This document shows, in pieces, positions 1 through 64,000 of a stretch of 64,000 nucleotides of DNA (position 1 is its first letter; every line of letters begins with the position of its first letter). This DNA comes from Phorcus lineatus (Eukaryota; Mollusca; Gastropoda; Trochida; Trochidae). Both the position numbers and the translations under genes were made by a program. The notes under the pieces are model-generated. The model did not search any database and was not told where the DNA came from. It saw nothing but the letters and a program-made list of their open reading frames with translations. The stretch covers positions 36,739,082 through 36,803,081 of the forward strand of contig OV121090.1 of NCBI GenBank assembly GCA_921293015.1, read 5' to 3'.

Positions 1-3000
1 TGATGGACAAATGTTATGCGCGCGATACGTCATCTGATTTTAATCAGATTGCGTAAGTTCAAAACTGACAAGTGTCAAAACGTTGAGGCAACGTTTTCTC
101 AAATACAAATTAAGAACACTGTTATCCCAGAACCATATGTTACTTCTATATTGCCTCGATGGCATCGTAGGTAAGCTACGTCGTGGTACACATCCATTAG
201 AAATAGAACGTGGTAGATTTTCCCGTCCTGTGACACCGCTGGTTGATTTGTCGCCATTGTAGTCGTCAGGCGGTCGAAGACGAAGTTTACTTCTTAATAA
301 ATTGTTCATATCAATCAGATCTCCGGTATGAAAATTCCAAAATGTGAGTACTTCGTACCCGAGTTTCACTCAGTTATCGGAAAAAAAAAACTACATTCCT
401 CTTGCAACTAGAAACTATTGTAAATCTACTGGCAGCTTTAGTTAACGGCAAGTATCGGCGTAAGATGACAACTCAAAAACAATAATTTATATTCTAGCCC
501 TCCCATATTTGAAATATATCTTGTATCTTAATTGTTTAATGTTTAACTTGTACACACAATGTTTTGTGTGTCTCATTGGCCATATGGTCTGGTGTTTGTA
601 TATTATTTCATATTTTTATGTTTTATGTACTGTCACTGTACCCGATCTATAAACATGTGACACAAAAATAAAATATCTTGTTTCTCTCTGTCTCATAACA
701 ATCGCATGAACCATGACATCGGCAATATTCGATTTCTGTTTACAGCTTGAAAACCATAAACGGTAGCAGCTTTGATTAAATTAACAATTCAAATGTCCTG
801 CTTATGAAACCGGCTTAGTATATAATGTTTATAATGAAATAAACTTCCTCGTTAGTTCTCAGTTAAGGGATCAAGATATTTTTAAGAGCTGCACACATTG
901 CTTAGTTTGCCGATTTGTTTAAAACATAAATCATGGGGTTTTTTTTCAAACTGACCGCAATTTGTTTGCATCCCTTTGTGATGTCGGCTGACGTATTATT
1001 TTCATTACTGACTGCAGGTCAAATGTAAATAATAAAATTACGTATTTCATCAAATCGATGGCGAGATAAAGTGTGTATAGGCGTAAATGCGTGATACAAG
1101 TAATATCACTACTGCTTCTTTTAGCTTTTTTAACACAGAAAATTATCTTTTGAATAAAACTTAATTGATCCTCACTTATATATGAAATCAGTTTGAACAA
1201 CCTGGAACACATCTGCAACTAGAAATTCTTTGTAGTTTTCTATACAAAGAACAATGATATGCAAACATATTTTTTCAACCTCTTTATCAAGTAAGGACTT
1301 TAAAAGATGACACTCACTATTATCAGATTAAACAAGCAGCTGACATGGTCGAACTCTATCCCAAACAACTGGCACTAAGTTTTGGATTTAACTTACTTTA
1401 TCTTTTTAATTTTGTTCTATGACTGTATTCCTTTGATAATATTTGCTGATTTTTATATCAGATCAAGAAGAACACATTTTCAGAAATATAAAGAAGGAAA
1501 GTTATTCGATCAATACACAAAAGAAAATCAAGATATGTTCACTGCTGCATGTAATTTGGAAAAGCTCTAAACATTGTAAGGAATTATTTTCAAATCATAT
1601 TTTTTATGATGATATACTTTCAAATACTTTGTGCTATTCAATCGCTAAATATCATGATGATCACGCGTATAGAAAAATACATAGCCATAGGAGAATTAAG
1701 ATTCCGATAGATTTCTTTCAAAATTATCATTAAGGTCCCAAAAAGTCGTCATTTCTGTATTTCTCAATCTCTATGATGACTTTGATGGTTTCAAGCCGAA
1801 AATGAAACATTTGATATAAAACATTACAAATTAAAGAACCCTCCATTTTCTACTCAAAAACTTAATATTTTCGAAAAACAATTCCAAATTTGTAATCATG
1901 ACACACCACAAAACTTTTGTAATTATGCATCTTTATACCCAAATTTCATTAAACTTTTAGTGTTGATGTTTTCAGAGCCGAACAGGGCCTTTGCAGCTTT
2001 CTGACAGTGACATTTCCCATTTTAAAAATGATTTCGAAATCGATAATCATGACTTTCTTTAGTGTCATCAATTACCTTTAAACCTAATTTGATTAAAGCT
2101 TAAACTTAGTTTAGAAGAAATGAGCCGGACAGTACGTTTTTCTGCTTTTCTGCTTTGTGCTTCAACGACAGCAGTCCGATTTTAGGATTATTATTTAAAT
2201 TTCAAAGTTACAACCGTGCACCGTGCACTTTTGAAACCAAAGCTGTTTCACTTTCTTTATGAAGGATCTGAGGAAAAGCCCGGTGCACTTCTTGTTTGAT
2301 TTCAAATACATCAATTATCCTGATAATCAATTGTTAAGATAAAAAATTAAGAGGTTTCAAATTACATTATCAAATCAACGAATGCCGCTCTTAGATGCCA
2401 CAAGTGTTAGTGAAATTCATGATTTATTTGGTGTCTTGAAGCGAGTGTTTATAAGATTAGGTTTTACGCACTTTTTTCAATGACGAATTGATTTGGTTGT
2501 TTGAAATAAATTCCTTCGAGTTTTGATTTATTTCATTCGAGCCCGGCCATTGCTCGAAATTAATCAATAAGAAGAAGAACAGTACCACGATGATTTTCAA
2601 AGGTTTTTGATTCCTCTTCAAACATTGCAATTAACACTACCAAATTGTAAATTGCAATGTCATTTAAAAGAGGTTACACTTCTTTATATAACTCTTCTGC
2701 TAGTTTATTTTTCAAAACCACTTCCCTTAGTGAACATTTCAGCATTTAGAAGCATATCGTATCTGACAGACAAGCTGAAGTGGGCTCCCTCGGATGACCT
2801 CTAGGGCTCTCAATCATTCAAATGTTGAAATCAGATCCCAAATGAATCTACGGTCTCTAAACCTGTCAAGTACGTGTCATTGCTCTTGTTGTGTATCGCT
2901 AATGGCATTAATCATAACAACTATCTATCAACAGTAAGGTTGATCGAGAGTACTGCTTGAACCCTCTTCGTTTTGGGCCAATTCAAGCTAAGCCAATTAC

Positions 3001-3044
3001 AAGTTTTCAAAAGGTGGAACATCTGCAAAACAATCACGTCACCA
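1..3044. other. AT-rich intergenic DNA, nothing recognised
   Basis: No conserved protein motif, RNA or clear repeat boundary was found on either strand. The longest open frame (40-369, minus, 109 codons) has no family resemblance and no codon bias visible to me. I treat it as a chance frame or at most an unrecognised exon. Confidence 0.5.
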
Positions 3045-3830
3045 TGTTAAATATGCATACAAAACAAACCCATTTGCAAAACACATGCCAGCTTCCGAAA
3101 GTGTCCATCAATTAACTGGGTTGAAAGTTTAAGAGATAAAAGTTTTGACATTGTTACACTTGCTGACATCAGATTATGTAATGCTCACATTAATTCATAA
3201 ATTTAAATTCAAATGTGGCAGTTGAGTAGTTTTTATTTCAAGTTTCTGCCTTAACAAACTGAATGCTTAACGCCTTCTGCTCTCCTTTCCAATTACGCAG
3301 TACTTAATTATACCCGCCATTCGAGATATTAAAACGGACACTGGCTCAGAACTTTGTAACTTTTCAACAATTTCAATTCAAATTTGTCATGAAAATATAG
3401 AAATAAGTAATGATGTGTGTAATAATTAACTTTTTTGAAAATATATTCAAAACAATTTGGGATTTGAGTGGGGAGATAATGAATTGTGTAAGAAAACTTC
3501 TAAATATCAACAAGTCATGCTATTGTAGATATAGTTTTATAACTATGACAACTGCAAAATCAATAACATTTTATGTACCACATACATACGAAACAAAATC
3601 CATTTGCGATGCATATCACACCTTCCGACAATGTCATCAGGTAACTGGTTTGGAAAGAGAAATTATTAAACTTGCTGACATCCGACAATGTTAATACGGT
3701 CAACACTTCATATAGTTCTGAATGGTTTGTATTGAGCGAAAGCGATTCATGTAGTTTCCGTTTCGAATTTTCCAAAAGCTAAATGATTAACGCCTTCCGC
3801 TGTCATTTCCAGTTTGAAAATCCTTACTTG
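3045..3830. repeat. Divergent tandem duplication, period about 525 bp
   Basis: Two diverged copies lie head to tail, roughly 3050-3300 and 3570-3825. Shared landmarks in the same order are a CCATTTGC segment, a CTTCCGAMAGTGTC/CTTCCGACAATGTC segment, CTTGCTGACATC, and ATTAACGCCTTCYGCT near the end. I see no coding capacity or terminal repeats, so the element type is unknown. Confidence 0.6.
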
Positions 3831-5020
3831 CTTATGTCTGACCCGTCACAGAAAGTGAGTCATCAATATCTGCAGTATGTGTTACTGTTTAACATATCAC
3901 AACAATCTCATATCAAGAGGTGAAGCAATTTAGACTTGGAGGAAAATGCCTATCATTAGATTACACTCTGCCAATCTCAAAATACACCAATTTAAACTGG
4001 AGTTTAACTGCTTTTTATAATGAAAATTATCTTTGTAAATCAAAGAAAATATTGAAAACGTATACATCACAAATATAAAAAACTATTTTTATGCAGGCGT
4101 ATTTTCTATCTACTACGTCAGCGTATTTCAATCCGCATAGCTCCTACCAAACCTTGATATCGTTTCAGGCAAATGTCCTCTATTGCACTCAGTAGGTTCA
4201 TAATATATATGGCTGCTGGCACCATGCATCCGATTTCTTGCTCATCGCATTAGGCTTTTATGCCTGAATAGATATATGTCATATATTGTCATGAATTACA
4301 ACCTTTTACTCATCTTTATGATGCATTTTATTGTCAGATGCGTTAACTCAACAGATTAACCATTGAGAGTACACATTCTTTAAAGCGTTCATATAAACAC
4401 ATTAATATCATATCATGATTTTATGACCCTTTGTTAGAGAAGCGAGAATAAAAACAGGCGAACTAATGCCAGATACTTTTGCTTGAAATTCCATTTCATC
4501 TAATAACAACATTCATAATTCCTTCTATGGACGTGAGCTCAATTGACCTTCCCGTGAAAATAATACGTTAGAGATATGCTATGTTAAGAACGGAAAGTTG
4601 TCAGACTACTAAACGGGAAAGTTGAGTGTGAATACATATGAATTCCGGATCCAAGTGTTGCCACGACTAGTATCATTAGTCATTGAATCAGAGGTTTTCG
4701 TACGCCGCTCTACTCACATTCTCTTGTAGCTCTATATCCCAATGAGCATTTCATTCGGATTTTGTTATTTATATTCATGTATCAGGGACAGTGAAGGAAA
4801 ATAATGGAGATCCTGACAAACTTTCACTTATAATTATACCTCGGAACAATTATTCATAGAAGATATTATTTAAACATTGAAAGTTAAAAGATGGGTAAAC
4901 TAATAACATATTAACAACATATCCTCTTATGAAATACCATTATGTTTTGTAATTCCTTTCTTAGAAACATATCTTGTTATATATTTAATTGATCATGTAT
5001 TTACATCTTGTATATTGAAG
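3831..5020. other. AT-rich DNA, nothing recognised
   Basis: No ORF of note, no inverted repeats and no match to other parts of the window were noticed. Confidence 0.5.
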
Positions 5021-5021
5021 C

Positions 5022-5270
5022 ACAGTGGTGTAGTGGAGTAGCGTGCTACCAACCAATGCCAATTGCCCGAGGTCAAATCCCGGTGGACGTACCACACAGG
5101 TGCGACCCGGTTTTATACTGTGTTTATACGGAGGTTTGAAACTTCAGACATATTGCATTCAGTCTACGCAACCTTACAAATGAACACCTGAAGACGGGAA
5201 AGAATGGACCTATACGATCTCTCAGCGATTAGCACCAGCAAAGTACTTTTCCTTCAGGGTAATAATCGAT
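5022..5270 (+). repeat. tRNA-derived SINE (head region)
   Basis: The 5' part resembles a tRNA: a perfect pol III A box (TGGTGTAGTGG, 5026-5036) and a B-box-like sequence (AGGTCAAATCC, 5070-5080) at normal tRNA spacing. It is followed by about 180 bp of unrelated body instead of a clean CCA-side acceptor stem. The 5' and 3' sides of the tRNA-like part do not form a convincing acceptor stem, so I call a SINE and not a functional tRNA gene. The 3' end is not defined. Confidence 0.6.
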
Positions 5271-5634
5271 TTGTGTGCTTTCAAAGTGGTTATGTATGGA
5301 CAAATTAAAGTGCTTTATCAGGTTATCAGGTTTCATATATTATTATGATGTCACACCAATAAATCATGGTACCCACGAACTGAAAAATGTATTACTTTTG
5401 CCACAAATGAAAAGTTTGCAAAAGTAATTACAGCTCTGGTGTTCCATGGGTGTGTTGAAATATTGCAGCTTTAGATGACAGCCATATTAAGTTTAGAGGA
5501 AACCAAGCCAGGATTTATGACATTTTACACTGGAATAACACAACAAATTATTAATTTGCATTTTTAGAAATAATGTCCTCGTACTCAGGGAATATTAATA
5601 ACTTCTATTCCAGACGTAAAATACACCATATTCA
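5271..5634. other. Nothing recognised
   Basis: Short AT-rich stretch between the SINE and the PLE remnant, without identifiable content. Confidence 0.5.
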
Positions 5635-5636
5635 TA

Positions 5637-5707
<71 letters not shown>
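5635..5707. repeat. (AT)n microsatellite at the 3' side of a PLE remnant
   Basis: About 70 bp of alternating AT. The second PLE remnant has a similar run (27129-27215) in the same relative position, downstream of its hammerhead motif on the minus strand. The run is therefore probably part of this element's 3' structure and not an independent microsatellite. Confidence 0.9.
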
Positions 5708-5712
<5 letters not shown>

Positions 5713-5785
5713 AGTTGAATTGGTTCAAACGCAAGGTCAAATATAGATTAAATATAACATACTTCACATAGTCGTTTGAAGAATC

Positions 5786-5842
5786 ATTTTAATCCGATAC
5801 TAGTATTTCGTCAATAGTATTGACTCATCAGGGATGAAACGA
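5786..5842 (-). ncRNA. Hammerhead ribozyme motif of a Penelope-like element
   Basis: Read on the minus strand, the conserved core CTGATGA (complement of 5825-5831) is followed by stem II GTCAAT/ATTGAC with a 3-nt loop, then GAAA (5806-5809). A minimal stem III (TAC/GTA, 2-nt loop) ends at the cleavage triplet ATC; cleavage is expected between 5796 and 5795. Stem I forms between ATCC before the core and GGAT after the cleavage site, extended by TTT/AAA across one mismatch. All invariant core bases are present. PLEs are known to carry hammerheads with a tiny stem III, and PLE coding sequence lies just upstream on the same strand. Confidence 0.75.
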
Positions 5843-6088
5843 TATGATCGTTAACATCGCATTACAAGCGTTTTTATAACAAAATATACGTACAATGTAC
5901 AAGGATATATTGTAAATTATGCTAATCAGGTGACATCATGGTTCTTCCTTGTTGGTCTTCTAATTGACACAATCACTCTCTTATGAGTTTACCCCTTGAG
6001 CAATATGTTAATGTGACATAATCCCTTTTGTTTTTAAATAGCTCAATTGTAGTTAGAGATATATGTCAGTGATTTAAGGGTAATCATC

Positions 6089-6233
6089 TCATTGTTTATT
6101 TAGTGAGGGTCTATAGGTGTCAATGAAGGACTCTTCAAGTCGTAAAAGTGCATTTGAGACACTGCCCAAGTTAGATTTATGAAATAATTTATAGAAAGGG
6201 AATATTTTGAAATCACCATTTGCACAAGTAGAA
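6089..6233 (-). pseudogene. Penelope-like element, C-terminal coding fragment
   Basis: The minus strand has an open frame of about 48 codons ending at TGA 6091-6089. It starts within CANGDFKIFPFYK and ends with DTYRPSLNKQ. The FKIFPFYK and RPSLN motifs match the end of PLE polyproteins, downstream of the reverse transcriptase and GIY-YIG endonuclease; the rest of the protein is absent. A hammerhead motif and an (AT)n tract follow about 250 bp downstream on the same strand, the layout expected of a PLE 3' end. A second remnant at 27426-27745 shares the FPFYK core. This is a truncated, non-functional copy; family assignment rests on recognised motifs only. Confidence 0.65.
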
Positions 6234-6302
6234 AGATGTTTATTTACAAATAACTTCTACTTGTGCAAATGGTGATTTCAAAATATTTCCTTTCTATAAA
6301 TT
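6186..6302. repeat. 48-bp-arm hairpin: two inverted PLE 3' coding pieces
   Basis: Positions 6186-6233 and 6255-6302 are reverse complements over 48 bp with one mismatch, separated by 21 nt. Both arms encode the same TCANGDFKIFPFYK peptide, the left on the minus and the right on the plus strand. The hairpin therefore arose by inverted joining of two copies of one PLE segment. PLEs often leave rearranged, partially inverted copies. Confidence 0.85.
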
Positions 6303-7050
6303 TACCGATATTTTAAAGACAGGATTAGTAAAGTGGTTGGATAAATCATAACGGCAACAGTTTCTGCTTTGCAAGCTGGAACAAATTTTAAAGATTTCCG
6401 ATATCATAGTTCATGTAGATCTATTGCAACGTTGTCTAGCAGAATGTTCAGATTTTTCATAGATCTATTGTAACGTTGTCTAGCAGAATCTTAATGTGTT
6501 ACATATTTTGAGTAAAAAAATTAAAAATATTAATTTTTTCCCCATATTTTCGCAGTAAGCTTTTTATAAATTAACAAATACGTACAAATGATTCATTAAA
6601 GTTGGAAAGTCAATGCTGATCATTTTTAACGCTAAACATAAACTTTTATCTTTAACGGTTTTGGCAACAGACGTATTAACAGCTTAACTATAGGACTGTC
6701 GCGACAGTGCTTAGATCTTCAAGACACCGCGTTGACCTACTAAACAATGGTTGATCCACAATTTACTTCCATTGACATAGGTACACTCCTCAGAACTAGC
6801 ATACCATCAAAATAGCTAAACTGTAACTTGACTAATGTTTAAGAAGCAAACCAGTTGTGGTGTGATGCAAAATGCTGAGGTTTTGCAAAATACTGGCCTA
6901 CTGAAGAATTCGTTCTCAAACATGAAAGTTGGCTCGTTTATTATATGCTTATCACAAGACTAATATCATTGAATACATTGATTATTCTATTAAAATTATT
7001 GATTATTCTATTAAAATTACAGAATGCACCAATTTGATTTGCACCTCTGC
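6303..7050. other. Nothing recognised
   Basis: AT-rich DNA. A near-duplicate of about 30 bp (TAGATCTATTG...TTGTCTAGCAGAAT) occurs at 6415-6445 and 6460-6490, a small local duplication. Confidence 0.5.
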
Positions 7051-7054
7051 CGTG

Positions 7055-7660
7055 CCCTTATTTTAAGAGTAGTGATTAGACGGGTATAAGCTACAATCAT
7101 GCCCTAGGGGGCATGCCATGATATGATTACACTTTTAGATGAAATGACAATTGTCGGCAATATTAAATGACTTGTCATTCCTAGAACAGGAAAGATATTA
7201 GCTTAAAATGATGTTTAATTGATACACCTGCTTGAGCTATTTATTATTCCTTATCTTAAGGAAATGGCAAGGCCCAGGCTTCGTCTGGAAAATTTAGACA
7301 TTTTCAACTTGCACCCCAGGCAACTTTTTGGAAGGTTCTTTGTACCTTCGGGATAAAATTGGGTATATTGGGTATGATTACCCTGAAAAATAGAATTCTC
7401 CTTTAAGATTCTTTGACTTCCCTTAAGAAAACAGTTGGCATAGGAAGCTTAAGATTTCGTTACAGATTCTTTGTAAGATGAAGATTTAAAATTTCTTTTA
7501 CTTCTCTTCAAATAAGGCGGAAAATAATTATTTTACTCAAAAAATGAAAAATATAACATTTCTGGTCGATCTGTGTGTGACTAGACGGGCAAAAGCTTCA
7601 ATCCTGCCAAAGTTCATGGTTGCATCACGATGTGAACATTTCAATGAGTCATTAGAACAA
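7055..7660. repeat. Weak divergent duplication, spacing about 505 bp
   Basis: A segment at 7063-7130 (GTGATTAGACGGG, then CTACAATCATGCC) recurs, diverged, at 7570-7640 (GTGACTAGACGGG, then CTTCAATCCTGCC). The sequence between shows no recognisable element. Confidence 0.4.
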
Positions 7661-8035
7661 TATTGAGGGTAATTTGACTATCTTCACTATTGATTCGTTG
7701 ACATTTTAATGTCATTTTAATTGTTATTTATACTGACTTGTGACAGCAGCGCGTGCTATGAAATCGTGACCTCATGTTCCACTCAGCATTTTTATGACAG
7801 GTTGAAACATCAGGTAATCATTTAATTATTGTACATTTCAACCATTTTTGTGAGCGTCCCGGTCTAAATTTATCATTGTAATCCACACGATTTTTTTCTC
7901 ATAGAAAATTGTGATTTGCCTCCCTCTCTAGCAAGGAGAGCAAACATCCGTTACTATCAGAGATTAGGGTTTCCATTACGTCATGAAATAACCCTTTACT
8001 GTGTTTTTTCTGTTACTACCCTTCCCACAATGCAA
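7661..8035. other. Nothing recognised
   Basis: AT-rich DNA without an ORF, RNA or repeat that I can name. Confidence 0.45.
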
Positions 8036-8185
8036 GTTCTTTTCTTCTTAGTTGATCCTAAGAATTAATGATTGTTCCGCCAAAATTATTTCTTAACCTT
8101 AGGAGAAAAACTAAAATATTTCTTAAAGTTGAGAATTCTTAGGGAATATTAAGTATAAAACTGAGAAAATTCTAAGAAGTTTTGT
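8036..8185. repeat. MITE-like segment rich in CTAAGAA inverted motifs
   Basis: Multiple copies of TTCTTAG and its complement CTAAGAA lie in opposite orientation (for example 8044-8065 and 8168-8180). A similar segment is at 41690-41830. This suggests an old palindromic MITE or SINE body; ends and target duplications could not be defined. Confidence 0.35.
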
Positions 8186-11100
8186 GAAGTTGGGCCCAGA
8201 GTTTAGGGTTATGTTTTAGTCGATGTGGCCAGTATGTACGTTCGATGGGTCGCGCACTGTTTAGGTGAGGAATTTAAAGCCGCTTTCAAGAGTAGTACAA
8301 TTATATCACTTATAAGGGAGAACAACACCAGAACGGCTATGCATTGCGGTAAAACCTGAGAGCATCGTTTGGAACGACGATTTTTATGGATAAGCCACTT
8401 CTTTATTCTGTGGAAGCGACGTTTCGACATCGATTCTAAGGTCATTGTATAAACATCTACTTGGCTTCCATCAACATAAATTGTTATAACTAAATAGATT
8501 TATTTATTATTAATTTCTCTTGACTTGCCCCCAACATCAATTGAGATTATGAACGATTATGCCTGACAATCTGTATTGTCGTTGAAATGTGAAACTTTTC
8601 ACATCGATGTGTTCCTGAAATTTCATTCCAGAAGTATAGAGCAAGTATTCTGTATTTCGAAAGTTTTGGTATTATATAATGTCTGGTTACGTTTCCAAAA
8701 CTATTTTTCAAGGTAAAATGTTATTGAATGATATTTTAGGTAACCATTGTAAATTGTCGGGTTTGACTGCATTCATCATTTGTATATTCATAATCAAATA
8801 TAATTTACATCGTGTCATGCTTATAGATAAAATAGCTCATGTTGTGAAAATGGCCTGCATGCAAGCATTTCGTCATCTTCCTACGCAAAGCTTAACTATT
8901 GCCAGTCTCGAACTGTCCAAGTTAACCTTTGCTGCCGACACAAGACTTTTCTGGCTTGATACCAGCGCCCTCACTGGCGAGTTTTAGTCATCTCAAGTTA
9001 CCTCCCTTACTATGGCCAATCGGCGACGCCGTGTCATTTGCGATATAATCAAAATGGCCGCGCCCATTGAAAGTGACCTGTTTGATCAGGTTACAAAGAA
9101 GTTGGCATTGATAACCTTTCAAACAAGATGATTGAGTTTATAAATGTATTGAGGGACGGAAAAATATTTTTGTTGTTATTAGGACCGGTTGTGGTAAATA
9201 AATAACATATGACTGCGCCAATTATATTTTTCAAAGGGAAGTATGTAGGCCCATTTATCGTGGGCGTTACCATTATATAATTGTATTTGTTCATCAAATA
9301 AGTAAACTTTACAATTTGTTTATTTTCAAATAGCTGAAAAAATTTCATTGAAAATATGTGAAAATCAAATTTATAGGGGAGAATATATTTTTAGACATAC
9401 AATGAAAAGTATATATTGTCTATGCAATGTATATTAACAGAGGTGCCATATTTTCAGGGCAATTATGATTTAATTGACAAATTAATATCTGTGAACGAAA
9501 CATAGTAATATCATCATTACAATAAATTTAATTTAACTTTAGTTAATATTAAGATTAGATAAAAGAATTTGCAAAACTACGAAATATATTCTGGTTCCAA
9601 TTACTACAAAAGTGGACTTAACTTGTCTTAGTTTTACCGAGCACACCTTTTTAGTTGGCAAGCTTCGACTCTATATCAAGAACTAAAAAATTGTCTATCT
9701 TTATCATGTGCACAAGTCTCAATTTTGATTTTCCAACTGTTCACAAACACACGTACAAGCCAAACGGGAGAGAGAATAATTTTTATATCATGGCACATAC
9801 AGTAATATTTTCAAAAATGTTAATGACCCAGTGGAATCAGTGAAAATGGAAGAAAATATAGCAATTGTTTTACTTTTTGATTTTGTATTGACGACTTGAT
9901 ATTTAAATGGTACACATCAGCATTTTTGACTGCAAGAAGTAAAGTTTGTTGAGAGAAACGTTTACTACCGCGATACAACGAGGTCGCAGGCAACTACATT
10001 TCGAGTGTTGTGACATCGAAATATGTTCAAATTTTATCGGTTAATTTATATAAAATTCAATCAATGTTTCGGTTCAACGGGTATTCTATAAAGTTTTTGC
10101 AAGCACAAAAGATAAGACAATTGTACGATTACAGGAAATAAAGTCTTGCCGGGCGTAGTGCATCGAGTCAGTGCTTCAAATCATGGTCAATTTTATCGAG
10201 CTTGATTAGTTTTCCGAAGCAATTTAGGAATAAATTCTTTGACAGGCCGCTGTCCGCTATAAGTTTGTACCAAAATAATAACGCAAATTGACTATTAACA
10301 AAAAGGAACTCGAATATATTCTTCATCGCTTTGCAGGCGGCACTTTCTCTTTACAAATCTTTCAGTCGACGGACTGCAACATGGGCGCAGCCATGTTTGT
10401 TCGAGTCCCCGGATGTAGCTTTTGCTAGGAGCTTTCTGATTGGACTATCTAATTCCTTTGCAGTGAGCTAGAGAGCTAGCACAGGAAAGTCTTGTGTCTG
10501 CAGCAAGGGTTAACTTGGACAGTTCGAGACTGGCAATAGTTAACCTTTGCGTAGGAAGATGGCATTTCATAGACTACTGTTGCTCTTGCAAGTCGGTCAA
10601 AGCAACGAGGGAAGGGGATAGAAAGTACACAGAGAATAACCAGGAGTTGCTTGTGAAGAGTATCGAACATGGAACACGAAGCCCTAAGACATTGGGGTGA
10701 CTGTAAGCAAGACTTCAATGCAAGAAGTAAATTTATCCGTCAGTGAGTTGCAGTATTTGATCACTAGGGTTATCGACTCCAAAAGTGATCGAAATAAAGC
10801 AGAGGTTAGCGTAAGAAGATATGACTTGAGCTACCCATGTTGGAAAGGGTTTGTTGATGTATTAGGCGAAATTATTTATTTATTTAGTGAAAATGTATAA
10901 CTGCACAAATACACTTTGAACAATTTCATTTCATTGTTAATATGATCTATTTGTGTTTTTGGCTGAGAATAAATATTTTGATGCAAATTGAACCAATCGT
11001 ACAATAATAAAACTAAAATAATAATGAAAATGTGCAATATGTTTTTATAAACTAAATTCACTGCAATAAAACATTGTTTCCGAATGAGATCGTTAAATTG

Positions 11101-11635
11101 TTTCATACCATGTTTTCATAAAATAAATGGATAAGATCTAATATCCTTGCAAATTTAATTACTGCTTCAAAAAATATTTCGTTTTATTACAACGTTAGCA
11201 TGCTTTGCCATTTCCTATGAAACCCTTGAGGCTAGAAGGCTGCGTGTTAATGTTCGATGCTAACCGATTTACAGATCACCTTGAAACCGTTTGTTTTTGC
11301 AGGAGTCAGGTCCATGATAACCTTTATAACAACAATGTAGATTATATTAGAGAGAAACTGACACCAAATACAATTATTGCTCTGATGACAAAAACATTGG
11401 TATCATGATTAATCATTTACAGACTGTTTGTAAATACCATTTGACTAATGATTTTCAATTTTTACCAACCGTTGTACGCTTAGACCATGTGTGCATGCTA
11501 TCTGGTCAACTGAGAGCATCGACATCAACATAGCTCTTTAATTCCCAGACGTCCATTTTATAGCAACGTCTTACCAAAGCGTAACTTCCATCACTATTTT
11601 AATGCAGTGTCAGTGCATTAAGCAAACATTGAGGC
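8186..11635. other. Intergenic DNA, unrecognised ORFs only
   Basis: Open frames at 8679-8987 (plus, 102 codons) and 10494-10900 (two overlapping plus frames) have no recognisable domains. Around 9003-9070 base composition is locally more GC- and CpG-rich, with a GGCCGCGCCC segment, which could be a relic promoter but no exon follows it. A fragment at 10425-10455 resembles the start of repeat R1 at 29310. Confidence 0.4.
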
Positions 11636-11637
11636 AA

Positions 11638-12200
11638 CGACTACCATGTTCAGGTACAGTAAACTGGTTGGCTGGCCCAATTAGACGCCAAAATACACGT
11701 GGCTTAAATTGTTCAGCGATTTAGACTGACATAAGTTATAGAAGTCGGCTTGATAACGACAATAGCCCATTCTTCTTAAGAAAAGGTAGACTTATAATGT
11801 TAAAGGATAAATACAGTTGGTCCCAAATAATAAAAGTTTTAGCAATTGCTGTTGTAAAGTAACGAATCCATACGTCACTTAGATATTTGTTATTTTGTTG
11901 TTCTGAGCTTGCTTCATATCGAAATGATTGATTAAAATCTAAGCTTCTTAAGAGATTTCCAACTCCTCTATAACAACTAATACATTTATCTTCGGAGCTT
12001 CAGTATGCCATTTGTTTCTCTTCCGATTACATGAGAAAGGAACTGAGTAAAGAAAGCAACAGTATGAGAATTAGATTGTCATTATCAATTCAAATTGCAG
12101 ATTACAATTAAGAAATTTGCAGGTATATAAATACTCTTTTCTTGAGTACAGAGTTGGTAGCAATATTCAGACGGTAATAAAGTTAACTTTAACCAAGCAA
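11638..12200 (+). repeat. Dispersed repeat R1, copy 1
   Basis: This segment is colinear with 29335-29745 on the same strand. Shared landmarks in order are TTCAGGTACAGTA, GTCGGCTTGATAACRRC, CCCATTCT, TTATCTTCGG, CCATTTG and CTTCTCTTC, a GATTACA/AGATTAAA region, and CTCTTTTCTTGA. No coding capacity or terminal repeat is visible. It is an unclassified, strongly diverged family. Confidence 0.6.
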
Positions 12201-12266
12201 TTGTTCTTTCACAACAAATATTCCTCAAACTTGTAAATGCAAGAACATGCTGAGATTTAATAAATG

Positions 12267-13483
12267 CACGTAGGTAGGACAGGGGCACATTGGGACTTTT
12301 TCCTGTTTGTTCTTAATCTATGAAGACAAACAACATGAAACTTTGCAGATTGAAAGCAACATTTTTAAAATTAAAATATGAAAATAAGAGACAATGAAAT
12401 ATATGAACAAACCTTTTTTGTATACATAAGAAATAAAATAGTAAAAAGTGCTGTCCAAAACTGCCCCACCCTGGGGTACATTGGGACATTAAACAGGGCA
12501 CAATGATACAATGTTCATATCTGTCAAAATTGGTAAGTAAAGATACATGACTTCCTATACATATCTTCACAGTGACATAAACAATGAAATATTGAGTTTT
12601 ATATAACCATCTGTGCATATTTGGCCCCTGTAGCTGGTGGTCCCAGGCGTACATCTTGGGTGCTTCTGGTGATCCCATTTGTTCATCTTCGCAGTTTGTT
12701 CTGGTCCATCTCAAAACACTAAGCAGAAGTTCCTCTTCACCGAAAATATTTCGGTCAGGTGGGTATATATTATTATTATTAAGGTAATGTCCTGATTTGT
12801 AAATACCCTTGGGGTATGATGTTCCCAGTAATTCCATGATACGTGTGTATAACAGATTGTCGTTGTGACCCCTGCATGGACTAATTGCCAAGCATCTTCA
12901 TCCTGATTGTAGAATTTCATCAAGGGACTGTATACATTCAAGAGGCTGTAGTTTGGGGCTGCAATGGGAAACATGGCTCTGGTTGTTGTTAAGCAGAAGC
13001 ATCACCTTATTGTCAACACTATACAGTTTGCGGCGGTCACGCCTCTCACTAAAAAATGTTGCGGTCATCAATCCAGTAGTGTGGGCAGTTCCTCTGAAAC
13101 CAGCTGCAGCCCCTGTTAGCATGTGGTTCTTGAAATGCTTATTATGATTGTTAGTATTTTATGTCGACAATCGATAATTTTATAAAGACTGGGCCATCAT
13201 GGAACTTATCACATCTCTCCAGAACTATGGTTATCAACTAGGTTCTGTTAATCATCTTTACATCAGATAATGATTATTAAGATGCTAAAACAACAGAAAT
13301 TTAAATATTTATTTCCGATGATTGAACTACACCATTATTTTAACAATCAGCATCACCTGTCACATGGTGTATGATGTCACTTCATGTGATATTGATAGTT
13401 TCTTCGTCCTTCTTTGGAAAGAGTAGATAGCTATGGTGTCCCATACTACCCCATGTGCCAAACTACCCTAGTCTCCCCTACTG
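12267..13483 (-). mobile_element. Decayed pogo/Tigger-type DNA transposon
   Basis: A degenerate transposase (12690-13125) is flanked by imperfect inverted ends rich in GGGGCACATTGGGAC (left, from about 12278) and, inverted at the right, GTAGTTTGGCACATGGGG (complement of 13449-13466). Such ends are seen in Tigger-like elements of marine invertebrates. No clean TA target duplication could be fixed, so the boundaries are approximate. The element has lost its N-terminal half and is not mobile by itself. Confidence 0.5.
12690..13125 (-). pseudogene. pogo/Tigger-like DDE transposase, C-terminal half, frameshifted
   Basis: Three minus frames carry consecutive pieces of one DDE transposase. 13122-12898 holds a TTGLMTATFF piece, then VMLLLNNNQSHVS (cf. 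the family LLLDNHxSHVS active-site strand), then directly SPKLQPLE (cf. HKLQPLD). The next frame (12974-12711) holds YNQDEDAW, and the third (12891-12696) holds YPPDRNIFGEEELL (cf. YPFNRNIFxEEEF). The catalytic Asp of the second motif is Asn. About 20-25 residues expected between the SHVS and LQPL motifs are missing. At least two frameshifts separate the pieces. The fold would cut and paste the transposon at TA sites, but this copy cannot be active. Confidence 0.65.
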
Positions 13484-16055
13484 TTTTGCACAAACCATTA
13501 AGGATATTTCTATGTATTTAAATATTTCTTTAATATCCTCCCAAATTTCGATGACGTAAGGTCCAGTGCATGAATCTTTTGATTTCTTAGACAGTTGATA
13601 CATTGACGGTTTATTTAGAACTGGCATAAAACATAAACCGACATGATTTCAATTTGTGTACAACACTGTACCGATGATTTGTTAATTGAAAAATGCAAAA
13701 AGAAACCATATAAAAATGTAAATTGGTGATAAAAACAAATTGATTCTATACAATGCAACTTATATGATAACATTAGTGAAGAAAAAAGACTAAACGATAG
13801 GAAATGGAGTAACGAGCACTTGTTATCAAATTTTGTCATAATTTGCACCGGGCTACGAATCTAAACATCCCAAGTTTAATCCAGTGATAAATAGCACGTT
13901 CATGATATTTGAAATAAGGATAGGGTGGTTGAGGAAAAGATCATTAGTGTGTGTCAGTTTAAACACACTACTCAAAGAACAAGATGATTTCAAAATATTA
14001 TTTCCATTAGGCCCCCACGTAATTGAGAGTGCGATTTATCTATCTGATAATGGAGTTTACATTACATTTCTCGTAACTCTCGTAACCATACAAATAGGAG
14101 TTGAATAGGAATTGGTTCTTAAAAAGGGTTCTACGCAACTTCCTGGTTCAACACGTGTGGAATGACTGAACACGTCGCTGGCAATTTGAACCCAATTACT
14201 AAACTTTGAGATTCTTGCATTAAAGATTTCAATTGAATAAAATCAAATTATAAAAAACGGTTTAATTTTACATAACCATAAAAATCATCTTGAGGATATC
14301 AGCATGATTGATTATAAAAGGCAAGAAGGAAACTAAGAGCAACATTCAATAATTTGATGATGATCCATGAGATCGCATGTGTTACAAAATCTGTGATATT
14401 GATAAATGGTGTAATTAATTCAAGAGTTGGGTCTGTGGAATAGAATACTAGTAATTCAATTAACACTATAATGAAAATGTCAAGCTGGAAACAGATTCCA
14501 TTCATATTGCACTACAAAACGAACCGAATATTCAATTTCTCAACGCCCATGTAACGTTTCATTTGAAAACATATGCATCACCCTATGATAACTCTGTTAT
14601 TCATTCTCCACGTAACGTAACGTCATTAATTTAACTATCACCAAACGAAATACGAAACACTGGTTATATGATACAACATGCTTTTTAACTGTTCCCATTA
14701 GGATATTTCATTAAAACATTGATAGCGGTTACATAGCTTCTTCCAATTGTTTTTGTTTGTTTTTTCCAATATGTACGTGTTTGTAAAATAGCCGCAAACG
14801 AATTTTTATTTTTGAAAAATGATCGGTTTCAAAAACAGTTTAAAGGTAACGATTTATCAAAGAAGGAACTCTTTGAACAAACTCATAATGATCACTAACT
14901 CAGATCTTTATTGTTTTCAGTATTGTCAGTTTAAGACAGATATAACTCCTGCTTGGTGCAAAAAAGCTTAAGTTTATTGTTGCCTTCTTTGTTCATTGTT
15001 TCATTGTTGGCCTGTAGTATGTTAAAGTATCATAAAACTCATATAATCCTTGCTTTTTACATCCTAAACATTGTTAATAGAACATAAGATAAAACTGAGA
15101 AAATGAGAAGTACCTTTTGTAAGCATAATCAGGATACACTAGGAGCACATGATGCATTTTACAGCCTTGTTGTTAATTTTGTTAGATTTTTTTGGGTACA
15201 AGATGTGTTAAACAGATTTTATAAGTCTCTTGGATATTTGTTGTTGAAACGCACAAGGAACATTATTTGCATAATCAACTCAATCTAACATCTCAACAAT
15301 GTACGTATTCGTTTAAATTGGTTAACAACTTTTTAAAGAGATTATATATCAATCATATATGAATATATCAAAAGTAAAACTTGATTTTGCGAGAGAATGT
15401 GGTTTTATACATTTAATTGCAAAAACAATTGTATAACATTATTAGTATCGTTGGCAGCTATTTCTAACTAAAACCTCCCAACTATACCCATTGAAACAAT
15501 GTAAGTTGATCAACATAAGCCTTGTCGACGGTAGGGTTTCATTATTTTTCAGAACTTCAAATCAGTGAATGCTGACATCTTGTAAACAGAACTTGAAGCA
15601 AATTAGGCTTATGCAAAGTATAAGTTTAATGTCCCCCCAAAATTGGAGACATAAAGACACCTTCGCAGTTGGAGATTATGTAATTATTATGGAAACTGAC
15701 TCGGAGGCCAATATCTACGGATTACTTTGGCCACACCGTCATATCCTCGCTTCTTCCCAGAACTAAATACCATACATAGCAAAAACCTTATATACATTGT
15801 ACTTACTGATTTACTGATTTTTTGAAGTTTTAAAGATTTGTTGAAGTTTTGAATACTTATTTTAGAAAAGATTACATAACTTCAGCAACAGAAAACAATA
15901 GTAAGTACCTACGCACTACATCGAGAATGTGAAAGTGGGTAATTATAATTATTTTGCGCAAGCAAGCGAGCAGTATATTACACTATAGTATCGGTAACTT
16001 AAGTTAAGAAAGAAAACACTAATATGCTAACATCTTTTGAACATAATATGATATC
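13484..16055. other. AT-rich DNA, little recognised
   Basis: No gene found. A short segment at 14325-14375 (ACATTCAATAATTTGAT) resembles 18905-18940, so part of an R2-like dispersed family probably extends here. Confidence 0.4.
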
Positions 16056-16500
16056 GACCTCACAATTCACAATCACTTAAAACGACATCAACACACAATC
16101 TCACAACTAAATTAAATAAATTTATGTTTGGCACTTTGGTATGAGTGATAATTTTCCGATGGAAAATTGTTACTTCTGACACCTGACACAATTGTACACA
16201 GATAATCTGCATAGGAATATTTCTTTTCTACTCTTACATCATGGAAAGGACTCGCAAATTGAAAACTCGTCAATAACTTTTCTTGCACCGAAATTCGCTC
16301 CACTTGGATTATGTTGTGGTCCTTATGAAGCATCTTAATAAAACTCTCGTTTAGGATTTAAAGTTGTGACAATCCAATGGCTTTTTTTAATATCAACTAT
16401 TGGTTTTGAATTGTTATTAGATTTGGAATCGAGTTTGTTTATTCAAAGAAATCTTTTACCCAGCTCTAGAGAGAAATTTGCATTATTCTAGATTGCTTAA
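16056..16500 (+). repeat. Dispersed repeat R2, copy 1
   Basis: Colinear with 30690-31110 on the same strand. Landmarks in order are GACATCARCACACA, a TTTATGT segment, TTTCSATKGAAAATTG, TTCTKACACMTGACACAA, TTTCTACTCTT, and CTTGCWCMGARATTC followed by TCCACT. No ORF or terminal repeats are visible; the class is unknown. Confidence 0.55.
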
Positions 16501-16849
16501 TCAAGACAACATATTTCAAGAATTTTTTTTTTCCCATTCAAGGTAACTGTTTGGCAGAAACTTTGAAAAGTAAAATAGCTTATAACGAGGTCCTAGACGG
16601 TATAAAATAGATCCCTTTTCCGATCCCATAAAAAGAATAACAGTATACATATAAAATACCTTACTTTGGATTTAATAACAATTCCCATTCTTTACCTCCG
16701 ACTCATGACATTCTGCAATGTTTGCTTTAACTCAGAGAATAATTTATCCGATTTTATACATTTTGGGATAACAAGAGAGAAGTATTGAATATTTTGATAC
16801 ATATAAAACCTTTTTTTTAATCTCTTTGTAGTCAGGAATATATTTCTAC

Positions 16850-18440
16850 GGATGTAACAGTATTTAGGTTTTATCTTTCGTTTAAAGTTACTGAAGAAAA
16901 TCTATTCATTTTAATCCCTGTTGTCAACAGTTTCCAATACATTGCATTTAATTTAAAAGAATGTCCACAGATTAGTTTTGGCATGTGAATAACATTTGAC
17001 CAGACAAAGGTCTAAACCTTTCTGTCTTTCCCCATGTTTGCGCCTCTCTTAAATTTGATAGGTGCACTTGTCAGTTTCATAGAAACATTTATAAAAATAA
17101 TCAAAATCATTTTGAAATTGATTTAGTTCGATGTAACAGTGATATGTTTGGAATCACACTATCTGCAGTAGATGAAATTCTTGTACTTTTTCGGATCGGG
17201 TTTGTAGCGGGATTCGAACCCATACGTCAGTCAGTCAACACCGCCAGCACTGACCAGCATTTATGTAAGTTTCATGCGACCTGTTTCAAATATTAAGTGT
17301 GTTAGTACTGATATGATAATGAAAGTAATACAGAATGAACCAGAAAGGGATATGGCTTTCTTATGTTACAAACAGTTGAAACATACAGTGAAGATATAGA
17401 ATTGTATAGATATTATAACATACACAACTGATATGATTTAAAAAGAGTAATTTAAGCACAGGCATACGTCCATTGCAATATATAATGTTCATTATGTAAA
17501 GTTGTCTTAAACATGTCGTAAATACTCTGGATTTTCGTTTGTGAGTAGACAAATATATCAAGGATTAAGGATCAAGGATCATCAAGGATGCTTTATCACA
17601 TGAGAACCGTTAAAGGGTTGTTTTTTTTAAACAAGAACAGGTACTGGTTTAGTGAATGTTTTTGAAAGAAACGTCTTACAAAATGTTTCTTGATGTAAAC
17701 TATTGTATGGTTTAGTAACTTCCTTTTTTAAAAGAAGTTGTGATTCATTATTTATTTGCGACTCCATAATCACCTTCATTAAGAATGATTAAAAATGATA
17801 TTGTTTATCAAGGTTTGATACATTAAAGAAGTATAGGATATATACTTGTATTTAAAGATCTATCCTCAGAGAATAAAACAATTATGTTTAAAGCTACTGA
17901 AAAAAAATCTGAATTGGTTAGGGTTTCACGCCTCGCAATAATAAGTAACTGTTGTCAACAAGGGGACTAAATTATACCAAACTTTCAAAGGTTACCCACA
18001 GATGAGCTAAAGCCAGTAACTACTTAAAGATTTATACAATGCATCAGGACTTCTTTTGACTAGACCCAGGTTTAGATGTTTCTATTTCCTCATATTCGTG
18101 CCTCTCCTGAAGTTTAGAGGTGCAATTGTTATTTTCATAGATAATTTTATAGAAAGTATATAAAACTATTTTGATTCATAAATGATTATAATGGGAATAC
18201 AGTTTGCTTAAAAAGTGATATGGATTTCTTATGTTGACAAACAGTTGAAACATAGATGTTTAAACATAAGAATATCCATGAGAAATAGAAATTAAAGAGC
18301 ACACATACCTCCAATGCAAAAAACATAAAAGTAAAATGTTCATGTACACATTTTGAAATACTCATGTGATTTTGGTTTATGATGTAAACAAATATAGCAT
18401 CAAGGCTGTTAAATGATAATGAAATTATTGAACAAATATT
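16850..18440. repeat. Divergent tandem duplication, spacing about 0.9-1.05 kb
   Basis: A unit near 16860-17560 is repeated, diverged, at 17870-18425. Shared blocks in order are GTTGTCAACA, CCACAGAT, a TTGAC(C/T)AGAC block, a GCCTCTC(T/C)T block with AGGTGCA, and GATATGG(C/A)TTTCTTATGTT followed by ACAGTTGAAACATA. No coding capacity is seen. Confidence 0.55.
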
Positions 18441-19620
18441 ATCTACTGATTTACTGAAATTAAAACAAAAGTCTCCTCTTGATGTAAACTCACGCCTGTT
18501 TAGAAATATACCACTTCAGTATTAATCTGAGAATAATTTATACAGAATAATATATTTATTGCTAAAAGTTTTAATATAAATGGGCAGATGAAATGATTTC
18601 CTTTTGTTCTCAGGGGTCATAATATTCTTTTGTAAACTTACACATTGATCACTATACAATATACAGGCAAACTTTTTAGATCATTTATTATGGACAAATG
18701 TAGTGCGCCATAATTGCACTAACAGACACCAAAAATATACTACAATCTAATAAAAGAAATCGATATCAGCGAATTCTTTTGAATTTTAAGTTTTTGGCAA
18801 CATACAATTACTGATAGTGACTGCGCCGCTCTATTTGTAGTGACTGCGCCGCTCTATTTTTATTAATTCAATCAATCTCATGTTACCAATAAGCCAAAGA
18901 AGTATCTAAAAGTGACATTCAATAATTTGATAATGAAATTTTTAGATTGCATTTTCAGATCTCTGTTACTTTCACAGAGAGAATAATTGAATTTTTTACT
19001 GGTTTGGTGAAACAGTATGCTTGGAATAAAGACACAAAACGAACTCGATACCTTGTTTTTCTTCAACATTTTTTTAAACAATCAGTGTCTTTACATTTGA
19101 TTTAAAATTTACCTCACATCTGTTTTCTTTTGTGAAAAAGCCATACCGTCATCCCCAAAACCTAAAACCTGTCCTTCCTGTTGCTTGGCGTCTATTAATA
19201 ATCTTGTCATTACTAGCTTTTGACTATAATTTGTAAAGGCGATATCCAAATTGTTTTGCATCGCTGAACTATTTGACGTTAAAGAATGATGTTGTTGTAA
19301 TGGCTGTCACAAGGATACTGTAAAACTTATTTAAGAACGGCTGCTTGATTTATATGACATACAAAAGAGAATAAAAAATCTCCTTTATGTAACCCGTGAA
19401 TGATTTGACAAACCTGTACATGTATGTTGCACAATCATTAACTCGAGCACTTCACATAATGTCAAAAACTTAAAACTTTCCAACAGAAAATAGATGAAAA
19501 AATATTCATTCAAATAATTGTAAAAATTTTATAGTAGAAGAGTTACTTTAACTAGAAAATCAATGGATTTTGTACTTAAAACTTCATTAGTGATATCTCC
19601 GATAGCAGACTTGAGAAACA
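18441..19620. other. AT-rich DNA, R2-like fragments only
   Basis: 18890-19065 shares scattered blocks with 31430-31560 (AATTGAA, then GGTGAAACAG, then GAATAA) and 19040-19080 with 41915-41960. No gene is visible. Confidence 0.4.
18815..18860. repeat. Perfect 23-bp duplication
   Basis: Two adjacent copies of a unit beginning TAGTGACTGCGCCGCTC differ only in the last base. The unit is GC-rich against an AT-rich background. Confidence 0.9.
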
Positions 19621-19624
19621 ACTG

Positions 19625-20240
19625 GCTATGGAAAACATAACAATGCTGAGCTCATTAAATTGCACGTAGTCCAACGTGCATAAACGATCGATAATATTGT
19701 GCATAGCAATGCCTCAGCAAGAGGTTTGTGGTGATCTCTTCACCTCAAGTATCAATTTGAAAATGTCGATTTTATGGCAATCTGACATCTCGGAGAGTCA
19801 TGAAATACAGTTTTCAACACTTCCAGCCTTTAATGAGTTAAAAAGGAGAATAAATCAATGGTTGTCTTAAAGAGGATAAATGCAAAAACTCGTCGACATT
19901 TTTTTCTAAAGTAGATACGATATCTGTTTTTGTTTCTTATGCACCTACAAATCCAAAAGGCTATACCACAATTATGCGGGGGATAAAACAAAATTAAATT
20001 AAAGCTGCGTGTTGAACAACAAACTAACCATGCACATATTTTGAATGAAGTTTAGTTAGAAAAAAGTTAGTATTAACTAGTTAAGGCTTTCCCTGATATT
20101 ATCTAGTTGTACTATCAAATGCATATTGATGATTACAGGATGCCAAAAGTCAGCATTTAATATCTGTTAAAATGATAAAAAGGATAGTTGAATTGTTATG
20201 GTTTTGTCGCGTTAAAACAATCAAAACATGATCGAAGATT
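19625..20240 (+). repeat. Dispersed repeat R3, copy 1
   Basis: Colinear with 62160-62760 on the same strand: CTATGGAAARCATAACAAT, GCCTCAGCAAGAGGTTTGTG, TTCAACACTTCCAG, AATCAATG followed by GTCTTAAAGAGGA, CACCTACAAATCCAAAAGG, CGGGGGATA, and a final AGGATARTTRAATTG block. No conserved frame is visible. Confidence 0.7.
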
Positions 20241-22735
20241 GATCAATGGGAAGTGTTGGGTCTGAAAATGGGTCAGGAAATCTATCATGTAAAAAAATGT
20301 TAAAATGATCAAACTCATCATGCTTTCAGTAGGTAGTTCGGAGTTCATATGCGCTTCTCCTACTGTCAGAGAAAACTTGATCTTGATGACGTCATCCAAT
20401 GATATGCAATACTCTCACACACGTGGATATGTGCTTCCTTGTGCGCTGTTTGAATATTCGCCGTATACATTTTAATTCATCTAAATAAATATCGAAAGTG
20501 TTGAAACCCACCCATCCCGCATCTGTTGGTTCTAAACACAGCGATCACACAATATTACGTGACACATTGGATTGAGGGTCAGGGAAACTTTGAGGGAATA
20601 TATTTTAGAAAATGGTGTGTCACATGATCATGATATGTTCTAATAACACCCCGACAAACTAGCGACAGCATTAATAATGTTTCTAATTTTCTTTGAATAA
20701 ATATTATGGGATAGGGACCAAAAATTGTTCACAGAGCACAGCAAGTCAGTTGATCAATAAAAGTCCGGGAGTCGTCGTAAAATATTTCATTTAATATTGA
20801 GTTCATGTGTACTGGCCGTATCGTTATCACTTGTTCAATAGTTTTAGTACAGTGCATTAAACATTTGTGTTGGTTTTCTTCTGTGATGTCTTTGTAATCT
20901 AAAGAGTAGTACAAAAGAGATAAACTTAGTAAATAGATAGTAGCCTTGTTAATAATGTCTTAATTAATTTGATGGTCTGTTTTATATATATACCTCTATA
21001 AATATGCATGAAATAGTAAAACGAATTAGCTAAAAATACACAAACAATTAGACCTTTAATTTGTCTAGATTTTTGCAGAAAGAAGTTGAAAATGCATATA
21101 CAGTTAGTATAGTTTTGTTTTTAGCTACGTAACATCGATGTGCGGATACCAATTTTGTAATAGGGCATGGTTAACTCTATGACATTTTTAAATGAAAAAT
21201 TGATACTAGAAATTGACGCTTATTCTTGAGTTATTTGCATACAGATCCTATTTGAAAAAGAAAGTAAAGCTTTTTCGTTTGCACTAAAAAGTGCTTGAAA
21301 TATTTTGCAAAAGTTGATATTTTACGAATGCTTCGCGTTACAACTGTTTAATGTTAAAATATTTTAACACTTTTTAACTACTGGTCCCTATGATATTCAG
21401 GGGAGCTAAGCCACTTCGTGTCCGACACATGTACACATATTAGAATATGCAGAAAAGGGGTCAACCAGTAAATAGGTGGGGCTAAGCTGCTGTCGGGAGA
21501 TCAAAACAATAACTAACAGTACACACCTTTCTGGGCAATAACCTACATTTCCCCAACGAATTTCGCGGAAAACAGTTAGCTTTCTTCTGTTGAGTTGGTT
21601 TTTTATCAAGATACAGTAAAAGTATTAAGTTTCTATGAATTTAAGTTTTTGATCCGAACTGCCTACTTTCAGGTGAAAAGTGATTTGTAAACTAACCTAT
21701 TTTTATACTATGCTCCAAATTACCGAATTGACTATTTCAACGATACAAAATGAAGAGAGTGGTGGGGATTCTATACGTTTTCATCTAAATGTTTTTTAAA
21801 AACTTTTCATATATGTGAAGGATAAGTATTTCGATTCATGTCAACATAATTTCATTTTAAATTGGTTGCAATTGTCAAGACACTATACGAGAGAAGAGGT
21901 CTCTTTACGAACTCATCACTATATATACGGGATAAAATAAATGAAACCTATAAAACATATTATAATATATTAAATAAAGAAATTACGAATTATTTCTCGT
22001 GAAATTTAAACGTTCATTCTTTCCCCACACAGGTATACGTACCTCCGTCATTAATTACCATACAACCTCTGTTATGATAAGAGCTGTTCTCGAGCTTCCG
22101 GCATTTTCCCCTAGCGACACAATATTGCAAGCCAATGAAAACACCGAATGTATGAACAACATATTTGTTGTCAAACAAGCCTATGCAGTGATGCAGTCGC
22201 CAAATGAGGTGTATGTGTTCTGTAAAGAAGATAGAAACTTTGATTGCATCCAATCAGGTTTCTACATTTCTAGACCGAGAACTGTTCGTATTATGACAGT
22301 TTTTGCATAGGAATTTATGACGGAGATTACCTCTGTCGGGAAAGAATGTTAACGGTACACACTGAAGTAACCATTAATAAAAGCGCAGGGAGACATAAGA
22401 CCAAGAGGAAGTTTTCAAGGTTTTAAACTAATTACTCTTCTTAAACAAAATTGCTTTCTTCCGTTATAGATTTCTTTATTTACAAGACTCTTAAGATCCG
22501 AGATACATTTTAAATGCCAAGTGAATACAGCCTGTAAAGTAAGCCTAATCAGACTGAACGTTCACTGAAAAAATACTGTATGCTAAATCATTAATAAAAC
22601 GTCAATAATATCATGACTTTTTGACCGACATGGCTTCCCGATTGCGTTTATATCAAATCAAAATATTGAAAAATGTAAGGTGATCACATAATTTTAAAGA
22701 AATCGACGTTAGATAAATCGTTATCAATTATCTCA
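20241..22735. other. Intergenic DNA with one weak candidate exon
   Basis: Only one segment stands out. At 22031 a pyrimidine-rich acceptor-like sequence (TTCTTTCCCCACACAG, 22017-22032) precedes a plus frame open to 22310, locally less AT-rich than its surroundings. I recognise no domain in it, and I found no partner exon. The rest is featureless. Confidence 0.3.
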
Positions 22736-22742
22736 AATTTAC

Positions 22743-22981
22743 AGAATGTGTTGTCAAATCGCGAATGGCACTTCGGTTATGTAATGCAGTTCACAAAACC
22801 AGTGAGGTTCTGTCATTCAGCAACGTACGTGGACAGATCTTTCCCCAAAGCTGGATTTATTCCATATAACCAACTTCCTGAAGCCATAAAAACTAGAAAA
22901 TCATATAATCTGAAACGGAAAGATTTGACAATCTTTATATCTAGCCTGAAGATCATTTACTGTATAAGTTCTTATGATTGA
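22743..22981 (+). pseudogene. Possible LINE ORF2 C-terminal fragment
   Basis: A 77-codon plus frame contains RSFPKAGFIPYNQLPEAI, then spaced Lys residues and FISSL. This resembles the tail of many non-LTR retrotransposon ORFs (RxFxxxAxxxWNxLPExI, followed by FKxxLKxxLF). The frame follows an acceptor-like TTTACAG, so an unrecognised host exon is the alternative. No reverse-transcriptase motif is adjacent. Confidence 0.3.
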
Positions 22982-23755
22982 GCGCACATGAGTAGGAGTT
23001 TGGATATGTTGGCGTTACTTAAATTACAAATAACTTGTTCATTCATTATCATATGTTAATGGTAATGTTCCCCTTTGGATATATGTAAAAGCTATGTATT
23101 TCAAGAGAAGCAGTGAGTCATCGAGGTAAGGTGAGGAGAGGTGATTCAATAAGATGTGATTCAATCAGCGAATCATCCAGCTAAATGTCAGGCTAAAAGT
23201 AACAACTTCACATGTTTATGGACTTTAATCAATTTACAATAGCTTTATGCTCGTAAAATAACTTAAGCTACTTAATTCTTCAAATTGCTCTGAGAAAGTA
23301 CAGTGAAATACGATAAATATGTCCAGATACGATTCAACAAGTGTAATTTATTTGTAGCTTAGACATCTAATCAACTGTACTTGCGAGTATTATCAACCAT
23401 AGTGAAAATAGATGTATCTTTATATATATTTTATTCCAAAAAAATACACAAGCTTTTATTATTATTTTCAAAGTGCAAGCTGAGTTTCGTTCACAGCGTC
23501 AATAAAAACCAATCAAATTCATGTCAATACAATGAAAGAAATTATTCCCACAACAAATGACGAGACATATTTAATATGTGTTGTTGTAAAGTCTTTCTCT
23601 GTCGTCAAATATGTTAAAATTCTGAATTGTAAATGGTATGTGTTTGGTGAACTTATTCATGCACGTTACCCTAATTTGATGTTGTTTATTAATCTTACCA
23701 TTTTATATACACGACACAAAAACATGTCAACATACTAGCGAGAGATTGACAGTCG
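22982..23755. other. Nothing recognised
   Basis: AT-rich DNA, no feature found. Confidence 0.5.
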
Positions 23756-23759
23756 TTCT

Positions 23760-23815
23760 TCTTCCTGCTTAATCAGCGTATATGAATACGCTCTCGCTCC
23801 TTCTTAATCCTAATT
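23760..23815 (-). repeat. Dispersed repeat R4 fragment, inverted copy
   Basis: The reverse complement contains AGAAGGAGCGAGAGCG, then ATTCATATACGCTGATT. It matches 30630-30680 and, more weakly, 63327-63375, both on the plus strand. Confidence 0.65.
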
Positions 23816-26800
23816 CCTTCCTATTTTTTGTGAAATCATCTTCAGTTTTTAACAATCTTTCTAAAACTTTATAGATGCTTTTGATATATGTCGATGAAAA
23901 ACGTTTTCTTAATAGTGATTTTTCTTTGGAGTTTTTTACTTTGCTGAGAGTGGCGGATATGCCTATGGTATTCATGAGTGGCCCGCCCATCATACGTTAG
24001 GTTTGTTCTGATGATGTTTTCTCGAGAACTGTCCCTTGAGTTTTAAAGTCGATTATTGCCCTTTCAGACTGACTGTACATGTCTTAAACCCCCGATAACA
24101 ACTTATCGTGGGTGTTCTTGTCCGTATTTTATAGGCAAGAGAGATTTTTTCCAAATCTTTTTATTCAATTCATTTCCATAATAGGCAAGAGAGTTTATTT
24201 TATGAAAAACAAAGCCCGAATGCATCAAAAGTTCTGGATGCATTAAAAGTGCTACGGCGTGTATGTGTGCTCCCAAATCCGCACTAAGGAGGTACTCACC
24301 ATATACGGATACTGACATTTTGCCCACAGTTTTGCATAAAGACGGCACGCACTTGCAAGTACGGCTCTTTGGGACAAATGCTAAACGTATCCTCTCCTCC
24401 CAGACACACGGATTCCTGGACTCATGATGCTTTTCAAAATTTCATGTCGCTCTTACGAAATGTTATAAATTCATGGCCCTTCAGAGGTCTAAAAGAGCTT
24501 AAATCCTGTGCAACGACTTTCGACAATGTGATTATAAATTGCAGTTGTATGATCCTATGGTGCTCTCTAAGAGCTACAGGGGTTGCACGAGAAAGAAAAG
24601 GCCTACGGCATCTACTACATATTTTTCTCAAGCAGCACAAGGTCTTATTCTTGTGTCCAGACTCCTTGCCTAATGATGATTGTAATTTATAGATTGTTTT
24701 ACCCTGTGGCCCCTTATAAGGGTCACATGGAATACGCTTATAAACTATTCATGTCATCTTTATTTCAGAAGCAAAAGTCCTTGAACGCTGCAGCTGTCAT
24801 CTTTTATATAAACTCCAAACGGTGATGTTCATTTGCTAATTTGATGATTCTGTGGTTCCATATGGCAAGAAATCTGAAGTCGTGTGCAGATTGTATAAAT
24901 TTGGTTAAGATGGGCCAAATAGGACAAATATTTATGGATGGCAACTTCTTTATTTTAAGATTTGCCACGTTTCGATACAGATTCTTGTATCGTTGTCAGG
25001 CAGTAGTACGTTGTACGTTGCGCCACGCTCAAAAATTTGCATCTTCTATTTCTTAGATTTGGCAAACCTCTGGCCCTAAAAAAAGGTCACAATGCATGTG
25101 CCATGACTGTAAACCTTTTTCATTTTCTGCTTAAACAAAAGGCTTGGAAAGCTGGAATCTCTTGTCCTTACTCCTTTGCTGATTGGGATTATCATCCCAT
25201 TGACATCAATAAATCTCTGTCCTTTGGCAAATGCACATGTCATGTGCACAGACCGTTTGGCAAATGGGAGTTATTATCATTTTGGTGTCATTTATCATTT
25301 TTTGTTTCAGCAAATGCAGTATATTGTCCAATGAGATAATTTGCAAAACAGTAATTTGATCGATCGTACCTTCAATTGGTCTATTGGCAATCAGGTTATC
25401 TAAAATATTGTCTGTACAGATGAGATTATTTGAGTCGATATAACTACTGTTTCTTGACAAAGGTCACTGATAATATATGGGAAGATGTATATATTAAGAC
25501 AACTGATAAATAATTGCGCCTCAAAAGAGAACATTAAATATGTAAAGGTATTTCATTAAAATATTGATTTTATAACTTTGCTTATTTAACCTTTGATTAG
25601 TGAATTTAAATGTTTTAGAGTCGAAATTCACAAACAAAAAAGTTATTTCTTATGTTTAGATTGTATTGATGCAACTTTTTTAATCGAAGTTATCTAACAT
25701 GTTTCTTTCCGGCTTGAAATTTAAAAATCAGTATGTTCGGAGCTTGAATTAAAAGCGTTAATGAGCTATTGATCGCCTGTAGCGGGAAGAACCAGAGGGA
25801 AGGAACTCGTCTATGGATCAAAGTTACACTTTTTCCATTTTCCTTATTACCGAAGAGTTTCAAGTGTTTGAAACCTGGGCGACTTTGGATCCTTGTTAAA
25901 AAAATATGTTGTCTATCATGTGAAAAATATATTCAGATATAACATTTGCAGGGTCATGGTAAGTATATAAATGGAGTCCTTTTGATTTTGCAAGGGTTCT
26001 GATCTTTATAGGACCTTCGTATGGTGGACATTACAGAGATTATGTTATTACATCATCAAAAAAAAAAAGATTGAAGATGAATCGTTTGCATATCAGTTCT
26101 TTAACGTTTGTGTAAAACCGGTTGGAAATGAACTGTAAAACTGATACCTTTTTGGCCGCGCATGTGTACTAATCTTCAATAGTGGAGGTTATCTTAGTTG
26201 ATGGTCGATGTGTTCCTATAAACCTGTACATTTTTAATATTTGATTGGAGTTAACGATGGGAGACATTTATATTCCTTAAAGTGGTTTCACTTTCACATT
26301 ATTGTACCCGTGGCTGTTTTATTCAAGTCAATTAGTCATTTCTTAAAAAACAATCCAGAGGGCCATAAAATATCATTTCTAATTTCTGGGAAAAGGTTTG
26401 TTTTCTACACAATGCATGTTGATTGATACATAGATATTATAATATGAAAAATTTCATGCCATATCCTATATCAGCCCGAGACAACAATATCAGCTCGAGG
26501 GCCTATTGGTGAAAGGTCTATCGGACATGCAAAATCTCTGTATTTATAAGCAAGTATAAAAGTTAGTATCATAATGATTGCAATTGTATCTGTGATTATT
26601 TATCTGTTGCGCAGCTTTGGGTCCAAGAAGTCGTATTATTTGACCTAGTTCATTTACACAATGTGTAAAAACAATGTGATTAGCTCATTTTGCAATCGAA
26701 CATGACCTTAATAACTGAAATCAGCAGGAGATTAGTACTGTCATTATAAATATCTGGTTATGACTTAATAATAATATATTACTGTCAAACGTACGCAATT

Positions 26801-27125
26801 TTCACAGTTCATGGATTTGGGTTTGATCTTGATCCTTACAATGGCCATTTTAAGTACCTAACTTAACAAATATGATGTGCTCAACGTTTGTATTCATGAG
26901 ACATCACAAGCGCAATTTCCTTCTTGCTGAACATCAAACCAAGCAGAATAAAACGGTATTTAGGCCTTTGATTTATTGCTAGCACGTCTATAATGTAATT
27001 AACCTTATGAGAGGGTGATGAATTGCTCTGTGTACCCTAGGTTAGTCATGATTCTGTATTAACTAAATCTTGACTAGTTCCCGGAAACAGAAAACGGAAA
27101 TACATAAGATATAATTAGGTAAAAG
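23816..27125. other. Long stretch without recognisable gene
   Basis: A GGCAAGAGAG motif is duplicated at 24134 and 24184. Two weakly similar blocks at 24700-24760 and 25070-25125 both read GGCCC followed by AAGGTCACA-like sequence, suggesting a diverged duplication. Open frames of 80-107 codons around 24369-25339 show no domain. Confidence 0.4.

Positions 27126-27128
<3 letters not shown>

Positions 27129-27215
<87 letters not shown>
27129..27215. repeat. (AT)n microsatellite at the 3' side of PLE copy 2
   Basis: About 87 bp of alternating AT, lying beyond the hammerhead motif of the second PLE remnant in the same order as at 5635-5842. Confidence 0.9.
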
Positions 27216-27216
<1 letters not shown>

Positions 27217-27230
27217 CAAAAGTCTGGAAA

Positions 27231-27287
27231 TGATTTCAATCCCCGACCGGTTTCACACTATTCAGTGATCATCATGGGGTCTTTATG
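27231..27287 (-). ncRNA. Degenerate hammerhead ribozyme motif (PLE copy 2)
   Basis: On the minus strand the layout is ATGATGA (core, first base C changed to A), stem II CACT/AGTG with a GAAT loop, GAAA, minimal stem III ending in GGTC, then GGGG pairing with CCCC before the core as stem I. GAAACCGGTCGGGG is the 3' part. The altered first core base and a weak junction of stem II suggest that this copy is no longer active. Confidence 0.55.
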
Positions 27288-27425
27288 ACGTTGCCATGCT
27301 ATGACGTCACAGAACAAGGGGCGCATAACTCATGACAATCGATGCGTACCCACAGATTGGTGACGTCATTACTTTACATCAATCACATATATAATACTAA
27401 CAGCAATTTTTAGCTATGGACATAG

Positions 27426-27745
27426 TTAGGTGACATTAATTGCATTTAATTGTGGCTTGAAAAGTTTAATGAAATAATGTTCTTTCAGATTTCTCTTTTC
27501 ATCGCTGTTTGACATGACTTTATAGAAGGGGAATATTTTAAAATTATCCCCGGCGCATCTTTCTATATGTCCACAGTGGAATGTAGCGGCAGGACGGGGT
27601 ACCTGATTTGCTGCTTATGGACCCTCACTCTTGATCTAAGTGTGTCCCCCGTATGTCCTTTGTAATCTTCGCCACAACCACCGCATTTGATAAAATTTGA
27701 TATACAGCGTCCTTTCTAAGCAAATAATTGCAGTTTTGCAAAGTC
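27426..27745 (-). pseudogene. Penelope-like element: GIY-YIG-type endonuclease and C-terminus
   Basis: Minus-strand pieces read FIKCGGCGEDYKGHTGD (starting about 27697), then LRSRVRVHKQQI. This matches the zinc-knuckle plus GIY-YIG-like nuclease block of PLE polyproteins (CxxC, then YxGxTG, then LRxRxxxH). After a stop and a frameshift the frame resumes with KIFPFYKVMSNSDEKRN, then LKEHYFIKLFKPQLN, and ends at TAA 27428-27426. The nuclease would nick target DNA for reverse transcription. The expected YIG is YKG here. Reverse transcriptase is missing, so this is a dead 3' fragment. It shares the FPFYK motif, downstream hammerhead and (AT)n layout with the 6-kb copy, but sequence divergence suggests a different subfamily. 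Confidence 0.7.
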
Positions 27746-27953
27746 CGGGTTTAGTAGCCCTTTGAGAAGTTACGTCTATGATAAGTCATCCAAAACGATA
27801 AGTATTTGACATTATTGAGATTGTGTGATTAAATCACCTTCGTATACATATTATGTTATCTTCGATTCAAAATTTCCTCCTTTATATATAACGTTTTATT
27901 TGCCTTCCAAGAATTATGTTGACTAGTTAAATTGTTTTCAAAAAATTATCGAG

Positions 27954-28200
27954 GGCGGGATAGCCAAGTGGTTAGCGCGTTGGGCATCGTATCAAGAGGT
28001 CTGTCGTTCAAATCTCGCAAAGGACTCGGTAACTTTGTCTGCAATAGAGAACACGCAGTAAGGTTTTCGTGCAATGCTACGCTGCATGATAGTTCAGTAC
28101 CACCCACAGTTCCAGCCGATACCCGCAGGATTCACCGCAATGCATAACCACAATTGTGTTGTGGGCCTTCTCCCTGCAATATTTCTAGCATCCGCGATAT
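27954..28200 (+). repeat. tRNA-derived SINE
   Basis: A perfect A box (TAGCCAAGTGG, 27961-27971) and a B-box-like CGTTCAAATCT (28005-28015) form a tRNA-like head preceded by GGCGGGA. A body of about 170 bp follows, containing a TGTTGTGGGCC segment and CTCCCTGCAATATTTCTAGC near the end. No intact acceptor stem is seen. The head differs from the 5-kb SINE, so it is another family. Confidence 0.65.
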
Positions 28201-29285
28201 AAGTTAAATACTCTTGGAATCCAAAGTCACCCCGCCTCATAACTGTCAAACTAATGTAATCACACTAAATATCATCAATTGTATGTTTCTTGTGTATTAC
28301 ATAAAACGATAATATTGTTTAATTCTTATCAGTTGTCTGATATAATGTTGTTAAGAACTAGTTGGTGAGTCCCTTGGCAGTGAAATCCCTGAATATATCA
28401 CGGATTCCTTCCTTTAATTAATACTTAATTTGGCAGAATTGAATGAAATCAGTCAATGCTTTTAGATGGGTCTATATTTTGCTACATTGCAATAAACCTT
28501 TCTTTACAGTTTCCTACAAATATTACCAATCAGTCTACTTAACTAAGAACATGTCGCAGAGAGATACGTTATTCAAATGAATATAAATGCTTTTATTTGT
28601 AAGTGACAGACATTTGCCGAGTTTTCTAGCATTAAAAATTTGCTTGTAATGATAATGCCAACACTTGTCAATTTATTTATATCACATAACACAAAATTAA
28701 TGGCAATTCATCTCTATAAACTGGGGTCTACTAGGAACGATTAGTATACATTCAGTGGCCCCTATTACACGTTATTTGACATAAAACTAGTTATTCTTCC
28801 TGTTTATCTGTTCTCAAAATTAGTTTAAATTTGAGCCGATAAAACAATTGCGCAATAACATGTTAAAGAATCTAAACGTTGAAATATATCTTAAAGATTT
28901 CCCTCGGTGATCCGTGCATTAGGTTGTATGAGCTTTTTATCAAGACATCCAATTCTTTTTCACAATAATTGAATTTCGTAAGGAGAAAGACGCAAGATTT
29001 GATTCGATAAAATAAAGATTGAAAGAAAAAGATGAACTGGGTTTTTTTTTCAAAAGTTTTCTCCAGTTTCTCTTATGGATGGATATTAAATCAGTATATT
29101 GGGAGTTCAAACTAAATGCGTAAAGCTATAACAATAAAAGCATTTCGATATGTGTTTTAAACTTGCTATTATAAAGTCCACGTCCCAAATTTATTTGTCA
29201 TGAATGAAGCTAATAACTTAGCAATGTTACTCCTTTCATACACTTTGACCATTTACAAGTATGTTGTCTGTTCGCTAGAGCAAGG
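28201..29285. other. Nothing recognised
   Basis: AT-rich intergenic DNA, no supported feature. Confidence 0.5.
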
Positions 29286-29289
29286 CCTT

Positions 29290-29745
29290 CTTCAACGATA
29301 TGTTGTAACCTTCCGATGCTTTCTGATTGGACTACTAAGTTCAGGTACAGTACAGCTGTTGAGCTGGCGCTTAACAAGTAAGCCAGTTGTTAAACCGGGC
29401 AATGGTGTCCGAAGTTGGCTTGATAACAGCATTATCCCATTCTGCTTTAGAACATGTCTGGAAAGACCTTTTGTCCCTCCTCTATCAAAATCAACACATT
29501 TGTAAAGCATCTGAAACTGATTTTATAAATCACTTTATCTTCGGCGCTTTAGTGGGCCATTTGCTTCTCTTCAGATTGAATGAACAAGGATGTGAATAAA
29601 GAAAACGCCAAAAAGTGAATTAGATTGCCAATACGATTCAAATTACAGATTAAAATTCTCACAATTCTTGCAAATTCTCTTTTCTTGAAGTACATAGTAA
29701 ACAACAATAGTCAAGTCTGTAACGAAATTAACTTCAACCATGCAA
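29290..29745 (+). repeat. Dispersed repeat R1, copy 2
   Basis: Colinear with 11638-12200 (landmarks are listed at that copy). A CTTTCTGATTGGACTA segment just before it also matches 10428-10445, so the family extends at least 30 bp further 5'. A plus frame of 101 codons here has no domain. Confidence 0.6.
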
Positions 29746-30615
29746 AAATGCCTGTCACCAAAATGAAAAATTTTCACATATATATCCTCCTAACTTCAAA
29801 ATCAAAATCAAATTAAATGTCATTTTGATATGAGAAGCTAAAAGTTGAATGTCATAATTTTTTATCATTCTCGTATTTATGACTCGGATGTTTACTAAAA
29901 GGACCAACGGAACATAAGAGCTGCTCCAATATGAGGTTTAATCATTTAGGATGGAATCACGTACTGCCCAAAAAGGTACTAGACTTCTCTTTAGCTGACA
30001 CGTTTGTCCCTCAGTTAAGGAACTAACAATGTTTAAACCTCACAAATAAATGTTTTGCATTGGGCGGAAAGTGCAAAAGGTATCTTGAAATGAACAGAAG
30101 GATATCAGGTGACTTTGTGGGAAATTTATGCGAAAATGATACCTTTATCAGACTATGTAAAATGGCTCCATGGCAAGTGTTATAATTCTGTGATGTTGAT
30201 GGATAATATAATTGTATCACGATGTTAATCTGTGAAATAGCCTACTATAAAATAAAATAAAACTAGAATAAAAGTGTCAAGTTTAAGATTTATTCAATTC
30301 CTGTTGCGTTAACAAACCACACGAATATAAAATTAAACTCAATTCTTTTGTTTCATTTAAAGGTACCTTTAGGTAAATCGGCCTTCAATTCTCCTCGTGC
30401 CTCCACTTGTCAATTAACACTAAATGAAACATCGTGGTAAGTTGTATTTGACACCCAGGCCAATATCCTAAAGGGCCACATAGTCAGAATCTCGCCGCTT
30501 CCTACGTGCTAATTAACATACAAAACTAAAGCCCAATATATATACTGCTTGTCAAACGAGAAAGAAAAAGATCCTTTTCATTTGAAGATTTGTTGACATT
30601 TTAAATATTAATTTA
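29746..30615. other. Nothing recognised
   Basis: AT-rich intergenic DNA, no supported feature. Confidence 0.5.
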
Positions 30616-30619
30616 ATGG

Positions 30620-30686
30620 CTTGAAAGAGACCAGGGTATTAGGAAGGAGCGAGAGCGGATTCATATGCGCTGATTTAGCAAGATGT
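30620..30686 (+). repeat. Dispersed repeat R4, plus-strand copy
   Basis: Reads CTTGAAAGAGA, AGGGTATTAGGAAGGAGC, then a CGCTGATTTAGCAAGATG block. 63311-63381 has the same order, and 23760-23815 carries an inverted piece. It lies directly before R2. Confidence 0.7.
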
Positions 30687-30689
30687 TCA

Positions 30690-31110
30690 AAAGACATCAG
30701 CACACAGTTTCATTAGGATTTATTTATGTCAATACTGGTAAAGTAATAAATTTCGATTGAAAATTGATAATTCTTGACACATGACACAAATGTCCATTAA
30801 TGACAAAGAAACTGCGTAGAGAAAGTTAATTTCTACTCTTTCTTCACGAAAACTCTTTCTTTGAAAAAATCAACATCGAAAAAATAATCATTTAATTTTC
30901 TTGCTCAGAGATTCAGTCCACTAGGGTATATGTTATTTATCCATATATAACAGCAACATAAAAGTCTTGTTAATCATTTACAATTTCAACACTCCAATAG
31001 ATGTTGGAATTTTATCTTATGGAATGAAAAAGTTTTTCGATTTGGACTTGATGGAATTTATCATTTAAAGAACAGCCTATCTGCAATATTCTAGATTTTG
31101 TAAAAGCAAA
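30690..31110 (+). repeat. Dispersed repeat R2, copy 2
   Basis: Colinear with 16056-16500 on the same strand. Its position immediately after R4 suggests that R4 and R2 may be parts of one longer unit. Confidence 0.55.
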
Positions 31111-31785
31111 GACAACATATTTCTAGAATGACCTTTTCTGACCGATGAAACTGTCTGTCAAGGTAACAATTTGTTGTTAAAATACATTTAATGAGGTCCT
31201 CAAAGCCTAAATGGTATAAAACCTATTCCTTATCTTAAAAAAAATATGCCATTAAATATAAAGGTGTACCAAGAAAAAAGATTATCTTTTTTGTTAAAAT
31301 TCCCATGGAGAAAAAAACGATACATGTTTTTTTACGGATTGGAAACCGATTCTTTACTTGCAAATTGATACACTTCTGCAGGGTGTTTTTAAAAAAACGA
31401 CTGATACTTATTAGGTGTAAGATGCGAAGTATTATCTGGGACAGCCTCATAGACGAATTATAAATCTGAATAATAATCATCCTTGAAATACTTATACACA
31501 ATTGAACTAAATGAGATATGGTGAAACAGAAGTTGTTTAGAATAAGTTTGTCAATGACAACAAACAAAAGTTAAGAAATACTTCTTCAGAAGTATCACTA
31601 GTAAAGAAATGTCTGTTTGAACGACTACATGTTATTTATATTTCAAATACATTTAAATTATTTGATGGGAGAAAAAACTAAAAAACGAAAAGTAATACAT
31701 AATTGAGTTTTAGGAATTAAATGCATATTTCAGTTACCCCATTCCTTGAAAATAAAAGACTATCTGAGTTTTAAGTTCATTTTTT
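31111..31785. other. AT-rich DNA, weak R2-like continuation
   Basis: 31430-31560 shares blocks with 18890-19065, extending the R2-type similarity. A 110-codon minus frame (31235-31567) has no domain and looks like chance. Confidence 0.4.
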
Positions 31786-31789
31786 TCAG

Positions 31790-31922
31790 GTGGTGGCCCA
31801 AGTACTGCTCCACTATCAGCTGTTGCATCAACAGTGGAATCCACCCTGGGAGAGTCAAATGTCTCAATAAGCGGGGTTGTTGATGGCATGGATTCAACCA
31901 TGTTACAGTTTATCAATATAAG
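31790..31922 (+). CDS. Candidate single coding exon, Ser/Thr-rich, host gene unknown
   Basis: A pyrimidine-rich acceptor (TCATTTTTTTCAG, ending 31789) and a donor (AG|GTAATT, 31921-31928) bracket 133 bp that is open in the frame starting at the third base. The reading starts GGPSTAPLSAVASTVESTL and continues to MDSTMLQFINIR. The peptide is rich in Ser, Thr and small residues, like a mucin-type linker or extracellular stalk. Base composition is clearly less AT-rich than the flanks, as expected for an exon. The upstream intron would be phase 1 and the downstream intron phase 2. I recognise no family and found no convincing partner exon, so the gene is unknown. If real, the Harbinger element 380 bp downstream sits in its intron. 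Confidence 0.35.
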
Positions 31923-32298
31923 GTAATTCGATATCACACAAATCTTTCAAATCATTATATTAAATCATGTCTTGTAATACAAATGTCAGGATATAATAAA
32001 TTTAATATTAATAATATAATAATATGATAACTTATGTTTAATCTATCACTGTTAGAATTTTAAAATAGTATTACATATTGTGTTGCATAAATAATAACTT
32101 GTGCTATCTATTAACATGGTGTTATAATTGTTAAGATTAATGTCACAAACTCACATTGTTAGTGGCACAGTTGCTAAGTTGAATGTCCTTCTTTCAAGTG
32201 ACCATCATGATATCAAGTTATATTTTGCAATTTAAATCTATTGAATTCAATAAGTAATAAGTGAAATACTCCTTTTTTATGAAACCTGTTAATGCTAA

Positions 32299-32336
32299 GG
32301 GTGTCTAAAGCCCCTTATACATGCACCCGTTTACTT
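32299..32336 (+). repeat. Left TIR of the Harbinger element
   Basis: Matches the complement of 38972-39007 at about 30 of 36 positions, including AAGCCCCTTATACATGC at 32308-32324. Confidence 0.8.
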
Positions 32337-32364
32337 ATGGGAGTATATTTACTTGTGGAGTATA

Positions 32365-32462
32365 TATGTATCATCCCAACTTGGGATCGCGTCCCATCTT
32401 AAGATGGGACGCGTCCCAACTTGGAATTCCAAGTTGGGACGTCCGATCTTGAGATGGGACGG
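32365..32462. repeat. Left palindrome cluster (inverted partner at 35703-35806)
   Basis: Three palindromes in a row: GTCCCATCTTAAGATGGGAC (32391-32410, perfect), a perfect 28-bp palindrome at 32413-32440 centred on GGAATTCC, and an imperfect 20-mer at 32441-32460. A near-palindromic ATCCCAACTTGGGAT precedes them. The whole block recurs inverted at 35703-35806, including TATATGTATCATCCC. Confidence 0.9.
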
Positions 32463-33587
32463 CAGATACTTTAACATGTTTATAATATCCTTATTCTAAT
32501 GTTGAATTTAGTAATAACATGATAACTTGTATCATTTAGATAAGCGCTTCAAGGACATGGAAAGATATTTTGATTTTATGTTGATTTTCATGACTTATTG
32601 GCTAAATATATATCTCATCGCATGCGAGTCTTTCATCATAGCCCAATACGATTTCAAAAGTAATTCTTACACAAAGTCTTATAAATTATTTCATTATATT
32701 CTTAAATATTTTTAATTATGAAAGCATGTTAAGCAAATAAAAAAAGAATTTATATTCAATTATACACTCAAAACCTACTCTAAGTGAATACCAAGAATGC
32801 TAATCTAATGCCTTGTAATTAGTTCAATTTCTGACACATAAACCGTTTCGTTAAGCAAGATTCCAATGTACTTATTGTGTTTGATAGTCGAATCTAAAAG
32901 TGTATGTATGTATGTAACATAATTCACAAACACTAACCTATAAGTGGTGTTCCGTCAATGCTTATAAGATGTCCAGTAAATAAATCCAGTTATGTTTCAT
33001 CATATTTCCGATCGAACCTGATCTGATCAGTGACGTGATGCAAATGGCAAACATACCTGCTTTGTAGTTCAGAGATGGGCGTGGGTTGGGTGGAGGGGGG
33101 ATGTCCGAAAGAAGGGATTTTGGTAAACATCCGGTTCGGTTATGACACGAATACCTGTGTGTCACCTTCCAATTAGTGACAAGAATGGGTACCAATTGTA
33201 CATGAGCATGCTTGTAACACTACAAAGGTACACGCCGAGCGTTTGTTGTTTTAATCAATGATCATCATTCATTTTTATCAAGGCATTTGCCCCTATCGGC
33301 AATATCTCTGATAGGTGGAAGCAGACGTGATCACACGCTAACCAAAAACGACAACAAATGTTATGTTTAGTGTTATTGTATTGTTATTCGATGAAAGTTG
33401 TTTTGCCACACTAAATATATTCAAAATATATTTTTTTTCATTAACAGAACGATTATCATCTCAAGTAACCAAAATGAAATCTAACATCATCCATTGATTA
33501 ATTATGGGGAAATAGCACGCTTTTCAATAGATTTTTAAAAAAATTGATAACTTAGTTTCCAAGATTTGCAAAAGAAGATTTTGGTTT

Positions 33588-33665
33588 AAACATATTTTTT
33601 TCATTTCATTAAAAAGAAATTAGATTTGGAGGCAAGCTGGAAGCTTATATTAATGCCGCTCCAAT
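33588..33665 (-). repeat. LINE 3'-UTR fragment (same family as 48348-53431)
   Basis: On the minus strand it reads GGAGCGGC, then ATATAAGCT, AGCTTG and AAATATGTTTAAA, in the order seen at the 3' end of the full-length LINE (48348-48440). No coding part is retained. Confidence 0.6.
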
Positions 33666-34489
33666 AAAAATTATATTTTGAAACCATCCAACATACAACA
33701 CAGAGTCAAACAAATACGATGTACAGTTGCAGCACAATACGTTAATTAAGATATTCAATAATGCAAAGGCAATTTCTTTATGCTAATTTAGAAATGCAAT
33801 ATTTCAACTCATTTCTTATCAATACTACAAGAAGATTATAAACGGAGTTTGTTCACTGAAAAACTTTGTTTACCTTTACTAGATTTTATGACACAAACCC
33901 TTGTTGAGAAAAATTATTCTACTGTTTTCTACACTGCCCGAGGTAACATATGATTTTGATCAGTATTAAAAGGTTGCTTTTTTATATGTACAAGCGTCTA
34001 ACTAGGCTTGTTAGAAGCGTTGAATTGAGAGAATTGTTGTGTGTTCTTACTACTAATACGTTAATCAACTGATCCGTACATAAGTCAAATAAGATGAGTA
34101 GGTGAGGGGGAAGAATTACATTTCAGTGTAATATTGTTATTTTAAAGCTGAAAGTTTACTTAACTAATCGTTTTGTTATCTTTAAATATGCTACTTAACA
34201 TGTCCACCCGAAAAAAGGCATTAGGTTTTAAATACACATCAATGAAGTTTTATTGATATACTAAGACTTATCGAGTTATTTTGTGCTCACATACATATAC
34301 TAGTGTAATATCCTCAGAGGACTAAGTGATTCTTATTGTTATTGCTTGTACAAATCTGATATAGAAACTTTCATTTCTTATACAAATTTGATATTAAAAC
34401 TGTCATTGCTTATAGTAAAATGTTCGATATTTCATTGTATGAAAATATGCAATATGTGTAATCATATATTGGTTAGTAAGTATATTTCT

Positions 34490-34880
34490 ATGATTTAAAC
34501 TGTATTGTATTTCAATAAAACATGTGTTACACAAAATTCAGAATTTATATACAAAAAGAAAAAAGGATTAGCAAACAGGAGCAAATGCTTATATCAATTC
34601 TTTTCATGAACCAAACATAAAACTATTTAGATATCAAGTACATTGGTGGAAATATACATTTGCAATTATTCTCACTAAACTCAAATTTATATTATGCTTT
34701 GTCTACCTTACATTTTTTGTACAAATTTTAGGAAAGAGCTTAAAAAAATCGATTGGTATCGTTTATGAAATGATAAATATATATTATTAGGAATTCGTTA
34801 ACACTCTGTGACAAAGATTTGTCGCCGTTAAGATAGATTTTAGTATATTGTTATGAGTTACGAGGGAATATTCAAACCCT
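34490..34880 (+). repeat. Dispersed repeat X, copy 1
   Basis: Colinear with 58144-58890 apart from a LINE insertion there: GGATTAGCAAACAGG, GCAAATGCTTATAT, ATATCARGTACATTGGTG, TGCAATTATTC, then ATTAGGRATTCGTTARCACT and TTTGTCGCCG. It begins with TTTAAAC, like the LINE 3' ends, so its left part may derive from an inverted LINE tail. Confidence 0.7.
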
Positions 34881-35702
34881 AAGGTTGGCACTATTTGGAA
34901 ATATCTAAAATGTTGGGGAACCAGACTTCGATAATAGGAACTTATAATTATCTTTACATTTGATACAATCAACCAAGTCGCCAAGTAGATAAACAAGATA
35001 GTACTTTGTTAAAACAACATGGGGTTTTGGTGTCTCCATATGTTGTTTTAGCCTAACAGTTCCTACGGTGGGCAAATTGGTGTCAAATCATCCGTTCTCT
35101 GTCACGCCAAGCTGACACATTAACATATTCAGTTTAGTCAGTGCTGCATTGTAACGATGGAGATCTAGAGTACCTTAATTTCAGTTTATAGGAGGTTTTT
35201 GCATGGATTATTCATTTCTCTGTATCAGGTACGTTTTTTAATGATATGTTTTTGAAAAAGCAATGTATCACTAGTATTGTAAAACTTGGATCTGTATTAG
35301 AATAACTTCATATCTGTGATTGTTAATAGTTTATACCACCTTTTTGTAAAGAAACTAAGATACAAAGATGTCTCTGTGATGTCAGATGTTCGATCTACGC
35401 ATGTATTGTTCGTTTGAAAAATGCTGAAAACTACTATCTAAATATAAATCTATACATTGATCTGATTATGTTATGTCTCTTAACAAATGTGATTCAATCA
35501 GTAATCAAATGTGACTTTAAATAAATGTTTGAGTAGTGTTGAATCGTTCGTACTCGATAACATATGAAACCGAGTGAAAAAGTGAAGTAAATCAAATTTC
35601 CTTCTTAGGTGTGAAAAGAATATAACAAAACTATCTAAAAACATGTTTTACTGACACAAATTATTACAAAATATGAATATTATTAACATGTTTTAGTACC
35701 CC

Positions 35703-35806
35703 CCGTCCCATCTTAAGATGGGACGTCCCAACTTGGAATCCCAAGTTGGGACGCGTCCCATCTTAAGATGGGGCGGATCCGCAGTTGGGATGATACATAT
35801 ATACTT
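35703..35806. repeat. Right palindrome cluster
   Basis: Holds GTCCCATCTTAAGATGGGAC (35705-35724), a 28-bp near-palindrome (35725-35752) and a further CCCATCTTAAGATGGG (35758-35773). It ends in GGGATGATACATATA, the inverse of the left cluster start. Confidence 0.9.
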
Positions 35807-35926
35807 ACGGGAGTAAAAGTATCTTTACTTTGCGTTCACATGGGATTTTAACCAATGGGAGTATTTCTTAAATTTGCATATAATTCAGACACTTGATAAC
35901 TGAAAATAAAACTGATATGACCACAT

Positions 35927-37084
35927 ATGTGGACAGACATCATGAGCAAGCTACTGATAACCAAGCAAAGGAAAGATTTCCAGTATCTCCTGTGTACTGG
36001 TCTTGTCCTTGGATGTTCCAAAGAAAGGCAGGTGTGGTCAAGAAAGCGGTCACGGACATGGTGGGAGGATATAGTTGGCGGAAACTTTACAACTAAGGAG
36101 TGGATAGAAAATTTCAGGATGACAGAAGAAACCTTTAACTTTTTTTGCGAAGAGCTACATCCGTATCTGCCTAACAGTGGTGCATTTGTCAGGGAGCCAC
36201 TTGACCTCAACCACAGAGTAGCCATTACAGTTTATTGGTTGGCCAGCAATGCCGAATATCGCACTGTCGGTAATCTGTTTGGGGTAGGAAGCTCAACAGT
36301 GTGTAAATGTGTTCACACAGTCTGCACAGCTATTTCGGAATTTCTTCTCCCGAATTTTGTCACATTTCCAACAGGTGACAAACTTCATGATACCATAAGT
36401 GGCTTTGAGAAGGTTTGGGGGTTTCCGAACTGTGCGGGTGCGATTGACGGAACACATATTCCTATTATTGCACCACCTGTTGCACATGGTGATTACCTAA
36501 ATAGGAAGGGGTGGTACTCAATCATCCTTCAAGCCACCTGTGATTTCAAGTACATAATCACTGACATCAACGTTGGGTGGCCTGGCCGAGTCCATGACGC
36601 CCGGGTGTTTGGGAACTCAGAAATCTTCTACAAAGGCGAAACAAACGATCTTTTCCCAAATCTACCTAAAAAGCTTGTATGCCAGGACAAGGTTATCAAC
36701 ATGCCAATTGTGCTTCTTGCCGATGCAGCTTATCCCCTGAAGACATGGCTCTTGAAACCATTCACACATATCAACAACCTGACGGCAACACAGAGAATAT
36801 ACAATTACAAACACAGCAGAGCTCGCATGACTAACGAGAATACATTTGGGCGCCTTAAGGGAAGGTGGAGACGCATACAGAAGAGACTTGACACAGATGT
36901 AGAGTTTGCTAGTACAGTTGTCACTGCGTGTGTCGTTCTTCATAACATCTGCGAGATTAAGCATGAGCAGTATGTGGAAGCTGAAGTCGATGCATACGAG
37001 CATGATGCAGTGACTGACGATGAAGACGTCCCGTGCGCAAAAACTCTCTGTAATGATTTGGCAACATATTTCGCTAATGTCTGA
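35927..37084 (+). CDS. PIF/Harbinger DDE transposase (HARBI1-like)
   Basis: This 385-residue protein has the family layout. An N-terminal helix-turn-helix region (about 97-133, around YWLASNAEYRTVGNLFGVGS) precedes the DDE nuclease. Visible catalytic residues are D174 in GAIDGTH, D224 in GWPGRVHDARVF and E304 in ENTFGRLKGRWRR; ADAAYPL (265-271) is the family strand before the third motif. Length is close to typical (350-450). It would excise and insert the element at short TWA-type sites in the nucleus, helped by the Myb-like protein encoded convergently 460 bp away. The chosen ATG is the first in frame; an internal start (M6) is possible. AATAAA lies 34 bp after the stop. No stop or frameshift is seen and all catalytic residues are kept, so activity is plausible but unproven. 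Confidence 0.92.
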   Translation: MWTDIMSKLLITKQRKDFQYLLCTGLVLGCSKERQVWSRKRSRTWWEDIVGGNFTTKEWIENFRMTEETFNFFCEELHPYLPNSGAFVREPLDLNHRVAITVYWLASNAEYRTVGNLFGVGSSTVCKCVHTVCTAISEFLLPNFVTFPTGDKLHDTISGFEKVWGFPNCAGAIDGTHIPIIAPPVAHGDYLNRKGWYSIILQATCDFKYIITDINVGWPGRVHDARVFGNSEIFYKGETNDLFPNLPKKLVCQDKVINMPIVLLADAAYPLKTWLLKPFTHINNLTATQRIYNYKHSRARMTNENTFGRLKGRWRRIQKRLDTDVEFASTVVTACVVLHNICEIKHEQYVEAEVDAYEHDAVTDDEDVPCAKTLCNDLATYFANV

Positions 37085-37117
37085 GAAACAGATGTAATGT
37101 ATCATGCTATTCAGGTC

Positions 37118-37123
37118 AATAAA
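37118..37123 (+). terminator. Polyadenylation signal of the Harbinger transposase
   Basis: A canonical AATAAA sits 34 bp after the transposase stop codon. Confidence 0.7.
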
Positions 37124-37546
37124 GCAAGAAGTTTCAATTGCATTATTTTTATTTAAAACAATCAAATCATAAATAACGTTTACATGAAAATCGTCAATGA
37201 CAACTTACAGCGATGCAAATACAATTTATGTATCTCTGTAAACAAATGTTTTCGGATAGAAAATTACAGAAAATTACTCTGGTGACAGATTTTTCACCCC
37301 AAAGAAACTGCTGCATTACTTTTGCATTGTAATCTCCAATACATATTCTAAAGAACCGAGATCATAAAACTATCTATAGAAAACTTCTCTAAAATAAGCT
37401 ATTCAGTTTTGGAAATGTCCTTATTCCAGATATTCCTTTTAGTGACGAGTGATTATAACTGTCCTTCATAACAAAATAATCCTTATTTAACACAAAAAAA
37501 AACGTCGTCCGACCCAGATTCATGGATTAACATTCGATCAGTAACT

Positions 37547-38569
37547 TTAAAGTTCAAAAAAGGAACGTCCACCGTCATCATAGGACACATTTGGTTTGAA
37601 ACTGTTAGTAGTTGGAATGTGGTTGTCGCTGAAGCTAGTTGCAGGTGTGAACATGTTGCCAGTGGGTACGGCATTAACACGGCCCAGAATCATGTTCATC
37701 ATCTGGAACTGATGTCTCCGCTCTTCCTGTCTCTCTTCTCTCTTCATTGCACGCTCGTCGCGTCTCTGGCGTTCTTCAGATTCTAGTTTCTGTTTCTCCA
37801 ACTCGATCCTCTTCAGTTCAATATCTGTTTTTTTCGTTTCCAAGTCAACGAGGGTGCCCTCGAGCTTGCTGTTGCTGTCATTGAAATTGGTCATTAGTGA
37901 TCCAATTACAGTTTCTAGTTTAGTTTTACGTTTCTTCTTTTCAGACGTCTTCACAACACAACTTTCTTTCTTTTCATTTGTCATTTTATCAGCATTCTGT
38001 GTTACTGCCGGTTCTGCCACAGCAATGTCATCCTCGCTGTCATTTAGAGGTTTGTAAGTGTCGTCAGCGTCAGCGTCAGCAGCATCAGGATCTTGAATCG
38101 CATCACTGTCACGGTCAGCAGCATCACCATCACCATCAACGCGCCTTGGATCCTCTTGAATGGCATCGCTCTCGGAAGCATCATCAGACACATCTTCTTT
38201 ATACAGCCTCTTTCTCGTCAAACTCTCGACAACTTTCAGCGGCGAAGAGGCTGGACGATCACCGAGAAGTTCTGCAAGTTTCGGGTAAAATTTGCACACC
38301 TTTCTTGCGTTACCACTTGTTTTCAGTTTCTTATTACAATCTCTGTAGTTCTTTCGGAGAGTGTGCATTCTTATTTTGCACTGTTGACCACTTTTTTCAT
38401 GACTGTTTTTGGCCATCTCGTTTTCAATCATGGAATAAATAGATCCCTTGTGTTTCTTTGGATCCTCAAGAAGCATCTCTATTTTCTTTTCACCCCAGAT
38501 AGCAAGAAGACATTCTGTTTCCTCATCTGTCCACGATGCGCCACGCCTCGACCTTCTTTTCGCAGCCAT
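37547..38569 (-). CDS. Myb/SANT-like DNA-binding partner of Harbinger transposase
   Basis: The 340-residue product begins with a basic stretch (KRRSRRG), then a trihelix/MADF-type Myb-SANT domain (about 12-105: WTDEETECLLAIW, then CKIRMHTLRKNYRD and CKFYPKLAELLG). An acidic Asp-rich linker (about 125-195) and a basic KKKRKTK (about 211) lie in the middle. A long charged coiled coil (about 235-295, Glu/Lys/Arg-rich) and a low-complexity tail complete it. In known Harbinger systems this second protein binds the transposon ends and brings the transposase into the nucleus. It is convergent to the transposase and uninterrupted. TTTATT at 37144-37150 could be its polyadenylation signal (minus strand), overlapping the transposase 3' end. 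Confidence 0.9.
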   Translation of the reverse strand: MAAKRRSRRGASWTDEETECLLAIWGEKKIEMLLEDPKKHKGSIYSMIENEMAKNSHEKSGQQCKIRMHTLRKNYRDCNKKLKTSGNARKVCKFYPKLAELLGDRPASSPLKVVESLTRKRLYKEDVSDDASESDAIQEDPRRVDGDGDAADRDSDAIQDPDAADADADDTYKPLNDSEDDIAVAEPAVTQNADKMTNEKKESCVVKTSEKKKRKTKLETVIGSLMTNFNDSNSKLEGTLVDLETKKTDIELKRIELEKQKLESEERQRRDERAMKREERQEERRHQFQMMNMILGRVNAVPTGNMFTPATSFSDNHIPTTNSFKPNVSYDDGGRSFFEL

Positions 38570-38754
38570 ACTCTACTGTTTTGAAGACAAATCTCAAATG
38601 ATCCCAAAGGAACTCAAAGAGCCAGACAGGTCACGTGACCGTCTGGTCTAATTCAGTGATGATGCAAGGACTAGGTGAAAAAAAACCAGACAGGTCATGT
38701 GACTGGTCTAATTTTGTGACGATGCAAGAATTTGTTATTTTTAGACTTGTATCC

Positions 38755-38990
38755 ACATTGTTTGCTCCCAGGAGTAATAGAAAAACGCGTTCACATGGCA
38801 CAGTTTACTTATGGAGTAAATTTACTTAGGGAGTATAATACTTATACTAGACCCCCTGAGGTGGTGTTAATTTACTCCAGGAGCAGGGATACTCCCATAA
38901 GTAAACGCGTTCACATGACACGTTTACTTACCGTAAGCAAATATACTTACAGGAGTATATATACTCACGGGAGTAAACGGGCGCATGTGT
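38755..38990. repeat. Subterminal motif cluster of the Harbinger right end
   Basis: Many copies, in both orientations, of GTTTACTT and GGGAGTA-type motifs, plus CGCGTTCACATG twice (38785 and 38906). GCGTTCACATGGG at 35833 and GGGAGTATATTTACTT at the left end use the same motifs. Repeated short motifs near ends are usual transposase or partner binding sites (inference). Confidence 0.6.
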
Positions 38991-39007
38991 AAGGGGCTTC
39001 AGCCACT
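38972..39007 (-). repeat. Right TIR of the Harbinger element
   Basis: Complement begins AGTGGCTGAAGCCCCTTACA and matches the left TIR; TAA follows at 39008-39010. Confidence 0.8.
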
Positions 39008-40515
39008 TAAGCTTAATGGGCCGCAGAGTATATTATTGGGGTTAAATATAGCAAACCTTAAACGACAAGTAGTGGTTGTTTTTGAGAATTAACATCTCAA
39101 TGCCTATCAGTTAGCATGGTGACATTAAACAGGAAAATAGTCCATGACAAATATCTACCTAGCTTAATTTATAGAGGATATTTCATTTTGTTTTTAAAAT
39201 ACGAGTGGCGTTGTTCGTGGCGATATTTTCATGAGTGGCAAAGCCATGACTAAAATTTAGGATAACAATATTCTCTTTAATTTGTTAGTTTACAAACATT
39301 AGTCTAAATTCCAATGCAATAATCACATTAAAAATATTATAATTCATACATAATTTTGTGACTGCAAAGATGTTTTACTCTTCTCCTTCAGGGAATTATA
39401 GGTTACCTTGATATAAAATTACACCGACATCCTCCAATAAAAATCATTTCAGAGTTTTTATACTAACGGTTGTCTTTAATCATTACAATTTCACTTTGCT
39501 TATTTTATCTTCAATATCAAAACCTGAAACTCAGACAATATTCTACCTTATTGGTTGGAGGCCCCAACGGCCTCCAACCATCTTAACAGCTGAAATTCTC
39601 TCTATATTACAGTTGGAATTTTCAAAGGAACTTTCATCCAATCATATTTAGCCTCTTTGTATTTCGGCAATATCGTAAACCAATGAACACATCTGTATCA
39701 AATTTAGAACCACGTGACCATGTGGGTATTCCGAAATAATTGGCAACCTTTAATACGGAAAACGATTGTCTCTGCAAATCTCAAAATTTAAAGGGAACAG
39801 TGGTGTTTAAGAATAAAAAGGACAGTACAATTCTTCATGACCGCACGTGTACTAAATTAGACGCATGAAAGGTTATAAAACTCTATTCCATGTTAGTAAA
39901 AACCCCTCCTTTACAACGGCACTCGCGAGAAACAAGCGGCTACAAGTCGAGAAGTAGAGAATGTCATAAAGGCGAGTCAATTTGTGGCATATCGCTTCGT
40001 GACAAACAAAGATAGAGGTAGTGAACTATGCTTTAGACTTTAATTTAATATATCTTGTACTGGAAATCTTTGAGAGTTGAGAAACAATTAGTGATAAATA
40101 TGAAGTTTTGAATTTGCAAAGGAGTCGAACAATTTGTGCGGTACTGGACGCTATCAATTGTAACCTACATTCTAAAAATAGATCTATTTCCAAGGGATAA
40201 ATCGGTGACTGTTGTTTAAAACAGAACTGTATAGATCTATTTATAACTGCAAGTTTGCCTGACTATTCTATTATTTGATGCTATGAAGAAATAATTGTAT
40301 AACTTTTTCTAAATAAAAGATTAAATGAAGGTCTTTTGTTCTATTAATGGCCTTAATCTACTTATTTGCTGTAATGAAAATCCTATCCTATTTGTACCCC
40401 ATGATTTCGCAGCATTTCCTAGCCTAACAAGGGTGCCTCCAACTTAGCCTTTTTAAAGGCTTTTCTTGTTGTGTCTATTACAGTACTAAATCAGTTTATA
40501 TGGTCAGTTAATACA
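39008..40515. other. Intergenic DNA with one short perfect hairpin
   Basis: 39552-39580 is a perfect inverted repeat, GGTTGGAGGCC/GGCCTCCAACC plus one more pair, around a CCAAC-type loop. It could be a small MITE core or a structured RNA element. Nothing else is recognised. Confidence 0.5.
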
Positions 40516-40529
40516 TGTGTTATATTTCA

Positions 40530-40753
40530 GTCCTTGTGAGAGCAGAGAGGGACTTTACAGTGTAATTCCAGTCCATGACCTCGGCCCAGTCTCAGTTGCG
40601 GTCCCTGTTCCAGAGTCGGTGCCCTTGCAAGTCCCAGTGAAAGATAGAAAGAGGGAGCTTGAACTGAAATTATTAGAAGCTCAGCTGGAGCATTACCAAC
40701 TCCGATTATCAGTGAAAACAAGACAAGAAACTATCGTGATTTTGGCATTTTAA
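40530..40753 (+). CDS. Weak candidate terminal exon, charged coiled coil
   Basis: After an acceptor-like GTTATATTTCAG (ending 40530) the plus frame is open to a stop at 40753. It reads a Val/Pro-rich stretch (VSVAVPVPESVPLQVP), then RKRELELKLLEAQLEHY, a heptad-like coiled coil, then a short tail. I recognise no family. Coiled coils of this kind also occur at the end of Myb-like transposon partner proteins, so it may be TE debris and not a host exon. Confidence 0.25.
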
Positions 40754-41352
40754 AGATGAAGATGCAAGTTATGGGGGTGATGTTGATTAAACTTGGGTCA
40801 TAAGGTATTTTTTTGCTCTTACTAGAGCCAAATTAAAAATCACAAAACATACTCTGTGTCTCTTTAAGGAATTTGGATGTGCATTGTTATAGTCATATGT
40901 TTATTTGCCAATTATTTCTTGTTTCATGATATAGATAATTAAGCTTAAATGTGAATGTATAGAACAATAATTCAAGGAGCAATTCTCACGGAACTACTTT
41001 CTCAGCGAGAGAGGTGTCATGTCAGCTATTTTTAGAATTTGCCGAACGTCAACGAATGTTTCAAGTTATGAATGTTTACATTGTATTCGAATGAAATGTT
41101 GATATACATGTAAATGATATGCACGTGTCATTAAAGAAATTTTAAACATGTGAACAAATATCTTGCGTCTGGGTTTTTTCAAATATTCATCACAGTTTCG
41201 TGTGCACTCAATTGCCATGTGACGTCATAGGTGGAGGAATGTGACAACGTAATATTTCGTGAAAGGGTTGGCGGAGTAATTTCGTTAGGTCAAGATAACG
41301 CGTAAACACTCTTCGGCTTTATTTGAAGTAAATTAAACGAAAAAAGGTATGT
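40754..41352. other. Nothing recognised
   Basis: No ORF, RNA or repeat identified. Confidence 0.45.
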
Positions 41353-41527
41353 AATAAATATAGAACGTCATTCTAGTGCATTTTTTCGTTTGTATTGAAC
41401 TCGTAGATGTCACAAAGAGCAAAGAAACAACTCGTTCTGCGAACTCGTTGTTTCTTTGCTCTTTGTGACATCTACTCGTTCATACAAACGAAAAAACGCA
41501 CTAGAATGACGTTCTATATATTTATTT
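41353..41527. repeat. 175-bp near-perfect palindrome
   Basis: Arms of about 79 bp pair around a loop of roughly 17 nt centred on 41440. Paired blocks include GAACGTCATTCTAGTGC with its complement at 41494-41513, and GATGTCACAAAGAGC with GCTCTTTGTGACATC. Only a few mismatches or 1-2 base gaps are present. Either a young MITE-like foldback or the source of a long hairpin RNA. Confidence 0.9.
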
Positions 41528-41689
41528 CGCTTGATGGGGGAAGTAAGTTCATTTCGTACCTTAAGCCGCCACTGTCTACACGATACAGACATATCAGTTC
41601 GTGATCACTGTACTCGGTATAAACATCTTTTGTTTCTCTAAAAACTCTCAGGTGGTGATGCTGTGCAGCCATCTTGTCTCATGTATGAA

Positions 41690-41830
41690 AATTCTTAGAT
41701 TGCTTTTTAGTAGAGTTAATTCTAGGAGTAAAATCACTATATTAATTTGACTTAAGTAAATTCTTAATTCTAAGACTAGATAAATGTTAACTCTTAGAAT
41801 TGTTAAGGGTGACATTTAACTGTAAGAATC
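41690..41830. repeat. MITE-like segment with TTCTTAG/CTAAGAA motifs
   Basis: Resembles 8036-8185 in its mix of TTCTTAG, TTAAGAA-like and complementary motifs. Ends are undefined. Confidence 0.35.
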
Positions 41831-43380
41831 TATTTTAATACGGCTTCTGATATTTTTAAAAGAAAGGATACCTGAATTTAAATACAAACCCTAGAATACG
41901 TTGATGATATTGATACTTTGTTTTTCTTCAATTTTTTATGCCAACAGTGTCTTTAAGTTATTCAATCTCTGTGAAGGTGCAGTTACAAATTTGTTGTTAG
42001 CTACTTTCAAATTGCTACTAAATGTCACAGGTATTGATTAAATTGCTTTTACATATGGCACAGAAGCATAAGCAGTTTAAAACCACCATTAACGTTTGAT
42101 TTCTTCCGTGACACACACGAGCCTGTTCATCAAACTCTGTGATGAAGAATGGTTTTAAAGGATTATTTATTTTATTCTGTGCTTGAATGTTCATCACAAA
42201 CTCTTCAATCTTACTTCACATTAATTTTGCTTTGTTGGAAAGCCTTAAAGCAGACAAGTAGTAAAATTCAAGAGCATGTGATTGTACTGATAATTTATCA
42301 CTGCTTGTTTGACTTTATAAAAGCGGTACGTGGTCCTGTGCGGAGCTCAGTTGTTTGCCGTAAGTGATTTTCAGAAACATCGGTCATGGCTCGCCGGATG
42401 GGTGGGTTACCCGTTCATTGCTGCATTGACTGAGAGTTCAAGGGTTATTTTCTGCCCCACACTGAGGCACGAGTTCAGAAACTTTTGGTGTCTTCTTAGG
42501 CAAGAGACTTTATTTATTCAAAATGTGCCTCTGTTCACCCAGCAGTACTACTTGGAGTATATGGTGTAGATAGTGTTGGAGGTGACCTTAACGCGCTGTA
42601 ATCGGCAGCTTGGGTTAGACCAGGGTAATAATGCAGGAAGCGCTTTGAGCGTTCATTAGATGTGGATATGTGCGCTATATAAATACCCTACCTATTGATT
42701 ATTATTAATTAAAAGAATGTTAATTTAATAACTGATACTTAAATCTTGTTTTAACAAAGAGGCGTCATTTATGCTTGAATTGTATGCAAGATATAAAGCG
42801 ACAGGAATTTTTCCTGCCATGCATTACATATAAATTTAACTTTCGAATCATTTGGCATATTAACAAGCATTAACTGGCTTGATACAAATAGCCAAGTGAA
42901 ATAAAGTATACTTCATTTCAAATATTTCCACGACCAGTGCAGGTTTGAAGAAAGGACTTAAACCCTTAAGGCCAGACACTGCACCCAAATATGAAAAATC
43001 ATATTTCAATGAATTCAGTTGTTTTAATATGTCACAATAGGTTTGTTAACATGGATTTAATTATTTTAAAGTATTTTCCAGATAATGGAGTCACTCGTTG
43101 CCATGGAAAAAATCCAAGATGGCCGTCAAATATCTGAAAATAATGAAAACTTAGTGAAAGTTTTATCTCAAAAACTATTCAAGATATTTCAAAAAGTCTT
43201 TTTCCAAATGATGTCTTACAACGTGGAGAGTGCAATGACAGAGATTTTATCCAAAATTTGAAAATTAAAAAAAAAAATCATGTGACCCAAAATTTGGATA
43301 TTTTCAACACATTTTTAAGGTGAAAATGTCAAATAAAATTTTTTTGGAAACAAAATCTTTAAAAAGCTCTCTGTCATTCA
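41831..43380. other. Intergenic DNA around a SINE/LINE tail
   Basis: Apart from the tail at 42590-42700 nothing is named. Frames at 42149-42569 have no domain. Confidence 0.4.
42590..42700 (+). repeat. SINE/LINE 3' tail of the GCGCTATATAAAT type
   Basis: AGCGCTTTGAGCG, then GTGCGCTATATAAATACC, followed by ATTATTATTAATTA. This conserved tail with a trinucleotide-like end is common to SINE and LINE families of many marine animals (established knowledge). The head upstream is not recognised. Confidence 0.6.
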
Positions 43381-43381
43381 T

Positions 43382-44082
43382 CCTGTCTAAGGGTAAGACC
43401 TATAGCTGACGCTCCGCTTCTCTTACCCTGGGTGAAAACCCCAGCACAAACTTCGCGCCATGATCAATGATTCAGCCAATCAAATAATTTTTTCGCGATG
43501 GTGTGCGATAAATTTCAGGCAACCAAAGAGAGCCTCTCAAACTGCAGTTGGCTTCGCTCTTCCGCTAAATGGCGATTCCATGGATAAAAAAAAACTGGAA
43601 TCGAAAGATTTTTAACCGATCAATGAAAGATGAAAGTCAGAGACAAATTTTGCGATTTTGTTAAGTCTATTACAACAAATACACCCAGTATTTACGGATC
43701 GGTTTAATTTTCCACCACGCGTAAGAGTGCTTCAGAGACCCCTAGAGCTATACCAGCAGGGGCAACCAAGCTGGAAAGGTCGTCGGGTAGAAGCCAGACC
43801 AAATTTGAGTCGTTCTAAAACCTGTTATCTATCTTTCACTATGCCTTTAATTCCGTTTTTTCCCTCATCCTTTCGATCCCTCTCTCCCTGCTGTGTCCAC
43901 TCTCTTTTGAATGCGTGTCATCCACGTGTTTAATAACTGAAATATTGTTCAAAACACGTACCCAACTCACTCACTCGGTTTGATTTTCGAAGGGATGTTC
44001 ACGGCGCGAAGTTTACGATGAGGTTTTCACCCAGGGTAAGAAGAGTGGAGCGTCAGCTATACGTCTTACCCTGAGACAGGAT
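43382..44082. mobile_element. MITE-like element with about 78-bp TIRs
   Basis: 43382-43459 and the complement of 44005-44082 share CCTGTCT, AGGGTAAGAC, TATAGCTGACGCTCC, CTTACCCTGGGTGAAAACC and AACTTCGCGCC, about 85% identity. No transposase is inside; the middle holds a copy of repeat Rg. A target duplication could not be fixed, so the superfamily is unknown. Confidence 0.75.
43700..43975 (+). repeat. Dispersed repeat Rg, copy inside the MITE
   Basis: Starts near TGCTTCAGAGACCCC and runs through GGGTAGAAGCCAGACC, CTGTCCACTCTCTTTT-like sequence, CATCCACGTGTTTAATAACT and GAAATATTGTTCAAARCACG to CACTCACTC. It matches 45985-46067 plus 61624-61850, and inverted 63625-63765. The complement ends in GTGAGTGAGT, a motif I associate with widespread mollusc repeats. 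Confidence 0.75.
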
Positions 44083-44083
44083 G

Positions 44084-44660
44084 TCGGTCATTATGTCTCC
44101 GCCCGAAGGGTCGGGAGACATATTGGTTTTGGCCGAGTTCCCGTCCGCGTCCTTGTCCGCGTTGGCGTTCCCGAGCGTTTCCGGAGCACAACTCTGAAAG
44201 TATTTGACCAATCTTCACTTAAATTTGTTACACATCCCATTCATATCATGTAGATGTGCCTTGTTGGGGTTTCAACTTCTTTTTCAATTTTTTTTTTCCC
44301 CCCCCCCCCCCCCCCCCATTTTGGACAGTTTGGACTTGGTCAATTTGAAGGATAGTGTTAGTTTCCGGAGCACAACTCTAAAGCTACATGACCAATCTTC
44401 ACCAAATTTGATACACATCCCATTCATATCATGTAGATGTGCCTTTTGGGAGTTATAACTTCTTTTTTAATTCTTTTATTTGTTTCCCTGGCATCAGTTT
44501 GGAGTTGTCAGTTTAAAGGGTAGGGTTAGTTTCCGGAGCATAACTTTGAAACTACATGACCAATCTTCACCAAATTCGGTACATATCTCATTCATATCAT
44601 GTAGATGTGCCTTTTGGGGGTTTCAACTTCTTTTTGAATTTTATACTTTTTTAATCTTAA
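44084..44660. repeat. Three-unit tandem repeat (about 170 bp) with hairpin start
   Basis: GTCTCCGCCC and GTCGGGAGAC form a stem at 44095-44120. Three units follow (near 44180, 44362 and 44530), each with TTCCGGAGCAYAACT, TGACCAATCTTCAC, and CATTCATATCATGTAGATG followed by TGCCTT. An internal poly(C) run of about 20 lies at 44299-44318. Similar units occur widely in marine animal genomes; function is unknown. Confidence 0.75.
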
Positions 44661-45984
44661 ATTGAATCACAGGTAGGTAATATTTTGTTAAATATTTTGA
44701 ATAAAATGATTGAGCTGAATTAACATTTCACATCTAATAACACCAATCTAAAAATCTTATTCCCAACATTATTTTAACAGTTATTCTAGTCCAATAACAC
44801 GAGGAGACATTCAACTGAACTAATCCATCAAAGATAAAGTGAGAGTCAAAGCAAGCATGTTTTACAGTGAAGCAAGTCAAGGTAAGCAAGTCCTACAGTC
44901 AAGGATGAAACTGGGTATTTATTCTGTTGCAATTGACAAGCAAATAAAAATTTACATATTATAATGTAGATAGAGATTATATGAGATTCCTAATACCGAC
45001 ACAAATATGCGATTATGTTTCTTGGAGGACTTTCACATAATTGTCAAATTAAGCTTTTGAAAAATAAATCCTGATTTTATTTTATACTTATCATGTATAC
45101 CCTCAAACAATAACAATAAAACTGTTTCAATACAGCTAAACACAAGCCTGATTTCTGAGTTCACCTGAAAGGTGTTATCCTTGGATTGATTATCAGATTT
45201 AGGTGAAATGTATTTTTTCTCATACCAAATAATTTTATTTCCAACATGTCAACTAAAGTTTAAAAGAAAAATCATAGGGATTAAAATCGTAACTTTCTTC
45301 ATATGACAGACAGCAATTTTGACAATATTTAGGTTACTCCAAATCTTGAATAAGAATGCATTGTATGCATTTTATTTGTGCTCGATTATGAATTTTACTC
45401 ATTCGTTATTGACATTACCAAATTGTAAAGTATCTTTTAATGCTAAGAAAATGTTTTCTACATTTGATTGCGGTCGAGAATTCTCTATTAATAGCAAATG
45501 TTTACCTGAAAGATTGCTTTCCAATAACGATCCTCCACTGTTACACGTAAACGTAAAGTCGGTGCGTCGTCTGCATGAGTTTATAATTACTTTTCAGCTT
45601 TGCTGTCGTTCTTTGACACGCCCTACGCCCAGTGTTCATAACAAAAGGATTTCTAGAACGATAACCGTCCCTCGTTTAAAATTTCAATGATAATTTTCTT
45701 TGAATAATAAATTTGTATTTATTGTTCTCTCAAATCCATATGCGACCTCCATCTTGTATACTTGCCGGAAAACGGCGAAGTTGCCGTAACTAGGCCGAAT
45801 GTTGCATTATGGGAGAAAAGTTACTAAATATAGCTTTTGCGGAAACTCACGACTATTGCATTTCGGGCAAATTATCCTTATATGGAAGAAATCGTAATCT
45901 AGACCTGTTGTAAATTAGCGGGAAATCCCTTATATGGTATATCTATAAATAGTTGTTTTTGACTAGCACCACCACTGGACTCAA
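44661..45984. other. Intergenic DNA, no gene recognised
   Basis: A 123-codon plus frame (45319-45690) shows no domain. Around 45735-45820 the sequence has CCATCTTG and GTTGCATTATGGGAG, a pair of promoter-type motifs that also occurs at 56394-56431; no exon was found next to it here. Confidence 0.4.
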
Positions 45985-46067
45985 TACCTTATCGTGGTGT
46001 GGTGGTTTGCGTGCTTCAGAGACCCCGAGAGCTATGCCAGCCGGAGCGTACTTGCTCCTGGTAGAGA
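45985..46067 (+). repeat. Repeat Rg, 5' half interrupted by the foldback element
   Basis: Reads TGCTTCAGAGACCCCGAGAG through GCTCCTGGTAGAGA and stops. The same repeat resumes at 61624 with GAGACACCCAAGCTGG. Removing 46068-61623 and one GAGA gives a continuous Rg, which defines the insertion. Confidence 0.8.
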
Positions 46068-46228
46068 TGTTCCGTGCAATCTGGGAATGATCACAATCTG
46101 CAGATTGTTCGCTAACAATCTGCAGATTGTTCGAACAATCTAGGAATTATTTTCATTCCTAGATTGTTTAAACAATCTGCAGATTGTGAGACCTGAACAA
46201 TCTGGGAATGATCACAATCTGGGAATTT
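46068..46228 (+). repeat. Left TIR of the foldback element
   Basis: Contains three CAATCTGCAGATTG palindromes, AACAATCTAGGAATT and its inverse, then CCTGAACAATCTGGGAATG and ATCACAATCTGGGAATTT. The same series is found inverted at the right end, with one module fewer. Confidence 0.85.
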
Positions 46229-46320
46229 GATTGGTTATAGTATGCATTATAACATGAGAATTGTCTAGTTTATTTAGTTTTTTCTTTGTGTATGCATCCA
46301 AATGATGGAGAATAGTTGTC

Positions 46321-48282
46321 AAGTCATAGATTGTGACAGGTTCATAGCTCGCCTATATATATAAAATGACGGAGTATTGGGTTCGATTCCTGGATTGTGA
46401 AGGGCTTACAGATGGACATTATATCAAACTGAGAGGGAATATGGGTCAATTCTCAGATTGTGTAGGGCTCATATCTCGCCTATCTATATGTCAAACTGAG
46501 GGAGTATATGGTTCGATTCCTAGATTGTGAAGGGCTCACAGCGCGTCTATATGTCAAACTGAGGGAGTATAGGGATCTATTCTCAGATTATCAAGGGTTC
46601 ACGGCTCGCTTTTATGTCAAACTGAGGGAATATAATGGCCGATTCCTAGATTGTGAAGGGCTCACATCGCGTTTACATGTCAAACTGAGAGATTATATGT
46701 ATCTATTCTCAGATTGTGAAGGGTTCACAGCTCGACAATTTGTCTAACTGAGGTGGTATAAGGATCTACTCTCAGATTGTGAAGGGCTAACAGATCACCT
46801 TTATTTAAACTGAGAGGGTATAGCAGTCGATTCTCAGATTGTGATGGGCTCATAGCTCGCCTATAAATCAAACTGAGGGAGTATATGGGTCGATTCCTAG
46901 ATTGTGAAGGCCTCTACGCATGCCTTAAACTCAAACTGACGGAGTATAAGGGTCGATTCTCAGATTGTGAAGGGCTTACAGCTCACCTTTATTTAAACTG
47001 AGAGGAAACAGAAGTCGATTCCCAGATTGTGAAGGGCTAAGATATCGCCATTATGTGAAACTGATGGAGTATAGAGGCCGATTCCTAGATTGTGAATGGC
47101 TCATAGCGCGCCTATATGTCAAACTGAGGGAGTATGGGGATCTATTCTCAGATTGTGAAGGGCTCACAGCTCGCTTTTATGTCAAACAGAGGGACTTTAG
47201 GGGACGATTCCTAGATTGTGAAGGGTTCACAGATCGCCATTATCGCTAACTGAGGGAGTATAGGGATCTACTCTCTAAGATTGTGAAGGGCTCACAGATC
47301 ACCTTTATTCAAACTGAGAGGGAATAGCAGTCGATTCTCAGATTTTGATGGGCTCATAGCTCGCCTATAAATCAAACTGAGGGAGTTTATGGGTCGATTC
47401 CTAGATTGTGAAGGGCTCACCGCATGCCTTAAACTCAAAATGACCGAGTATAAGGGTCGATTCTCAGATTGTGAAGGGCTTACAGCTCACCTTTATTTAA
47501 ACTGAGAGGAAATAGAAGTCGATTCCCAGATTGTGAAGGGCTAAGATATCGCCATTATGTCAAACTGAGGGAGTATATGGTTCGATTCCTAGATTGTGAA
47601 TGGCTCACAGCGCGTCTATATGTCAAACTGAGGGAGTATAGGGATCTATTCTCAGATTATTAAGGGTTCACGGCTCGCTTTAATGTCAAACTGAGGGAAT
47701 ATAATGGCCGATTCCTAGATTGTGAATGGCTCATAGCGCGCCTATATGTCAAACTGAGGGAGTATAGGGATCTATTCTCAGATTGTGAAGGCTCATAGCT
47801 CACCTTTATTTAAACTGAGAGGGTATAGCAGTTGATTCTCAGATTGTGATTGGCTCATAGCTCGCCTATATGTCAAACTGAGGGAGTATATGGGTCGATT
47901 CCTAGATTGTGAAGGGCTCACCGCATGCCTTTAACTCATAGGAGGGAGTATAAGGGTCGATTCTCAGATTGTGAAGGGCTTACAGCTCACCTTTTTTTCT
48001 AAACTGAGAGGAAATAGAAGTCGATTCCCAGATTGTGAAGGGCTCAAATATCGTCATTATGTGAATTTGAGGAAGTAGGGGCCGATTCCAAGATTGTGAA
48101 GGTGTCACAGCGCGTCTATATGTCAAACTGAGGGAGTATAGAGATCTGTTCATAGCTCACCTTGATGTCAAACTGACGGAGTATAATGGCCGATTCCTAG
48201 AATGTGAAGGGGTCACAGCGCGTCTATATGTCAAACTGAGGGAGTATAGAGATCTGTTCTCAGATTGTGAAGGCTCGTAGCT
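46321..48282 (+). repeat. Left minisatellite arm, about 31 units of 63 bp
   Basis: Units have a core YCTAGATTGTGAAGGGCTCA or TCTCAGATTGTGAAGGGCT, then a variable middle, GTCAAACTGAGGGAGTATA and a short spacer. Several unit subtypes alternate in fixed order. The marker TTATTTAAACTGAGAGGGTA recurs at 46801, 47305 and 47806, giving a higher-order period of 504 and 501 bp (8 units). The array continues at 56807 after the LINE insertions. Confidence 0.9.
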
Positions 48283-48562
48283 GGTTTAAACAATATTTAT
48301 TTCAGAAAAGAGAAAGGGATTAATAAACAGGCTAGCAGCCTATCTGATTTAAACATATTTATTCATGTTTTTGTATAGTACATGAATGGATTGGCCAACA
48401 AGCTCCGAAGAGCTTATATCAAGGCCGCTCCGATACAGTTACATATAAATAGATACAAACTCATATTCGTGACACATGTCCGATTCACAACTTAGCTTCA
48501 AAGATAGTGGTTTTACATTAATATCATGTTGTTTGCGTGGCAGTCATTACATATTCAAGTGC

Positions 48563-51500
48563 TTAAAAGGAGTCAAATCGATCAGATTTTATGATATATT
48601 GATGAATAGACTTCAACAATTTGTTAAGATCGTCGTTTGAGAGCAATGTACATCCCCTAAGTACTGTATTAATACTAAATCCTTTCAAATAGAAGAATGA
48701 ATTCTGTCTTAATTCTGTGTAATTGTGGCATGTGAAAAAATAGTGTACGGCGTTTTCAATTGGGTGACCGCATGAGCACTCTGGGCTGTCCGCGATATGT
48801 CTATCAAACTTGTCGGCATTCAAATCACTACAACGGAGCCTGAGGCGGGAATGGATAATTTGACAAATTCTTGAACCATAATTAAGATCGAAGTTAACAT
48901 TTGTATTTCTAGATCCACAAAGCTTATTTTTGAAGCCGGATAATGTATCGATATTTTGGATGTGAGGATTTAATGAGTTCCATAGTTGTATTGTGTCAGG
49001 TAAGAAAGACCTGGCATAAGTCACCGTTCTACACTTCATTGTTCGTACGGATGAATTTTCTCTGAGATTGTAGTCATTCGTACTGGGTGTTTTTGGTAGG
49101 AGGTCATTAAGATATTGAGGTGCTAGATTATTTTTCATTTTATAAAAAGTAGTCAATTTAGATATATATCTACGTTCTGCTAGTGGTTTCTTATTCGTTT
49201 CGTCATAAATTTCCTTATGGCTTGTTCCGCGAACTGCTCCACATATTGATCTTAACGCATCCAAGTTCAGCTTTTCTAGCAAGTTACATTGCTCTTGAGT
49301 ACAATTATCCCAAATATGCCCACAATAATCAAATATTGGTATTATGAAGGATTTATAAATAATTTCTAGACTTTTTCGCGATAGCCGATATTTCAGACTT
49401 CTTAAACAGTTAATCAGGGGACTAACTTTCTTGATCACTGAGTTTATATGGACATCCCAGTAACAGTTACTTTGAAGGGTCAAACCTAGATGCTTATGAC
49501 TTTCTACTTCTTCAATCGTTTCACCGTTCATTATCAAATTAGGTTTAGTGCTCCTATTTATTTTTCTGCTAAACTGTATTGACTTAGTTTTTTTTGGATT
49601 AAAAGAAACCTTCCACTTTTTGGCCCAGTTTGCAATCAATGACAGATCATTATTTAAACAGTTTGCAGCTACATTAGGGTCATCAATTATGACATACAGA
49701 GAAGTGTCATCTGCGAAAAGTCGGATTTTACTGTCAATGTCATCTACAATATCATTAATGTAAATAATGAATAATAGGGGTCCCAAAACAGAACCTTGAG
49801 GGACGCCTGCTAATACATGTTTGGGATTTGATGCGTGTCCATTAATGACAACTCGCTGGGTTCTATTATTCAGGTAACTTTCAAACCAATTCAATAAATT
49901 GCCTTCAATTCCATATGATCTTAATTTCTGCAGTATACCCTTGTGCCAAACTTTATCAAATGCTTTGCTAACATCGCAAAATACCGCTCTCACTTCTTTT
50001 CCGTCGTCCAGCGCTTTTGCTATGAAATCATATAGATAGGTCAATTGATTAGTTGTTGAGTCGCCAGAGGTAAATCCTGATTGAAGATTTGAAAGGAGGT
50101 TATTATCTCTTAGAAAATTATTTACATGTTTAAAGATACATTTTTCGAATACTTTAGCCAGACAGCTCGTTAATGCTACTGGTCTATAGTTTGAAGGGTC
50201 GTATATGTCGCCGGTTTTGTGGATAGGGATGACATTCGCTTCTTTCCAAGAAGTAGGAAATTTAGCCGTATTTAAAGACAGATTAAATAGTTTGGTTAAA
50301 ATGGGAGCTAGAGAGTTAGCACAACTTTTTAGTACTTTGTTTCCGATTTTATCAGGGCCGATCGCTTTAGTTGTATCTACAGAGAGTAATATATCCTTAA
50401 CTTCCCCCATCTCTAATACTAAATCGGTCAGAGTACTATCGCAACGTTTATCAACAAGAGGGGGGTCGTCGTCAGGATCTATAACTTTGGATTGACTAGT
50501 GAAGTAGTTGTTCATTATTTCTGTTACATCGTTGAACTCATCGTAGAGTACATCATCCTGGATAACTGACTTACAAGTGATTTTTGCCGATTTATTTAGT
50601 AAATAGTTCTTAACTAGTCTCCACCATGTTTTTGTACAGGTTGATTCACTTATTGCATTATCAATTTTAATTGTATGTTGTTTTTTAGCTTTACGTACAG
50701 AGGATATTACTTTATTTCTCAGTGATTTGAAATTTTGCCAGTCTAGGGGACGGTTAGTTCTTTTAGCGATTTTATGTTGCCTATTTCGTCTCCTCATAAG
50801 AGATCGTATTTCATTATTCATCCAAAGGGTGTCTCTAGGTCTAATAAGTACGGTTTTATTTGGTATACTCGCATCGCAAATTTGGATAAGGTCGTCGGTT
50901 AATTTGGTTGTTATAGGATCTATATCCTGGGTTTGAGTTACATCAATGTCAATATTATTTATAAATTGGTTTAAACAGTCTGTATTCGCTCGAGAATAAT
51001 CATAAACCTTCCGCTCAAAGCAAGTTTCTTTCTGTTTATCTGAATCAATGTTAATATACACCGGGCAGTGGTCACTGCATATAGGATCCAGCACTCCCGA
51101 TTTCCGTACTTTGTTAAAACATGTTACAAATATCAAATCAATCAATGTACGAGAACGAGAGGTGATTCGTGTAGGTTCAGATATAAGTTGCTTGAGTCCG
51201 TACGCGGCTTCTAAATAGTTCAGTTTAGTGTGATGTTCGTTTAGGATATTTAGATTAAAATCCCCTAAAATGATAGTTTTCATATTTAAATCCACGGCAT
51301 TTGAAATACTATTGTCGATGAGGTCCCAATACAGTTCACTTTTATCTGCTCTATAGTAGGTACCAATAAGAAATGTCTGTTTTTTACTTTTAACTTTTAT
51401 CCATAATGCCTCAAGCCCAGCTGTATCCAAAGTATCCATGTGCTTAGCACATAAATTATCTTTTACATACACTGCAACCCCACCGCCACGGCTTTCTCTA

Positions 51501-51874
51501 TCCTTTCGAAATGGCGCCTGAAAACCCGGAATAGCGATTTCTTTATTATTTATTGTTGAGTGTAACCATGTTTCGGTTAAACAGATCACATCGTAGGAAC
51601 TAAACTCAGCTTCTAATATATCTATTTTATCTTTTAGGCTTCTAACGTTAAGGTGAATGATCTTAAGATCAGTATGAACACAAGGACCTGGGTGAGGATG
51701 TACATCGCCACAGCAAAGGAGGAAGAGTGTAATAAGGATACTTACTTTAGGATTGTATAAACAAAGAAATCTAAGATTGTGAATGAAAACTGCGAATTTC
51801 ATCAACGATTTTACGTGCACCTTGACTGCAAACTGCCCCACTGCCTGTCTATACTGCACTATATCAACCGGCAT
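48563..51874 (-). CDS. LINE polyprotein: endonuclease and reverse transcriptase
   Basis: An uninterrupted 1103-residue ORF. A hydrophobic N-terminal segment ends in GDVHPHPGP (56-64), a 2A-like motif. An exonuclease-endonuclease-phosphatase domain (about 70-285) follows, with LNVRSL (N76), TETW (E101), GDFN (204-207) and SDHCP (H269), which nicks target DNA. The reverse transcriptase (about 490-800) shows NYRPVALTS, FDKVWH, AGVPQGSVLGPLLF and the catalytic FADD (about 716-719). The C-terminus has CSCGHPIENAVHYFFTC, the CCHC-type knuckle of many LINEs. Length is normal for a fused single-ORF element. Intact frame, all catalytic motifs and a perfect 17-bp duplication suggest recent insertion and possible activity. 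An upstream ORF1 was not recognised. Confidence 0.95.
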   Translation of the reverse strand: MPVDIVQYRQAVGQFAVKVHVKSLMKFAVFIHNLRFLCLYNPKVSILITLFLLCCGDVHPHPGPCVHTDLKIIHLNVRSLKDKIDILEAEFSSYDVICLTETWLHSTINNKEIAIPGFQAPFRKDRESRGGGVAVYVKDNLCAKHMDTLDTAGLEALWIKVKSKKQTFLIGTYYRADKSELYWDLIDNSISNAVDLNMKTIILGDFNLNILNEHHTKLNYLEAAYGLKQLISEPTRITSRSRTLIDLIFVTCFNKVRKSGVLDPICSDHCPVYINIDSDKQKETCFERKVYDYSRANTDCLNQFINNIDIDVTQTQDIDPITTKLTDDLIQICDASIPNKTVLIRPRDTLWMNNEIRSLMRRRNRQHKIAKRTNRPLDWQNFKSLRNKVISSVRKAKKQHTIKIDNAISESTCTKTWWRLVKNYLLNKSAKITCKSVIQDDVLYDEFNDVTEIMNNYFTSQSKVIDPDDDPPLVDKRCDSTLTDLVLEMGEVKDILLSVDTTKAIGPDKIGNKVLKSCANSLAPILTKLFNLSLNTAKFPTSWKEANVIPIHKTGDIYDPSNYRPVALTSCLAKVFEKCIFKHVNNFLRDNNLLSNLQSGFTSGDSTTNQLTYLYDFIAKALDDGKEVRAVFCDVSKAFDKVWHKGILQKLRSYGIEGNLLNWFESYLNNRTQRVVINGHASNPKHVLAGVPQGSVLGPLLFIIYINDIVDDIDSKIRLFADDTSLYVIIDDPNVAANCLNNDLSLIANWAKKWKVSFNPKKTKSIQFSRKINRSTKPNLIMNGETIEEVESHKHLGLTLQSNCYWDVHINSVIKKVSPLINCLRSLKYRLSRKSLEIIYKSFIIPIFDYCGHIWDNCTQEQCNLLEKLNLDALRSICGAVRGTSHKEIYDETNKKPLAERRYISKLTTFYKMKNNLAPQYLNDLLPKTPSTNDYNLRENSSVRTMKCRTVTYARSFLPDTIQLWNSLNPHIQNIDTLSGFKNKLCGSRNTNVNFDLNYGSRICQIIHSRLRLRCSDLNADKFDRHIADSPECSCGHPIENAVHYFFTCHNYTELRQNSFFYLKGFSINTVLRGCTLLSNDDLNKLLKSIHQYIIKSDRFDSF

Positions 51875-52142
51875 CTATATGCATTCTACAATCAAATAAG
51901 GCAGTGGGGATCAATTTGAATATACATGTATAACAAAAATGGCAAACAAAGAAAAGCGCAAAATACTTGAGATCTTGAAGCACATTAATACAATATGGAC
52001 GCAGATCAGTTGTGGTGAAAGTCACAAACATACTTATGTTTAAAGAACAAATAAGGTAAAAAGTAACAATGCAGATGGTATACATAATCTGCATATATGA
52101 CAACAAGACATTCATGGAAAAAGCAAAACATTGTGAAAGAAA

Positions 52143-52435
52143 GAACACCATTGGTGAAATCATTACCAACATATATGCAAGATGTAAATGGTTAACTCCC
52201 AAAATTGCAAATTCATGAACTCTACGAAAAAAAAAAAAAAAAAGACCCGAGAAAAAGAAAAACTTAACACAAAAAGAAAAAAAAAACTTTAGAAAGAAAA
52301 AGCACCATTGGTGAAATCATTACCAACATATGTGCAAGTAGTAAATGGTTAACTCTGCAAAATTGCAAACTCATGAACCCTACGAAAAATACCCGAGAAA
52401 AAGAATAAATAAAAACAAAAGGAAAGACAAAAAAG
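52143..52435 (-). repeat. Two-unit 157-bp tandem repeat in the LINE 5' region
   Basis: CACCATTGGTGAAATCATTA at 52146 recurs at 52303, followed in both by CCAACATATRTGCAAG and AAATGGTTAACTC. The position upstream of the ORF suggests promoter monomers, as in other LINEs (inference). Confidence 0.7.
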
Positions 52436-53448
52436 AGGTTAAGAGATTTCATTCAAGTCTAATTTCGGTGATCTGCAGGAGAACGTTTTTCTCATGAGTA
52501 GAATTGAAATAACGTAATTAGGTCAACCCGGGGAAGAACAAAGACAACAACAGAAATGATCAATTTAGAGCATACAGAACTCCACATTTACAAGCGTACA
52601 GAGTAATAGAATAAGATCGGGGCAAAAGGGCTTCAAGTGAAAGCACGAGCAAATTTTACTTTATAGAGAAAAATGAGAAAAGAAACAAAAACTTAAAAAA
52701 ATATCGACAGGGCAAAGCAGTTACGTTAACCACATATTAACCCCCCTAAAAACCAACAACCTTTGAAGAGTCGAATAGTACAAACGTGTACAATTATGGT
52801 AGATAATACATGTTTGTCTAGAAAACAACCTTAGCAACTTTAACTGTACTGTGTCAATATCTCATGTTTTACTAGCGTTTGTTGCTTTCCTATCACGACA
52901 CAGCATGACATGCACGCATGTTTTGATCATACGTTCTTGTAGAAATGAATGATTCTTCGCGTTAGATTATGCATAGGTGTCATTTTCAATTATTGGCAAT
53001 GATAATCATTATAACACTTTGTGCAGCTATTTTTATGTTTTGAAAACACAAGAATACGTATCTCAAAAGTGAAAAACAATTTCACAACATTGAATGTTAC
53101 AAACCTCACAACGTTAAGAAAGCATGCTTCTCACGTGCGATATGCTTCTCAAGGTTCAACGCTAGTTCATACACGCTCGTACACGATTAATTAGTCATGC
53201 AAGAAATTGCAACTAGCAAACATCACAATTTCAATTTAATCAATTCAAACTCAAATAATGTAACAAATTCATATTTGGGGTGACCGATATGTCAAAGTAT
53301 TTAACCAAGTTAATGTATTTGAGGTTTCTAAGGCCAACAAACACGTACCTTGGTGTTAATTACAACACACGGACACATGTTTTTCTCGAGTGTCGTCATG
53401 TTAGCATGCTATAACACAGTACAAACGTGTTGCTAGCAGCCTATCTGA

Positions 53449-54702
53449 ATACCTCTCCCATACATACATATATACATTTATACACCATATCTTAATTCAT
53501 CATCATTGAAGTTAGCAGACTTAAATAATTATGGATTAAACAGAAAAACGTTTAGTAAGGGTAAAATATAAAAGAACAGATTTAACAATCTTTTCATTGA
53601 TTTCGTCTGAGTAGGAATCATTACCAAATAAAACAGTTTGAATATCGTAACCATTAACGTAAGAGAAACACTCTGATCGAAAACGAGAAAAATTTGGACA
53701 AATAAAGAGAAAGTGAATGGCATCTTCATAATGGTAAAAATATATCAAATTTATCTCCGTTTAGATCGCTACAGCCAAGTCTTAGTTTACAGTGAATAAT
53801 TTGGTTGTATCTCCTTCCAAAGTTTCTTATAATATGATGTACATTACATGCTACATTTCGATCAAGGTTTTTTTTAAATAACGCTACTGAGTCTATGTTT
53901 CTTAGTTTATCATCAAGCATATTCCACTCCAACACAGATGGTAAAAATGATTTTTTATATGATTCAGTGCGACAAAGAGGTACTTGAAGTATGTTTGATG
54001 ATCTTGATTCATACGTGGAAACAGAGGATATGTTTAATGGTATCAAATCTGATAGATATTTTAGAGTTGTATCATTGAACATTTTATGGAATACACACAT
54101 TTGATGATTTTTGCGACGTTCGCTTAGAGATGTAAAACCGGTTTCAAAATAAATTTTCAAATGACTTACTCCTCTAACGGATCCACATATGGTTCTGAGG
54201 GCATCTAAATGAAGTTTTTCTAGTAGTAACTCTTGAGTTTGCATACAATTGTTCCAGATATAATCACAATAATCAAATATCGGTAAAATGAATGAACCAT
54301 ATAGAGTATGAAGTGTTTTTCTTTGAAGGCGATATTTAAGACTTCTCAAGCAGTTGATCATAGGACTAACCTTAGAAATAATGTCATCTATATGCATTTT
54401 CCAGTTACCATCGCTTTGCAAAGTAAGTCCCAGATGTTTATGTGATTCAACTGATTCAATTGGTACCCCATTCATTAAAAGGTTGGGCATTACTGTAACT
54501 AGTTTCTTTCTTGTAACAATTATAGATTCTGTTTTTTGAGGATTAAAATCTACCTTCCATTTGTTGGCCCATTTACTAATTAATTCTAAATCATCATTTA
54601 TTATATTTGAGGATAAAACAGGATCATCTATTATCACATATAAGGATGTATCATCAGCAAATAGTTTGATATTACACTGAATATCTTTAACGATGTCGTT
54701 AA
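53449..54702 (-). pseudogene. LINE copy 2: 3' part of reverse transcriptase and C-terminus
   Basis: From the TTAA insertion leftwards the frame reads NDIVKDIQCNIKLFADDTSL (catalytic FADD present), then the thumb and C-terminal region homologous to copy 1 (PIFDYCDYIWNNC, LRTICGSVRG, IIHCKLRLGCSDLNGDKFD). A frameshift near 53740 moves the last part (HYEDAIHFLFICPNF, the His/Cys knuckle) to another frame ending near 53536. Identity to copy 1 is clear but partial, so copy 2 is an older or different subfamily member. Confidence 0.88.
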
Positions 54703-54924
54703 ACGGCCAGTTCGACCGGGTATTTTCTGTTCCACAAATATTCGGGAGGGAATTCCCTTTTGCACGCGACACGTAACTTTTTTATATATTCGATTTGTTT
54801 TCTATTTTCTGTGTTTACAACTTTTTCATGTTTGGTAATTAGTTGTAATCCGTCCTTCAAACTGAAAAAAATAGCGAAAACAATCGAAGCCACTGACCAG
54901 CACTACCAAGGGGCTTAACTCTAT

Positions 54925-54950
54925 TGCGATCATGGCGGCCATTAGATTGT
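54925..54950 (+). promoter_or_regulatory. YY1-like motif upstream of the plus-strand exon
   Basis: CATGGCGGCCAT (54931-54942) matches the core of the animal YY1 site often found near transcription starts. It lies 300 bp before the AT-hook exon. Motif resemblance only. Confidence 0.4.
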
Positions 54951-55063
54951 TGTCCGCTGCATGATTGATCTGCGTTGTAGTAACCTTGTAGTTACTTGGA
55001 TGTTTTGATTGTTGGGGATTAATAATGTAAATAATGTTTGCATAACTAATTATGACATCTCAA

Positions 55064-55216
55064 ATGGCTAAGCTCAATCAATATGACACTGAGGAGAAAA
55101 GTGGCTTCGCTCCGGCTTCCCAATATAAACAAAGATTCGTCCAGACTATCGCACTCCAAATTACTCACAGTGCTGCAGTTTTCCGTACATTAAAAACTTT
55201 ATGTGAAGTAACTTAG
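55064..55216 (+). other. 50-codon upstream ORF
   Basis: An ATG-to-TAG frame starting MAKLNQYDTEEKSGF lies 30 bp before the AT-hook exon start. If the region is transcribed, it would be an upstream ORF or a separate small peptide. No family recognised. Confidence 0.3.
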
Positions 55217-55246
55217 ATATCTTTCTTAAAAAAGAAGAGTTTTACT

Positions 55247-55452
55247 ATGAGTGAAGTTGTGCGAAGTCGAGGGCGACCGCGAAAGTACGATGGAAATTCG
55301 CCTGCGAGACGACAACAAGAGAGAAATGCCAAGCGGATTTATTTGGGAGACCTTGCTCAAAAATGGAAAGACCTGAAATCGGCACTGAAATTTACGGACT
55401 TTGAACTGGCAAAGCATTTGCTTGACAACCATGAGTTGACATGTGACTGCAA
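55247..55452 (+). CDS. First exon encoding an AT-hook (RGRPRK) protein piece
   Basis: Begins MSEVVRSRGRPRKYDGN: RGRPRK at residues 8-13 is an AT-hook for the DNA minor groove. A basic stretch and WKDLKSALKFTDFELAKHLL follow; this W-LK-F-FA-LL spacing recalls a family of uncharacterised animal proteins with Cys-rich or zinc-finger C-termini (recognition from memory, weak). The exon ends in CAA|GTAAGT (donor 55453-55458, phase 2). An acceptor TTTGCAG ending at 55926 would add about 12 codons and a stop (55927-55962), giving a mini-gene, but this is unproven. It is probably a captured host first exon or a relic of the parent transposon's own gene. Confidence 0.5.
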
Positions 55453-56061
55453 GTAAGTACAACTGTTTTTACTGTTGTTCACATGATAGGCTAATATAAA
55501 CATGGTTATTTCTCTGGATGAAATTGCTTTTATCAACATGTCAATTCCATGATTTCATAAAGGAGTGACTGTTTTTGAAAAAAATGAAGGGAACTGTACT
55601 GTACAGTAGTTGTCAAAATTTGATGGGCATTGAAAAGATAGGTTCAACCAAAATTATTACTGCATAGTAAGGAAATACACATTTGAAGTTCATATATATC
55701 ATAATTTTATTTCAGCCATAAGTAATACTAATTGAAACGAATAAATAAATATAATTCAAGTATTATTGTAAGAATTCAATTTTAATGCTGGCATATATTG
55801 TTTAGCATTTTAGAGCTTATCATCTCCAACTTTGATAATATTGATGAAACTGAATGTCTTTCATGTCCTTTTCCTTATAGTCCATATATGTATACTAACT
55901 GATTCAATTATTGTTGTAATTTGCAGTTCCAAAACAGAGAGAAATATACATGTGACGCAATAAGACCCACGATAATAGGGACCACCTTCATAGTAGATAA
56001 TTATATTATGATTCTTGTGAACAAGGTAATGTTTTCTGGAAGAAAGACTCGCCGCACTTAC

Positions 56062-56229
56062 CTCCGCAAAGGACAGGTCGCCGTCAATCGGTTGATCTTC
56101 GCGGTTTGTACACGGAAGTAAATGACCACACTGACATAGATCGCTGCAATATCTCTTCATCTGCTTACAAGGACATGATCCACGTTTTCCTGACCGAGAA
56201 CAAGTGTTGTTGCACTGACAGCTCGCCAT
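56062..56229 (-). CDS. First exon encoding a Cys-rich (CXC-like) peptide
   Basis: Reads MASCQCNNTCSRSGKRG, then SCPCKQMKRYCSDLCQCG, then LPCTNRE, with ten Cys within 43 residues in CxC and CxxxC spacing. This resembles CXC/tesmin-like zinc-binding repeats that also occur at the C-terminus of several transposon and host proteins. It ends at codon 56 with GAG|GTAAGT (donor complement of 56056-56061), phase 0. The frame continues openly beyond the donor but loses Cys density, supporting the exon end. Orientation is opposite to the AT-hook exon; the two point at each other. Confidence 0.5.
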
Positions 56230-56393
56230 GATCGAAATTGAGGAAAAAACGCATGGTCATCTGTATTTATATGTTCATTTTGATTGATTCGTGGACATGT
56301 CACAATGTCCCTTCTCTTTTGACACTGGCACATGACCAAGTACCCCGCATCACCCCTCAGACCCATTCGACACGCTGACACAAACGTGATTGT

Positions 56394-56431
56394 CGCCATG
56401 TTGTGAAAACATGCAGCGTTGCATTATGGGA
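56394..56431 (-). promoter_or_regulatory. YY1- and ZNF143-like promoter motifs
   Basis: CGCCATGTTG (56394-56403) fits the YY1 consensus, and GTTGCATTATGGGA (56418-56431) resembles the GCATTRTGGGA element of animal housekeeping promoters. Both lie 165-200 bp upstream of the Cys-rich exon. Resemblance only. Confidence 0.45.
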
Positions 56432-56548
56432 AGGGACTTTTCTCATTCTATTTATAGATCTACTTAACTGCTGACGCACTGTATCTAAAAATAGCTTCGT
56501 TAGCAGCATAAGCTTATCGCTGAAAACGTAATCGAACTGGCCGTTTAA

Positions 56549-56806
56549 TATATACAAGAAAAAGTAAAGGTCCTAAAACTGATCCTTGAGGAACCCCCGC
56601 TTCAATTGACTTAATATTTGATTTGTACCCATTAATTACTGTGAATTGTGTTCTATTAAGTAGATAACTTTCAAACCATGACAACAGAGAACCACGTATT
56701 CCATTTGCCCATAACTTGTTCAAGAGTCCCTTATGCCAAACCCTGTCAAATGCTTTACTAATATCACAAAATACAGCGCGTACCTCCTTGCCACTATCTA
56801 TCGCCA
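56549..56806 (-). pseudogene. LINE copy 2: 5' remaining part of reverse transcriptase
   Basis: Begins AIDSGKEVRAVFCDISKAFD and includes DRVWHKGLLNKL and EAGVPQGSVLGPLLFLVYI, ending at the TTAA site. It is the segment directly upstream of the piece at 53449-54702. Everything N-terminal, including the endonuclease, is missing because of 5' truncation at 56806. Confidence 0.9.
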
Positions 56807-56880
56807 CTCGTAGCTCACCTTTATGTCAAACTGTGGGAGTATAGGAGTCGATTCCTAGATTGTGAAGGGCATTGCGCTTG
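56807..56880 (+). repeat. Residual minisatellite unit right of the LINE insertion
   Basis: CTCGTAGCTCACCTTTATG, then TCCTAGATTGTGAAGGGC: one more unit of the left arm, separated from it by the LINE cluster. Confidence 0.85.
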
Positions 56881-58143
56881 TCTTTGTGATTTATTTAGCT
56901 AGTAGAGGATTCAATTCACATATTGTGAATATGTGGAGGTAGAAAACTAAATTTGTATATTGATTCTGCAATCAAGATTTTCATTAATCATAGTTTGCGG
57001 TAACCCGTATAACACTGTTTGGAGGGTGTTACTATTTATGTTCAAATTTCAAATTTTCAATTTTGGAATTTGAAAATTTTTAAATTTGAAAATACTATTT
57101 ATGTAGAAGTAAGAATTATTTCTTATATGTGTAAAATATTTGCATACGGAAATCAATAGATAACACTTCACTATTAAAAGTAAACTTGATATCTGAAAAG
57201 TTTATTACACTGAAATTTAATTCTTCATTCTCGCTTATTTGACTTAAGTTAGGTTAATTGAGCATAATAACTATCACTATCAACACAAAACACCACATAC
57301 CTTTGGTATGAATTACTTGCATAGACACTTACACTTACAAGGTACAATGAAGGAAATAGTCTCGTGATGCTAAAAAAAAGTTTTAAAAATCAAAGATAAC
57401 AAACTCTGATCCTTATATTCAAATAAGCTATTTTAGCTTCTCGCCAATCTTTGTTTCATTTTTGGAAATAAAAATATGTTTAAACCATATTTATTGTTCA
57501 TTATGGACACTTGATAACTGTTACCCTTTTCTCTCATTTTCTTCCTGGACCGTGACATTGAAAGTTTTTATTCGAACGACGCATAAATCGGAAAGGTTCT
57601 CAATCTTTTGAGTTTGTATATGAACAGTTTTTAAATATATGAATATAATACTCGAACAGTTAACATTTTGTGTTGTTGTGAATAATTAGACCAGATGTCT
57701 AGCTGGGTCTGCTTATCAAAGCAACGTGTCACTGTGTCGCGTCTCCACTCAGCCTTGCGCGTAAATTCGCGTACAATCACATTAACTTCCTCTCTGTAAT
57801 TTGATGTTTATCTATCGCACGATATCATGGGGCAAATACTTATGCAATAATGAATTGACTGGATTAAAATGTTTAATTGCTCTTCGGTCACACTATGGTC
57901 AACATTTTGACACATGTTATTTCTTTAACGTTTTTAATAGTTTCCGTTATATCGGTTTGTGAAATTAACAAAGAAATGTTTTATTTGATTTATTTATCAT
58001 GTGTTCATGATTCAATATTTTAAGAATATTTTGATATGGAGTGGATCATTTACTACGCTGCAAGAAGAGTCATATAATGGCATCGTCTCTACTCCGTGCT
58101 GCCACCACAGTGACGGGAGTGGCAAACAACTAATTTCATCTGT
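56881..58143. other. Core of the foldback element, no gene recognised
   Basis: 57045-57100 is an A/T-rich imperfect palindrome built of TTCAAATTT/AAATTTGAA words. No frame with a recognisable transposase or integrase domain occurs here. Confidence 0.5.
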
Positions 58144-58890
58144 GTGATTTAAACAGTATTTAATTTCCATGAAACATGTAATACACAACATTCAGAATAT
58201 ATATATTCAAAAAGGAAACTGAAGGATTAGCAAACAGGCAGCAAATGCTTATATAAATGTTTCTTATGAAACAAACAAGAAACGATTAAGATATCAGGTA
58301 CATTGGTGAAAATATATATTTGCAATTATTCTTACTAAAATCAAATTCATATAAAGCATTCTCTACCTTTGCATTTGGTACAGATTTAATTAAATCATTA
58401 TTTTATTTGAAAGGATTTTGTACCCATACAATATTGCGGGGATGTCCATCTCTCACAAAAAATGACCTAGAAAATTTACTGAACTCGATTCACAACTATA
58501 TCATGAAGTCTGATCGATTTGAAATTTCATAAGCACATTCATTTTATAACGACTGCCAAATAAACAAATGGTATACATGCAATATCAATATCAGTGTATA
58601 TTTCTTTGAAATTGAAAAACGATTTGTCATACGTCACTCACTTTAATTTGTTTGTATATATTTACATATGTGATTATATTGGAGCGGCCTTAAAATAAGC
58701 TCTTTTGAGCTTGTTGGCCAATCCCTTCATGTAATTTATCATGAATAAATATGTTTAAAGCAATTAAAGAGATATAAAAACCGGATGGTATCATTTATGA
58801 AATGTTACACAGATATTATTAGGGATTCGTTAGCACTCTGTGACAAGAATTTGTCGCCGCTCAAGGTAGATTTTAATGTTCTATCGTTTT
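58144..58890 (+). repeat. Dispersed repeat X, copy 2, with LINE insertion
   Basis: Colinear with 34490-34880 on both sides of a LINE fragment at 58395-58761, so repeat X predates that insertion. Confidence 0.75.
58395..58761 (+). pseudogene. 5'-truncated LINE fragment: last 45 codons and 3' UTR
   Basis: Encodes LFYLKGFCTHTILRGCPSL, then LLNSIHNYIMKSDRFEIS, the C-terminal end of the LINE family at 48563-51874. The 3' UTR has GGAGCGGCCTT, AGCTTGTTGGCCAATCC and AATAAATATGTTTAAA. Duplication AATTAAA flanks it (58388-58394, 58762-58768). Orientation is opposite to LINE copies 1 and 2. Confidence 0.85.
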
Positions 58891-59040
58891 TTAAAAAGAA
58901 TTGATTTGATCGGAATCAATCATATAGTGGGCATTTAAAAAAGTAATGAAAAGGATTCTCCCGAATGTTTCCACAAGAGCAGGCGGGATGTACTAACAAA
59001 AATAAGTGGACTTGCTTTGCGTAGTATATTTTCGGTGAAC

Positions 59041-59797
59041 GGACAAAATCCCCAAGGACAAAAACTCCAAGGACAAAATCCCCAGTGGACATAATCCCGA
59101 GCCCTATAACAACAAAATGGACATGATGGACAAAAGGTGATTAAAAATGCTTTGTTTTCTTTACTAATCAACTTTGTCTTTAATCAAAGGTATTAGTTAC
59201 TGAAACAATGAGGAAGTTCCAACCATGAGATTTCGACGTACACCAGCCCTGTTCGCTGTCAATATATGGAATGTCAATGAAGTTACATTGAACAGTGAAC
59301 ATCGCACAAATAATATTTGTGAATCTTGGAACAGTGCTTTCAAAACCCTTGTTGGACAAAATCACCCCTCTGTCTGGACGGCCATTGAGGCTTTTCAGAG
59401 AAAACATGCTATGGTCAAAACACAGCTGCTGCAATATTCAAGAGGCATCCGACAAGCAAAACGTCGGAATCGTCGCCGTGACAACAACCAGGATAAACTC
59501 AGAAACCTCTGCCTTGCATATCGCGATGGAAGAATGACATTGCCAGACTTTTTGAAAGGCATAGGTCACTCTATAAGGTTTCACTGAAACTATACTGTTT
59601 AAAAGTGCTATGTAAAATGCGAGACCGGGATTGTTACTGCTTGCTCGTATGACTAAAATTACATGTTATTACTTCCTTGCTCTGTTGTATTTTTCATCTT
59701 GGGGATTTTGTCCTACCCTTTGGGGGATTATGTTCACTGGGGATTTTGTCCTTGGGGATTATGTCCTTGGGGATTTTGTCCATTGGGGATTTTGTCC
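59041..59797 (+). mobile_element. Small MULE remnant with 15-bp repeat termini
   Basis: Both ends consist of tandem GGACAAAATCCCCAA units (15 bp; variant GGACATAATCCCC), three to four at the left (59041-59100) and six at the right (59700-59797), inverted. The inside encodes only the C-terminal part of a MULE transposase. I could not find an 8-10-bp target duplication. It lies inside the foldback element core. Confidence 0.75.
59225..59587 (+). pseudogene. MULE (Mutator-like) transposase, C-terminal fragment
   Basis: The 120-codon frame has PALFAVNIWNV, then HRTNNICESWNSAFKTLVG, HPSVWTAIEAF and finally LPDFLKGIGHSIRF. This matches the conserved tail of animal MULE-type transposases (RTNNxxExWHxxF, then HPxxWxFIxxL, then YLxGIxHN). 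The catalytic DDE core and zinc-finger or FLYWCH N-terminus are absent, so no activity is expected. The frame is intact from end to end, suggesting either a recent deletion derivative or a terminal exon of an autonomous parent. Confidence 0.8.
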
Positions 59798-59887
59798 TAC
59801 GTGATGCTGCCATTTTCCATCTTCATTTTCCATTTTCATCTGTGTAAACATGCTTCTATACCCCCGTATATATGACGTTAAGACGAC

Positions 59888-61430
59888 CTAAGAGCCCTTC
59901 ACAATCTGAGAATAGTCTCTTATACCATATCAGTTTAACAAATAACAAGCTATGAGCCATTCACAATCTCAGGATTCACTCCTATACCCTCTCAGTTTAA
60001 ATATAGATTAACTGTGAGCCCTTCATAATCTGGGAATCAACCCCTATACCCCTTAAGTTTGACAGATAGGCGAGTTGTGAGCCCTTCACAATCTGAGAAT
60101 TGACCTCTATACTCCGTCAGTTTGATTTATAGGCGAGCTATGAGCCCTTCACAATCTGAAAATCGATCCCTATACTCCCTCAGATTGACATATAGGCGAG
60201 TTGTGGGCCCTTCACAATCTAGGAAGCGGCCCCTATACTCCCTCAGTTTGACATAAAGACGAGCTATGAGCCCTTCACAATCTGAGAATCGATCTCTATA
60301 ATCCGTCAGTTTGACATATAGGCGAGTTGTGAGCCCTTCACAATCTGGGAATCGACCCCTATACCCCCTCAGTTAGACTTTAAGGCGAGCGGTGAGCCCT
60401 TCACAATCTAGGAATCGGCCCCTATACTCCGTCAGTTTGACATATAGGCGAAAGGTGAGCCCTTCACAATCTGAGAATCGACTCCTATATACCCTCTCAG
60501 TTTAGATAAAGGTGAGCTATGAGCCCTTCACAATCTAGGAGTCAACCCTTACATCCCCTTAGTTTGACATAAAGACGAGCTGAATGTCCTTCACAATCTG
60601 GGAATCGGCCCCTATACTGCGTCAGCTTGATTTATAGGCGAGTTGTGAGACCTTTACAATCTAAGACTCGACTGCTATACCCTCTCAGTTTGACACATAG
60701 GCGAGTAATGAGCTCTTCACAATCTGAGAATCGACCTCTATACTCCCTCAGTTTCATTTATAGGCGAGCTATGAGCCCTTCACAATCTAGGAATCGGCCC
60801 CTATGCTCCCTCAGTTTGACATAAAGCCGATCTGTGAGCCCTTCAAAATCTGAGAATCTACTGCTATACCCTCTCAGTTTAAATAAAGGTGAGCTGAGAG
60901 CCCTTCACAATCTGGGAATCGACCCCTATACCCCCTCAGTTTGATATAAAAACGAGCTATGAGCCCTTCACAATCTGAGAATCGATCTCTATACTCCGCG
61001 GCCGTCCGTTTGACATATAGGCGAAATGTGAGCCCTTCACAATCTGAGAATCGATTGCTATACACTCTCAGTTTAAATAAAGGTGAGCTTTGAGCCCTTC
61101 ACAATCTGGGAATCGACCCCTAAAGTCGCTCAGTTTGACATAAAGACGAGCTATGAGCCCTTCACAATCTGAGAATCGATCCCGATACTACGTCAGATTG
61201 ACATATAGGCGAACTGTGAGCCCTTCACAATCTGAGAATCGACTCCTATATACCCTCTCAGTTTAAATAAAGGTGAGCTATGAGCCCTTTTCAATCTAGG
61301 AGTCAACCCTTACACCCTCAAATTTGACATAAAGACGAGCAGAGAGTCCTTCACAATCTGGGAATCGGCCCCCATAACCACTCATTTTGAGAAAGAGACA
61401 CGCTGATTGCTCATCACAATGTAGGAATTG
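59888..61430 (-). repeat. Right minisatellite arm, about 24 units of 63 bp, inverted
   Basis: Units read GAGCCCTTCACAATCTGAGA, then TATACTCCCTCAGTTTGACA, then ATAGGCGAG, the complement of the left arm. A pair of adjacent unit variants (CTCCTATATACCCTCTCAG, then CTAGGAGTCAACCCTTACA) recurs at 60482 and 61243, about 12 units apart, so higher-order structure exists here too but with a different period from the left arm. Confidence 0.9.
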
Positions 61431-61491
61431 CTAAATAGAAAGACCTTAATAAGCTAGATAATTCCCTTTTTATAATAATGAAAATACTATT

Positions 61492-61623
61492 AAATTCCCA
61501 GATTGTGATCATTCCCAGATTGTTCAGGCCGCACAATCTGCAGATTGTTTAAACAATCTAGGAATTCCTAGATTGTGAGCAAACAATCTGCAGATTGTGA
61601 TATACCCCAGATTGTTCGTAACA
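61492..61623 (-). repeat. Right TIR of the foldback element
   Basis: The inverted counterpart of 46068-46228, with CAATCTGCAGATTG palindromes and CCTAGATTGTG modules, ending in TAACA before the GAGA duplication. Confidence 0.85.
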
Positions 61624-61850
61624 GAGACACCCAAGCTGGACAGGTCGATGGGTAGAAACCAGACCAAATTTGAGTCCTTCTAAAACCTGTTTTCTATCTC
61701 TCACTATGCCTTTCTTTCCCTCTTCCTGTCGATCCCTATCTCCCTGATCTGTCCACTCTCTTTTGGATGCTTGTCATCCACGTGTTTAATAACTGAAATA
61801 TTGTTCAAAGCACGTAAAACTCCATCTCACTCACTCACTTTTGACTAGTT
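61624..61850 (+). repeat. Repeat Rg, 3' half interrupted by the foldback element
   Basis: Continues Rg from GAGACACCCAAGCTGGACAG to GTTCAAAGCACG and CACTCACTCAC, closely matching 43757-43975. Confidence 0.8.
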
Positions 61851-62159
61851 TGATAGCAGCGAAGATACGCTTTCAAACGATGTATAACATCGACGGCTCG
61901 ACTGCGGGAATATGTACTTTGCTATGGTTCAAACTCGCGCATTTTTCGAACATAAATCGAGCAAAATTTTGAAACAAGTCATATAAACAATCTTTATTGA
62001 CGTTTTTATCGCATAAGATGACAAAATATCAACAAAATACATATAGCATCGTGAAATACATGTATTCATGATGTCAAAAAAACAAAAATTTTGATTGAGT
62101 GAAGGAAATGTGACAAATATAGGGTGCCGTGTTTGGCCTAAAGACACTTGATTCAACAT
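61851..62159. other. Nothing recognised
   Basis: AT-rich DNA with a 76-codon minus frame lacking any domain. Confidence 0.45.
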
Positions 62160-62760
62160 TTAGCTATGGAAAGCATAACAATATCAAACTGATCATTAGA
62201 ATGAAGTCATATATTTTATAACAGGATCAATAATATTTTGCATTGCCATAGCGTGCTTGAAAAATAAAGGCAGGCCTCAGCAAGAGGTTTGTGGTAATCT
62301 CTTAACCACATTTCCCAATTCAATGACATCAAATAAAATATTCAACACTTCCAGTCCTTAAAAAAGAGAAAAAATCAATGTCTTAAAGAGGACAAATGCA
62401 AAAGCTTATTTGCATTATATCACGATATCTCTTTGGATTGCTTCCGCACCTACAAATCCAAAAGGTAATACCACTATAACGCGGGGGATACAGCAAAATT
62501 GAATTTAGGCAAACGTACCACTTATATTGCATTAAGATAAGTTAGAAAAATGTTTGTTCTTCGAATAAACTAGTAAAAGAATTCCAAAAGCAACTAAGTT
62601 GTATACAATACATAATGAGAGTTACAAGACAGCACTAGTCAGCCAAAGCACAAGTCTAAAACTTTAATTGTATTCAGCATCTTATATCTGTTAGAATAAT
62701 AAATAGGATAATTTAATTGATAGGGTTTTGTTTAAAAGAAAACAATAAACTAATGGAAGC
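62160..62760 (+). repeat. Dispersed repeat R3, copy 2
   Basis: Colinear with 19625-20240; landmarks are listed there. Deletions of 20-60 bp distinguish the copies. Confidence 0.7.
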
Positions 62761-63310
62761 TTGGACATCGGGAAGTAAAGTATTCTTGAATTTGTTTTGC
62801 ACCAAGAAATGTCATGTTAGAGTAAACGTCTTTCGGTTTAAAATATTTATGCTGTTTTATGCACGCACTTTAAACTTATATTGGTTCAGGCGGAACCTAT
62901 AATGATGTTAAGTGGATCAGTCGTAAATGCATTTTCACAAACGTTTTAAATTACACGTTCAGTTGAAAATTGAATCGAAACGTATTTACGGTTTACGATT
63001 AACTACATCTTAAACGTTTCAGTCATCGTTTATGCTACTTCAACAAGGTGTTTGTAAGTGAAGAAGACATGATGAAGGTTTGAATGCCAAGTTTATAACC
63101 GACTGAATGCACTCTGATGTAACTGCAAGTTTATAACAATTCATCCCCTCGCTAGAGCAATTTGTTAACAAAGTGTTCAACACTTAAAACTTTACATTTA
63201 ATACTTATAAATAGTATCGCGCGCGGCTTGATATTCGTGCCGAGTTGTGCCGCTGTTGCTGAATGCGAGTCGTCTAATTGACTGATTAGATAGTTAAGGA
63301 TATGAGGATT
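62761..63310. other. Nothing recognised
   Basis: No feature supported. A short CpG-containing GTATCGCGCGCGGC occurs at 63212-63225 without adjacent exon. Confidence 0.45.
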
Positions 63311-63381
63311 TTGACTTGAAAGAGATTAGGGTATTAGGAAGGAGCCAGTGCAGATTGGTAGACGCTGATTTGGCAGGATGC
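63311..63381 (+). repeat. Dispersed repeat R4, plus-strand copy
   Basis: Matches 30620-30686 (GACTTGAAAGAGATTAGGGT, AGGAAGGAGC, CGCTGATTTGGCAGGATG). It runs directly into a short Rg-like piece (63380-63425: CCACGTGGTT, AACTGAGGTATTGTTCGAAA, CACG). Confidence 0.65.
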
Positions 63382-63425
63382 CACGTGGTTGGAAACTGAG
63401 GTATTGTTCGAAACACGTTAAACAC

Positions 63426-63620
63426 CCACTCGGGGAACTGATATCCATATTAATAAATAAATAGCTGCAGATAGAGTATTGTTGGTACCATCAAATCAAA
63501 CAAGAACATTTGCTTCACTTATAATTCATCTAATCAGAAATTCATTCTTTAATAACAAGTTTCCTTGAAAAATACTGCCGTTTTAATTTCAGACAATCTG
63601 ATTTCACCCATTCCTTCATT
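63426..63620. other. Nothing recognised
   Basis: Short AT-rich spacer between two Rg pieces. Confidence 0.45.
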
Positions 63621-63624
63621 ACAG

Positions 63625-63765
63625 GTGAGTGAGTTTGGGTTAAACGTGCTTTGAACAATATTTCAGTTATTAAGCACGTGGATGACAAGCATCCAAAAGA
63701 GAGTGGACAGATCAGGGAGAAAGGGATCGAAAGGATGAGGGAAAAGACGGAACTGAAGACCCAGA
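63625..63765 (-). repeat. Repeat Rg, inverted copy
   Basis: Plus strand reads GTGAGTGAGTTTGGGTTAAA, CGTGCTTTGAACAATATTTC, ACGTGGATGACAAGCATCC and AGAGTGGACAGATCAGGGAG, the complement of the 3' half of Rg at 61700-61845. The start after a CATTACAG is sharp. Confidence 0.8.
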
Positions 63766-64000
63766 GAGGTTGCGTTTTTCTTGGATCTGCTCCTTGGACG
63801 ACTGAGCCGAGTAACTGGATGTTCGGCGTATCACTTACCTGCTCACAGACGCTTAAAAGCATATCAGGATTAAATGCTGTGTAAATTTGAATAAAGAGTA
63901 TTTTCCTAATTAGTTCCAATTACCAAAACCCTAAGTAGTTTCTGTAAACCTTAATTTTAAAATAGGAAATGTACATTTTAAGTGTTTGAAATCTTCCTCT
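63766..64000. other. Window end, nothing recognised
   Basis: A plus frame through 63651-63884 mostly reads through the Rg copy and is not considered a gene. Confidence 0.45.

Follow-up and report, generated by a model that had tools for sequence, protein, structure and literature searches.

Foldback transposons whose enzymes have been traced have Mutator-type or P-type transposases, according to the available parts of two reports (PMC4079207, PMC3169594). Ginger2 transposons, in the accessible sections of their description, have TGTNR ends, terminal inverted repeats (TIRs) of about 50-180 bp (about 45-297 bp in its Table 2), an RTATAY target and duplications of 4 bp (5 bp in TDD-4/5), while Ginger1 targets CCGG/CCGT (PMC2836005). 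Here, we describe a foldback family of the gastropod Phorcus lineatus with fixed end blocks, 63-bp units in inward arrays and precise, 4-bp-duplicating insertion into T-R-TATA-Y-A-like sites. It resembles Ginger2/TDD in its TGTN ends, 4-bp duplication, RTATAY-like target and TIR of about 150 bp (available parts of PMC2836005), and integrase-bearing relatives with the same target reside in the same genome. Unlike Ginger2/TDD, the foldback copies read have no integrase match, their left end opens with TGTTC, and their TIRs adjoin arms of 63-bp repeats that reach kilobase length, a feature not mentioned for Ginger2/TDD in the same parts of that paper (PMC2836005).

Three described foldbacks are comparable, each as far as the accessible parts of its paper go. 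Tetris of Drosophila virilis likewise has long inverted arms, internal tandem repeats and a noncoding variable middle; its arm repeats also share a stretch with the terminal domain and its trans helper was not found, but it makes 8-10-bp duplications, is placed in Mutator and has an arm unit of about 220 bp (PMC4079207). Galileo shares the long TIRs with internal tandem repeats, which there hold extra transposase binding sites and provide a model for the heptamers discussed below; it differs as a P superfamily member with a THAP domain, and its sites were measured whereas those of our foldback are predicted (PMC3688188). Tm1 has composite foldback TIRs of variable length and MITE-like forms, and its rare enzyme-coding copy counts as a further likeness, but its transposase is of the Phantom/Mutator type, its duplications are mostly 9 bp and it has no target preference (PMC3169594). 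Literature searches in open PMC texts (including available parts of PMC8268682) returned no combination of foldback and Ginger2. As both the architecture and Ginger2 are known, their combination is, judging from sequence, what appears to be new within these texts.

The copy under study occupies positions 46068-61623 of the window, i.e., the whole 64,000-nucleotide stretch analyzed, which belongs to an assembly of 957.8 Mb in 74 contigs. It opens with TGTTCCGTGCAATCTGGG and closes with CCCAGATTGTTCGTAACA, exact boundaries that were read from the window letters. The TGTT/AACA termini, the GAGA duplication and the inward, oppositely oriented 63-bp arrays named in the original prediction are all visible in the letters or the TRF output (period 63, higher order 188/189, at 46328-48273 and 59892-61390; Table 1). 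The terminal blocks are inverted repeats that align with indels, and the right block of the window lacks 20 bp (one palindrome) relative to the other copies in a 19-copy alignment. It had also been claimed that an interrupted flank repeat becomes continuous once the element is removed. The flanks do match a paralogous repeat, on the left at 46011-46047 (with 43727-43763, 37 bp, 89%) and on the right from 61622 (with 43757-43976, 224 columns, 85%), but continuity is only nearly restored, as the joined flanks carry 21 bases beside the insertion point that the paralogue does not have. Since the related repeat at 43727-43976 matches both flanks, they were formerly adjacent apart from these 21 bases.

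Table 1. Features of the window copy and its target site (window positions)
Feature	Positions	Strand	Basis
Target duplication GAGA, left copy	46064..46067		Window letters and duplication count of 34 elements
Left end block (LE), 162 bp: TGTTCCGTGCAATCTGGG, then ladder of mostly alternating ACAATCT/AGATTGT heptamers	46068..46229	+	19-copy alignment, genome 18-mers
Left arm, inward 63-bp-unit array up to the LINE insertion	46328..48282	+	TRF, monomer consensus
Nested LINE-bearing insertion, 8.5 kb, inside the left array	48283..56806	-	9-bp flanking repeat, Pfam
Left arm remainder past the LINE insertion	56807..56929	+	63-bp unit matches
Element core, L009-type, with extra segment at ~58395-58761	56930..59033		Comparison with copy L009
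Nested fragment, ORF 59204-59587 between inverted GGGGATTTTGTCC arrays; MULE-like by eye	59034..59801		Absent at the same place in copies L012 and L026
Right arm, inward 63-bp-unit array, opposite orientation	59856..61430	-	TRF and copy comparison
Right end block (RE); reverse complement opens with TGTTACGAACAATCTGGGG	61494..61623	-	19-copy alignment, genome 18-mers
Target duplication GAGA, right copy	61624..61627		Window letters and duplication count of 34 elements

While the boundaries of the proposed 15.5-kb element are exact, the unit itself was inflated by nested insertions: the element proper measures about 5.9 kb, which is within the range of its relatives, and insertions make up the remainder. 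The LINE-bearing insertion is bracketed by the 9-bp repeat CTCGTAGCT (48274-48282 and 56807-56815) and carries an ORF (48563-51874) for an endonuclease and a reverse transcriptase (Pfam Exo_endo_phos 4.7e-14, RVT_1 1.1e-34). A second LINE fragment within 53726-56825 is in turn interrupted by a TTAA-flanked element at 54703-56544, whose ends read ACGGCCAGTTCGA. Comparison with other copies revealed further inserts at ~58395-58761 and 59034-59801, and the window core is 95-98% identical to that of L009 over the shared parts. The ORF at 59204-59587 had no significant Pfam match.

Exact 18-mers of the two ends occur 290 (LE) and 341 times (RE, with W at one base) in the genome, and the reversed controls not at all. 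A 163-bp LE query gave 1159 candidates at first look, and the best 40 of these, which were scored, match at 99-100%. Both ends lie within 10 kb of each other in 18 of 20 fetched loci, 2636-8475 bp apart. When 100 listed right ends were compared with 78 of 100 listed left ends, 54 were paired convergently with a left end at most 14.2 kb away; the partner of a 55th was 29.2 kb off, and that left end was shared. Other neighbours within 30 kb were rare (three same-strand, one divergent), and 45 of the 100 listed right ends had no exact left end within this distance. Long inverted tandem-repeat arms around a variable middle, i.e., foldback architecture, were present in 19 of 19 analyzed copies with both ends, and five short forms of 0.7-1.2 kb consist of arms with little or no core. 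The fetched copies have two main core types. Full-length cores of the first type (L011, L013, L021, L023, L025, L028) are 97.9-100% identical, those of L021 and L023, on different contigs, being identical over 2024 bp, and L018, L020, L024 and L027 match this type in part. Among the matches listed, the second type is more diverse (about 84-98% where aligned), and only segments align between the two types (mostly 70-87%). Near-identical copies sit on different chromosomes, and the family, with at least 290 left and at least 341 right ends, is best read as recently active.

The insertion footprint was read at both ends of 34 elements (the window copy, 18 long copies, five short copies and ten from the C1 pattern list). 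The 4-bp duplication, which the original prediction proposed to check at several insertions, is perfect in 27 of them, matches at three of four positions in six and at two in one. A T-R-[4 bp]-Y-A site surrounds 30 of the 34 insertions (2.6% of positions taken at random elsewhere in the window), with T at -2 in 34/34, R at -1 in 32/34, Y at +4 in 33/34 and A at +5 in 33/34 elements. Each of the four TATA bases is found in 21-23 of the 34, and exact RTATAY in six (0.4% background). Genome-wide, T-R plus four bases (TR+4) precedes 312 of the 341 right ends. The seven imperfect duplications and the 29 right ends that do not conform to TR+4 speak against a Ginger2-type enzyme. Neither a CCGG or CCGT duplication, as in Ginger1, nor an 8-10-bp duplication, as in Mutator/Phantom foldbacks, was seen among the 34 elements.

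In the 19 aligned copies, LE is nearly invariant over 162 bp, which is partly circular because the best LE matches had served to select L009-L028; the unselected RE is nearly invariant over about 150 bp, except for deletions in L014, L022, L026 and the window copy. Inward of both blocks the sequence diverges. RE starts with TGTTA (TGTTG in L012) and LE with TGTTC, its fifth base being C. The blocks are ladders of the heptamer ACAATCT, with ten occurrences in LE and 11 in RE (nine in the window RE) in mostly alternating orientation in the three copies counted. One heptamer is also contained in the 63-bp consensus, and the arms, in three copies followed along their length, carry it in a single direction per arm. 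Whole elements contain 33-90 heptamers versus 0.4-1.9 in shuffles (18 genomic copies), and the window copy 71 versus 3.5. Exact palindromes with 8-bp arms cover 82 of 165 bases in LE and 81 of 165 in RE. From the arms, 843 monomers were extracted, four to 55 per arm. Mean best-match identity between left and right arms is 0.881 both within and between elements, so that homogenisation of the arms within an element was rejected. The two arms of an element resemble each other no more than arms taken from different elements, which argues against mutual arm rebuilding at every move.

A candidate source of the enzyme was sought with a Ginger2/KRBA2-like integrase bait of approximate sequence, for which 150 of 1118 candidates were scored. 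Among these, 83 places, of which many are fragments, have 50-68% identity and are ranked higher than the first 34% match; the frame around that match has 1674 aa, the size of Gypsy. Downstream of one integrase ORF lie repeats of 29-bp period with inverted near-repeats, and then an end at which TAACA is followed by TATATACA. A 156-bp query of this Ginger2-like end matched the best 40 of 309 candidates at 98-100%. The exact 16-bp end preceded by TR+4 forms 19 convergent pairs within 8 kb, ten of which enclose an integrase match, and lies within 4 kb of 18 of 65 integrase places; three integrase-enclosing pairs have a full length of 2808-2921 bp. These counts are based on 82 of 83 ends, two of which were entered with their low coordinate, and on 65 of 83 integrase places, leaving out nine of ten tandem C9 copies and the last nine entries. 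The ends open with TGTTAC and are preceded by TR+4 in 83 of 103 cases (reversed control 0 and 1), the 20 that do not conform being a further point against a Ginger2-type enzyme, and TATA is present on both flanks of the two pairs whose letters were shown. The Ginger2-like TIR has TGTTAC and a repeat-built plan in common with the foldback RE. The ACAATCT heptamer is absent from it, and only 18 of its 166 bases fall into exact palindromes with 8-bp arms, a number not above that of the best shuffle. Because TGTTAC and the target are shared with the foldback RE and the heptamer is not, we regard this family as a relative and not as a proven helper.

That the window element shows no transposase of its own, as originally noted, agrees with the bait search, which matched neither the window nor the fetched foldback copies L009-L055; the ORFs of the 20 fetched copies were searched as a whole with this bait and in part against Pfam. 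Based on 34 integrase places (C1, C2, C5, C7, C9), no integrase is enclosed by any of the 55 listed LE-RE pairs, and none lies on the inward side of the 45 unpaired listed right ends up to a distance of 15 kb. A genome search with Pfam rve, with 150 of 1313 candidates scored, gave no Ginger2 candidate, and by eye the ORFs inspected (three, plus one per locus at 20 loci) resemble Gypsy or Copia. A locus with two right ends (C5:63353714-63366676) was rejected as an autonomous copy, since its ORFs are LINE-like and it lacks a duplication. Two observations count against a Ginger2-type enzyme: these searches yielded no autonomous copy bounded by the foldback's ends, and the fifth base of LE is C and not the R of TGTNR.

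We consider it likely that the family is a recently active, non-autonomous foldback that is moved in trans by a Ginger2-type integrase. The footprint is Ginger2-like because it matches Ginger2 in TGTN ends, duplication, TIR and target, whereas Mutator-type foldbacks duplicate 8-10 bp, and Ginger2 is preferred over Ginger1 because the target is RTATAY-like and not CCGG/CCGT. The original prediction of a foldback-like mobile element with integrase-type ends and trans mobilisation is thereby supported by ends, pairing and footprint, the enzyme still being presumptive, and its comparison with Ginger elements was apt and can be narrowed to the Ginger2 group by the target.

The alternative that survives best, although we judge it unlikely, is that another 4-bp-duplicating superfamily moves these elements and that their RTATAY-like preference arose by chance. 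Such groups are known, for example IS481EU in part (available parts of PMC10045372), neither the copies read nor the 55 listed pairs yielded a cognate enzyme, and LE begins with TGTTC instead of TGTNR. However, the combination of TGTN ends, duplication length, TIR length and target is that of Ginger2, and the genome also harbours a Ginger2-like family that shares the target. A Mutator/Phantom-type foldback of the FB, Tetris or Tm1 kind, moved by a MULE transposase and with the ORF at 59204-59587 as the remnant of its own enzyme, is very improbable. It would be in accordance with the assignment of most foldbacks to Mutator (available parts of PMC4079207 and PMC3169594), with the fragment inside the window copy that appears MULE-like by eye, and with a FLYWCH finger in L012 (PF04500, 1.3e-13) that has a 98% identical insert in L026. 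Yet the duplications are of 4 bp, not the 8-10 bp of Mutator, and each MULE-like fragment is a nested insert in its own right, bounded by its own short repeats, the window insert missing from the L012/L026 site and the L012 and L026 inserts being oppositely oriented; moreover, this family has a target preference and Tm1, as far as its description is available, has none (PMC3169594). Inversion of a satellite array by chance or rearrangement, without any mobile element, could draw on the satellite-like arms, the 45 of 100 listed right ends without an exact left end within 30 kb and one 13-kb locus with two right ends and no duplication, but its probability is negligible because there are hundreds of dispersed copies whose ends are fixed and pair convergently and whose insertions show duplications and a target consensus; the refutation test attached to the original prediction found ends paired at element scale and 4-bp duplications at other loci.

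Under the preferred reading of Ginger2-type mobilisation, an integrase-type transposase of this group, provided in trans by an autonomous element, would pair the foldback ends and join them, by strand transfer with a 4-bp stagger, to RTATAY-like target DNA. ACAATCT, with about ten occurrences per end block and about one per 63-bp unit, may be a repeated recognition site, as its repetition and the analogy with Galileo suggest, and the arms may have arisen as docking sites were multiplied through unequal exchange or replication slippage. It is tempting, if somewhat doubtful, to propose a further independent origin of foldbacks, here on a Ginger2 transposon, in which the 33-90 heptamers make up a long array of integrase docking sites, with which the non-autonomous element would compete better for a shared enzyme. 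For this docking array, the heptamers mostly alternate in the ends and are 63 bp apart in the arms, and 63 bp correspond to six helical turns at 10.5 bp per turn.

If an enzyme of the retroviral-integrase-like kind is what moves this family, unrelated transposition chemistries give rise to the same arm structure, which, if true, would fit the idea that repeated binding sites, and not a particular enzyme, drive the formation of foldback arms. A dispersed 63-bp satellite-like repeat is linked to a transposon, and the function of foldback arms can be tested in the Phorcus lineatus genome, where young copies number in the hundreds, short derivatives consist of arms alone and a sister family carries an integrase.

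At G000:C5:63353714-63366676 (L034, L035), on a contig of the window's own assembly, two foldback right ends lie face to face with 13 kb between them, and the interior holds both arms as well as LINE-like ORFs. No duplication was found at this locus, which is either a chimaera formed from two copies or a rearrangement.

Nested fragments were observed in three foldback copies, i.e., in the window copy (59034-59801) and in the cores, between the arms, of the genomic copies L012 and L026. The fragments end in short tandem repeats (GGGGATTTTGTCC; GGAAAAAAAGTCACA) and are MULE-like as judged by eye; that of L012 contains a FLYWCH finger.

Transposon features in the window
Feature	Position	Strand	Evidence
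1.8-kb element	54703-56544		TTAA at either side; inverted ends ACGGCCAGTTCGA
DDE_Tnp_4 transposase ORF	35921-37084	+	Pfam 5.1e-34
Myb/SANT-like ORF	37547-38572	-	Pfam 1.3e-18

The TTAA-flanked element sits within a LINE fragment. Its plus strand carries a short exon-like ORF, with a weak AT-hook match below the cut-off, and a Pfam search with the cysteine-rich ORF on its minus strand gave no match. The transposase and Myb/SANT-like ORFs together represent a putative Harbinger-like pair.

Searching the genome with the integrase bait revealed ten places of equal score at an exact spacing of 2393 bp (G000:C9:13846872-13868870), where a Ginger2-like gene or element is apparently repeated in tandem. 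Three equal-score rve hits spaced by exactly 8953 bp (G000:C37:5820959, 5829912, and 5838865) point to a Gypsy-like element in tandem array.
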